Of a stretch of 64,000 nucleotides of DNA, positions 1-64,000 are shown piece by piece. The position numbers and the translations under genes are program-made. How positions within the stretch are numbered: the stretch's first letter is position 1; every line of letters starts with the position of its first letter. The notes under the pieces are model-generated. The model saw only the letters and a program-made list of their open reading frames with translations, was not told where the DNA came from and searched no databases. The DNA comes from Diphasiastrum complanatum (Eukaryota; Streptophyta; Lycopodiopsida; Lycopodiales; Lycopodiaceae): contig CM055093.1 in the NCBI GenBank assembly GCA_029204225.1, positions 19,890,041-19,954,040 of the forward strand, given 5' to 3'.

Positions 1-82
1 TTCCATCACTCTTGCTCTCTGATTTTTGAATTGTTGTGATCAAGCTCTTTTCCGCCATCGCTCGTTTACAATTGCAAGCACC

Positions 83-1551
83 ATGGTGATCGTATTCAAA
101 ACGCACCCAAAGCCAGTGTTACCAGTGTTACAACCACTAGCTACACGAGTGCAAATTGAAGGACTTCTTCAGTTCGACCCATCAGTAATTCTTACTGATT
201 TGTATCATGAGCTGATTCACAATTTGAGTGAAACAGAAGAAGGACATATTTCCACCACCGTCCGCAATCAAGAAATTGTTATTACAGAAGGATTTTACCG
301 TCGTGCCTTAGGATTGCCTATGGTCGACAATATGCTAGTTACTAAACCAGATTACATCGCAGAGAGCGGAGCATCCCAGTATACGCCATTGTCCAGTACA
401 GAGAAAAATAGGGACGCGGAAGAAGAAGTCGAGGATACTACTGACCAGGAGCAGAATCAAGCTGATATACCACAAGAGCCGGCACCACAAGAAGAAGAAC
501 AGCTTCACGATGATCAGCAGGACAGTGAAAGCGACGTCGAGACACCAATCCTCGATGTCGAATTGTAGCAAAAGATTTTCGGTACACTGCTACCAAATAC
601 GCAGGCGGCTATCCAGCATCTTGCCAGCTTAGAGAAGGTTGCTAGGAAGCTTGGCTCGAGGTATGAGTCCCTCCAAGCAGACCTAATTCAAAGGGATGCA
701 TAATTGAAGGAAATCAAGGCCGAGCTGTCCTATAAAAGCGAAGAGCTTGAAGCAGCACATGCAGAGTTGAGCAAGAAGGACATAGCACTTGAAGAAGCAA
801 GAGGAAGATAGGACGCTACGTTCGAAGTACTGGAAGAAATGCAAGAGCAATCCAATGCCTTCGAAAGCGAAAATATATTGCTTAAACAACAGATTCAGAC
901 CCTGCAGGCTTCTTTGCAGGAGGAGAGACGCATTTGAGCTACTCTCCAAAGGAGTTGAGCGACAAACTCAGCAGTGCCTAGGACTCAATTGCCCAACTGC
1001 AGAATTCTGCAGAGATGTTAAAAAGAGGCAATCAAATCTACAAGAGACAGGCCGAAGAGGCGATATCATGGCGAATTAGTGCCGAAGTCACATTTGGTGC
1101 CTGCGTATCTCATGGCAGGTACAAAATTGACCCAATGGCATAGAAGAGAATTCAAGAGAGGGTAATCCAAACCTTTCAGCTGCAATATCTGCAACCGCAT
1201 ATGATTGCCTATGAAAAATTAAAAGAAGAGTTGGAAGAGGCCAAATTTCAATTAGGCCAAATGCAGGAAGAATCAGCACAGTGCCAGGATCAGGAGATGC
1301 AGACGGATGAGCTAGCTAAGGTTATATCAGAGAAGGCCATCCAAACAGACACCATCTGCAGGCAAGTCCATAAGGATCAGGAGATGCACACCGATTCCGA
1401 GGAGGCTGCAAAGGTACAAATAGTCTGTGTCGTAGGTGCTGTAGACCAACCTGAGACACTAAGCATTATTCCATATCAAGCTCAGGTGTCACACAATGGA
1501 GCAGTTGTAAAGAAGAAGAAGGTAGTGTCAGAATTTCAGACATTTCAATAG
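83..1551 (+). pseudogene. X-ORF copy 1: non-pol retroelement ORF, degenerate
   Basis: The first ~160 codons are open from an ATG in good context (83) to a stop at 566-568. They hold a globular N-terminal part with a block ending in VITEGFYRRALGLP (about 266-325) and then a Glu/Gln/Asp-rich linker. The same kind of sequence continues beyond the stop with several stops and shifts. It is Leu/Glu/Gln heptad-like (coiled coil, about 600-950), and a last open piece (1201-1551) is again acidic and coiled-coil-like with repeated QTD/HTD motifs. The order of globular domain, acidic linker and coiled coil parallels two other ORFs in this window (25930-29057 minus and 47001-48200 plus). The function is unknown and no pol motif is present. 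I infer a retroelement accessory or gag-like ORF. The left end may lie outside the window. Confidence 0.45.
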
Positions 1552-2482
1552 GAACTAACATTCTTTCTTCCACCCTTTTGTAGTCCAGAATTCCAGTGGA
1601 GAATGGATTACCTTTTTTAACCTAAATTTTTTGGCTACACAAAAAAGCAATGGAAGAACCCTTGAACTTTTTCTAATCTAAATTCTCTTTGGGCTAAGCT
1701 AATAGTGCATCAAAAAAGAATCCTTGCCCTTGCCATTGTTCAGAATAAATTCAATGTGCAGACTAACTATATTCATGTGATCGTAGGTTCCTTGTATATA
1801 TACATTTTAGAATACCTAAAAACATTATACAATAATATTTTTCTAGCCCTGGATGAGTATCTGAATAAGTTAGAATCAATTAACATTTTTGATGTGTGTT
1901 GTTTATAACCTTAAACTAGTTCCTTCCTGAGTTTCTCATCAATTAATATTCCTTGATCTGTGAAAAATCTACACAGATTGGGAAGCTAACTATTCTCGTT
2001 ATTTGGAGGAAGTAAAAACAAATAATATACTTCACTCCACTAATCCAATAACCAGACCATATTACATTTACAGTCATGTAAATATTGCTTCTCTTATTTT
2101 ATATGCCCTTTTATCTGTTCAACAACTGTATATTAAAGAAAAATCTATGTTTAGTACAATTGTATGATTTGCAGTCTTAATAAGTGAGATAATTGGTGGT
2201 GTGGATCCTCCAAGTTATTTGCATGTTGACTTAACTACTTATGCAATGCAGCTGTCATAGAGTATCGGAACTGTACGGATTCTCTAATATGTCGTGTAAT
2301 TGGAGGGGTCTCTAATTCGAGTTAGTGCTGAAGTGTAAATTGTGTACACAAGATTGTTAGATATATTGGAATGATGTGTAAATTTGAATAAGCATTTAAT
2401 TTATGAACATCAGGCGATACTGGCTGCCTGTTTTGAGCATCTGTTGATGACCAGTTTATTATTAACGCGATTTTCGCAATTT
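1552..2482. other. no gene seen
   Basis: AT-rich sequence without a supportable ORF, splice pair or recognised terminal repeat. It lies between X-ORF copy 1 and the broken 3' end of the minus-strand gypsy gag. The missing pol and 3' LTR of that gypsy element would be expected here, but I see no trace of them. Confidence 0.4.
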
Positions 2483-4266
2483 TCATCTTAGTTTTCTTCT
2501 TATCTTTAAGAGTAAAGAATCTTTACTACTTCTTGTAGTTACTTTATTTATCTTTTCATCTAAATCTGGCCATTGATGGTCTTGATCTAATAATTCAGAC
2601 TCTACTTCTATCCTCTGAACTATCATGTCAGTGTTAGTGTTAGATGGCCGAGGGTTGTCTTCCATAGGCGAGTTTACAAACCTTGTTTAGACCGTGGTTG
2701 TTGTGGCTGGGAAAATTCAGCAATGACATGCCCGTTCGCCTTTCAGTTAGCGCAGAGCGGCACATATCCTACTGACCTCCTGGGTTCAGGGAATAGTGAC
2801 CTGGGGCTCCGCAATTGTAGCACGAACCCCTTACTCTGGGTGGTGCAGTGGAATCTAGTGTTTCACTTCTTCACAAAATAGTGTACAATTGACCAGTACG
2901 TTGTTTCGATATAATGGTTTTTTGGTTAGTAGGGTTGCAGTATAAGCTACCTTCTCATGATTATTAATCGGACAGAGGAATAGTTCCTCTTCTGAATAGT
3001 TAGTCTGTAAACTGAAACAGTTGCTCTTAGAATGACCTTCCTTCCCACAAGCGGTACACCAAACATTGGCGTTAGGCTTCTCTTTCTTTCACTTGGCTTT
3101 AACATCAAACATTTGGACCTTAGAATCACTCATTTCTTTTGGTAATAACTCAACACTTTTTCTTGATGGATCCATCTTTTCAGATTTCTTTTTTTTCCTA
3201 TCTGAGTTCCTATTCTCGGATTTCCTATAAGAAGATTTTTCTTCTAATGAGGAAGAATAAGATGAATACTCAGAAGATTCTTCCTCATCCACTAAATCAG
3301 ATTTTGATTCAGACTCAGTAGATGATTCAGACTCTTATGTACGTTTCAATTTGTGCTTTTTACTACTTTTTCTTTCATTTCTCCGTCTACGAGAAATTCA
3401 AGAAGTTTCGTAATTCTCGACAGAGGCAATGACATCTTCCAAAGAAGTCATCAAACCCTGTCGACAATAACGATCCATTTTCTTAGGCAAACCGCCCAAG
3501 AACCATTCATTTTGCATAGGAACTGGATATTGGGCTCCTAACTTTCCTATTAAATTCTTAACCTACGAGTATACTTCCTAAGTGATTCCTTCGGCTTTTT
3601 CTCAATAGAGTTAAGCCAAGCCAACAATCTAGTGGAATATCATATCTCCCTAAACTGTTTAAGGAATGCTGCTTTTAAAGCATTCCAAGTACTAACTGTT
3701 TCCGGTTCTAATTGACTGTACCAAATCCTAGCCTGTTTCCGCAGAAGACCTGGCAAAATTCTAACTTTGTCTTCGTCCATATGTTCTTTGTTTGCTATGG
3801 TAATGGATTCAAACTGCAACAAATAACTATCCACATCTTCAGATGATGATCCCTTAAAGAAATCATATCTGATTTTTGTAGATGTGGGTGGCGTTGGATT
3901 AGCCATATCAACAGATGGTGGTGAACTAGGTGAACTTGGAGGATCAGAATCTAGACTACACTCAGACAATGATTCTGAAGAAGAAGATTTTAATTCTGAA
4001 CTTGGTTCGGAAGTAGAATCAGACGAATTTGATTCAGATGAATCTGTAGAACTTGGTGTTTCAACGGATCTTTCCTCAAATGAATCTACAAATGCTATAG
4101 TAGCATTTAGAAGATCATTAAACACTTCAGGTGTTAATCTTGCTCTAACTGGTGAGTTTTGCCAATTCTGCAAATACAAATCTCTAGATTTCCTATATGC
4201 TTCTAATCGTTGTGCATGCTCTAAACGTTTCTATTCAATAGTTGCTTGAGAGTATGTTCTTAGCAT
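2483..4266 (-). pseudogene. Ty3/gypsy gag with three zinc knuckles, degenerate
   Basis: Gag polyprotein of an LTR retrotransposon (capsid and nucleocapsid, packages element RNA). The likely start is the ATG at 4266, about 55 bases after the primer binding site; a TAG follows 11 codons later. A long open piece (4179-3640) has a Ser/Glu-rich stretch and then the retrotransposon gag signature with YLLQFESITIAN and RIWYSQLEPETVSTWNAL. Frameshifts follow at about 3640-3300. A clear CCHC knuckle CTACGKEGHSKSNC lies at 3058-3017. A second near 2830-2790 (CYNCGAPGHYSLN) has lost its last Cys, and a third, CAN...NGH, near 2750 carries a stop. The frame then runs into a short piece ending at 2483. No protease, RT or integrase follows, so the 3' two-thirds of the element is missing. 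Confidence 0.8.
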
Positions 4267-4320
4267 GCATTACATGAGATGTAATACACTTAAAAATATT
4301 GCAAAAGGTTGAAATTCATC

Positions 4321-4338
4321 TCCCCAGCAACGGCGCCA
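4321..4338 (-). promoter_or_regulatory. primer binding site, tRNA-Asp type
   Basis: On the minus strand this reads TGGCGCCGTTGCTGGGGA, complementary (one mismatch) to the 3' end of plant tRNA-Asp, the usual primer of several plant Ty3/gypsy lineages. It lies a few bases inside the LTR ending at 4344 and just upstream of gag, which fixes the element's orientation. Confidence 0.8.
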
Positions 4339-4343
4339 AATTA

Positions 4344-5201
4344 TGTGGTGGCCTACTCATTATAGTTTTTCACAAAATCGATGAATTAAGTAGTATAAAA
4401 GGTTTGATCGTTTTGCAAGAGAGAAAATAATCTCATCTTTTGCATGGTAACTGTATGTATGATGGTAAACGGTCTGGGATGTGTAATATTCACGTTGAAT
4501 ACTACAGCGACATATCTGGTTATCCAAAGATATTTGAGTAAATTGGCATCCAAGAACACCAATGATGAAACGATTTGGTCAAGCTCTGCGGTTGTAAAGA
4601 TTACTTTATCTTTCAGGCTCTTCTGGTATCAAATAAGCAATCAGATCAGACAACAACTAGCAAATAAATTCATCAAACATAATCTCATTGGCTAAAGATT
4701 CTTCTTAATCAAACACAGAGAATTAGTTCTTATCGCAGGAAGCAAACAAAACAGAGCATCAAACAATCTCATTATCTGAACACATAGCTCATTCAGTATT
4801 GAAGGAAGTTATGCTAAAAGTTATGCTTAACAGCTTCGGCCAATTCCCTGCACACATTAGTCAGAATTGTTGCTTGCTGGTGACGTCTGAAAATCCGTGT
4901 TAGAGTAACTGAAATTCAGTAAGATGTGGGAAATATGTGTGACGCAAACAGAACAATATCACAATCAATTACAGATCATACAGAGTGTATTTGCTCAAAT
5001 GATAAGAAGTAATTCTGTGAAAGATAGCAGAGGGAAAGAATGGTCAAGCTATAGAAACTTGCTCTTCTCTCTCTATTGATACTCAGCTCTGTGTAAAATG
5101 TGTCAGTACAACGACAAAAAGTGTCGTCCTTATAGGAACGATCATCCATCTCAATGTCATTTCGATCCATCAAAATGTCGGTTGTGATCTGCTACTGCTC
5201 A
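4344..5201 (-). repeat. 5' LTR of the minus-strand gypsy element
   Basis: On the minus strand this 858-base block starts TGAGCAGTAG and ends CCACCACA, giving canonical TG...CA ends. The inner end abuts the tRNA-Asp primer site. The outer end is set by comparison: from 5202 the sequence matches the copia integrase found again at 9962, so the LTR sits inside that gene. No second LTR copy was found on the left, so no target duplication can be confirmed. Boundaries are inferred from these two junctions. Confidence 0.6.
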
Positions 5202-7160
5202 GAAGCACTCGACAAGTACACAGAATATGTGAAGTGGATATAAAGATGCATAGAAAGCAAAGTGAGCATATCAGAATTGATCGTGGTGGAGAATATATCT
5301 CAAACCGCTTCACCAACTTTTGCAATGATCGAGGAATCCTTCATAAAAGGACTGCATCCTATACACCACAACACAATGGTGCTGCTGAAAGGAAGAACAT
5401 GACACTCATTGAACTCGCAAGGTGTAGATGGCCTACTCAAAAGCACCAAGAGTGCTATGGGCTGAAGCAGTAGCTATAGCCGCCTATATCCATATTAGGA
5501 TAGGCAGATCTGATGTTCCTCACACGACACCACATGAACTATGGTGGGGTTGAAAGCCCAATCTGATACACATTCGGATCTTTGGCAGTGCAGCTTATGC
5601 ACCAAGAGAACAAAGAGTGCCATCCATATTCATGCCAGGCAGCTCAGCTTTGACATTGAAAGAGTTCTGTGGATTTAGTGGCAAACCACAAACATTCGAG
5701 AAAGCCATCGACAGTCCAGACAAGGACAAATGGATCCAAGTCATGAACGAAGAGATCAAATCCATGAAGAAGAACGACGTATGGACTCTACAGCCAATAC
5801 CAGACAAGTGAAAGACTATGCAATGCAAATGGGTTTACAAGCTGACGTACAGATTGAATGGAGATATTTCGAGGTACAACGCCAGACTTGTAACAAAGGG
5901 ATTTTCTCAAAAGTATGGCATTGACTACACTGAGACTTCTCTCCAATCGTGAAACATGCGTCCCTACATTTACTATTTGCATATGCAGTCACTTATGACC
6001 TCAGGAAAAGTCTACATAGACCAACCTTTGGGTGGCATCTGCGAATCACTTCCCACCTATGCCTGTCGAATGCACAAAAGTATCTACGGTTTGAACCATA
6101 CCGCACAACAATGGTACAAGAAAAAAGATCATGCCCTACGATCCTTAGGTTTCGAACCACTGATGGCAGATTCCATTCTTTATGTGAGGATCACATATGG
6201 AAAAATCATCATTGTTGATGTGTTTGAGGATAACACACTGATACTATGCAGAAGCGAAGAGCTGATTGTCAAACTAAAGAGTGCAAACTGAAGAGCGACA
6301 TCTCAAAACATTTCGAGATAACAAACCTAGGAGAAGCCAGATGTTATGTAGGCTTACAAATCGACCACGACTATGATGGAGGGAAGCTGTACCTTCATCA
6401 ATCCAGGTACATCCAAAAGATCTTAGATGATTTCGGGATGACAAATTGCAAAGGGGCCAACACCCCAATGCTTGTAGGAACAATTCTGATAAACAAATAT
6501 TTATTGAAGACTAACGAAGAAAAGGAGATCATGCACCACACATTTTACAGGAGGCTGATTGGATCACTGATGTATCTAGCAGAAAACACACGTCTTGACA
6601 TTGCTTATGCCATGTTTAGAATGAGCCAGTTCTCAACACAAACCTAGGCTAGACACATTGGAAGATAGTGAAGTGAATCCTACAGTACCTTCAGAAGACG
6701 AAGGATTTCGGACTATATTACTCTTGCGATGGCGGATTCCAGATGCACTCCTATAGCTATGCAACTTGGGCATCACTCAAGGATGACTGTAAAAGTGTCT
6801 CAGGAGGGTGCACCATTGCAGCGAATGCAACAATTCTTTAGGTTACAAGAACAGTTCCTCAACGGACTGGGTGAAACCACCAAAGAGCCTTAATCTTGCA
6901 GATGGACAATACTTCTGCCGTACACTTGACGAAGGATCCTGTGTTTCATTCGAGAATGAAGCACATTGCAATCAGGTACCAATTAATAAGAGACCCAAAA
7001 AAAATGAGCTGAAAACCACCTTCATTGGAATGAAGCAGATGGTAGCAGACATCTTTAAGAGCCTGGGAATCATAAAGCTACCACGCTTTGAGAGGGAGCT
7101 GAAGAAACTAAATGTTTTTACCCACAAAGCTTTGTTAGCTTTCGAGTTGGAGTCTGCATA
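5202..7160 (+). pseudogene. copia F1 copy 1: integrase end, RT and RNase H relic
   Basis: The 5' half is missing because the gypsy LTR cuts into the integrase. The integrase catalytic segment reads IDRGGEYIS and later TPQHNGAAERKN, so Asp and Glu are kept. RT begins near 5690 (NDVWTLQPIPDK, CKWVYKL, ARLVTKGFSQKYGIDYTE). A short deletion near 5940-6010 removes the first catalytic Asp region, and the YVDD box is replaced by DVFEDN (about 6216-6233). RT/connection sequence (6300-6650: KHFEITNLGEARCYVGLQID, RRLIGSLMYLA) is good, whereas RNase H (6655-7160) is very eroded. The closing part SLGIIKLPRFERELKKLNV resembles the end of copia polyproteins. Inactive. Confidence 0.8.
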
Positions 7161-7467
7161 ACTACCAAGGGGCTATCCTCAGGCAAAATCCGCCCCAGAA
7201 CATAACCGTCACATAACGGTTTCAGCCGAAGGACACTCGAAGACGAAGGTCAGATGTCGACGACCGAAGGAGCTCAAAGACGAAGTTCAAATGTTCGAAC
7301 ACCCGAGGAGCTCAAAGGCGAAGGCGAAGCCCGAACAGAACACGAAGCCGAACAACACCCGAAGACCGAAAGGTGGTGGATCTTCACGCTCCAAGTACAA
7401 CCAAGATCAAGCAAAGTACCAGGAGGACAGCCGCCTCCACGGACGATGCTGACATGTTCGGAGCATC
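7161..7467 (+). other. untranslated stretch between F1 pol and LTR
   Basis: A GA/AAG-rich stretch with repeated CCGAAG, CGAAGG and GACGAAG words (about 7225-7370). No gene is supported. A purine run GGAGGACAGC near 7422 could be a polypurine tract, but this is weak. Confidence 0.35.
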
Positions 7468-7983
7468 GTTAGAATGTGCCTAACCAACCATTCTTGTATT
7501 CAGAGATTAGATTAAACCTGTTTTCTCTTTATCCATATAAGCAGATCAAAGATAAGAGAATTGGTAGGATTGTCAATTGGTTGACTGTCAACCTGAGCTA
7601 AGCATAGTGTTGCTAAGGCAACGTCCAAGAAGTTCACTAGTAAGCAAGACGATTTGACATTATTTGTGAGAGACATAGCTTCTTTTGCGTCGACACGCTT
7701 TGTGGGTGTGTACAATGACGCTCTTACAAAAGGATCATTGATAATACAGTAGCTTAAATGCACATGTAGTTTCAGCCTGAATGATCTCGAATGCTTGGAT
7801 GTCTGATTGTTGTCTATACATGTTCAGTTGTTTAATTTTATTCTGCACATTGGTTCATCTTTGTCGAATGCTCAAACGAATTATAACATAGGTCAGTAGT
7901 GTCTATCTACACTCTAGAGGATTGTAGATGTGATGTAGCAGGCAGTAGCCAGCAGATAGAATCGAATTCCATTCGGGTTCTCA
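7468..7983 (+). repeat. F1 copia LTR (shared)
   Basis: Assigned by position. The right end TTCTCA is followed five bases later by a copia primer site and then gag of copy 2. The left end GTTAGAATGTGCC resembles the usual copia LTR start TGTTAGAATG with its first base changed. The block contains a TATA-like CATATAAG near 7534. Only one LTR separates pol of copy 1 from gag of copy 2. The left boundary is approximate. Confidence 0.5.
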
Positions 7984-7987
7984 ATAG

Positions 7988-7999
7988 TGGTATCAAAGC
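7988..7999 (+). promoter_or_regulatory. primer binding site, initiator Met tRNA type
   Basis: TGGTATCAAAGC differs by one base from the copia primer site TGGTATCAGAGC. It lies five bases after the LTR end and about 215 bases before the gag start. Confidence 0.7.
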
Positions 8000-8212
8000 T
8001 GCAGAGATTCATTGAAGAAAGCGAACACGAATTGTGTTGTGTTTCGTGCTTGAACGCTGCATGCATTCTATCCCTTCCTATTTCTATCAATAGTGATTAG
8101 AGCCTCTTGTTCCTATCAAAGGGCTAATATAGCTTCAGAACTATCGGATCCAGGAGATCAAACATTCAAAACAAGAAACCAAAAAATGAGCTAAAGAACA
8201 CAATTCACAACA

Positions 8213-9250
8213 ATGGCATGTATAAGCAACATACAGTCGAAGATCTGCACAATCCTTGACTCAACTGGGTCTAATGTCCTAGCATGGAAGGTGAAGACCT
8301 CTCTCATCTTAAAGGGAGAAGGGCTATGGCCCTGGGTAGATGGCACCGAAGAAATGCCTACAACCACCGGCAAAGAGCTACGAGAATGAAGACAAAAGAA
8401 TGACAAGGCAATAGACGTGTTGTCTTCATCCATCAAAGATAGCTTGACACTTGACCTCACGACACTTTATAATGTAAGAGAGATGTGGGATGCATTACTT
8501 ACCAGGTTCTAGACGAAATCACATAGCCAGATAATGCTTCTCGAAGACCAACTAACGAACCTACAATGGGATGTCAAGGACCTCACATCCTTTATCAAAA
8601 AGATGAAGCATATGTTCTTTTCGTTACACAAAGCCGAAACAGATAATGTCGTACCAACAGAGAGGCAGCTCACCTACTTGCTATGAGCTTTACCAAGATT
8701 CTTCCAGATAACCCGAACGTTGTTAGTGAAAGATCCAAACAGTACTATCGAAAAAGTAGTGATCGAGATTCGAGAAGGAGTCAAAGTCCGTGAGCACCTT
8801 AATCACAAGGACGTCTCTGATCAGGCTCCCTATAGCAATAAAGAGAAGTCAAAGAAGCAATTCAAGCCTAAGAGGGAGTCAAACCGAAAGCATGATCAAG
8901 ACCAACAGATAGAAGGAGGCACCAAAGGCAAATGGAAGAACAAAGAAAAGCCAAGACAGGAGGATAGCGAAAGGAAGACATGCGTGAGATGTAAACACGA
9001 AGGACATACAGTCGATTCGTGTTGGCTGAACCCGAAGATCGTATGTATCCATTGCCACAAGAAAGGTCATGCAACCATGGACTGTTACCAGAATCCGAGG
9101 AACAAGCAACCTCAAGGCAAACGGGAGAAGCACAACATTTTATCCTACGTCAAAGAGCTTGAAAGCTCGAAGATGGACGAAGAAAAGTCAAATAATTGGA
9201 CAGCCTATCTATACACACATGTGTGTGCATCCTCGACGTTAGCCTCGACA
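8213..9250 (+). pseudogene. copia F1 copy 2: gag with double zinc knuckle
   Basis: Capsid/nucleocapsid protein of a copia element. The frame starts at the ATG at 8213 and reads WKVKTSLILKGEGLWPWVDG, the usual copia gag start, with stops near 8387, 8510 and 8683. A long open part from 8720 is Lys/Arg-rich and holds two CCHC knuckles, CVRCKHEGHTVDSC (8981-9022) and CIHCHKKGHATMDC (9044-9085). Two knuckles in tandem are less usual than one in copia gag and are shared by the other F1-like copy at 13.8 kb, so this is a family trait. It is followed in frame by protease. Confidence 0.8.
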
Positions 9251-11077
9251 TCTGACACACAAGAGGTTATTCTAGATTCATGAGCAACCTCTCACCTCGT
9301 TATATCCAGATGAATAGTGTTTGACTTTCGAAGTACAGATCCATCCAGATACATAGTTCTTGGAGACAGATGAAGACATCAAGTGAATGACATTGGTTCG
9401 CTATGGCTCAACACTAATGACAAAGACCGACGATTAGACGATGTTCTATTTGTGCCCACACTGCAGCAAGACTTGCTCTCAGTTGCAAAAATAACAGATG
9501 CTGAGATGCGTGTGACATTTTCAAACAAAACATGCAATGTCGTTGATGCCAACACCAGCACACTAATTACACAAGGATGACGAAAAGACAACTTGCATCA
9601 TCTGAAGGTACGTCGGCCGACAGATCAAGCACACTAGGCTCACGAATAATGTTCTATGGCATAGAAGACTACGTCACATGAACCCAATGGCATTATATCA
9701 TACAAGCCGGCATGGAGCTATCACAGGGATAAGTATGACGAATGCAACGAACTCGACAATCTGTGATGCGTACATGAAAGACAAGATGTCCTGTAATCCC
9801 TTCACCAGGGACTCCTTTAGAACGACAGAGGTTCCAAGAGCTGATACAACCAAACATTTGTGGACCTTTCGACGTGATCTCAGTGGGAAACTTGAAATAC
9901 TACATTACCTTCATTGATAACTACAACAAATTCACGATGGTCTACTTTATTCACAACAAATCGGAAGCACTCGACAAGTCCACAGAATATGTGAACTGGG
10001 CAAAAGATGCACAAGATGCAAAGTGAAGTAGATCAGAACTGATCGTGGTGGAGAATACGTCTCAAACCGCTTCGTCGACTTCTAGACATTAGAGAAAATT
10101 TGGCCTTAGAAAGGGCCCTATAAGGATTGCCACGTAGGATGACAATTTTTTTGCAATGTAAAATACTAAAATAAAATCTTTTTCTGCCCGCAATCCTGCC
10201 CACAGAGTCTTCAATGATTAGTTATTATATGCATAGTATAGTCTATGGTTGAAAAAAATCATAACTTTTCAACGTCAATTTGGATTGAGATGATTACAAT
10301 GCCATTAGAAAGCCCTCGACGAGAGCTTTTCAACGACACCCAACATGACCCAGTTTCGAACTACGGTGAAGAAGTTATGGCTAGTCAAATTTTTGGTCGA
10401 TCAACAATTGGTCAACCCAATATCTCTTTCAACCCAGTCAAACTGGTCAACTGTGCTTGAAAGAGATATCGGGTTGACCAGGTTTTGACCGACTAAAACT
10501 TTGACTGGCCATAACTTCTTCACCGTGGCTCGGAACTGGGTCATGTTGGTGTCATTGAAAAGCTCTCGTCGAGGGCTTTCTAATGGCACCATAAGCGTCT
10601 CAATCCGATTGCCATTCAGAAGTTACACTATTTTTTGTTTAGTTACATACTATACTACAGATAAAATGGCTTATTTACGGGCTGCTTTTGATGCAAAATT
10701 ACAGTTCTTTTAGAAAGAAAAAAAAATCAATTTGAAGGAGCTACGTTACGTAGATTTCAAATTTGAGTGTTTTGATTGGACCATGTGGAAGAAACTTGTG
10801 AGAAAAAAAATAAAAAGTATCTTTTTGAAAGGCCCCTTTTGTGCTCAAATTTTCTCTAATGATGATCGAGAAATCCTTCATAGAAGGACTACATCCTATA
10901 CACCATAACACAACAGTGTTGTTGAAAGAAAGAACAAGACATTAATGGAAGCCGCAAGATGCATGATGGCCTACTCAAAAGCACCAAGAGTGCTATGGGC
11001 TGAAGTAGTAGCTACAATCATGTATATCCACAATAGGATAGGTAGATCTGGTGTTCCTCACATGACACTACATGAAT
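9251..11077 (+). pseudogene. copia F1 copy 2: protease and integrase, split by an insertion
   Basis: The protease active site reads LDS then a TGA at 9281-9283 in place of Gly (normally DSGA). The protease body follows (LFVPTLQQDLLSVAKITDAEM, 9446-9511). The pre-integrase His-Cys region starts near 9655 (MAxKTTSHMNPMAL in shifted frames). The integrase core is frameshifted and reaches the second catalytic region (RGGEYVSNRF, 10045) before the 775-base foldback element at 10087. It resumes at 10862 with the counterpart of TPQHNG..ERKNKTLMEAARCM. At 11077 the frame jumps directly into gag of a third copy; RT is absent. Coordinates include the insertion. Confidence 0.7.
10087..10861. mobile_element. 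foldback (MITE-like) element with long inverted arms
   Basis: Bounded by the perfect 16-base inverted pair CATTAGAGAAAATTTG (10087-10102) and its complement (10846-10861). Inside, about 10258-10437 pairs with about 10455-10632 as near-perfect inverted arms of roughly 180 bases around a loop of about 20 bases; for example CCATTAGAAAGCCCTCGACG occurs in one arm and its complement in the other. Sequence outside these arms also pairs loosely. It interrupts the F1 integrase, since both flanks match 5318 onward in copy 1. A target duplication is not clear. No transposase is present, so it would be non-autonomous. The short ORFs inside are mirror images of each other and are not genes. Confidence 0.75.
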
Positions 11078-11611
11078 GAAATCACACAATCAGATAATGC
11101 TTCTCAAAGACCAGTTGACGAACCTATGATGGGCAAAGACCTCACATCCTTTATCAGAAAGATGAAGGATCCGTTCCTTTTGTTACACAACGTTGGAACA
11201 GATAACGCCGTACCAACAGAGAGGTAGCTCACCTACTTGCTACGAGCTTTACCAAGATCCTTCCAGACAACCCGGAAATTGCTAGTGAAAGATCCAAAAA
11301 TTACTATCGAAAAAGCAGTGATCAAGATTCGAGAAGAAATCGAAGCCCGTGAGAACCTTAATCACAAGGACCCCTCTGATCAGGCTCTCTGTTGCAATAA
11401 AGAGAAGCCGAAGAAGCAGTTCAAGCCTAAGAGAGAGTCAAACCGAAAGTAGGATCGAGACCAGCAGACAAAAGGAGGCCCCAAAGTCAAATGGAAGAAC
11501 AAAGAAAAGCCAAGATAGGAGGATAGCGAAAGGAAGACATGCGTGAGATGTAAACACGAAGGACATACAGTCGATTTGTGTTGGCTGAACCCGAAGATTG
11601 TATGTATCCAT
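11078..11611 (+). pseudogene. copia F1 copy 3: gag fragment
   Basis: Matches gag of copy 2 from SHSQIML onward, with stops and one shift. It reaches the first zinc knuckle CVRCKHEGHTVDLC and the start of the second (KIVCIH), where it stops at 11611. Both ends are abrupt: the left joins the integrase of copy 2, and the right joins an RT on the opposite strand. A recombination product or a chimeric insertion is likely. Confidence 0.75.
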
Positions 11612-13196
11612 GTGACATCCGTATTCTGGATATTCTTGGCTTACAAAACCAAGTCGTTGGTCCATGAATAAATCTTTTTCTAATTCTGCATGCAAGAAAA
11701 CAGTGTTCTCATCCACAATATGGATTTTCAAATCATGAGCCACTACATACGCAAATAACAAGCAAATTGATGTATGTTTAACTACCAGTGAGAAAGTATC
11801 AGTGTAGTCGATTCCATACTTCTGTGACAATCATTTAGCAACCAACTTTGCCTTGTATCTGATGTTTTCTCCATCAGGACCTATTTTGATCTTATAGATC
11901 CACTTGCACTTGACTAATTTTATGCCATCAGTTATAGGTGCAAGTGTCCATACATTGTTCTTGTACATGGATGACAATTCATCCTCCATTGCCTGAATCC
12001 AGTGATCTTTATCTGGTCCATCTACAACTTCCTCGAATGTTTAAGATTTGTCATAGAATCCACAAAATTTGATGGCCGTATTAAAAACATCCCGACCATA
12101 CCTTTCTGGTGGTTTTCGTTGTCTGTCTGGTCTTCTCACAGGTGGTTTCGAGTTCGATTCTGCAGGTTTCGAGTTTAATTCTGATTTGAGCTTTTCTGCT
12201 GGAATTCAAACTAGCTATTCGAGTCTGTCAAACACTCGATCTTGACTTCCTTTTGAATCTGGTAATTCTCTTTCATCTTCTGCTTGTTTTTCTTATGTTG
12301 TCGTTGGCAGCTCATAATAAATTTTAAGAATTTCATAGCTGACTAGATCATTGTCTGCTATGTATTTCGTCTCATCAAATTTAACATCTCGAACTATTTT
12401 TATCTTGCCAGTTTCGGGTACATAAACACAATAATATGACGAATGCAACTCGAATCCTACCAGAAATCCTTGTTCTGTCTTTTCATCGAGTTTCTTTCTC
12501 AGTTTATCTGGTATGTGCATATACACTGCACATCCAAATGTTCAAACAGGTGCAAGATTTGGCTTCCACTTCCACCATATCTCATGAGGAGTTTTATCCA
12601 GTATTCGAGATTTTAGAACACGATTCTGAAGATAATTTGATGTAGCCACTGCTTCTGTCCACAATTGTTTTGGTGCTTTTGCATGAGCCATCATACACCT
12701 TGCAGCTTCCATTAGTGTACGATTCCTTCGTTCAGCTATTCCATTGTGCTGAGGTGTATAGGATGCAGTCTTTGTGTGCATAATACCTCGAATAGTACAA
12801 TAAGCTTTAAATGCGTTGGAAATATACTCACCTCCACGATCTGTGCGAATTTGCTTTAGTTTATTGTATGTTTGCTTCTCAGCCCAACTCGTATACTCAA
12901 CGAATTTCTCGATTGCTGCAAATTTGGTACGAATAAAGTATACTACAACGAACTTGCTGAAGTCATCAATAAATGTAATGAAGTACTTTGCATCACCTGC
13001 ACAATTTCAAGTACCTTAGTTGCTTCATAAACATCCTTACTGAAAGGTGTTCTAGTCATCTTGCCTTTAAGACAAGAATCGCAGGTAGTTCGAATATCTT
13101 TACTTTTGATTTCGACTCCTTGAATTCTCTAACTTTTATTGGCTTGGTACAAGGCTTCCATGTTCATATGACATAGCCTTTTGTGCCACAATACAT
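11612..13196 (-). pseudogene. F1-like copia, minus strand: integrase and partial RT
   Basis: Minus-strand pol. The integrase core near 13060-12540 keeps RTDRGGEYIS and, exactly 36 residues after the Asp, the Glu of NGIAERRNRT; it continues through LDKTPHEIWW and the C-terminal part YMHIPDKLRKKLDEKTEQ. RT starts near 12030 (DHWIQAMEDELSSM, CKWIYKIKIGPDGE, QKYGIDYTDTF, then VDENTVFLHAEL with the first catalytic Asp). It breaks off after PEYGC at 11612, well before the YVDD box. It carries few stops (about 12050 and 11830, TAA at 12293), so it is less decayed than F1 copies 1-3. It is related to F1 but clearly diverged. Confidence 0.8.
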
Positions 13197-13690
13197 CTAT
13201 AAATTCTTGAGTTTGATTGACTTAGCCTTTTGTGCCACAGTATATCTGTTGATTCCTGAGTTTGATTGACTTATTCGAATGTTCAAGTGGTGATACAAAT
13301 TTCCTTCTCTGATGCCTTTAGCAATCAAATTATCAGAATCTTCCTCGAACAATTTACAAGAGTTCTTTGTGAACGTTACTGACATGCCTGTATCAACTAT
13401 CTTAGCTATAGATAGAAGATCTTTATCAAGAGTAGGGACATAGAGAACTTCCTCCAGTTTCTTGTCTCCCTGATTCATGTCTAGCCATAATACACCAGTT
13501 CCATCAACCATGTATTTAGAACTGTCTCCAAGCATAATGAATCTCAAATCATTCGTCTTCTTGTACTCAGACAAAATTTGTTTCGAGGAAACAAAACGTG
13601 AGGTGGCTTTCGAATCAAGTACTACTTCTCGAATTGAATTAGATGAACAAAATAGACCAGTACTAACATAAGCTGTTGAGTTCCTTGTTG
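13197..13690 (-). pseudogene. F1-like copia, minus strand: protease
   Basis: Aspartic protease and pre-integrase linker. The active site reads VVLDSKATS (13622-13596) with Lys where the family has Gly, a change expected to inactivate. The body is intact: MLGDSSKYMVDGTGVLWLDM, EVLYVPTLDKDLLSIAKIVD, GNLYHHLNIR. A TAG ends the frame at 13197. It follows gag and precedes integrase in the normal copia order. Confidence 0.75.
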
Positions 13691-13787
13691 CCCTGTCTTC
13701 TGATGCTCTGGAGCATTCTGCTTTGTCTTCGACATAGTTTGAATCTGAAGGTTCACTTCGATTCTGCTCCTTTTTGTTTCTGGGATT

Positions 13788-14348
13788 CTAATAACAGTCT
13801 ATTGCTGCATGATCCCGTTTATGACAATGAATGCATTCAATCTCTGGATTTAGCCAACATTTTTCTTCTGTGTGACCTGATCTTCTGCATCTATTGCAGA
13901 TCTTCTTATCACTAGAATTCTTTTGTTGATTTTCAAATTGTTGTTCATTAGTCTTAGACTCATTCTTTTTAGACGACTCTCTCTTAAACTTAGACTTCCT
14001 AGAATATTTATTCTTCTGAGTAAATAGAGCATTTTTTAAATCACCATTTTTGTCATAGCGTTCAAGAGCTTCTTCTTCTTCCTTCACTCCGTCTATTGCC
14101 TTTTGAAGTGTCATTGTCGCATCTTTCGCCAATAAGGTTTGAGTTGTGTGGAATGACCTGGGTAGGGCCCGAAGAAAATAACTAAGCTATTTTTCTTTAG
14201 AAATTGTATTTTTTGCACCAGAATTTTGCAAGGAACTAAATAGATCTTTAATCTTTCGCACGAATGTGTTCAAGTCTTTCTTGTCCCATCATAGGTAAGT
14301 TAATTGGTCTTCCAAGAACATGATCTGATTATGAGATCGAGTCTCATT
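13788..14348 (-). pseudogene. F1-like copia, minus strand: gag with double zinc knuckle
   Basis: The C-terminal half of gag. HNQIMFLEDQLTYL at the truncated end is the counterpart of HSQIMLLEDQLTNL in F1 copy 2. The basic tail leads into two CCHC knuckles, CNRCRRSGHTEEKC (13898-13857) and CIHCHKRDHAAIDC (13835-13794); the second has Asp for the usual Gly. The N-terminal half is cut off at 14348 by the LTR of the next element, which shows that the F2 element inserted here later. Confidence 0.8.
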
Positions 14349-15481
14349 TGTTGGAGAGAGAGGGGAGATGTATGACGAACACGAACGAGAAACGAACTTG
14401 AACAAAAGATGTTCAAGGAACAATCTCGAATAGAAAATGTCCGTGTGCAGCGGAATGAGTTATACGACTCTCTCCGTAAGCATGACTATGCCTACTAAAA
14501 TGAACAAAACTTTAATGATGGAAATCATGGTCATTCTAGATTACGCTGCCAAGCATTAATAGATGAAGTGCCAAAAGAATAATTTGTTGCGAATAGCAAG
14601 ACAAATTATATGTCGCAAATGATTCGTGGAGAGCTAGACTGTGCTCGACTGATAATTAGTCGCGAATGATTTGCGAAGAGCTAGACTAAATGTTAGTCAT
14701 CTATTACCAGAAAGAACAACTAGAAAGATCAGATAGAATGAAGAATAAGCATAGAAATATTAACATGGATCTGAATGCAGAACAAAGAGTTGTATCAGAT
14801 TAAGTATATCATGTATACATGTCAATAATGCGGTAGAGCACAAGATAATAGCAGACGAAACCGCGTGCCTTACAAAACTTATTTCACTCTGTAAAAAAGA
14901 GATGAAACCTTAATTCTGACAAGGATGAAGAATCAATTCTCAGGGCATCTACTTCGTCTACTTCTGTATCTGTCTCTTCACTCATCAACTTATTCACCCA
15001 TTAACCTGAATACACGAATGATATCCAGTATATATAAATTATATTACAGGTGTGCATATGTGGAAAGTACAAAGTGAATGTGTTGTCTGTAAGAGATCGT
15101 GGGTGGCTGCAATCGTTGTCCAATTTGTTAGCGCAGCTGCATGGGATAAGCGTGAAAAGGGTGCGATGTCAGTAAGTGCTAAGGTGACCATTGGTGATGA
15201 TGATGCGAAAAGTGCGTCACTCTTACGAATAGCCTTAGGGTTAGATCTACAGGGTGCCTTTGCTTTTAGGACACCTTCGGCATTCTGTAGGATAGTGTCC
15301 CCTTTTCGCCTGTCACCATAACCTGTGTAAAAACATAGTGTCACGATTCTTTTGTCTTTTATTTGTCTGTGCAAATTTGCATGTAAATATGCAGGCTGTG
15401 CGACAACGTTAGTAAATATGCAGCATGAATGGAGGCAGACTAAAATGGGATTTAAGAAGAATAGAAGGAATAAATCCAACA
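14349..15481 (-). repeat. 3' LTR of minus-strand copia F2
   Basis: On the minus strand it starts TGTTGGATTTATTCC right after a polypurine tract AAGGGGGGG (15482-15490) and ends CTCTCTCCAACA, giving a TGTTGG...CCAACA inverted end pair over 1133 bases. The ends match those of the LTR at 20948. The left flank is gag of the F1-like element. A 147-codon open stretch inside (15039-15482, minus) is not a gene. Confidence 0.75.
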
Positions 15482-15488
15482 CCCCCCC

Positions 15489-18250
15489 TTAATCTGGATG
15501 CGTGAATGCCTTGATCTTCAGACTGAGCAATGCACAAAATTTGTTGTGTGCATTAACACTGAGTGCTTTCGTGAAAATGTCTACAAACATGTCTTGTGTT
15601 CTACAATACGTTAAGCTTACCTCTCTATCGAGAACCTTGCCCCTGATGTAGTGATATCTGATCTTAATGTGCTTACTCCTAAAATGAAATCTAGGATAGA
15701 CAATATAATTTTGGTTATTACAAAATAAAATTGTAGGGCTGTACTGATACAGATTGATGCTTGACAGCAAATTTCTCAACCAAAACACTTCCTTAATAGA
15801 TTGAGAAGCAGCAATGTATTCTGCTTCAGTAGAAAAAAGTGCGATAGAGGTTTGCTTACGATAGTTCCACGAAATAGGACCGTCATTGAAGAAGAATGTA
15901 AATCCAGATGTGGACTTGTGATTGTTTGCATTTCCTCCCCATCTTGCATCAGAATAGCCACTGAGCTGATGAAGATTGTCGTTGCTGAAATCTCCATAGC
16001 ATATGCACTGGTCCATGGTAGCTCGAATATATCTCATGACTCGAATAAGGGCCTTCCAATGGGTAATGCCAAGATTAGCCATGTATTGGCTGAGTGAGCT
16101 AAAACAAAAGAGATATTTGGTCTTGTACAGACCATTGCGTACATGAGAGATCCTAGTATCGATTGATATAGATACTCTCTCATCTGCTCCTCTTCCTGCT
16201 TGGTTTAGGGACATTGGTCCTTCGACAAATGTAGGCCTGGATCCATTGGTGAGTGAGCTAATTTACAATTCATCAAATTGCATTTGTTAAGAACATTATG
16301 AAAATACCTTTGTTGAGTGATGTAAATCAGTCGATTTGCTCTGTCTCTGTGGATTTGAATTATGAGACAAAAGTGAGCTTTGTTAAGATCAGTCATGTCA
16401 AATTCTGAGAACAGCATCTATTTTGAATCCTTAACCATATTGGTATTGTTGATGAAGAGCAATGTATCATCCACGTACAAGGTGATGATAATGAAGGATT
16501 GCTACATTGGCTACAAATAAACGTTGCAATCAACAGTGCTTGGTTTAAATCCTTGTTCAATGAGGAATGTGTTGATCCTCTGAAACCAAGCTCTGGAAGA
16601 CTTTTTCAAGCCGTATAGTGCTTTGTGGAGTTTACAAACATGATTTTTCATGCCTTATAGAACATATCCTTTGGGCTGGATCATGTAGATATCTTCTTAT
16701 ATAACTCCATTCAGATAGGCTGTTTGTACATCAAGTTGATGTACTTCGAGGTCGATAGCTGCAACATAAGACAAGAGCATTCGGATCGACAAATGTTTGA
16801 CAACTGGATAAAAGTCTCACTGTAGTCGACATTCAGGATCTGGGTGAATCCTCGTGCTACCAGTCTGGCCTTCCTTTGATCAATTGCTCTATTGGCATTA
16901 TATTTGATCTTGAAGATCCATTTGCAATCAATGATATTGCATCCAATAGGAGATTCGACTAATGACCATGTCTGATTCTTGATCAGAGAGGAATACTCTC
17001 TGTCCATGGCTTCTCTCCAGAGATCAGAGTCTGGTTGGGTAAGTGCCTCTTCGACAGTCGTCAGTTCATGCATTAAGAGACAGGCAGACTCAGGAGTATA
17101 CCTTGTGGGTTGTGTGTGCACTCGGCTTGATCTTCTGGGAGGATTCAACTGATGAACCGCTTTTGGGACTTGTTGCTGGGTAGCAGCAATATCTTTATCT
17201 GATTCGATGTCTCGAAGTGGGTCGACAATAGATACGCTTGAGCCAAAAGCTCGGACTGTTGTGTCAACGGCAGGTGAAGGTTCTTCATGAGCAATATCCT
17301 TGCCTTTGAGGTTGACGAACTGATCCTCGATAAAGACTATATCCCGGCTATACAAGATTTGCTGGATATCAGGATCGTACAGCTTGTAGGTGTTATCAAA
17401 CGAAGTATATCCGATCAGGATGGTCTTGAGACCTTAAAAGTCCAATTTCTTCCTTGTGTCCTTTGGGATCTGTGCGTAGGCAATGCACCCAAACACTCTT
17501 AGGTTCTTCAAAGAAGGCTAAGAGCCTCTCCACACCTCGTGGGGTGTCTTGTCTGAGAGGGCCTTGGTCGAACATCTGTTTTGGACGTAAGTTGCGGTGG
17601 AGACAGCTTCAGCCCAAAATCTCTTGGGCAACGATGCATGGGATAGCATACACTTAGCAGATTCGACCAGAGTACGGTTCTTTCTCTTAGCTAAGACATT
17701 AGACTGATGATTGTAAGGAGTGATGAATTTCTGCTCAATGCCTTGGCTTTGGCAGTTCTCCTTAAACTCGAGAGAGATATATTCTCCACCGTTGTCTGAC
17801 CTTAGGGCCTTGATTGTCCTTCCAGTCTCCTTTTCTGCACGCTCCTTGAAGATTCTGAAGCAGTTGAAGACTTCTGATTTCTTCTTTATGAAATACACCA
17901 TCGTCCTTCTGGAGAATTCGTCAATAAAGGTTATAAAATACTTGGCATCCTTCACCAAAGGATTTTTCATCGGGCCACAAATATCTGAATGTACAAGATC
18001 TAGCAATCCTCTAGCAACATGCTGATGGCTTGACTTAAATGGTTTTCTAGTCTGTTTATCAACTAGACAGTAATTCGACTTTTTCGCGAGGATAGTCGAG
18101 ATCAAGAACAATAGATTGTCTAGACATTCGTTGTACAACAACATGATTTAAATGACCAAGTCTATAATGCCAAAGTAAATCTTTATTTGAATGAATTGAA
18201 GTACTGAGAGCCTGACTAGAGGCAGAAAAGCAATGACTCACTTTATACAA
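15489..18250 (-). pseudogene. copia F2 (minus): integrase, RT, RNase H
   Basis: Minus-strand pol truncated in the pre-integrase region at 18250 (LLWHYRLGHL). The integrase (18144-17518) keeps both catalytic Asp (LVHSDICGP, RSDNGGEYIS), but at the D35E position the codon at 17688-17686 is Lys (LAKRKNRT). RT near 17030-16430 has KNQTWSLVE, CKWIFKIKYN, ARLVARGFTQ, and an intact LYVDDTLLF near 16470. RNase H (16214-15489) has GYSDARWGGN and STEAEYIAAS, but FCNNQ where FCDNQ is usual. The stop at 15489 is followed at once by the polypurine tract and LTR. Its 5' LTR, gag and protease are absent. Confidence 0.85.
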
Positions 18251-19759
18251 GAGCGAAGGATGATGACATTTGGGTCAAGGCCATTGTAGAGAAGATGGAG
18301 TCAATTGCTAAGCATGGCACATGAGACTTAGTGGAACCAGCAATTGGCAAGAAACCCATTGGTTGTAAATGGGTATATAGGACTAAGTAACATGCAGATG
18401 GAAGTATAGCAAAGCACAAAGCAAGATTGGTGATCAAAGGGTGCACAAAGTAAAGGGATCGACTATGAGGAAACCTTTGCGCCAGTATGTAAGTGGAATA
18501 CTCTACGTCTACTTGTTGCTTTAGCTTCGCATTTTGTTGGCCTTTGCATCAGATGGATGTGAAATCTGCTTTTCTAAATGGTGAGTTAGAAGAAGAGGTG
18601 TTCATGGATCAACTTGACGGCTTTGTAGCGAAAGGACAGGAGGATAAAGTGTCGCTTGAATAAAGCGCTTTATGGTCTTAAACCGGCACCACTTGCGTGG
18701 TATAACAGGATTGATGCCTACTTTCGTTCTAAGGGGATAGTGAGAACACATTCTGATCCAAATCTTTATGTCTTATGCTTTGATGGTATGGTTGCTTTGA
18801 TTGCTCTTTATGTTGATGACTTGATTATCATGGAAAATAATCAAGAGATCATAGACATGATCAAGAAAGAACTCATGGAACAATTCGAGATGATAGATTG
18901 CAGCCTAATGCATTATTACCTTGGAGTGGAGGTGTGGCAAAAAGGACATGAAGTGGGTTTAACACAGGTGAAGTATGTCAGAGAGTTGTTGCACAGGTTC
19001 AGGTTGCAGGATTGCAAGCCAGTGAACACTCCTATTGAACCAGATAAAAAGCTTTCTAAGCTTGACAAGTCACAACCATTTGATGCTACGTTGTATAGGC
19101 AGTTAGTAGGGAGCTTGATTTACCTTAACACGACTAGACCAGATATATGCTATGTTGTTGGTATTGTAAGTCAGTTTATGGCAGCACCTACGGAAACGCA
19201 TTGGAAGTCAGCTAAATGCACTTTGCATTATGTCAAAGGCACTTTAGATTATGGCTTGGTTTACATGAAGCATGAGGGTTTACTTGAGTTATGTGGCTAT
19301 GTGGATGCGGATTGGGGAGGTGACTATGACGATCGTAGATCACCCACATGGTATGTATTCCAGCTTTGTGGCAGTTGCCTTTACTAGTCTAGTAAAAAGC
19401 AAAGTACAAATGCTTTATCCACCACAGAAGCAGAGTATAAGGCAATGTGTAGTGTAGCACATGAAGCTATATGATTGAGGCAAATCTTGGATGAAGGTGG
19501 CGTGAAACAGAATAATCCCACAACTATACATAGCGACAGTTAGAGTGACATTCAGCTAGCAAAGGATCCAATGTTCCATGCGAGAACCAAACACATTGAG
19601 ATTCAGTATCACTTTATACGTGAGAGGCTACTGAGTCGTGAAATTCATGTTGTTCATTGTAGTACAGAAGGACAACTAGCTGATATTTTCACTAAGCCAC
19701 TTGTTAGAGAAAAGTTTGATAAGTTTAGATCAAAGCTTTCTGTACTTAAAGTTTTTTGA
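18251..19759 (+). pseudogene. copia F3: RT and RNase H relic
   Basis: Begins abruptly inside RT (DDIWVKAIVEKMESIAKHGT) in the strand opposite to its left neighbour. Shifts and stops near 18330-18660 interrupt it (LVEPAIGKKPIGCKWVYRTK, QMDVKSAFLNGELEEEVF). From 18656 it is open to 19387 with NKALYGLKPAPLAWYNRID, an intact LYVDDLIIM, LQDCKPVNTPIEPDKKLSKL and RQLVGSLIYL. RNase H follows with STTEAEYKAM, HARTKHIEIQYHFIRE and LADIFTKPLV, and the terminal stop is near 19757. It is a different family from F1 and F2. Gag, protease and integrase are absent. Confidence 0.85.
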
Positions 19760-19814
19760 CTTTAAAGCTATGTATATGACTGTATTAAAAAAAAAAGTAG
19801 ACTCTACTTTAAGG

Positions 19815-20100
19815 GAGAGAGTTAGAACTAAAGTAGAATCATTGTGTTATTGTACTGTGGATCCTATTAGTGGATAAGGATCAGTTGGCCTCACCACGAG
19901 GCGAGTCAAAAGGACACGCGTCCCGTCAATGGCAACCTGGGTCATGCATGGGTGGCCTGATTGAAGAACTATATGTACAATGTATTTCATTTTGAGAAAT
20001 ATAGTTTGCTACGTGAGCTTGGTGTGGAGAGTGTTTTTCTGTCTGTGTTACTGTGTAGCATGATATGTGTTCCTATTCAAAGCAAATTCTAAGTAGATCA
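19815..20100 (+). repeat. probable 3' LTR part of copia F3
   Basis: A polypurine run AAGGGAGAGAG (19810-19820) follows the F3 stop, and the next bases TTAGAACTAAAG resemble a copia LTR start. A promoter-like interior is not obvious and the right end is uncertain, because the copy runs into an oppositely oriented fragment near 20110. Confidence 0.45.
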
Positions 20101-20109
20101 TCGTGCCTT

Positions 20110-20830
20110 ATCCATCTAAAAATCAATCCCTCTTACTAGTCATCTGTAACTGATCTCTTTATGAGAAAATGTTCGTCTACAATATGATCAATCTTATAGT
20201 AATGAAGCATCATGGTCCCTTCCTACTCACGCAAAAGGTATTGGATATCGATATGTTTGTTTCTCTTGTGGAAACCCACATTTTTGCTTAAGAACAAGCA
20301 TCCTTGGTTGTCATTCAACAACTTCATCCTTGTGCTCTCTATCCCCAGTTCGTTCATCTGGTTCCTTATCCATACATATTCCTTTGCTACATGGCAAACA
20401 CCCATATATTCTGCTTCTGTCTAGGATAGTGCAATTGAGACTTGCTTCTTGTAACTTTAGCTCACGCATTCACCTCCCATCATGTATACATATTGAATGT
20501 GAGTCCTAGCTCTTGGATTCCTTTGAGATACCATATGGCTCTCTTTGCGGCCTACCAGTGTTCGTCTTGAATTTGAGCCCTAGCTCTTGGGTTCCCTTGA
20601 GATACCTTATGACTCTCTTTGCAGTCTGCTAGTGTTCCTCTCTTGGATTAGCCAAGAATTGGCTTAATATAGTTATTGTTGTTGAAATGTCTAGCCTTGT
20701 GCAAGTCATTGCATACATCAAGATTCCAATGAGCCTTTTGAAAGGTTGTTTGCTCATTTCGTCCTTCTCCTCTTGGGATGTGGGACTCGTGTCAGCACTC
20801 AACCTCACATTATGATCCAAGGAGGTGGCT
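20110..20830 (-). pseudogene. copia F4 (minus): RNase H fragment
   Basis: Two pieces of the RT-RNase H connection and RNase H on the minus strand: PFKRLIGILMYAMTCTRLDI (about 20740-20680), then VAKEYVWIRNQMNELGI, LLNDNQGCLFLSKNV and HKRNKHIDIQYLLRE (20400-20223). They are separated by degenerate sequence with a duplicated stretch (AGCTCTTGG..TTCC, near 20511 and 20582). No LTR or other domain is attached. Confidence 0.75.
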
Positions 20831-20947
20831 ACTGAAAAAAATCCTACATTATGAATCTTTCTACGTTGTCATCAATTTGTCTTGTCCCATCCATGTAATT
20901 CCATGCTCCCTGTCCCACCTTATTTGTATTTTTTCTCAAATTTTTCT

Positions 20948-22157
20948 TGTTGGATCATTCTCCTTCCTACTAATCGACTGATCAGTTTTTAATCTTCATG
21001 CAACTGTTTATCTAGTTCTGCGAAATTTCCCGTGTCTTTATACAATCTACAGAATTACAAGGGTTTTTACACAGTCTGTAGAAATACACGAAGTTTGACA
21101 ATAGTGTTGCATTTTCTCTCTCTACAAACCCGACAATGTTGCCTGTCAGGAATCTCGTGTATAAATGCAGTGTTGATTTTTTGCATTTTCCGCCTGTCAA
21201 AAATTATGTGTAAAAATGCAATGTCATCTTTTTCGCATTTTTCGCCTGTCAGGAATTATGTGTAAAAATGCAATGTCGTCTTTTTCGCATTTTTTGCCTG
21301 TCAAAAATTACGTGCAAAAATGCAATGTCGTCTTTTTCGCATTTTTCGCCTGTAGAAAATTATGAGTAAAAATGCAGTGTCACATTTTTTGTCTATGGCA
21401 ATTTACATTCATTTATGTAGAATGACAGTTTACGTTCATTTATGCAGACAGACTATTTATAGCCAATTGTAACCACTTATCAGTAAGTAGCTTCTGAGAA
21501 GAACTGGATGAATGCTAGCGAACACCAGCCAACTGGCAACCATATTTGATGACCTATTTACTTAGTATAAATCAGCTGTTCATACATCTCAATTATCATC
21601 TAAAAGATCAACATTGTGAATTGTGAAGGAGTTGAGTGTTATTACATGACCCTTCCTGCACTTTTATCAAACAGATCGTTCACAATTAGAAAGTAATGTT
21701 GTTAGCTATCTATCAAGCTTTCAAGCTTGAACTCTCTAGCTCAGTCTTTTAGAGATTTATTTTAGAGTTTCTATTGCACTATTGCTTATCAACAGAGTTT
21801 CTTATTTCAGACTTATTCTCAGTTACTCAAAGACAACTTTAGAGTGCGCGATTTCTATCTGCTATTGTTTGGACTCATTAGCATCTGATTTTGTTTTTCT
21901 GAGTCGATACTATTTTCTTATTAAGTTCAGTTTGTGTCAGAATGCAAGCATCTCTGTATTTCTTTTATGATTGATAGAAATTGTCTAAGAATTCAATACT
22001 TTATGTTTGGCTACGTAATCACCTAGTATCTAGCAAAAGTTAGTTGCTAAAGATTGAACCTAATTTCCATCACTACTGCTTTGTTTAATTTTTGATAAGC
22101 GTAGTCATGCATTGGAAGAAGGAAGTTTTCGCAACCTATTACTCACCCATTCCAACA
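20948..22157 (+). repeat. 5' LTR of copia F2
   Basis: TGTTGGATCATTC at the left and CATTCCAACA at the right (1210 bases), with the inverted ends TGTTGG/CCAACA. It aligns with 31016-32110. If the primer site in use is the perfect one at 22315, the LTR would end at 22314 instead. Five copies of a 52-base repeat lie in the left third. Confidence 0.75.
21141..21400 (+). repeat. 52-base minisatellite inside the LTR
   Basis: Units start at 21141, 21192, 21244, 21296 and 21348, each reading GCCTGT..AATTAYG then AAAAATGCARTGTC and CTTTTTCGCATTTTT. The same array, with more divergence, is in the 3' LTR (about 31205-31460), so it existed before this insertion. Confidence 0.85.
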
Positions 22158-22454
22158 TGGTATTAGAACTTACCTACATGATATCAGAGCATACCTACAT
22201 GGTATCAAATCATACTATCATAGTATCAGTGCTAGATCACTACTTCTTGATCTGAACCGTTACGGTATCAGACTTGTAATCTCTATCAGGGCCTAAGACT
22301 CACCCATTCCAACATGGTATCAGAGCTTGCCGACATGGTATTAGAGCATACCTACATGGTATCAAATTATACTATCATAGTATAAGTGCTAGATCACTAC
22401 TTCTTCATCCGAACCATTATGGTATTAGACTCGTGATCTCTATTAGGGCCTAAG
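22141..22454 (+). repeat. tandem duplication of the primer-site region
   Basis: Two units of 157 bases (22141-22297 and 22298-22454), each starting ACTCACCCATTCCAACATGG. Each unit contains about five variants of the initiator-Met primer site TGGTATCAGAGC; the only perfect one is at 22315-22326. One more (GATATCAGAGCG) lies just after the array. Confidence 0.85.
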
Positions 22455-22639
22455 ACTATTTTGATATCAGAGCGAAAAGAGCTAATACTTGATATCTTTC
22501 ATGATATCAAAAGGATATCATGTTCTTCAGTTCCTTTCATCCTTTGAGTATCACAAGATTGATTTCCTGTTGTTGGCATCACTACATCTTAGCGTCATCG
22601 ATACAATTGACAGACTAAGTTCCATATAGATTCTCAAAG

Positions 22640-23440
22640 TAAAGTTGGTCTTATCGCAGACAAGCTGGATGGATCTAATTATCATTTGTGGAAATTTCAG
22701 ATGAAGACCTTGCTAATCACCAACGAGTTATGGGATGTTGTTACAGGTATCGAAGTGAAACCTGAAGATGACACAAAAGACTCAAAATGGAAATCAAAGG
22801 ATGGTAAAGCTTTCGCGCTTATTATCCTCAATATATCAGATAATCAAATTGGCCACATAGCTAAAGCTAAAACTTTGAAAGAAGTTTGGGACATCCTGAG
22901 CTCACTATTTGATGTGAGAGATGTAACTATCAAGTTACATCTTCGAAGAAAATTCTTCACAATCAAGATGTCAAATTGTGATTCTCTTCAGAATAATACT
23001 AACCAGTTTTAGAATCTCTTGCAACTGATGGCTGCTGTCAGATCAATAAAGACATAATAATGACATTGCTTTCAAGCCTATCCTCTACATATGAGAACTG
23101 GGTGATGATCATCACGACACACTCAGATTTAACTCTTACCAGAGTTATCACTATGTTGTTGCAAGAAGATAATCGAAGAAGTCAAGACACTTTGTCTACC
23201 TCTTCATCTCATGCTCTATATGTCAACAAGGGCTCGAAATGACAGAAGCAGAAAAGCTCCAAGCAGTCTGTCTCAAATCAGAAATAGACTCAAAGTCAAG
23301 AACAATCATCAAATCCACATTTGTCAAAGAAGATGTTTTGCAGGTATTGCAAATGCAATAACCATGAGATCTAGGATTGCCGAATTCTCAAAGCGAAGAA
23401 TGCAGCCAAGCAACCTGATCAACAAGCAAATACAGTTACA
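22640..23440 (+). pseudogene. copia F2: gag
   Basis: Capsid/nucleocapsid of the F2 element. It begins near KLDGSNYHLWKFQMKTLL, typical of copia gag, and is open to 23010. A stop and shift follow, then STYENWVMIITTHSDLTLTR and LLQEDNRRSQDTLSTSSSHA. A single zinc knuckle near 23338-23380 reads CRYCKCNNHEI, stop, DC. The true start codon is unclear because the stretch between the primer region and 22686 is shifted. Protease follows without a gap. Confidence 0.75.
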
Positions 23441-23458
23441 GCATCTCCTCAAGTCGAA

Positions 23459-24052
23459 ATGGATGAAGGCACTTTTATGGTCAAAGACAAATACGCGAAT
23501 TCGGATGATTCATGGTTTCTGGATTCTGGAGCTACTCAACATATGACCAATCATCATGAGATTTTCCAATCTTATATGCTTTTTAACACAAAGAAGTATG
23601 TTCATCATGGTGATGATAGTACTCACACTATCGAAGGTGAAGGTACTGTAAGATTGAGATTCCAACATGATCAATTCAAACTACTGTCAAAAGTTTTGTA
23701 TGTTCCTAAATTCCCTACAAATTTGTTATTAGTAAGTAGAAATACAGATTTAGACGATAATGTGGAGTTTGAGTCTGATCAATGGAGAACTATCGATAGG
23801 AGTAATAAGATCCTTGTACTCGGCAAGAGACATGGATATTTATACAGATTGGCACATTGTTATTCTGATTCTAGTCAAGCCTTGAAAACCTCTGTTTTTT
23901 TCAATAAAGCATTACTATGGCATCATCGCTTAGGACACTTGAAATATGCCTCTATTTCGAACATGTCTAGACAATCCATGACTCTTGATCTCGACTATCC
24001 TTCTATTAAAGTCGATCTCCCTGTCTACCATAGCTGCATCCTTGGAAAATAG
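23459..24052 (+). CDS. copia F2: protease and pre-integrase region (open)
   Basis: An uninterrupted 197-codon frame. The aspartic protease motif is intact: DSWFLDSGATQHMT (about 23504-23545), then VLYVPKFPTNLLLVSR and the pre-integrase His-Cys motif LLWHHRLGHL (about 23915-23944) with the partner Cys near CILGK at the end. The frame is part of the Gag-Pol polyprotein; the listed ATG is only the first Met, not an independent start. It ends at a TAG directly before the integrase core. Confidence 0.7.
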   Translation: MDEGTFMVKDKYANSDDSWFLDSGATQHMTNHHEIFQSYMLFNTKKYVHHGDDSTHTIEGEGTVRLRFQHDQFKLLSKVLYVPKFPTNLLLVSRNTDLDDNVEFESDQWRTIDRSNKILVLGKRHGYLYRLAHCYSDSSQALKTSVFFNKALLWHHRLGHLKYASISNMSRQSMTLDLDYPSIKVDLPVYHSCILGK

Positions 24053-24619
24053 ACTAGAATTTCTTTTAGATCAAATTATAAGCATACAACAAAAGTTCTG
24101 TTAGACGTTGTTCATACAGATATATGTGGACCTATGCAAACTCCTTCATTGTTAGATGCAAAGCATTTCATTACCTTTATTGACGAATTCTCTAGAAGAA
24201 CAACTGTTTATTTCATTAAATAGAAATCAGAGGCTTTCATCAAGTTCAGACAATTCAAAGATCATGCAAAAAATCAGACTGGTAAACAAATCAAAGCACT
24301 AAGGTTAGATAATGGAGGAAAATACATCTCCAACGAATTCAAGGAGTATTGCCTTAACAATGGCATTGAGCAACAATACATTACCTCCTATTCGCCTTAG
24401 TCAAATGGTCTTGCTAAGAGAAAGAACATAACCTTAATCGAATCAGCAAAGTACATGTTATCACATGCGACACTTCCGAAGTCCTTCTGGACTGAAGTTG
24501 TTTCAACAACAACCTATATTCTAAATAGATGTCCTACTAAAGGTCTCTCAGACAAAACACCATTCAAAGTTTGTATAGGTATCAAACCTTCTTTATCAAA
24601 CTTATGAGTTTTTGGATGT
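24053..24619 (+). pseudogene. copia F2: integrase, interrupted
   Basis: Reads VVHTDICGPMQTPSLLDAKH, then LRLDNGGKYISNEF, SNGLAKRKNITLIESAKYML and PKSFWTEVVSTTTYILNRCP. The catalytic Glu expected 36 residues after the second Asp is Lys (AAG 24416-24418), the same change as in the other F2 copy. Three in-frame stops are present (near 24222, 24399, 24606). It breaks at VFGCC where the nested insertion begins. Confidence 0.8.
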
Positions 24620-25911
24620 TGTTTACAGATTCTTTACTTTAGAATCTATCAAGTATCTGTTTCTTCATGGTTTTCTGGTTTACATGTTATGTTTCTTGTT
24701 CTTCTGCTTGTCAGCAGAGGTTATGGGCTTTTCTTATTATTAACTTGTTCATTTCAAGGCCCAAATTAGGCAAAGGAGACTGATGAACATTTTAGTATTG
24801 TCCTGCCTATCAACAAATCATGATTCTACTACTACCTTGTTACAAAAATGAGTTACAATCAGATTCTTACAACTAAAACTATTCTACACATACATTCCAC
24901 AAAACAAAAACAAGAAATGAACTAAACTAGACAGCATTTTAGAAGTCCAATAATCAAGAAACCAACCAGTCTTTTGATTATTGGACATCCCAAGAACATC
25001 AAGAATAGGGTTGTAAGGGAATATGCAAGAATTACATCACAAATTCAACCTATTTAGTTTACCTGAATGCTGATTCCTACATTAATCCACAAACAAGAAA
25101 TAAAATCTAATCCACTCTAGGAAAGCAAGAAAACTAATCCACCCTACTATCCACAACCACACACAAACGATGGAAGGGCAAGATCATGAATGCATTACTC
25201 AAGAAACAAGCAAAGAGGGAGTCTCTTAAATATGTAAGAGACTCCTTAGTAACTCTACTCCACTAAACTAACATTCATCAAGATTTTGTGGAGGAGAAGA
25301 ATAGAATAGAAGAGAGGAAGAGAGTAATAGAGAGAAGATGGAGAGAGAGTGTGAGGGTGGAGATTAGCTCAAATGCTCCTTGTGCTTGCTAATGCAAAAA
25401 CTTTAACTATGAAAAATAAAAACTTGCAAACTTGAGAGCAAAAGAAAAACACAATCAAGCACATTAGCAAGTAGTGAATAGCAAGTGAGGATGCTTTTCT
25501 CCAAAATTTGGTAGAGTTTTCTCGCATGCAAATAGAGTACATGAGTTGCCTTTTTATAAATGGGAAGGTTCTTGCCCCAAAATACTATTGGCTAATATGT
25601 ACACTAATCCTATCCATTCATCTTGGACCCAACTTGATCCAAAGGTCTTAAAAAAGTACATTGGATTTCACATAATTCATGTGAGTCTCCATTTGGACCC
25701 AACTTAAAAGAGTTAACACTAAGTTTCTAACTTGACTTTGGGCCTCAAGTTTTATTTTAATTACAAAAGGGCCCAAATCTATTATTCTATTTACAACTCA
25801 ACTTGCGTGCTCATTGGGCCATGGGCTTATACGTGTAGGATGCCATGCCCTCGCAACATATTTTATTAGCCGATATTATTTAATTACAATATGTTGGGAA
25901 TACCCCCAACA
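24620..25911 (-). repeat. 3' LTR of the nested insertion
   Basis: On the minus strand it starts TGTTGGGGGTATTCCCAACA (a 20-base imperfect palindrome) and ends GAATCTGTAAACA (1292 bases), giving TG...CA ends. A TATA box ATTTATAAAAAGG lies at about 25563-25551 and a CT-rich leader follows near 25380-25270. The left end abuts the integrase sequence of the host copia. The flanking five bases are GATGT; no matching copy was found on the right. Confidence 0.6.
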
Positions 25912-25929
25912 GGACCCATGACCTGAAGT

Positions 25930-28900
25930 AGTGCCGGTCCCTCAGCACTTTGCTGGTTTAGTACAAAGTCTTCTTGGCCCGCCTCTGGTGGATCAGGTAG
26001 CTAGTGACATCTTCCATGAAGCTTATTCGGTCTATCTTCTTCAAGTCCTTGGGCGTGTGAAGGGACTTGTGGACTCCTGTTAGCCAGCTTTAGTCGACCC
26101 ACACTTGGAATCTACGCGTCCAAGGATCTCCAAAGAATGCGGCTCGGTAGTACACTCGAGCTACTGGAAGTTGATCTTCCACTTTCTCTGAGGCTAATGT
26201 CTTATTTGGATCAAAGAATATTGGTGGGAGAAAATTATCCCACTTTGTTTCGATTCCCATTAGATACTCTAAGTCTTGGGCGTAAGTGGCTGCCGCGCGG
26301 ACTGTTGGGTCAGGGCAGTTGAAATACTTATTGGAAAATTGGGTGAGAGACCTTCGGGCGTCTACATCCGTATCTCAACCGTGCTCTGAAGGGATTTTCG
26401 ACCAATTACAGTTCTAGATGGTGATCTTGTCCAGAGGAGTGCCGCATTCCGCCCATTTGGATCGTCGTGTGCATGAGAGGAAATGTGCGTTCACCCTTAG
26501 TTGTTGTGGACTAGTCACATAGGCACTTGTCCCGTTCAAATAGCTGCTGGCGCTACTCAGGTTGTCACTTGGAGGGCGGGTAATGCTTGCAGCTCGTTGT
26601 CTTTTATGGTTTGTGCCGAAAATGATATCTGCCAGCCGCCTCTTGAGGACTCATAGGGATATTTGGATAGAAATTCGTGATTTTCTCCTCCACGGACTTG
26701 GGACGTCGGAAAGCCTGGCTGGCAGATATAGTGCGTGAGCCTCTTGACGAGGAGACTTGTCCTTCCTCATGAATATGGCTGGGACCCGTGTCTTGGCCTT
26801 GGTCCAGCGTCTCAGCTCCAATATCAGGAGGTCCTTGGTCTTGTCTGTCAGACCCTTGATTCTGAAGTTTTTGCTGCTGCCTGCTGGCCTTGGTCTGGGC
26901 TCGTACTTGCCTGTGCAGCATCAAAGAGAGGTGGTGTTGGAATCACCACCGGGATTGGTTGAACCTTCTTTTCCATAAATTGTTGACAAGCCTTGAGGGC
27001 TTGTTTGGCCTAGGCGAGCTCTTGACTCGCGCTGGCTCGGTATTTGTCAAACTTCGCCTGGTAGCTGTTCAAAGTTTGACTATAGACCTGCACTTGATGC
27101 TTAAAAAGATTCATCTCTGCTGCGTCAGGTGCGGGTTGAGCTAACCAGACAAGTTTTTCGCTTTGCAGGGCTTGCACCTCCGCCCCAGGTGCGTATTTTC
27201 TGCTTCATATATCTAGAGTTGCGCCTGGAGGGGGAAAAGCCGTTGGGACGCTTCAGACTGAAGCTCCCGCACCTTGGTAGAGGCATCTGTCAGCACTTTG
27301 GAGAGGCTCTAGATATACTGGTTGAGGCCGTCCTCCTTTTGCTGCAGCTTTGTGAGCTCCTGGTGACCGTCTTGTTCATATTGTTGAGCAATTATTAGCT
27401 CTTGCTGTAGTTTTGTGATTTCTGCTCGCAGCTGGGTGTTGCTGGTTGCCAATTGGAGTACTTGGTTGCTACCGCATCCTGGATGAATACTCCCAAGGCT
27501 TGGTAGGCAGTTGCTAAGTCCGTTGGAGCAGTCGGTACATTGACGCTTGTAGGGATTCGTGTGGTAGTGGCCCCGACGACCTGTATAGTGCCGTCGTCGT
27601 TGTCTTCAATGAGGTTCTTAGGTGATCTCTTGTCATCTAGGGCAGTGGAATCTGTCCGATCTAGTGATGGAATAAAAATCGTTTTACAAATGCGTCATCA
27701 GGCAACGGTTGGTCACTCTCAACAGCCTTCGACGGAGAAGTGGGTGGTGTGGTAGGAACAGAAGTGGAAACAAGGATGGGGACAATTTTTTCAAAAGAGA
27801 GAATGGATGGAACGGAGGAAAACTGTAGGGTGGTGTGGAGGACGGAAGGAGAAGATGGGTCGGAAGTGGTCTGGCGTGGTGGTAAAAAGTTGATGACCTG
27901 CATCAACGCCAGAGTGTTCGGAGACAACTAGGAATTAACAGGATTGAACCGGAGAGGGACAACGGTGGGAGCAGGAGTAATGGGGGATGCGATAGTAATG
28001 GAAGGGGTGGTAGAAAATGGAACAGAGGTAGAAGTAGTATTAACAGAGGAGATGGGAATGGAAATAGAAGCAGCAGTTGTGGGTGGAACAGAAGGAAGAG
28101 GAGCGGCAACAGAAACAGTGGTAGGGAGCTATACAGAAGAGGAAGTGCCGGTGGTAGAAGCTGAAGCTGTTACTGGTGTGGTGGTGGTGGTGCGACATCT
28201 GGTAGCAGGTGGGGATGAGGAAGAGGGGGCAGCGCCACATATTCTTTTGTTGGCCGTCGTGTCAGTGACTGCAGGTTGGGTAGACGTGGATGCGATTGAT
28301 GGAGGATAAAGGTTAGTGTGTGGCACAATGGATGATAAGATGCTGGAACGGCGGAACCTGTGCACTTTTGCCTCGAGAAGTGCATAGGCAAAGTTACACA
28401 GTAGGGGGTTGAGATTGTTACTTTCGTTCTCGGAAGTTTGGTTTTATTGAGATTGTTAGTTCGCGGATGAGAAAGGTATGCCAGTCATGTGGCACAACCG
28501 TGGGGCTAGGGAATCCCAAGAAATACTCCACAATCTGACTCAGCAACGTGGACTAGATTTTGTCCTTGCAAAATATTAAAACAGCCAAAAAACTGTTCAA
28601 CAAATGCGCAGTCACCTAAATGACTGGTTCCGTGATAGCCTCTATCAGGTACCCGTTGTTAGTTTGGATCGAAATTTCTGGTGGTCTGGGTGACGAAAGG
28701 TTTTATCAGGACTTTTGTCTGACGATGAGAGATGGGCTGGTGGTCATAGGACATAATGCCGACAGTGACCATCAAGTTCGCATTAATCCGTACCTTGTAT
28801 GTGATACTCTGGTATAGGAAGTGGAAACGCGACTTCAGCATGTCCCAGGTGGCGTAAGCGTGAAGGGCGAGGCCCATGTTAATGTCAGAGCTGAAAAGCG

Positions 28901-29057
28901 CCAAGTAAAAATCGATTGCTTCAAGAAGTGGGCCGACAATCTGAAGCCAGGATTTAATCACGACATCAGAAGACAAGGGCCAAATCTAGATGGCTGATGG
29001 TATCTCACACTGGATCACCTGCTTGGTGTCAGAGTCGTCAGAAGGTGAGGAGGCCAT
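25930..29057 (-). pseudogene. X-ORF copy 2, degenerate
   Basis: Starts at the ATG at 29057 (MASSPSDDSDTKQVI). The N-terminal block VIKSWLQIVGPLLEAI, DINMGLALHAYATWDMLKSR, TYKVRINANLMVTVGI, NGYLIEAITEPVI aligns segment by segment with the ORF at 47001 (TQWMTLAEPMLTAM, RINMDFITLAFSTWKEEKSK, THKVHVTEAALATIGI, DGYFLDAVTEPTI). A Ser/Thr/Pro/Val-rich low-complexity stretch (28320-27550), a Gln/Glu-rich coiled coil (about 27480-27250) and a C-terminal block AFRRPKSVEEKITNF (near 26700, compare LFKRPISIED) follow. Many stops and shifts. Function unknown; no pol motif. Confidence 0.55.
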
Positions 29058-29238
29058 ATTAGTAGTGATAGTTAAAGTTGGTTAAGAAGTGAGAAAAATG
29101 GTGGAATGGGTAAAAAGTGATGGAAATGAGAAAAACAGTGAGAATTGGATGGTAGTAACAGCAATTCAGAGCGCAAATCTGGGTTTAGAGTATGCAAATG
29201 ATGGCTTGTATGAAGTTTGGTTGCATTCGGAGAACTTG

Positions 29239-30306
<1,068 letters not shown>

Positions 30307-30320
<14 letters not shown>

Positions 30321-31006
30321 TTACCATTCTATTATAGGATCTCTTATGTACACAATAATCTGTACCAGGCCAGACATAGCTTTTGTAGTTAGCTCTCTCA
30401 GTCAGTTTATGAATAATCTTGGTGTAACACATTGGAAGGCTCTTATCAGAGTCATGAAATATCTTCGAGCTACTATGGACTTTTGCATTTGTTATAGAGC
30501 AATCGGCAGCAACAAACTCAATTTACTCAGTGGTTATACAGATGCAAGTTGGGCAGGAGATGTAGACACACTCGTAAACACTTCTAGATTTACATTCTTC
30601 CTCAACAAAGGTCCAATTTCTTGGAACAGTCGCAAGCAATTTCCGATAGCTCTATCTTCCACTGAATCAGAGTATATCGCAGCCTCACAAGCTACAAAGG
30701 AAGCGGTTTGGTTGAGAAACTTACTTTTAGATATCATTCTGAATCAATCTGCTCCGACATTATTATTTTGTGATAATCAAAGTGCCATTGCCTTGTCAGC
30801 CAACCCTAGATTTCATTCTAGGAGTAAGCACATTGAACTGAAGTATCACTATCTCAGAAGCAAAGTTCTCAACGAAGAGGATTTGTAGTACTGTCGAACG
30901 CAAGATATGACAACAGATATTTTTACGAAAGCATTAAGCTTGGATGCACACAGAAGGTTTTGTGCAGAACTAAGTTTAAAGGTCAAGCCAATTATGGATT
31001 CAGATT
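30307..31006 (+). pseudogene. copia F2: RNase H
   Basis: REYPYHSIIGSLMYTIICTR, then SGYTDASWAGDVDT (first catalytic Asp), STESEYIAASQATKEAVWL (Glu) and LFCDNQSAIAL (Asp). HSRSKHIELKYHYLRSKVL is the usual end region. One TAG at about 30886 precedes YCRTQDMTTDIFTKALSL and the natural stop near 31006. All RNase H acidic residues are kept, so decay here is limited to the late stop. Confidence 0.85.
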
Positions 31007-31015
31007 AAGGGGGAG
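31003..31015 (+). promoter_or_regulatory. polypurine tract of copia F2
   Basis: GATTAAGGGGGAG directly before the TGTTGG of the 3' LTR and overlapping the pol stop. It is the plus-strand primer of reverse transcription. Confidence 0.85.
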
Positions 31016-32110
31016 TGTTGGATTATTCTCCTTCCTACTAATCAACTAATCGATTTTTAACCTTCATCCAGTTGTTTATCCAGTTCTGCGAATTTTTTCG
31101 TGTCTTTATACAGTCTGCAGAATTACAAGTGTTTTTACACAATCTGCAGAAATACACGGAGCTTGACAACAGTGTCGTATTTTCTCTCTTTACAAACCCG
31201 ACAGTGTCGTCTGTCAAGGATCACGTGTAAAAAATGCAATGTCGATTTTTTCGCATTTTTCGTTTGTCAGGAATTACATGTAAAAATGTAGTGTCATCTT
31301 TTTCTCTTTTTTTGTCTGTTAGAAATTATGTGTAAAACTGCAGTGTCATCTTTTTCGCATTTTTCGTCTGTCAGGAATTACGTGCAAAAATGTAGTGTCA
31401 CTTTTTTTTTCGCATTTTTTGCCTGTCAGAAATTACGAGTAAAAATGCAGTGTCACATTTTTTGCCTGTGGCAGTTTATTTTCATTTATGCAGAATGATA
31501 GTTTACGTTCATTTATGCAGACAAATTGTTTACGGCCAATTGTCACCGCTTATCAACAAGTAACTTCTGAGAAGAACTGGATGAATGCCAGCGGACACCA
31601 ACCAATTGGCAATCGCATTTGACCTAATTACTTAGTATAAATTAGTTGTTCATACATCTCAATTATCATCTGAAAGATCAACATTGTGAATTGTGAAGGA
31701 GTTGAGTGTTATTACACGACGCTTCCTGCGCTCTCATCAAGCAGATTGTTCACAATAAAAAAGTATTGTTGTTAGCTCTCTATCAAGCTTTCAAGCTTGA
31801 ACTCTCTTTAGCAAACTAGCTCAGTCTTTTAGAGATTTATTTTAGAGTTGCTATTGCACTACTGCTGATTAGCATAGTTGCTTATTTCAGACTTGTTCTC
31901 AGTTACTCAGAGATAACTTTAGAGTGCACGGTTTCTATCCGCTATTGTCTTGCACTCATTGGCATCTGATCTTGTTTTTTTGAATCAATATTATTTTCTT
32001 ATTGCGTTCAGTTTGTGTAAGAATGCATGCATCTCTGTATTGCTTTTGAAACTGATAGAAATTGTCTGAGAATTCAATACTTTATGTTTGGCTACGTAAT
32101 CACTTAGTAT
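31016..32110 (+). repeat. 3' LTR of copia F2, truncated
   Basis: Aligns with 20948-22030 from TGTTGGAT to TTAGTAT; after 32110 the two copies no longer match. About 130 terminal bases are therefore missing, and the external target duplication with them. Many point differences from the 5' LTR indicate an old insertion. Confidence 0.8.
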
Positions 32111-32836
32111 GATTTTATGCATAACCCTATTTAACACATCTCTCTCTAATTTGATTTGGAATGGTCGAGGAATCAGAAATTTTGTGAGATGCACTTGTCC
32201 AAATGCCTCTTTGATAATCGTAGATAACTTTGGACTTAATTTGAGAATATCGATGACTTTTTAGTAAACTTCTCGTCGACTTGGTAGTTAATATTGCACT
32301 CAAAGATTGTCCAATGATGTCGTTGTGTTTTAGATTTTGATGTGCAACTAATGTTGATATGCAGAATGAGAACAATAATTTAATTTAGAAAAATATGTCA
32401 CAATTACTTTAGTTGGCACTTGAAATAAAGTTAACTAAAAATTCAAACTAATCATCGTACTTGAACGCTTGAATTTTGTTTTTGTTTTAACCTCCATTTG
32501 ATGAAAGTTTGTCAATGCCCTTTAACACAACTATTTTTCAACTTGTGGTTAAGGTAGGGTGGTTAATCTAGGGGTGGTTAGTGTGAAAAAATTAGATCCA
32601 AAGCATGCTTAATGGATCACTTGGATCTAGAAGTAAATTTGGTTGCCCATCTAGTTCATGAACAATGTAGAAAATCATGCATTTAACATGCTAAAACATG
32701 GAAATACATAAAAAACTCATCCAATACATAATCTAAAACATGGAAATACATAATCACTAAGATCCAATATATTACGGTTCTTGTCCATACAATAGAGGAG
32801 AAGAGCTAGAAGAAGACAACCTATGTGACTTTGACA
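32111..32836. other. no recognised gene
   Basis: A minus-strand stretch (32245-32100) reads KVIDILKLSPKLSTIIKEAF and LTKFLIPRPFQIKLERDVL, which looks protein-like but has shifts and no family I can name. The rest is AT-rich with TACATAA repeats near 32700-32750. Confidence 0.35.
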
Positions 32837-33495
32837 CTAAAAAAAGCTCACCAACTTGCTTCTTTGCCTCAAACCACCATGGTTAGAAACAACACATCCA
32901 TCAAGTTTGTAGAGATCACCTTGTCTCTTGCCCTTGGAAATCAAGGTTCCATTCCTCTTGATCAAGCAAGAATCACCAACAAACTTCACCTTAAGACCCT
33001 TGTCAACCATTTGACTAACACTAAGAAGGTTCTTAGTGATTGACAGAATGAACAAAACATTCTTCAAATCACATTCCTATTAGTAGCATATAGAGAAATA
33101 GGAATTGTGCCAATCGCCTTGATTGCACACTCATATGTGAGCTAGCTCCATTATCAATCCACCAAGGATCAATATCTCCATGATAGCACCCTTGATGTAG
33201 ACTTGGATTCGTAAGCCTTCTTCAAGGTTTCCCAAGCTTCACTAGATGTAGTGCACTTACCAACTTCCTTGAGAAGTTCATTAGTCACATTCCTCTTGAT
33301 AACATGAAGAGCTTTCTTTGCCCTCCTATCATACCTCAATTCTTCTTGAAGTGCCAAAGGTCTCTCCTCCACACCTACAACAATGTCCAACTAATTCATC
33401 TGGAGTAGAGACTCCGTTCTCACCTTCCAAGTTGAATAGTTGCTTGAGGCAAGCCTATCATTACTCTCCAACATGAAGCCTCCATTTGTAGCCAT
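32837..33495 (-). pseudogene. copia F5 (minus): gag joined to protease by a deletion
   Basis: Gag starts at the ATG at 33495 (MATNGGFMLESNDRLASSN, YSTWKVRTESLLQMN, stop). It continues DIVVGVEERPLALQEELRYD, NELLKEVGKCTTSSEAWETL. Right after VLSWRY the sequence jumps to the protease WWIDNGASSHMS (33160-33130 region) and VLFILSITKNLLSVSQMVDK, KRQGDLYKLDG. The missing part would include the zinc knuckle. The protease motif DSG is DNG. It is a fifth, distinct copia family. Confidence 0.8.
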
Positions 33496-34612
33496 ATTGC
33501 AATGATTGATTCAAATTTTCAAACCTGTTCCAATGCACTTAGCACTCTCTTGATCCTCAACAAATGATATCAAGAAGAAATCACAAAGATATGGAACCTA
33601 TCTATCCTCTATTTCTCTCCAAAAAACTAGCAAATCTAGCACATAGAATTGAGTGACTCTTGATCACACTTGATCAAACTACTATAGAATGACCGACAAT
33701 ATGACATGGCAAGGGCTTTGTGGTAAAATACCACATCGTTCTTGTTTGTTTTTTAATCTTGTGATGCTCGCTCACCCATCGACATGATTGAGAAGAAAAA
33801 GTGCCATCCACTAGGGTATATTTATTTAAAATTATCATGTCTACCAATATGCCACATTAATCTTCACACAATCATCTATCAATGGTAATGTCTTTGAAAG
33901 AGTTTAAAAAATTCAAGAGTTAACCAAATAATGTCTCCTTTTGGAAAGTCAACTCTGGTATACAAAGCTTGAAAGGCACTATCGCCATATGTTCTCTATA
34001 TCCTTCTCAAATCCTTGAGCACTTATGTACATGTGTGAAAGCACATCATGATATCTATGAAGCTCAAGCATAACCCATCTTGCATCTCTTGCAATATAGC
34101 CAATTCAGGCCCCATCTTGCAATATGGCGGATTGAGGTCCCATCTCCAATAGTTACCATCATCAACAAAGGACGTGAAAAATTGGAATAAAAAGATCTTG
34201 CAAGCTCAATCGTGTACAATGCTGGGCAAGATGAGGATCTTGACAAAAACATTCTCAATACTCCCCTCAGATCTCCATGTTATGATATCAATGGAGGCCT
34301 TTCTGGGTGTGCGTGGCTTACAAGAAAAATTCTTGCCCCGATGAGTCGGCTGGTGCAAGTGATGCAATGTAGTCAACACAACGTTTGTGCAGTACTGCGA
34401 TCTTCTACTATTGATACAAGGACTGTGTGCTGAAATTTAAAGTGCACCATAATTCAGTCTATTTTGCCTACGCATCCTTTCGCCCCATGTACTGCAGTGG
34501 CTTCTCTGCTGAGCTGATGCTGCATGTCTCCATCTCAATTTCCCTACTTGAGCTTCCCACTGTGGCTTCCAAGATGTACGCATCCAATGCTCTCTGACTA
34601 CTTCGGACCTGA
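33496..34612. other. no gene seen
   Basis: AT-rich, with no primer site or LTR that would complete the F5 element to its left. The segment 34060-34140 holds a near-tandem phrase (CCATCTTGCA..TATAGCC / CCATCTTGCAATATGGCG). Nothing else is supportable. Confidence 0.35.
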
Positions 34613-34672
34613 GGGCCTTCCTTGCCCAAGGGTGGGAGCCCGAGGGCAGGGCCCGACCAGCAAGGAAGGCCC
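34613..34672. repeat. GC-rich hairpin
   Basis: Perfect 13-base arms GGGCCTTCCTTGC (34613-34625) and their complement (34660-34672) around a GC-rich loop. A T-rich tract with runs of 7-21 T follows (34709-34830). Confidence 0.8.
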
Positions 34673-34877
34673 GAGGGCTTTTCCTATGTAATGCCATTGT
34701 GCGAGGGTTTTTTTTTTTTTTTTTTTCAGTTTTTTTTTTTTTCGTTTTTTGGCCGTACGATACGGGACCAGTTTTTTTTTTTTCTTCGGTTTTTTGTCGT
34801 TTTTTTTTCGCAAATTTTTTTAAGTTTGTGGTGAAATGTGGATGTGGACAGCCAATGACGGGCTGCCACATAGCACA

Positions 34878-35022
34878 TGCACATTCCATCGGAGAGAGGA
34901 GAGAGAACTTGCATTCCACCGGAGAGAGAACGTGCATTCACCGGAGAGAGGAGCATTGGAGATAGAACGTGCATTCCACCGGAGAGAGAAGAAAGAAAGT
35001 GAATTCCACTGGAGAGAGGAAA
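34878..35022 (+). repeat. degenerate minisatellite
   Basis: Roughly six copies of a unit containing GCATTCCACCGGAGAGAG with spacers of 5-15 purines (near 34882, 34909, 34931, 34948, 34970 and 34998). Confidence 0.75.
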
Positions 35023-35025
35023 AAG

Positions 35026-38000
35026 AATGACAGATTCATAGGAAAGGGAAATTGGATGAACATGATGCTTTTAGAGGTGGTCCCAAAATACAAAAGACAC
35101 CTGACCACAATGCATTACTTTCTTGTACAACATTTTCGGTGACCCGATATTGAGTACCTGTACTTTTGGGATTGTTAGCTGTGTTGTTGTGTTACAGCCA
35201 CAAATGTCGATCACATTTGAAGATGGCCAATTCAGTAGAACCTTACGCTTCCGCTGTCCCTAGAACTATTTTCATACAAAGCTCCTTCCGCTTGCTGCAA
35301 TTTATGATGTGATTTGATGTAGACATAGAGCGTCTTCAATCGCAAGTTACTCTTCGCGAATGAATTCCAAAAGTTTTTTACATCGGTATCTGTTCAAGGC
35401 AGCTATCTGCGATCATCTGGAAACTCCTGACACAGAAACCAATGAAAATTTCAAATCACCTGTTTATGACTCTCTTTTTTTGAATTGACATAAAGCTCAC
35501 AGAAGAAGGTCGGAGCTGATATTGAATTGAATCGGTCGGCATCATACCAAACCGAACTGTACTATGACAATGCTAAAATATAGAAAACTAAACAGTTGTG
35601 AGTATTCGCTCTGTTTACTCTTTTCTCAGATTCCTATATCTATAGTCCTCACCGTTACTGCGTTAGGATTAATTTCGGGTAACCAAACAATCGACTATCG
35701 CAGTAGCAAACTATATGTGGATTACAAATTTACCTGTTTCCCAGTAGATTCCGAACATTGATGGCAGGCTGCTCATTCTGTTTTGGAAATTTCCCTGTTT
35801 TAAAATCGGGCCTATTAAAAAAAAAAGTAACTAAAATTTGGATGTATGTCCCAATCAATTTACGATAAATGATAGTTTGCAGCAACAACTTTATTTGCAT
35901 CCATTGTTGGAAGTCATTCCCAACTTCCATAACCATTAATTGAAGAGGCTGCATAGAACAAATAAAATACATGAATTCTTTCATTACCTGTGGTTACCTT
36001 CCACGCAATACTCCAATAGTCGTACTAGATTTTTGTGCCGCACTTTACCAACTACTTGTAGCTCTACTCTGATCTCTTTTTATGCTTGTCCCCTGATCAG
36101 AACCAAAATTATAGGCCAAATACCTCATAGTTGCCAGGCGATTTCGATTGAAGATTCACAAGAATTTGAAATTTCTTCAAAATTTTTTGATAAAGTTGTA
36201 GCCAAGCAAATGAAAAAAATCCTGAAATTCTAAAACGGAACTCTGGAAGCCTAAAAGAATGATACTCGTACCTATTATTGAGCAGATTCCTTACAACAAC
36301 CAGATTCCTTACAACAACCAGAATGTTGTCATCTACCAGTTCCTTATATACTATTTCATACCCATGTTCTTCAAGGACATTAGCCACTGGGAACCTATTT
36401 GTGGGACCAGTAAGGTCTTGCAAAGTTCGTATTCTGGGTGCTCTGAGAGTTGAGGGATGTTGGAGGTGGATGCATCTTCAGATTTTGAGTTTCCAATGAG
36501 ATGGATGCTTTAGTCTGGAGTCTAAAAAGGCTTGGTCCCCCTGTTTTTTTGTCATATGCTTCATTGTCACTGACCTGGAGTTCAGCAATGGATTGTTGCT
36601 TCTAAGTGCACTTTCAGGTGTAATTTGAGGACTTGCAAGCTTGGTGTAATCCTCGTTGCTATCTTCACACTGTTTGTGAGTAAGGGGCTTACATCTGGAG
36701 CTTGGTCTATCTTTCTAGAACTTGTTTCGATTAGACCAAAAGTTGCCTTCAGAGGTGATTGGATTGAAAGATGATGGAGATGCGAGCAGAGTTTTCCCTG
36801 ATTGGATTTGGGCTTCGCCTGAATGGCTACGTAAGAGGCTTCATAAATCAGGTATGCAAAGGCAAAATACACATTTGTTGGAGGCCAAGCTCTTTGTTTG
36901 CTTCACGGTTGCCATTCACAACAGAGGCACGTTTTGTTTAGGCACGTTTTGTTTAGAGATCATCTTCACTACGCACTTCGGATGACAGATAAAGAACCTT
37001 CAATGCACATCAGACATGCTTGGTGTTTTCTTTGGAGAACAAATTCTTGCTGAACATCAGCCTGAGATATATATTGACATGTTGGTGCTTCGATACAAGG
37101 AGCTGAGTTTGCAGACACCAGACTATCTGGTTGCTTTTTCAGCCATTGAGAACTTTCATCATTTTTCAGATATCTCCATGTTTGATGAACAGCCCACTTG
37201 CGTGTGGACTTGAATAATCACGCTCTATAGGGAGAGTCACTTAGAAAAACTTGTTTTCCAGTTCAAAGGGTTGTTTTAGATAGGTTCAGAATAGCAAGAA
37301 AAGAAATTTTGTTTATGAAAGATTCACACATTAGCATCTGACCAATTTCTGGTCTCGTAAAAAAGTATGAGCTGTAATCAAGATGTAGACACCATGCAAC
37401 ATATCTTGTGTTGCATTTGTTATTGTTTGAGCACCCTGGAAACAAGTGAACTGATTTTCTGCACCCACCAGTTCACGTGTTTCGAGCTTCGCTTCAATGG
37501 ACTGTAGAATGTACAGCTGAGATGCAAACAACTAAGATGCATCGCAATTTAGAATGAGATTTATATCGAATGTATTGTTAGTTTGCAACCTAGAACACAC
37601 ATTAAACTATGTATATCAAAAATAGGTGGGCGATTGCCAAAAACTTTATCTTTTTCACGGACCTGTGCTTCGCTATCTCAGTGATAGGTTCGTTACACAT
37701 TTTATAGTCATTGAAATTTTTTTTTCGTCGCACGAGCTCTTTGTTACACATGAAAGCTTCGAATCTAGACCCAGAGATGCGCTCGTCTTTCCATGTGCTT
37801 TGGCACAGAGGCCATTCCATTGTCACTAAAATTTCTATTTTCAGCGCACATTCCTGTATCAAATACACCAATGATAATGTCTTTGATTTCTTGTCTTGGT
37901 CTCTTACATGTACAAACCTTTACTTACAATGTCTGCTGTGGTTTTGCTTAAAAACTGCCACTGTATAATGCATAAACATGTTCATGGTAATTCATAATAG

Positions 38001-38495
38001 ATACAAAGTCTATTTATGGACAATATGCATACTTGAGTCGAAAGAAAACATACGATTCTTAATTTAGATTATGAATTTGACAGCTATGATTTATGTGTTC
38101 TGTTTGCAGATATTGTATGTTGCTTTGAGTCTTAGACTAGTCAAGGATGTGTCTTCTTTTAAACATATGATATTTATTTATGATACCTTGTGGTACAAAA
38201 CAGATACATATGTTTTTTTATTTGAACCATGTTTTGCTATAGCGTGTAACTTTATTCTTCTATTGAATGATTGAAACTAGTTACTGAATCCAAATTCTTA
38301 GTCAGACATTTTCAGGTATCGTAAAAAACAGGCTGCACAAATTACAAGACCCAAAAACTAAAACATGATTTCTAGCATGTCCATGGTTCTTGTGCACAAA
38401 CAATGTGTTGTGGAATTGAACCGTTCCTTCATATTGAGTGCTTGGTTGATATTTGTTCTATGCCAAATGCAAAGTTTGTGTTTTGTGACATGTAG
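35026..38495. other. mostly unrecognised; weak minus-strand exon candidate
   Basis: No retroelement motif is visible. The best coding-like piece is minus strand 36423-36300 (LTGPTNRFPVANVLEEHGYE, IVYKELVDDNILVV), which ends at a GTAAGG that could be a splice donor. Upstream on the same strand (36690-36500) are frames such as SSRCKPLTHKQCEDSNEDYT. I cannot name a family, and the ends are not defined. A plus-strand ORF 37016-37213 is equally unassigned. Confidence 0.3.
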
Positions 38496-41057
38496 ATGGA
38501 GTCAGGTGAAAAAAACAATTTTGATATGTTGGATGTTAATCTCATGTCCGTAGACGACGTTACTGATGGTAAGTAGGAAGTACTATGTTCATGATGAGGA
38601 TTTATATTCATAGTAACGAATCCATTTTCTCTATAGAAACCTCTATATTTTTGCATAATTTATAACTTGAATAAAATATTGGTCCTGTTTTGCAACAGAA
38701 GAATTACACCAGATAGAAATGGATATGTTGCAAGAGGACATTCTCGTAAAACATGCGGAAGCAAACAATAGAGCACAAAATACTACACCGGATGGTAAAC
38801 ATGAATTCTAGAATCTAGGGACTTGTTTTTGGACAAACACACTTTCCAAAGGGTTGCACAACCATTGTTTCGCAATGTCTATTGCTTTAGTGCTATGATG
38901 AGAATGATTTGGTTTTATCATATTCGTAATGTTCATGCATTCTTTGTTTAAAGTTGCATGTTCATTGTTTGAAATTGTTGTGTTGATATAGAGAAAGTCG
39001 TAATACATAATGGGGAAGCATTTTCAATTTCGGCTTCAAGTTCTATGATTTCTAGAACCTTCTCTTCTACATCGACAAGTGTCGAATTCTACTCTATGTT
39101 CTAGATCTGTGATTCTGCTTACAGAGAGCAGATTCACAGACAAATTTGGTACATACAGGACTTTAGAAAGTAGCTTAGACTGATCGTTTGCAAAGCTTAA
39201 TCTTATAGTACCTTCACCTTTACTAGCTTGTGTGCTATTGTCGCCAAGGTGAACATATTTCTTGGTACTGTAAGGTGTATAGGACTCGAAACAACCAATG
39301 AGGCTAGTCATGTGTTGAGTGGCTCCAGAATCTAGGAACCAAGAACTGTCGCCGGATGCTCCTTGATGGCTGGTCATGATGGCATCATGATCTGCTTCTT
39401 GAATAGGCTATGGAGCTTCTGCAGCTGCATTTGCCACTTGATTCGACTGCCCCTTGCTGTTGTTCTTTGCTTGCAGTATCCGGCAGTCTTGAATTTCGTG
39501 GTTGTTTCGCTTGTAGTATCTACAGAACAACTTCTTCTTCGTCTACGGATTCGACTGTTCTTTGTGTTGTGCTGGTTTTTGGTATGGCTTTGATTGCTTC
39601 GTGCCTTTCTTCTTCTTCTTCTAGTCGTGCTCTTGTTGGTGTATAAAGCATGAGAATCAGTTGAGGAACTTGAGACTTCGTTCCTCCGCGTGGCTTCCTG
39701 CAACAACATAGTAATGACTCTCGAAAGAGTCAGTTCTGGATGAGTTAGAGTTGAAAGCTAGCAAAGCTTTGGTAATAGAAATGTTTTGTTTCTTCAGAGT
39801 TGGAAATGTCATAGGATTTGAAAAACTTGTAGATTAGAATTTCCAGAAACATGATTCGGGTTATGTTCATAGTTTCAAATTCAGGTAGGTAGAATGCATG
39901 TGTATGTATACATTACTAGAAACTTTTGCTTTCGTGGAATAATTTCTATTCTAGATCTATGTGAAAAAAAAGAACTTGTTTTTATATATTGTTGAGGTTT
40001 TCTATTTTAGGCTATTTATATGTGTACAATATTAACTAATACAGTGTTTTACTAGTTTATTGAACGTTATACGTAATCAATCTTTTAGGTTTTGAATCGT
40101 CTTCAGTAGCAGCAACTCTAAACCTGCATTCAAACTTACGAAAATGTGAAAAGCTTCATGTATTTACATATTGTAAGGTTTTTTTTTTAAATACGAAATT
40201 GTTACTTCAAAATTGCAAAAAGAATTAACTTCGTCTTATTATCATCAATGTAGAATTTCTTTATAGATGCCTTTGCAATTTGTTTTTCAAATTCCTTGTC
40301 TCTTCTTGTATTTAGAAAACATTGTTTGTACATTATTCCAAAATCGCAATACCTGTGAACTGGTCATGTTTCTGACATAGGCACACATTTTTCTTTTTGA
40401 TTTTGCACACATGTTACATATAACAAAACCATGGCTCTGTTCTTTGCTTGTTGAAATGGCATGTTTTTAGGTTTTCTAGAATTAGATATTAAAGGCAACG
40501 ATTGACACAAAGTTTGAATACATTCCAGGTTCTCTTATCTTGGATCCTGCAAGGCTAAAGAAATTAAGTTATCAAATCAAGTCAAAACAATAGCAAGATA
40601 TAAGAAAAAAACTTTTTCTAGTTGATTAAGACATAGACATCTTCAACTAACACCATAGTTGTTGTTCGAAATATTTAGATGAAGTACCATGTTGTTATAT
40701 TAATCTAAAAATAAATCAGTTATGTATTTTGGTTTCTTTCTTGGTATTTCATGCTTCGAAATTAGTGCTCTGTGCTTACCTGGAAATTTACATTCTTGGC
40801 TACGCTGCTTAAAATCAATATTATGTACGACACTCTCGAACGAACATGTGTTTTCTCAAATTTTATAGAAAGTTTTGGAAATAGGTGCTTCTAGAAATTA
40901 GAGATGGGTTGTATCCAGCGAGTCAACTTTGTATTATTTAAACACATACACTAAGTTGTTGGAGTTGTTATGATTTATAGGCACTTTACCAAGTGATGCA
41001 ATTCCAGGCCAAACTGCGGTTGCAGCAGCTGCGACAACTGGCCGTATTACTTTATAA
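38496..41057 (+). CDS. candidate multi-exon host gene, interrupted by copia debris
   Basis: Short exons that all join in phase 1. Exon a 38496-38568 (MESGEKNNFDMLDVNLM, SVDDVTD) begins with ATG right after an AG acceptor and ends at GTAAGT. Exon b 38699-38794 (EELHQIEMDMLQEDILVKHA, NNRAQNTTPD) has AG and GT borders. Exon c starts at 38992 (EKVVIHNGEAFSISAS) and runs into a copia fragment at about 39028. Later acceptor-linked pieces open in the same phase: 40089 (GFESSSVAATLNLHSNLRKC), 40529 (GSLILDPARLK) and 40981-41057 (GTLPSDAIPGQTAVAAAA... ending TAA). Introns a/b and b/c are 130 and 197 bases. I do not recognise the protein; it is acidic at the start. The later exons are less certain. Transcription data would decide. 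Confidence 0.4.
39028..39770 (-). pseudogene. copia F2-like fragment (minus): gag end and protease
   Basis: Minus strand: ELTLSRVITMLLQEATRRNE (compare F2 DLTLTRVITMLLQEDNRRSQ), a knuckle reading CRYYKRNNHEIQDC in a shifted frame (second Cys changed to Tyr), then the intact protease motif SSWFLDSGATQHMT (about 39347-39306) and VLYVPNLSVNLLSVSRITDL. It ends near 39028 inside what looks like exon c of the candidate host gene, so the fragment is a later insertion or gene-conversion patch. No LTRs are present. Confidence 0.8.
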
Positions 41058-43075
41058 AAGAAATGCAAATTTGGTTTGCATGGCCCAACATCTTTTTTTT
41101 TCCCAAGTAGCACAGTTTAGCAATAAGAAATAAACCTTTCAAGCTGGCATAAGGACATGCATGATGTAGAAGATATCGGATCCTAATTTTCCAGCATCAT
41201 ACTTACCGTAGACCTATCAAAACTTTGCATCACGAAAGAATGTTTATTGAAACTAAGAAAGGTGGAATGTTTCTTGACCCTCTATCCAAAAAGCTACCTT
41301 CCTATTTGTTCTTATTTATGTTTTTGGTTTAGAATATTTTGCTCCGAAATGGCTTCAGCAACTTGTCTTCTTTCCTTTGTCATTGCACCTTCCAACATTA
41401 ACTGTTGTTTGTTTTTCCAAATATGAACTATGCAGGAGTCAATTGTTTTGTTCAGGTAAAGTTATTGAATAACTAACAAAAAATTCTATATGCTATCATT
41501 ATGAAAGAATGTTTACATTTCATGTATCTTGTACATGTCCAATTCTGATTTCGAAATGTTCACTGTTAGCTCTCGTTGTCTTCTATAGCAAATGCCTGCA
41601 ATGCATATGGATTGATGAGATAAATCTGAGATTGCTATATCAAATGATCAACAAGCATAAAGAATAATAGGCCAACAGATTTTTGAGTAACTCCTAGTCA
41701 CCCAGAAAAAGTGTCCGATGCCTATGATGAACCTAATTCTTGACTTGGCCGGCATGATTTTCTGAAGTACAAAAGAGGGAAGAGAGCTGCAACAGGTAAA
41801 GAAATTCAAGACTCGAGCGGCAAGTAGACACAATAATAGGAAAAGAAACAGAAAATACTTATCGATTACTAGCCAGTTCAAAAGACTACTGTCAAATGGC
41901 TTCTACAAAGATTATGTTCAAAAAGTAATGCATCTACACATAGACTAGTTTCACAGGCCTCCACTTCTTTCACGAAAGAGGGCTTTCGTACCACCTGCTA
42001 TTTTTACTAAATGCTGACTTTTGGACTTTTTGCATTGTCCAAGTGACCCAGGGTTAACATGACAACATCGCATACATCAACATACAACAACTTCTACTTT
42101 GCTTTTACACCCAAAGGCATTATAAAAGGAGAGACTTACCCTGTAGACACATCAGAGTAAGAGAAATCTACCATTCCTTGGAAATCCAATCATTGGTAAT
42201 CTAGTGCTGTAATCTAATTTTTTATGATATTGCTTTTTTATGTTATGTTTTATGTACGTTCTACTATTCCAAATGTCATGTTCTATGGTTTGTTACAAAG
42301 TTGATATTTTTTAGAATCAATTTAAGGCAATCCATTGCAAGACAACAAAAAAAAAAGATGCTTTTCAACGAAAATTGTTGCCCAATCGAAAGCTTAACAT
42401 TGATATTGGTTTTCTTTCTAAAGGTTCTTGCCATACCGTTTTTTGAATAACAATTTTCTCATTCCTCTTCCAAGAATCTCGCTCCCTCTACCAGTTTTGA
42501 GTGGATCTTGATATTTCTCTATGGACTCCAATTTTGATTTTCCCCTTCCCCCCATTGCCATTCCAAAAAAACAAGGTAATGTCTCTATATTTGTCATGAT
42601 GATACAAAAAAATCCAACGGCCTGAACATCATATCACATTCTACAAGCCATAAGCAAAGCAAGTCATTCCAAATTTGTGCACAAGTGAGATTCCTCCAAC
42701 GAGTGCAAGAGGATTCACACCTCACCATGAATTTTTGTGTCTCGTTACCGAGATGATCAGTTTCTGGCTTTTTATTAATTAGTCGATTGTTAATGAATTC
42801 TAATTCATGTTATGTGAATCACCTTTCCTCGTTCTTTTTTAGTACAATTGTAACACGAGTATTTAGAAATGCAAATGCAAATTATTTCTCATCAGTTGCT
42901 ATTTGTGATGTTGCTATCAACATGCTAAATTCTGACAAGGGAGATTGTCATTATCTATTGTACATACATTTATTATTATAAGACGGTTGTAATAAATAGC
43001 AGATAGCATTTAATGAAAGACAAATATTTGTCAAGTAGATATTTTGTAATATAAGAATCAACTAATGTTGGAGGG
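41058..43075. other. no gene seen
   Basis: AT-rich sequence. Around 42124 a TATA-like CATTATAAAAGGAGAG follows a run of sequence that could be a solo LTR (about 41940-42240), but no paired copy, primer site or TG...CA frame supports it. Confidence 0.35.
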
Positions 43076-43500
43076 TTTGCGGATCCCAAGGCAATTCTAA
43101 CCCTAGATTATGAGTGAGAGGGATTTGGCACTCTGCATGTGTAAGTCCAACCTGATGATCACATAGTTATTTGATTAGAAAGTCAATAAAAGGACTTTAG
43201 GCCTTTTTGCGGGACTTTTAATGTCGCAGGGCCTAAATGTCAAGTTAGTGAATAAAGTTGGGTTTCCCTCCAATTTGGATGGTTCCCGCTCTTTTTTAAA
43301 TTTGAATAATTAGGGAGGTAGAAATGGACCAATAGGATTCAGAGGCCAGGGTCCTCCTCTCTACTATAAAAAGGGACCAACTCGAGTTCCTACACATGCT
43401 CATTTCTTCATTTCAATAAAGCAGATTGGTTCTCTTGTGAATATTGGGATTGCATGTTATTATACTTTTTATGAGGGGGAGAAAGGGAGAGAGAGAAAGA
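43076..43500 (+). repeat. gypsy LTR, left copy
   Basis: Starts TGTTGGAGGGTTTGCGG and matches the sequence starting at 48413, which follows a polypurine tract. It contains CTACTATAAAAAGGG (43371, TATA box) and a CAATAAAGC signal near 43415. It lacks ~85 bases after 43440 that are present in the right copy. The right LTR limit is not defined because homology continues into the coding region. Confidence 0.65.
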
Positions 43501-43673
43501 GTAAGCTATCTTATTGTGGATCTAGTGTTAATGGATATAGTGTTAATGCTTAGGGTTAATGGATGTTAGAGTTAGATGTGAATCTTCCATTCATGCTGAA
43601 ATCTGAATTATACCATCGCTCTCATGGGAACGAATCTACGCGTGACAACTAACTTCGTCTCTTTGATACTAGA

Positions 43674-44363
43674 TTGATTAGATCTTGGATTGAGGTTAGG
43701 CAAGGAAAGAAACTTACGAATGAGCGAATTCTAGATCATATGGATCCGACTAGATTTGGAGTGCGTAATATTCCTAATGAACCAACAACAAAACTGCCCA
43801 AAGCAGTTATATTGAAAGAAGATAGGATCACAGGGTCAATGACGAAGAAACAAGCTAAGCAATATTATAATACGGTCTTGAAATGGAAAAATCCTCCTCA
43901 ACAGATTGATTCACGGCATGTGCCACCCTTACTGGATAAAGGCAAAGGAAAAGTCACTGATGATTCTACAAGTCAGAGTTCTAGCAAGACATCATCATCT
44001 CGGAAGACATCACCTCCACGATCGATTCCTGCTAAGAAGGCTAAGCGAAGATCCAAGACAAGTCCTTTCGACAAGGCACAAGCAGATGTAGTCCAGCATG
44101 ATATGATCGAACATTTTAAACGCTATACACTGGATGATGTGGTTATCATGTTACCTAAAGCACATCATGAACCCGAAGACCAGGTGCTAGACTCAAGAGA
44201 TGTTTACGATGGCCCAGCTAGGACACAACCAATGAATCTTGCCGAACCAAGAGAAGCGGAAAAGATTGTACAAGTTGGATCACAACTTAATCCTGAACAA
44301 TATCAAGCACTTCGCATGTTACTTAATAAGTATCAAGATTGCTTTGGACTTATCAAGATCTAA
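43674..44363 (+). pseudogene. Ty3/gypsy pol: linker before RT
   Basis: An open 229-codon frame. The first half (WIEVRQGKKLTNERILDHMD, KLPKAVILKEDRITGSMTKK, QYYNTVLKWKNPPQQIDSRH) and the basic Ser/Lys stretch are unassigned. The end (AEKIVQVGSQLNPEQYQALR, MLLNKYQDCFGL) is the usual lead-in to a gypsy RT of the Tat/Athila kind. Gag and protease are not found between the LTR and this frame, so the element is internally deleted. A one-base shift joins it to the RT at about 44340. Confidence 0.65.
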
Positions 44364-46310
44364 AGGGTATTCCGACGTCAGTTATTGAACATACCATACC
44401 TTTAGTACCTGATGCGGTTTCAAAGGTTACAAAGTTCTATCGATGTAATCCTAATGTTGCGGATCTGATAAAGAAAGAACTTCAGAGACTGCTTGACGCC
44501 GATTTCACTTATGAGATCGAGCATACCGAATGGATCTCAATGATTGTCATTGTTCCTAAGAAGAATGAGAAATTGAGAATTTGTGTGAATCTCAAAGCTT
44601 TGAAAAAAGTGACACGGAAGGATCACTTTCATTTACCTTTTACTGAAAGCATTTTGGATCGCCTTGCTGGAGAGGAAGCGTATAGTTTCCTGGATGGATT
44701 TAGTGGTTACAACTAGGTTAAGATAGCACCTGCAGATCGCCACAAAACAGCTTTTGCAACAGAATGGGGCACCTATGCTTACAAAGTAATGTCGTTTAGA
44801 CTCTGTAATGCACCAAGTTCGTTCCAAAGAGTAATACAATTTGCTTTTAAAGATTATCTATAAAAATTTCTTGAAATTTATTTGGATGACCTAAGAGTCC
44901 ATAATAGTATAGATACAAACCACCTGGATCGATTGGAGAAAGTATTTGAAAGATGTTGCAAATATCAAATTTCTCTAAATCCAAAAAAATGCCAGATATG
45001 GATTTCCCACGGAGTTGTGCTTGGCATGTGATATCAAGACATGGCATTGCCACAGATTATTCTAAAATCAAGGTTATTATGGAATTGCCACCGCCAACAA
45101 CAATTCATGGAGTTTATGTGTTTATGGGCCATGCAAACTACTATCGAATTTTTATGATCTTCTTTGCGGATTTAGCAAGACCTATATACAAACTGACTAT
45201 TGTTCCTATTTGGACAGTAGAGGCGTTAGAAGCATTTGAAAAATTAGACAAAGCATTAACTTCAGCACCAATACTTCGTTCTCTAAATTGGACGGTTGAA
45301 TTGTTCACACGGATGCCTCGAAATACGCCACTGGATCAGTTTTGACGTAACCATGTGATTATAAGAAGGACTATCCTATACGATTTATGAGCAGACAACT
45401 TACAAATCCGGAGAATAATTATTCTACAATAGAATGTGAAGCGTTAGCCATGATTTTTTCTGTTCAAAAATTTCGTCACTATCTCATGGAAACGCACTTT
45501 GCATTTTATACGGATCACCAGCCGTTACTTTACTTGGTAAACAAGACATGCAATACTGGATGTATTGCAAGATGGTTACTATTATTGACCGAATTTGACA
45601 TTCAAATTGTGGTTCGAAAGGGGAAGCAACATTATCTAGCCGATCACATTTCGCGAATTGAATATGCACCAGTTAATACTGAAGTGGATGATGAATTACC
45701 AGATGCTGCATTGTTCTATGTAGAAGCAGTACCTGAGTGGGCAGCAGATATTGTTGAGTATCTGATGCTAGGACAACTGAATGACTCTTTGACAAAAGTA
45801 CAGAAGAGACAATTGATTCATAAGGCTCAACCTTATCAATTGATTGTAGGACAATTGTATCGTTGTGGATCAGACAATATTCTACGTAGATGTGTGTTAC
45901 TGCATGAAATCCCAGATTTAATCATGTTTTCACATGATGGCATGGGCGGAGGACACTTCTCTACGGATATTATTGTTCGCAAACTTTTGCAATCAGGTTG
46001 CTGGTGGCCTACGCTTCATAAGGACACAAAAACTTATATTTAGACATGTGATGTTTGCCAGCGTGCACGACGGCCTATTAAACAGAACTATGGACCCTTG
46101 CATTTGGTTTTATCACAAGCACCATTTGAAAAATGGGGACTAGATTATGTTGGTCCTATTCATCCTGCCACGTAATGATCTTAGCCTCGATACATTATTG
46201 TAGCAATTGATTATATGACCAAGTGGGTTGAAGCCAAAGCTGTCAAAGTTGTCGATGCGAAATCTATGGCCAAGTTTTGGCAGTCTACTCCGCCAATTCA
46301 ACAAGGTTGA
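44339..46310 (+). pseudogene. Ty3/gypsy RT, RNase H and partial integrase
   Basis: RT: IPTSVIEHTIPLVPDAVSKV, MIVIVPKKNEKLRICVNLKA, LPFTESILDRLAGEEAYSFL, DGFSGYN, then after a TAG VKIAPADRHKTAFATEWGTY and the catalytic IYLDDLRVHN (44880-44905). RNase H: ILRSLNWTVELFT, SRQLTNPENNYSTIECEALA, FAFYTDHQPLLYLV (Asp kept). Integrase: HDGMGGGHFSTDIIVRKLLQ, the Cys pair CDVCQRARRP (His-His-Cys-Cys zinc site) and WGLDYVGPIHPAT with the first catalytic Asp. The frame stops near 46310 in AKFWQSTPP, so the second Asp and Glu are missing. Shifts and stops occur at about 44340, 44715, 45030, 45345 and 46041. Confidence 0.85.
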
Positions 46311-47000
46311 TCTCAATAATTTTTTTTTCACCTTTTTTGTTTTCAATATTCAATTGTTAGGTTTTGTTTGGAAAAGATAGAAAAAAAAAACTGAGAAAAG
46401 ACTGATGAGCAAAAGTCAGAAAAGTCATCAGCATGGAAAGAAGAAGGAGAGTATTTTTGATGGAAAATGACTTATAAAATCTCTGTTTTGGTCAGATGTG
46501 GCCTATATAGTATCAGAAACCTTCGCCGAGCCTCCAGATTATACATCCACTTCAGATATATCTAAATTGACTTGGGCAAAGGTTCTTTTCCAGAAAAAAT
46601 CCATTTTTTGAGTCAGGCGAATGATCATCAGTATGCCATTTTGGGAACCTTCACCGAGCACCTTACTCTCATTAGGAATCTTCGCTGACATGCTAGATGG
46701 TCTTAAAATGTCAAAATTAGGTTTGCCATAGATTCAGATCTTGAAAAAATGCATTTATGACAGTACTTGGGCGAAGGACCCTCTTGGGCGAAGGTTCATC
46801 CTTCGCCAACCCTGGAAAACGTTCGCCGGATAGGTTCAGAGCCTCATAAACCTTCATTGAGATTTGTGGCTGAATTCGATTCATTCCTCACTTGTGCTAG
46901 CGAAGCTTTTGCCAATTTTTCCAGCAACCGAAGCCTTCCAAACTTTCTGAACTATTTTTTGATATACATTCGCGTGTCTTATTTTTCATTTTTGATCATC
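46311..47000 (+). promoter_or_regulatory. leader of X-ORF copy 3 with a TATA-like box and CTTCGCC motifs
   Basis: After the integrase break comes an AT-rich stretch, a TATA-like CCTATATAGT at 46502, and at least eight CTTCGCC or GGGCGAAGG variants in both orientations (46521, 46577, 46612, 46650, 46680, 46766, 46782, 46797). It ends at the ATG at 47001. I infer a separate promoter or untranslated region for the X-ORF; the sequence alone does not prove it. Confidence 0.4.
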
Positions 47001-48200
47001 ATGTCTTCCACGAATACATCCCAGTCGTCTCGTTATACTATTCATCGTGATGTCCCATTTGCAACGAATATCATGATACTTCCTAGCACAAGCATGGTCA
47101 CTCAGTGGATGACCCTTGCGGAGCCTATGCTTACTGCAATGAGTATTCATGAGAGAGCCTTTTTCGGGAGAATCAACATGGATTTCATCACTCTTGCCTT
47201 CAGTACGTGGAAGGAAGAGAAATCCAAGTTTTACATCACCTTCTAGGGAGCCACACACAAGGTGCACGTGACTGAGGCCGCCCTTGCTACCATTGGCATA
47301 GCATCTGGTACCCAAGCCTCACCCAACCATAAGCAGGCCAAACATGCTATTAAGCCTTACATAGACCTTACAAATGATTTGTATTGGACCAATGACGGCT
47401 ACTTCCTAGATGCCGTCACTGAGCCTACCATACACGCTGCTTCCCAGCTCCTAAATCATTTTCTGATGGTTGGCAACCTTAGGAAAGACCACATCACTTC
47501 TCAAATTCTACATAGGATAGTCGAGTCCTATTCAAAGGCCCCTCTCAAACCATATAACTGGTTGAAAAAGCTGCCGCTCAGGTGTTGGAAGCCGGACCAC
47601 AAATCTTAGTACCGGTCATGCCGCAATTCTCCCCTATGCGCCAAGAGGATGTACCAATGGATACAGGGCTGGATTCGGGCATGGACCAGGGTGGATCTCC
47701 AGAAGTTGAAGAACAACAGCCAATTTCACTGGTAGTACAAGCGGGTCCATCTTCATTGAGGACCACACCATTATTCAAAAGGCCAATCAGCATCGAGGAT
47801 TAAATTCAGAGTTTTTTAGCGCAACATCCGCATGAGTCCTCGCGTGGTGGTTGGGTCCTTAAATTTAAGACCTCTGAAATAGAGGCCGGCAAAGAATTGG
47901 ACAAAATACCCACATTGGGAGGACAATCGGCTTGGAGAGTTACCATTTTTGAAAAAACTTCGGAATCTATCAGGAGTTATGTGGCAAATCTCGCCAATTG
48001 CGGATAGATCCGTATTATGTACCAATGCCATGAAGAAATAAATGGAAGGATTTGGGATTGGCTATAGACAAAATTACAATCCATACGTCCAATTGGCCAA
48101 TAATCCATCAACCATACAGTTGGACGATATTAGTGGATTTCCACCGGACATTACAAGCATACTAGCTAGTATCTACACTCTCCCGATCCGACAGTGAGAC
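47001..48200 (+). pseudogene. X-ORF copy 3, between pol and the polypurine tract
   Basis: Best-preserved member of this ORF family. Start ATG 47001 (MSSTNTSQSSRYTIHRDVPF); open to 47246, TAG, then the same frame sense continues GATHKVHVTEAALATIGIAS, NDGYFLDAVTEPTIHAASQL, LKPYNWLKKL. After one shift come GPSSLRTTPLFKRPISIED, a stop, and a tail SFLAQHPHESSRGGWVLKFK. Copy 2 shows the same order. It lies downstream of integrase and about 200 bases before a polypurine tract, where extra, often envelope-like, ORFs of plant gypsy elements sit. I see no signal peptide, membrane segment or zinc motif, so an envelope role has no support. It could also be a displaced accessory gag-like ORF. Confidence 0.55.
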
Positions 48201-48396
48201 AATCGGCACTGTTTGCAAAAGATTTAACTCTGTTGGCATCAGTGTCAAGGGCTCATCGTTGATTTTTGCCGCATAGTTTAACACTGTCCAAATCGATTTC
48301 ATGGAGAAGGTGCAGTATCATATAATCAAGATTCGTCCGAAGCCAATAAAAGTTCCCAATAATTGCATCTCGCAGGTGTCATGGGACCGACACCAG

Positions 48397-48410
48397 TTTT
48401 GGTGGGGGAT
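48397..48410 (+). promoter_or_regulatory. polypurine tract of the gypsy element
   Basis: TTTTGGTGGGGGAT two bases before TGTTGGAGGG, the typical arrangement before a 3' LTR. Confidence 0.75.
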
Positions 48411-48412
48411 AT

Positions 48413-48940
48413 TGTTGGAGGGTTTGCGGATCCAAAGGCAACCCTAACCCTAGTTAATAAGTGAGAGGGATTTGGCACCCTGCGTGTGTAAGTCCAACCC
48501 GATGATCACATAGTTATTTGATTAGAAAGTCAATAAAAGGACTTTAGGCCTTTTTGCGGGACTTTTAATCTCGCAGGGTCTAAATGTCAAGTTAGTGAAT
48601 AAAGTTGGGTTTCCCTCCAATTTGGATGGTTCCCGCTCTTTTTTAAATTTGAATAATTAGGGAGGTAGAAATGGACCAATAGGATTCAGCGGCCAGGGTC
48701 CTCCTCTCTACTATAAAAAGAGACCAACTCGAGTTCCTACACATGCTCATTTCTTCATTTCAATAAAGCAGATTGGTTCTATTGTGAAATAGATTGATGA
48801 ATGTCTTTGCTCTCTATCACTTTTCCTCCGTCTCTCATGCTTTCTTTCGATTTATCAATTGTTGGATCTGATTGTTATTGGGATTGCATGTTATTATACT
48901 TCTATGAGGGAGAAAGGGAAAGAGAGAAAGAGTAAGCTAA
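48413..48940 (+). repeat. gypsy LTR, right copy
   Basis: Starts TGTTGGAGGG and matches 43076 onward with a TATA box at 48711. It is followed not by unrelated flank but by the same downstream coding sequence as the left copy, so it serves as 3' LTR of one body and 5' LTR of a second, truncated one. It has ~85 bases that the left copy lacks. Confidence 0.7.
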
Positions 48941-49039
48941 CTTATTATGGATCTAGTGTTAATGGATGTAGTTTTAATGCTTAGGGTTAATGGATGTTAG
49001 AGTTAAATGTGAATCTTCCATTCATGCTGAAATCTGAAC

Positions 49040-49712
49040 ATTGATTAGATCTTGGATTGAGGTTAGGCAAGGAAAAAAACTTACGAATGAGTGAATTCTA
49101 GATCATATGGATCCGACTGGATTTGGAGTGCGTAATATTCCTAATGAACCAACAACAAAACTGCCCAAAGCAGTTATATTGAAAGAAGATAGGATCACAG
49201 GGTCAATGACGAAGAAACAAGCTAAGCAATATTATAATACGGTCTTGAAATGAAAAAATCCTCCTCAACAGATTGATTCACGGCATGTGCCACCCTTACT
49301 GGATAAAGGCAAAGGAAAAGTCACTGATGATTCTACAAGTCAGAGTTCTAGCAAGACATCATCATCTCGGAAGACATCACCTCCACGATCGATTCCTGCT
49401 AAGAAGGCTAAGCGAAGATCCAAGACAAGTCCTTTCGACAAGGCACAAGCAGATGTAGTCCAGCATGATATGATCGAACATTTTAAACGCTATACACTGG
49501 ATGATGTGGTTATCATGTTACCTAAAGCACATCATGAACCTGAAGACCAGGTGCTAGACTCAAGAGATGTTTACGATGGCCCAGCTAGGACACAGCCAAT
49601 GAATCTTGTCCTGACAAACTGTAGATATTTGGATCTAAAGACGAGATTGTGTTGTAAAAGACCCCACATAATAGAAAAAGTTTTTCTGAAAAAAATGGTG
49701 GGAAAGTGGTGA
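49040..49712 (+). pseudogene. second copy of the gypsy pre-RT frame, truncated
   Basis: Nearly identical to 43674-44240 (two differences in the last 140 shared bases) but with a TGG to TGA change at about 49250 that stops the frame before HVPPLLDKGKGK. Homology ends at 49608 (NL) and the rest is unrelated. The RT is absent. Confidence 0.75.
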
Positions 49713-49848
49713 ATTTTTCAATGGCCAGGATTTGTGCACATTATGGACAGTCAATCTAACGGTGAGCAACAATTTACACTTAGTACACCTAAGTGTCCTC
49801 TGGTTCTATAAAGAGAGAAATCAGATAACCCTATTCACTTTACCTCAT

Positions 49849-49978
<130 letters not shown>

Positions 49979-51841
49979 CCTCAGTCTTGCTCTCTTGGTG
50001 CTCTACCATACGATGATTGCCATTGAAGGGAAAAACTCGTGAATGCTACTGGAAGAGCAATCGTGTGAACGATACTGCAAACTAAGGTGAGAGTGATTTG
50101 AGGAATGGTAGCACACTGATAATGAAGGATGTATGTTGTGCTTTATGATTAGGAATGGATGCTTACTACTTGTTGTGATTATTGTTGTGTAGTAGCAAGT
50201 ATTGACTTGCAAAACTGTGATTGGATACTCTTGCAATCAAGCGATGCCTCAAGGAGTAGTAGTGAGCATTCTTACAGGTATTTTCTCAACCTCTGTTGAT
50301 CTATGGTTGGCAATGTACAACAATCCAGATGTTGGCAATAAGTATCACTTTTTATGAATGAAGTATAGTTGCTGGCCAGCGCTCTTTCTGTAGCGGATTT
50401 GGTTGCTGGCCAACGCTTTTTGGCAAGAAAATTCATTTTGCTACTACGATTTAGCAGTGCCTTGCATGCAAGCAAAACTCCACTGATTTTTCAGTATGGA
50501 ATTATAGCAAAAGTGCGATGGACCGCTATCCTTCCATATAGGTTCCGATGATACCAATGGTTATAGCTTATATGTGGTTGATAAGAGTACTCTTTCTATA
50601 CTCCATTGGCTATAACTTGCTATGATTGATTGCTCTGGTAGAATGATAGAAACTATGATGATAGTTGTCTCTGATAACAAGTATAATGGCTTCTAAAGAA
50701 TGTAGCATGAAGAAAGCTTATCTTGATAGTATCTTCCTAAGAAGACGTGTGCACAAAAAATGATAATCTGCATATCGTAGATATGGTGAGGAATGAAATG
50801 CTCTTGAAAAGTTGAATGTTAAGTTAAAAATCTTTGGGAAGACGATGGATTAGCTATTGATAAGGACTACGAAGCTGGTAGAAGTACTCTATGCTTAACA
50901 CAATACTCTCAATTTGAATCTTCTAGCACATAAGTGATTTGTTTAAACAACTGAAAATGGATAGTTCGCAAGAGATGACTTCGCCTATCATTCATGTATG
51001 ATGCTATATGAAACTTCACCAATACGGTGGGTAGCCTTACTCATTACTACAAGAAATCTTATACATGCATGATAATTCTGCAAATGCTTCCTATAATGGT
51101 ATTAATTAATAAATCTAGAAAAGTCTGATCTTATGTGCGTTAAAGTGGACATGAGCTTGTGGGTTTTGTAAAAATAAATTTCTCCTGCATCCTAAGTCCG
51201 GTTATTATAAGTAAAGTCACGTACTCATATAGGGCTCGACCATGGTACACTTGAATGGCATGGATTTGCCCAAGTTTTTCGGTGCTTGGACTCTCAAGAA
51301 ACTGATACGGGATACCCATGGGGGCTAGTATAGCACGGAGGTGCTCTAGTACCTAGCGTTGTGACCATCACCAAGTCTCTGTCCATCTGTGTAATGAAAG
51401 ATAGTTGCTTACATGTAGAATGTATATGTGAAACTAATACGTTCTTTTTGCTCCTTTATTGGTCAGTATGGCTTCTACCTTGATACAGCTTCGTTAAAAG
51501 GGCAGAACGTATTGCTAAGTTATGAAATGAATGATTGGGAAGATTGGACGTACTTGTTTTTAATGCAATCTAGCTGATAAAGTAGTGAATCTTGTTTCGG
51601 ACATGGATAACAAGTGATGCTCGGCTTTGACACCTGTCTTCCTCACGCGGCTAACTCGTCCGATTTTGTTCTGTGGGATGGTGGCAGGTAATAGTTGGGC
51701 ATCTTAAAACTTGCTTCACTTTATGGTACTCTGTATTGTTAAACTTTATACAGCTGTATTTTTACCTGTTATGCTATAAATTGGGTTCAAAGGGTTTGGG
51801 CTTGACTTGTCAAGAGAGAATATGTGAAATCTTGTTACTCT

Positions 51842-51842
51842 T

Positions 51843-51900
<58 letters not shown>

Positions 51901-51915
51901 ACACCCACACACACA
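51842..51915. repeat. compound (CT)n(CA)n microsatellite
   Basis: About 10 CT units followed by about 26 CA units with two CCC interruptions near the end. Confidence 0.98.
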
Positions 51916-52040
51916 TTTTATCAAGCAAACTTCCCTTTTGCCTTACAAAGAATTTGAAGCTGTTCAGATCTTTTGTGACATTTTTGGCACAAGTCATAGA
52001 AGGTCCAGGAAGACAAATATTGTGTCATGTGGAGGCAATC

Positions 52041-52510
52041 TGTCATGCCCACGACTAGTCTCGAGTAGCGTGTCCACGTAGAGATCGGTAAACCAACAAC
52101 CCGTAAGTTAATTGTGACTATAAGAGAATTGAGACCCTTATGTGTACATGGTCATAATTAATGGTTGTAGGTCTAAACACTTAATGGTGGATTTGTATGG
52201 GTCTATCAGTGAGTCATTGGAGAACTGGATGACGTGGCCCATATAGGCTGCAGAGGTGTCCAGTGAGGTGTCACAGTGCACTACTAGTGGTGCATGGGCC
52301 TTGGAGGGTATAAGTATACCTATTGGGCTCTCACTCGTGCATCCTTGATTGTGAGACTGGTAGCAGTATGTTGTTGGTATGACGCCTCATTTTTTGACTG
52401 TGATTCTGTTCGATCTAGGTTTGGTTGGGTTGGTTTGTCCACCATCTAATTCTCTTGTGTTGCTTGTGATTGGCATGCCTAGAATAGGATCCTTGGATTT
52501 GGACTTTATA
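52041..52510 (+). repeat. 5' LTR of a further gypsy-type element
   Basis: Begins TGTCATGCCCACGAC, resembling the TGTCACGCCC start of many plant gypsy LTRs. It has a TATA-like GGTATAAGTATACC at 52305 and is followed at once by a primer site. No body with gag or pol follows, so it is an isolated LTR plus leader. The right boundary is approximate. Confidence 0.6.
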
Positions 52511-52511
52511 T

Positions 52512-52524
52512 TGGTATCAGAGCC
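52512..52524 (+). promoter_or_regulatory. primer binding site, initiator Met tRNA
   Basis: Perfect TGGTATCAGAGCC directly after the LTR at 52041-52510. Confidence 0.8.
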
Positions 52525-55410
<2,886 letters not shown>

Positions 55411-55811
55411 TTCAACAACATTATATAATCTTATAACCTCCATTGTTTAAACATTTTCTAGAGAGTTTGAAGTATTCAAAAGATGAAAACTTAATAACGT
55501 TGAATAATTTTTCATTAATGTTAGTCTAAAAAATAGCAACTCCTTTCATACAAAAGATTTTTTCCATGCATGAGGTGGAAAATCCTAACGCACAAAATGT
55601 TGTGTAGTCTTATTGATGGAACATCCAATACCATTACATGATGTAATTAAAGTTTATTTAGTCAATAATCAGTAATAAGTTGTCATTGAAATTAGCATAG
55701 CAATAGTAGCTTTTTATGCACTAAAAAAAAAAAAAACTTTTGCATCAAGTGGTCTTGGTCCACAAGAATAATATAGTCTCATTATTATGTTGTTAGTAAC
55801 CATCGCTGCTT

Positions 55812-55840
55812 GCCCGTCAACGACGGGCACAAGCAACTAG
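55812..55840 (+). mobile_element. Helitron-type 3' end, plus strand
   Basis: Hairpin GCCCGTC-AAC-GACGGGC (55812-55828), 8 bases, then CTAG (55837-55840) followed by T: the expected hairpin plus CTRR plus host T of a Helitron 3' terminus. The 5' end (TC) and any RepHel protein were not found, so only a terminus is claimed. Confidence 0.55.
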
Positions 55841-56195
<355 letters not shown>

Positions 56196-56211
56196 TATAC
56201 ATATACATATA

Positions 56212-56240
56212 CTAGTAAAGAGTGCCCATCGTTGACGGGC
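56212..56240 (-). mobile_element. Helitron-type 3' end, minus strand, copy 1
   Basis: On the minus strand: hairpin GCCCGTC-AAC-GATGGGC (56240-56224, one G:T pair), 8 bases ACTCTTTA, then CTAG (56215-56212) and T. The element body would extend to the right. It shares its last ~35 bases with the end at 57953. Confidence 0.55.
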
Positions 56241-56638
56241 AATGGAGGCCGATCTAGGTGGCGGCCAATGATTTGGATCATGGCTGATCTCGCACACCTC
56301 GCGAGAACTGATGATTTAGGAGGAAAGCTGATCAATGTATGTGTGTGTATGTACATGGCCAAAGTACGACGGGTGGACGTTGTAAGAGTATGTTTTGGGA
56401 ATGGAATTTTGCATGGTTTGAGAATGGAATTTTGTAGAATTCTGTAACGAAATGTTTTGAAATGAAATGATGTGGTGTTGGTTACGGTTACGAATAGGGT
56501 GGTGTTGGTTACAATTACGGATAGGACGGTCCTTATGCGGCCTAAATGCACTCCTTATGCAGCCTCAATGCGGTCCCTTTGTGGCCTAAATGCAGTCCTT
56601 GCAGTGAGGTTGCGGTTCATCCGCCATTGGTTTTCGTG

Positions 56639-56793
<155 letters not shown>

Positions 56794-56964
56794 CTGTCAT
56801 TCAGACCGTATTTCAACTAAACCGCAATCGCACCGCAAAGGGCCAGCATGCGGTTCATAATGATTCCAAGTCTCAAAGGAAGGAAATTGCAACCTTCCAA
56901 ACCGTAGAGTCAAAGTTGTGACGACCAACGGTAAGGGCCGAAACCTACAAAACGACATAGGGAC

Positions 56965-56994
56965 TGAGAGAGAGAGAGAGAGAGAGAAAACCAC

Positions 56995-57054
<60 letters not shown>
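56965..57054. repeat. (GA)n microsatellite pair
   Basis: Two GA tracts, 56965-56986 and 56997-57054, separated by AAACCACATA. Confidence 0.97.
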
Positions 57055-57055
<1 letters not shown>

Positions 57056-57107
57056 ATCCGAACAAGACTGTGAGAACCGTGAGTGAGAGCATTTTGGCCA
57101 CATAGGG

Positions 57108-57364
<257 letters not shown>

Positions 57365-57779
57365 CTTCATTCAGATCATATTTCAACTAAATTGCAATAA
57401 AACTAAACCACAACCGCATTGAAAAGGGCCAGCATTCGGTTCATAACGATTCCAAGCCAGAGCTTCAATGAGTCGCAAAGGAGGATCACTCTGTTAGTCC
57501 AACTGCTTCCAAGCAACCACTTCGACCTTTTTTGAATTCGAGGAGTGAAAAAAAAAATTCCAAGAAATGCATCATTTCTATTCTGATTATCATTTTTTTT
57601 GTGAGAGAGAGAGCCTGCTACTTGCAATCCAGAGAGAGAGAGACCCGCCTGTTGCTCACGATAGACAGAGAGATCTTGAAAGGAGGATCTTGAGAGACAG
57701 AGGAAATGAGAGATGGATCATGGAGAGACAAAGAGGGAGAGGGGGAGAGAGACATTTGAATTTTGAATTGGGAGGTGGG

Positions 57780-57940
57780 ACCAAGGGAGGTGCAATATGC
57801 ATGCATGGGGAGGGGGCCCATACATGGGGAGGAGGCCCCATACATGCACACTTTTTAGCTCAAAAAAGGCTCATGCATGGGTGAGGGGAGGAGCATGCAT
57901 GGTGCACCCATACCCATGCACAAAAGTGGAACAAAGTTTA
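57780..57940 (+). repeat. CATGCATG-rich dispersed repeat, copy 1
   Basis: ATATGCATGCATGGGGAGG, CCCCATACATGCA, AAAAAGGCTCATGCATGG, GTGAGGGGAGGAGCATGCAT and CACCCATACCCATGC occur in this order and recur in the same order at 59572-59755. Confidence 0.75.
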
Positions 57941-57952
57941 AATATATATGTA

Positions 57953-57981
57953 CTAGTAAAGAGTGCCCGTCGTTGGTGGGC
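57953..57981 (-). mobile_element. Helitron-type 3' end, minus strand, copy 2
   Basis: On the minus strand: hairpin GCCCACC-AAC-GACGGGC (57981-57965, partly mispaired), ACTCTTTA, CTAG (57956-57953), T. The sequence to the right resembles that right of copy 1 (GGCCGAT.., TGTATGTGTGTGTATGTAC), which supports two members of one non-autonomous family. Confidence 0.5.
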
Positions 57982-59571
57982 AATGGACGGCCGATGGTCG
58001 TTGACGAGTGGCCGATGGTCATTGATGGGCGGCCGATGGTCGCTGATGGTCATTGACGGGTGGCTGATGTATGTGTGTGTATGTACGAAAGTGCATGTGT
58101 TATCTGTGTATGTGGATTTGTGTGTATGATTTGTGCTTGATGGTGTGTGTGATTTATGTGGTCAATGGTGTGTGTGTCTGTGTGTATGTGTGTGTGTGTT
58201 ATAAAATGTGCGTCTGTGTATGCATGTGTGATTCACGTGGCCGATGGTGTGTGCATGTGCATTTCTCTGTGTATATTGAACTGTTTGGAGCCTGATTTGT
58301 TGATGCGGGCTCGTCTCGATGTGCAGCACTGGATGGAACAGACAACATACATGAGGAGCCCGTTGCAATACTGGACCACTTCTTGGAAATGCCAAAAAGT
58401 AAACGACCGACTTTATCAGCACACCAAGCAGGTTGTTGCAAGTATGGATAAAATTAGATACCACTGATGAGAAAAGGGATTGAAGTCTCTCAGAGACACT
58501 AATCTCAATGATTCAAGATGCCCAGTTCTTGGTGAGCCCTAAAATAGTGTGCAATTGAAAACTGAACACCATTCATTTGACTTTCCATCATATGAATGCA
58601 TTTTATAGCTCTCAAAGATGACAATACTTGAGGTGATGTAACAGTTCGACCAAGGTTACCAAAAGCAAAAAACTTGTCTTTCAAATGAGAAACGGAGTTG
58701 GATCAAACCCAAAAGGTCGCATCTGTTAGGATTTCAGAGGTAGATTGTCACATCCATTCCTGGCAAGATACTATAGGAGCAAGAGGAAAGGATGGGACAT
58801 TTTGATCAAGCAAACTTGTACATCAAGAGAATAAAAAACTACAGAGTTGGGAAGAAAGAAAAAGGAAGAACCCTAGAGGTAAGAACAAAGGAAAACTTTG
58901 TGTCAAATTTCCATTTCAATTTGAATAAATAAAAAAATGTCTAGTTTTAGATAGTCAACTTCTACTATTTTCCACAGTCGTTGCAAGGATGAGATTAGCA
59001 AATATGTTCTTCAATAGGGCATGGATGCTAGACGAAGAAAAGAACTTTGGGTAAAACTTTCTGTTCATGATCTATGGGTAAAATTTTGGTAATTCAAAAT
59101 AAATACAAAAGCCATATAATAAATCTTAGTGCGGTCCTGCTCATCGATGATGTTTTTTTAGGTGGATTGACAGGAGAAGGGGAGAACATATGGGGTGGGC
59201 AGAGTGCAGGTGTGCTCCCTGATGGTTAAAAGCAAGTTGTTTGGGCAAGAGGGCGATGGTTTAAGTGCTCGGGGGAGATGGGTGGGTGGGTTTTGCCATG
59301 TGACAAAGAAGGGCGAGAAAAAAAAAGCTTTAGCGCGTTAGTGGACTATCGTTGCATGATTTGGAGGGCAATGAGCGCAAGGGAATGTCCTGGCATGATG
59401 ATTATAATGATGATGACCAAGGAGTGGATGCGCAATAGGCCAAAAGCGGTGCACGGTGCACTCTTACCAGTCCCGATGGTTCTTGGCACTTGGGAACCCC
59501 ATCCTCGAGATGGAGGAAGGAGAAACAAAAAAAATCAAATCTCAAAGATAGAGAGAACGGGCCCACTGAAG
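57982..59571. other. no gene seen
   Basis: Begins with degenerate GGCCGATGGTC repeats (57988-58055) and imperfect (TG)n with ATG interruptions (58062-58220). From 58290 to 59500 no frame, splice pair or family is supportable. Confidence 0.4.
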
Positions 59572-59760
59572 ATGCATGCATGGAGGAGGAACAATATGCA
59601 TGGAGGAGTCCCTAATATGCATGCATGCATGGGGAGGAGGGCCATGCATCCTTTTCCCCATACATGCATCCTCATCCCCAAGTTTTCTAGTTAGAAAAAG
59701 CTCATGGATGGGTGAGGGGAGGAGGATGCATGGGTGCACCCATACACATGCGCAAAAGCG
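59572..59760 (+). repeat. CATGCATG-rich dispersed repeat, copy 2
   Basis: Second copy of the unit at 57780-57940, with extra CATGCATGCATG (59617 region) and the same closing CACCCATACACATGC. The pair is 1.8 kb apart in direct orientation. The density of CATGCATG makes short frames rich in Met-His; these are not genes. Confidence 0.75.
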
Positions 59761-60199
59761 CATTTACGCCGTATAAGGACCGCAATTAGGCCGCATAGGG
59801 ACCATACAATCCCGATAATATTCAGATCTAACAATTAGCAAATACAACAAAAGCGAACAATGAAAAAGAATAAACCTCTCAAAGCTGATCTCTTGCATCA
59901 TACTGATGCATACATCTTCTATTTTTAATCCTTATTATCCAGTTGTTGGGGCTGCAACATGGGTATGCTGTGGCACCTAGGACCACTTGTGTGTCAGGGA
60001 TGATGGGATCAATACCATTGGTGAATAACATAAATACGCCTGTCAATTTTGGGAACCACCTGTATATACAAAAAGTAGAAAGAATTGGTATTATGCTTGT
60101 TTCCTAAAGATCAAGACATTCAGAGATGACTTAAAAGTTCATTTACTACATATCCATCTTGAAATGTTTTTCTAATAAAAGAATCACATGCGGAGGGAA

Positions 60200-60240
60200 C
60201 ACGTGCGAATATGATGGGACGTTCTACAGGTATAAAAGAA
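60200..60240 (+). promoter_or_regulatory. promoter elements of the H3-like gene
   Basis: G-box CACGTG at 60200-60205 and a TATA box TATAAAAG at 60231-60238, about 250 bases before the start codon. A pyrimidine-rich leader follows (60270-60320: TTCTTCTTTCTCTAG). Spacing predicts a start of transcription near 60262-60272. Binding is inferred, not shown. Confidence 0.55.
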
Positions 60241-60488
60241 AGTTTTCGGCTCATATTTCAGTTTTAATTCTTCTTTCTCTAGATCTCCTTAGTTTTCTTC
60301 GTTCACTTCCACTCCTCGTTAGATGCATATTGCTATCACGTGCCCAAGGACCCACATACCAGTACAGCTACCCCCCCCCCCATGCGTCGTGGCGATACGC
60401 CATCCCTCATATCGCCATCACGTGCCTCCCTTGTCGAATATCTGCTTTTCCTTCTCGTTGGCGCATCATATCGATATTCTATCTTGAA

Positions 60489-61043
60489 ATGGCCTGTACC
60501 AAGCAGACAACATGCCTTACCACATTTGTCCCGCCTCCTCGCCCTCTTGTACAAAGGGCAGTGGGCACTGGTAGGAGAGTAGGTCGGCCCAGAAGACCAT
60601 GGTTAAGGGATATCAGGAGACTTCAGAGGACAACGAATTTTCTGATTCCCCGTGCTCCTTTCTACAGGTATGTGAGATTAGTAACAAGGTCCCTCTCACA
60701 TGATGTTCGCTGGAACATAACAGCCTTGGAAGCCCTCCATATTGCCTATGAAAACCTCCAAGTCAAATTCTTTGAGGACTCCACGCTTTGCACAGTGCAC
60801 GCTAAGAGGGTTACCCTCATGCCTCAGGACATGCATCTTGTCATGAGGCCGAGGAGTACATACGATCAGGTCTTTAAGAGTGGCTTTACTTCTAGGACAC
60901 CACCTACAGAGAGAGGTCCTAGTCCTCAACGAAGAAGGAGGAAGCAGACCAAGCCCACCAGGCCTGCTAAGCAAAGAGTGGTACTCAACGAATCACCATC
61001 CCCCCCTCACATCTCTCGTCCTTTGGTTGGACCATCACACTAG
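60489..61043 (+). CDS. divergent histone H3-like protein with a C-terminal tail
   Basis: An open 184-codon frame from ATGGCC at 60489. The N-terminus ACTKQT matches the H3 start ARTKQT (Lys4 kept), but the following residues TCLT replace ARKS, so Lys9 is lost, and the tail is about ten residues shorter. The fold region aligns along its full length: WLRDIRRLQRTTNFLIP, FYRYVRLV, DVRWNITALEALHIAYENLQ, FFEDSTLCTVHAKRVTLM, PQDMHLVMR. Loop 1 has the length of canonical H3, while LIP, the Trp in VRW, DSTLC and RVTLM recall CENH3-type variants. A tail of about 60 residues, RTPPTERGPSPQRRRRKQTK and onward, is foreign to H3. Upstream codons back to 60159 are open, but they lie in the leader and TATA region and are unlikely to be coding. 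Confidence 0.7.
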   Translation: MACTKQTTCLTTFVPPPRPLVQRAVGTGRRVGRPRRPWLRDIRRLQRTTNFLIPRAPFYRYVRLVTRSLSHDVRWNITALEALHIAYENLQVKFFEDSTLCTVHAKRVTLMPQDMHLVMRPRSTYDQVFKSGFTSRTPPTERGPSPQRRRRKQTKPTRPAKQRVVLNESPSPPHISRPLVGPSH

Positions 61044-62198
61044 TCTGCAGTGCCTTCTTCTCCTCCCACCACCCCTAACTATTCAAGTAGTTCCTCTTCC
61101 ATTCCCTCCGTTCCATCCCACAATAACGAGGATATGAACTCGACTGTAGATAAAATAATATCGGATCTAGATTTAAGTTTAATAGGTGATTTTTATAAGG
61201 ATCTTTGTGTAAGATTTCATGTTGATCCCCAAAGATTCATTTTTGGATTCTGAGAGGTATATAATTTTTGATGAGTAAGTTGCCAAAGAAATTGATAAGC
61301 TAGGAGGTCAATTTTCTTTTTGCCTAAGTTCAATTAATTATATAAATCACATAAATAAAGACTTTTGCGATGCCCTGAAGGAGAAGACCTCAGATATATC
61401 AGATCCAGTTGTGGAGGCTAGTTTGATGTATTTTGTAAATAGATGTAAATCCGATGATAGTAAAGACATTGGAGTTGTGTTGTCCTTTTTTGCACACAGC
61501 CTTCATAGTCCAACTAAGGCGATGAAGTATCTTCTTCATACAACCTCGGAGACCAAAGTCTTTATTATTCCATACTGCCAAAAGTAAGTGATTACATAGA
61601 ATATATTCTAGTAATATTTTTAATAGGTATTGTAATTCCTTTAGTTTAACTAATTATCTCTTGTTTGTAGTAAGCATTGGAGTATGGATATAATCTCCCT
61701 TAGAGAAGATTCAGATGGGATCATTAATCCCATCTGTTTAAAGATGAACTCCTTAAAGTCTACCCATGTCGAAATGGACGTGATGTACAGCAGAATGTTG
61801 CCATTTTTGCCAAGGCCGGATGGGGCCACTGTAAATAGCCACCTGGAGATTGTTGATGCAAAAAGTAAGTATTTTTCATCAAGTATTTGATAGCTAATAT
61901 GATCTGTTTTTTTCAGAGTGCACAACTAACCTATTATATGTTTTGTGATTAAAGTCAGCTCAGCAAGATGATGGACATAGTTGTGGATGGTTCTCCATCC
62001 GCAATGTACAGGACTTTTTAGAGTGGTACATCATGCAATCCGGGGCTCCAGATATACGAAAGGTAAATAGACTAGTGAATGGCCTAATAAGTTATTTCTG
62101 ATTTGGTTTCTGATAAGTCAATTGACTCGGTTCTTTTGGATTTGCAGTATAAATGTCGAGCATTCTCAATGAATGAGATATATGAGTTTCGTCAATAA
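60489..62198 (+). pseudogene. histone H3-like domain fused to a Ulp1 (C48) protease domain
   Basis: Reconstructed as four exons: 60489-61583, 61671-61864, 61959-62062 and 62148-62198 (stop 62196), all with GT-AG introns and matching phases once one T is dropped from the T-run at 61239-61243; 481 codons. Residues 1-~130 are a divergent histone H3; ~130-220 are an Arg/Lys/Pro then Pro/Ser-rich linker; from ~260 on the sequence leads into a Ulp1-type SUMO-protease fold. The catalytic region reads FIIPYCQ, NKHWSMDII (His 61675-61677), CLKMNSLKSTH (Asn 61747-61749 where Asp is usual), QQDDGHSCGWFSIRN (Gln 61961 or 61964, Cys 61982-61984). Two in-frame stops (TAG 61041, TAA 61276) and the slip suggest a recent pseudogene; alternatively the H3 part ends at TAG as its own protein. 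Ulp1-like sequences are known to be captured by plant Mutator-like elements; no such ends were found here. Confidence 0.7.
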
Positions 62199-62493
62199 TG
62201 TTGGTGAACTTATTATCTCATGCAACACCCAGTCCAGCTGCGGAAACGGGAGGCCAATCAAGTCCACAACTGACACTGGTGTAGGGTAGATAATCCATAT
62301 TACTTTGAGCTGTAAATAAAAGATTAAATAGAGATATACATTTTTGATGTAATGCCCTATGAATAATTATGGGCATATACAAAGATAGAGACAATGGGAA
62401 AAAAGCATCCATTGTTATATACAGGACACACATGTACATTCTCAGAAAATGAGAAATTTATTGATATTTATGAGAGCTTTTACAAATCTTGTA
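62199..62493. other. short gap between convergent genes
   Basis: Shared 3' flank of the two genes at the right end. AATAAA-like words occur (AATAAAAG at 62315 region). No coding frame. Confidence 0.4.
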
Positions 62494-63856
62494 TCATGAT
62501 TGCTCTATTATCTGAACAACTTCGCCCAAATCTTTGCATTTGATTTTCTCTTCATGTCTTTTACGTATCTGCACAAACATACATAATCAAATTACAGTTA
62601 GTGATCCGAATATTGACAAAAAGAATAATGAATACAAATTAATATACAAATTCATAGATTTCACATACCAATTTTCCATCCAATATAAAGTTGAAATATT
62701 CGGGGATATATTGCTGTAAAAGTGTCAGTTCCGTTCTAATGTAGAATAAGGTCCAGTCCTGCTCAACCTCAATATTAGTAAGTAACTCCCCATTGGCCAT
62801 GATATCAATGCATATACGATCAGTGTGTCCAATGCTGTCTAGATCTTGATCTAATGGGGCCCAAGTACCATTGTGTTCTTTCCATCTCTGATAATGAAAC
62901 ACCATACTAAGCATTTGCTTCTCTATACTGTATCTAAATGATATGGATGAATGTTTGATTCTACAAGAAATATCTGCAGTGGATCTTATATCCCAACCTT
63001 TGTCCATGAATTTGAATAAAAAATCATCTGATAGATTTTTGCAAACAAACAATGTGGGAGTTCGAAGCACTTCCGTGTTTGAAAAAGAGCTGACAAACAA
63101 TGACATTGGAACAAACCAGCTTAAGTGCACATTTCTTGATCCAGTATTAGTTTTGAGTGACTTTTGTACATCATTATATAGCTGGAACGAAAGCATTTTA
63201 TTATATTGTCATTGACTGCAATCCACCACACGTTATCTTGAAAAATAGGTAGAGGTATATGCTCTAGTTTTCTCATTCCTCCATTTGTGTCTGGAATATA
63301 CATAGCATCATAAGAAAATATTCCAGAATCTGCAAGTTCTTTTGTCGTTCGTCCTCTGTATTGCAATTTGCCAATTTCTGAATGGATGACATCTATAATA
63401 CCTGAAAGAGACGCCATAGGTTCCCATTCATGTATATTTGAAGGATATAGATCTGCAATACATAATCATAATAAGCTCCAATTCATAAATACGATTACGT
63501 TTTAAAAATGACAAGCAATCCAAAAAATTAAGATACTTACAATTACACTTTCGAAAATCATGTGGATTTACAGCCTCCACATTAAGTCCCGAATGCATAT
63601 AAACATGTTGAATAAGCACTTCTGAAATGGTTTGTCCTCCTGGAGAAACTTTGAAATCAATAATCCGCCCTTTCCAATAAGATCTATATGTATACTTGGC
63701 CTTTTTCTTTTGGCAAAAAGCCCCTCTCGCCGATGGATGCATCAGTACCCAAGAAGCCTTATGATATTCACGAGCAATCCATGTGCCATCGTCTTCCCTC
63801 TCATTATAAAAAATTGCAGAGCATATCAAAAGTCTCGGTCTCCTTCTCATCGCCAT
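62494..63856 (-). pseudogene. unrecognised three-exon gene with a ubiquitin-like C-terminal region
   Basis: Exon 1 63856-63541 (MAMRRRPRLLICSAIFYNER; donor GTAAGT), exon 2 63452-62669 (YLYPSNIHEWEPMASLSGII; donor GTATGT), exon 3 62568-62494 (IRKRHEEKIKCKDLGEVVQI, stop). The introns are 88 and 100 bases with clean GT-AG ends. The summed exons are 1175 bases, one short of a whole number of codons, and the frame does change near 63190 (WWIAVNDNII to MLSFQLYNDV), so a single-base loss explains it. The protein is about 390 residues with no transposase motif. Residues near the end (RICIDIMANGELLTNIEVEQ, DWTLFYIRTELTLLQ, FNFILDGKL) have the spacing of a beta-grasp, ubiquitin-like fold; this is a visual judgement. 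I do not recognise the family. Confidence 0.55.
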
Positions 63857-64000
63857 AGCTTGAAGAGTTCACGTTTGAACTCGTCAATATGAGAGTCCAG
63901 AGTATAATAGGCGCCAAACCTATTTGTGAGTCCCAAGATAATTTTAACTTGAGGTCAACCCAAGCAGTTTAGTCAACTAGTCGTCACGCACGCCAGCCAA
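63857..64000 (-). promoter_or_regulatory. 5' flank of the minus-strand gene
   Basis: A dyad GAGTTCA-CGTT-TGAACTC (63865-63882) lies just upstream of the start codon. On the minus strand TTGACT and TTGACC (W-box-like) occur near 63970-63950 and a TATTATAC near 63909. These are weak signals; the region is cut by the window end. Confidence 0.3.

Follow-up and report, generated by a model that had tools for sequence, protein, structure and literature searches.

What kind of gene begins at position 60489 of the window (the whole 64,000-nt stretch of DNA analyzed here), where an open reading frame resembling histone H3 is followed by the pieces of a Ulp1/C48 SUMO-protease domain? A sequence-only reading of the locus had proposed that the two belong to one gene, reconstructed from four exons. 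Judged from the reading frames of related copies, an H3-Ulp1 fusion does exist in this genome, but not in the window copy. We somewhat favor the explanation that the window holds the decayed form of a gene that belongs to a high-copy element, likely a plant transposon, and whose product would have combined an H3 part with a Ulp1/C48 part, entered nucleosomes and removed SUMO nearby.

Gene layout and disruption of the window copy

The features of the gene all lie on the plus strand. The H3-like part (60489-61043) opens with a tail reading MACTKQT, continues through a histone fold at about residues 33-122 and closes with a basic extension, which in the window copy is terminated by the TAG at 61041-61043. 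A TATA-like motif, TATAAAAG, matches the consensus at 60231-60237, 258 nt ahead of the ATG, and is found in other copies too; it is a putative promoter element. Beyond the TAG, a Pro/Ser-rich linker in the H3 frame (61044-61232) leads to the zone of a one-base frame change (61228-61233), which of L009-L011 only the window copy has, then to a second in-frame stop, TAA (61276-61278), and to the Ulp1-side part of exon 1, which is open in the window copy (61279-61583). Three introns are predicted to follow, at 61584-61670 (GTAAGT...TTTGTAG, 87 nt), 61865-61958 (94 nt) and 62063-62147 (85 nt). They set apart exon 2 (61671-61864), with a His codon at 61675 and, at 61747, Asn where the catalytic Asp would be expected, exon 3 (61959-62062), with the Gln codon at 61964 and the Cys codon at 61982 (QDDGHSCGW), and exon 4 (62148-62198), which ends in the stop TAA at 62196-62198. 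A possible poly(A) signal, AATAAA, lies at 62315-62320. The GC content is 50.7% in the H3 part versus 36-46% in the main Ulp1 exons, a difference that we count against the favored explanation.

Much of the earlier reconstruction was reproduced. The frame starting at ATG 60489 matches the Pfam Histone profile (E=6.9e-23, residues 26-120) as well as H3 chains in the PDB, and the four exons and three GT-AG introns, which we infer to be spliced, were recovered with the coordinates given above and fitting phases. The length of 481 codons including the stop also holds once one base is skipped (1095-1+194+104+51=1443), and it is the position of this base that had to be revised. It had been placed in a run of T, and since that run is identical in L010 and L011, both of which keep the frame, the change cannot lie there; exon 1 measures 1094 nt in these two copies versus 1095 in the window, and the difference falls upstream of the T-run, in a C/A-run at about 61228-61233. 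The reconstructed frame also holds the TAA at 61276-61278, which had been missed. A 91-nt rescue intron (61209-61299) was considered and discarded because other copies read that stretch in frame. Interrupted by the TAG, the one-base frame change and the TAA, the window copy itself cannot yield the protein. Taken alone, the window makes a modest case for one gene, because a linker equally open arose in 114 of 5000 Markov samples and the +1 frame is likewise open as far as 61137, so that the open linker by itself is little proof.

Related copies in the source genome

The genome from which the window comes measures 1.74 Gb; searching it gave at least 42 stretches of 91-100% identity, mostly covering the whole gene, with scores computed for 40 of 1048 candidates and two copies, as judged by eye, split into two matches each. 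Among the 20 copies fetched, the stops are confined to the window copy and two near-identical copies, L010 and L011; the other 17 have a sense codon, either CAG or CAT, in place of the TAG, and TAT in place of the TAA. L044 is unbroken from its ATG (MARTKQTARLTT) up to the splice donor, across the H3 part, the linker and the beginning of the Ulp1 region, and L018 and its near-identical relatives (C289, C5 and C1254) stay open for 336 codons between the histone fold and that donor. Exon 1 of L044 matched the Pfam Histone profile (8.5e-25) and not C48, the C48 match lying in the second and third exons. In L044 the second exon is broken, and each of the 20 fetched copies is interrupted somewhere in its four exons, which leaves no complete, intact gene among them. 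When spacing was compared in this first family (29 of 150 histone matches and 14 of 150 Ulp1 matches, chosen by eye), 9 of the 29 histone matches had a Ulp1 match 394-424 bp downstream.

The order H3, linker, Ulp1, which the sequence-only reading had suggested looking for in other copies, was found there, and again in a second subfamily. A histone-fold query from HTR12 gave 150 scored matches among 5516 candidates, 13 at 92-93 bits and 137 lower. L039, the one checked from the group of 13, is a canonical H3, and L043, from the lower-scoring 137, matches Histone (1.3e-25) and, once its exon pieces are linked through X, also C48 (7.7e-6, 26.3 bits). The motifs of L043 are HW, KMN and QQNDSFNCGW, with His, Gln and Cys kept and Asn at the Asp position, and its histone fold is identical to that of L044 at 46 of 91 residues. 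Its exon-1 protein, used as a query, gave at least 143 scored copies (9645 candidates), nearly all spanning the full 268 residues. In 33 of the 143, no stop interrupts the H3 part, the linker or the beginning of the Ulp1 part. For 45 of the 143, the catalytic exon follows 151-204 bp downstream on the same strand, and for none does it lie on the other strand, a count drawn from 49 of 150 matches chosen by eye as near. Stops in second-subfamily frames are mostly TAG, often one per copy, a pattern that might be explained by decay of CAG sites carrying methylation.

The outcome named beforehand as fatal to the fusion, that the relatives of the H3 part all end at TAG 61041, is not what the copies hold, because the H3 part, the linker and the Ulp1 region share one frame in them. 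The single H3-Ulp1 gene thus stands in the frames of other copies and falls in the window copy, with its stops and frame change.

Histone character and kinship of the H3 part

The closest solved chain to the window H3 frame in a PDB sequence search is H3.Y (1.1e-20), and the best 60 of 179 matches are all named H3 forms. At 20 chosen positions, which we take to be contact or signature residues of H3, 15 are unchanged in the window and R63, K64, L65, Q68 and F84 are changed; the copies share with canonical H3 its conserved H3-H3' and DNA-contact residues. An AlphaFold prediction of this frame, made with no alignment, was poor (pLDDT 42.7), which counts against the favored explanation.

The tail departs from H3 beyond MARTKQTAR, a start that several copies have. 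K4 is the sole lysine among residues 1-92 of the window copy, where none of the canonical tail lysines K9, K14, K18, K23, K27 and K36 is present. K4 is found in 14 of 14 copies, as is Leu at the K9 position, and other tail lysines occur in single or few copies. The Q68 position holds Tyr in 13 of the 14 and a stop in one, and the F84 position Trp in nine, a stop in four and Arg in one.

Kinship was counted in a hand alignment with reference sequences, in which the window fold agrees at 40 of 90 columns with H3.1, 42 with HTR12, 39 with cereal CENH3 and 40 with CENP-A. L044 agrees with the host H3 (L039) at 42 of 90 and with HTR12 at 44 of 89, and L043 with the same two at 46 and 44 of 84. The H3 part shares with plant CENH3 (Arabidopsis HTR12) the LIPxA motif, TLM, a replaced Gln68 and a Trp in place of F84, and the replacement of the conserved H3 glutamine and the non-canonical tail count as CENH3 traits present in the window family. 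A longer loop 1 is described as a hallmark of CENH3 in passages of PMC11633173 and PMC4770206; loop 1 is one residue longer in L043, whereas in the window family it has the length of H3, unlike plant CENH3. CENH3 is not clearly preferred over H3, and membership was set aside because loop 1 of the window family lacks the CENH3 extension.

The Ulp1/C48 part and constraint on the coding sequence

The Ulp1/C48 domain that the sequence-only reading had named was matched by Peptidase_C48 once the pieces at 61279-61583, 61671-61864, 61959-62062 and 62148-62198 were joined (21.5 bits, E=2.4e-4; cut-off 20.7), and the whole read-through gave 23.1 bits (E=7.4e-5). Scanned singly against Pfam, three of the four exon pieces were without a C48 match; the Ulp1 part found no match in the PDB up to E=10, and an NCBIfam comparison gave no lead. 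The putative catalytic residues are kept as His in 14 of 14 copies, Gln in 13 and Cys in 13, and the Asp position is occupied by Asn in all 14.

Constraint was assessed over 14 of the 20 copies, after six near-duplicates had been dropped. The dN/dS ratio is 0.44 in the H3 part, 0.84 in the linker and 0.47 in the Ulp1 part. When N/S was compared with 200 permuted sets, in which the same changes were placed at random, the H3 part lay below all of them (1.57 vs 1.88-2.81), the Ulp1 part barely so (2.12 vs 2.15-3.12), and the linker within their range (2.87; 2.07-3.19). These figures support the view that amino-acid changes are fewer than expected by chance in the H3 and Ulp1 parts, slightly so in the latter, and not in the linker; because the copies are related and decayed and their pairs are not independent, they are to be read as support and not as formal probabilities.

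The repeated element

The gene lies within a longer repeated unit, of which the window holds 60201-64000 (plus strand): homology begins at about 60199-60201 and continues beyond the end of the window as far as about 64191, and the upstream half is missing. The right end is sharp at GAACTCCTGTAATG in 16 of 20 copies, and the left end starts CATTAGAGGAGTTACAAAC (CATTAGAGGAG) in 9 of 9 left ends examined, two pairs of which are duplicates. Both ends begin CATTA and form imperfect inverted repeats with 6-7 differences in 31 bp; they lie about 8.8 kb apart in L017, and the left end by itself gave at least 40 scored matches (857 candidates). From left to right, the unit in L018 carries a plus-strand gene that we call gene A, a minus-strand gene, the H3-Ulp1 gene and then another gene on the minus strand. 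Starting at about 60200, the window copy is without gene A and the first minus-strand gene. Its convergent multi-exon gene (62495-63857, minus strand) lies within the repeated unit, occurs in other copies as well, is broken in the window by a single frame change at about 63200 and found no Pfam match above the cut-off. Gene A, seen upstream in L018, occupies the plus strand from about -5000 to -2400 relative to the H3 start, and its pieces are coiled-coil-like and Cys-containing (SKHPCLYC). It is a candidate transposase of no assigned type; none of its four pieces matched Pfam, and the one piece compared with solved structures had no relative at E<0.1.

The many copies and the inverted ends make it likely that the repeated unit is a transposon, and they support the sequence-only reading's alternative of a transposon-captured fusion. 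The term is likely and not proven because no convincing target duplication and no recognized transposase came to light: no target-site duplication flanks the ends of L014, L017 or L021, the AGA/AGA flanking the ends of L024 lies beside a microsatellite, and no MULE/KIU or CACTA transposase was matched by Pfam among the pieces scanned. CACTA ends were discarded, with one pattern match, at chance level, and an inverted repeat at 59901-59916/63732-63747 was discarded as the element ends because the real ends map elsewhere. In L016, the stretch from -288 to -108 occurs three further times upstream of the gene, about 620 bp apart; these are possible regulatory repeats of the element.

The window holds other repeats as well. 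Blocks of the GCATGCATGGGGAGG type recur at a spacing of about 1.8 kb immediately before the element (57786-57926 and 59585-59758), and very long (GA)n/(CT)n tracts at 56604-57386 are the source of spurious Ser-Leu and Arg-Glu ORFs. A direct repeat of 91-99% identity (43063-43972 / 48410-49339) is spaced about 5.35-5.43 kb near Gypsy-type ORFs; another, 86-92% identical (20948-22029 / 31016-32110), has an LTR-like spacing of about 10.07 kb, and each of its arms holds a 52-nt tandem repeat. Retrotransposon ORFs account for six of the ten tested, from 38 long ORFs; together with the sizes of the introns and the traits of the histone, these retrotransposons point to a plant as the source.

Proposed role and rival explanations

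By analogy, the most likely use of the fusion would be as a chromatin-tethered SUMO protease that aids the element against silencing. Pairing with H4 would bring the H3 part into nucleosomes, where the Ulp1 part, if active and if SUMO is its substrate, would cut SUMO off neighboring chromatin proteins and keep the element's own or adjacent chromatin SUMO-poor and hard to silence. The analogy is with Ulp1-bearing Vandal elements, which are thought to counter silencing: passages of PMC13317346 give the role of Ulp1 in KIU-carrying Vandals as unknown and have these elements induce hypomethylation of related ones, and VANC proteins take off silent marks, as told in part of PMC10398659. A centromeric target is our second choice; a portion of PMC12903445 reports that SUMOylation of alpha-KNL2 controls CENH3 loading and that ULP1d interacts with alpha-KNL2. 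A bolder version, which we regard as tentative and rather doubtful, has a lineage of transposons building chromatin of its own, in which an H3 variant without the silencing lysines, joined to a SUMO protease, would be deposited on its copies or on centromeres and remove the SUMO that silencing requires. Why transposons keep Ulp1 is an open question, and a fusion held in two old subfamilies suggests a protease aimed at chromatin. If this is true, it would be a histone with a built-in enzyme, and a natural tool for the effect of local SUMO loss on silencing or centromeres.

It is also conceivable, if unlikely, that the fusion protein is real and its Ulp1 part no longer an enzyme, binding SUMO or SUMO-modified proteins and recruiting them to nucleosomes. 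The Asn that replaces the catalytic Asp throughout the sampled copies, and recurs as KMN in the diverged L043, argues for such a loss, as does the weakness of the Ulp1 constraint relative to H3; yet His, Gln and Cys persist in nearly every copy and in L043, and a His-Asn-Cys arrangement functions in papain-type proteases. Quite improbable, in our judgment, is that the H3-Ulp1 gene is captured passenger cargo of no use to the repeats, with constraint left over from a former host gene. Decay is seen in each of the 20 fetched copies, and transposon capture is on record for H3 in fungi (in part of PMC6710886) and for Ulp1 in plants (in parts of PMC13317346 and PMC8978399), but the same order in very many copies of two subfamilies, with H3 parts as diverged as those of L043 and L044, would hardly be expected unless selection had acted for a long time within the element. 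Two adjacent genes, with TAG 61041 closing the H3 part, we find barely credible and refuted as a general structure (an alternative ending in some copies being possible): the breaks of the window copy do fall between the halves and the +1 frame there is open as well, but the stops are missing from most fetched copies, and L044 and the stop-free second-subfamily matches run straight through.

Comparison with known systems

Full-text literature searches turned up no report of an H3-Ulp1 protein in the titles and abstracts among the matches listed. A protein database search limited to proteins of about 265-841 residues gave no match at E<=0.001 for residues 215-481 (442 candidates) or 1-184 (328 candidates). 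The viral_contigs and genome_contigs collections held no match either. Absence is weak in all of these collections, the protein database included, since they seem plant-poor, and the contig negatives say little because canonical H3 was also unmatched in viral_contigs. Transposons with Ulp1 and fungal transposons with H3 are known already; H3 joined to Ulp1 is what we did not find reported.

Relative to canonical H3 (PF00125; the host L039), the H3 part has the same fold and, in several copies, the same start, but no common tail lysine past K4, and it is extended at its C-terminus by the linker and the Ulp1 part. Like the plant Ulp1-bearing MULE genes of the Kaonashi/KIU and VANC type, as described in passages of PMC13317346, it places a C48 gene in a multi-copy element; unlike them, its partner is an H3 fold, the ends are short inverted repeats, and neither VANC nor a MULE transposase was found among the pieces scanned. 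A Ulp1 domain in a DNA transposon with inverted ends also recalls Ginger1, Mutator and CACTA, to judge from portions of PMC2836005 and PMC8978399, papers that nowhere use the word histone; part of PMC2836005 discusses an active role of Ulp1 in transposition as possible for Ginger, and there, unlike in the H3-Ulp1 gene, the domain sits on the transposase. Closest on the histone side are the Dothideomycete hAT transposons with a captured H3 that part of PMC6710886 describes, elements of similar size (9.5 kb) present in hundreds of copies. Those carry a host H3 coding sequence joined to no protease, whereas the element described here carries a diverged H3 joined to Ulp1, interrupted by predicted introns and found in two old subfamilies.
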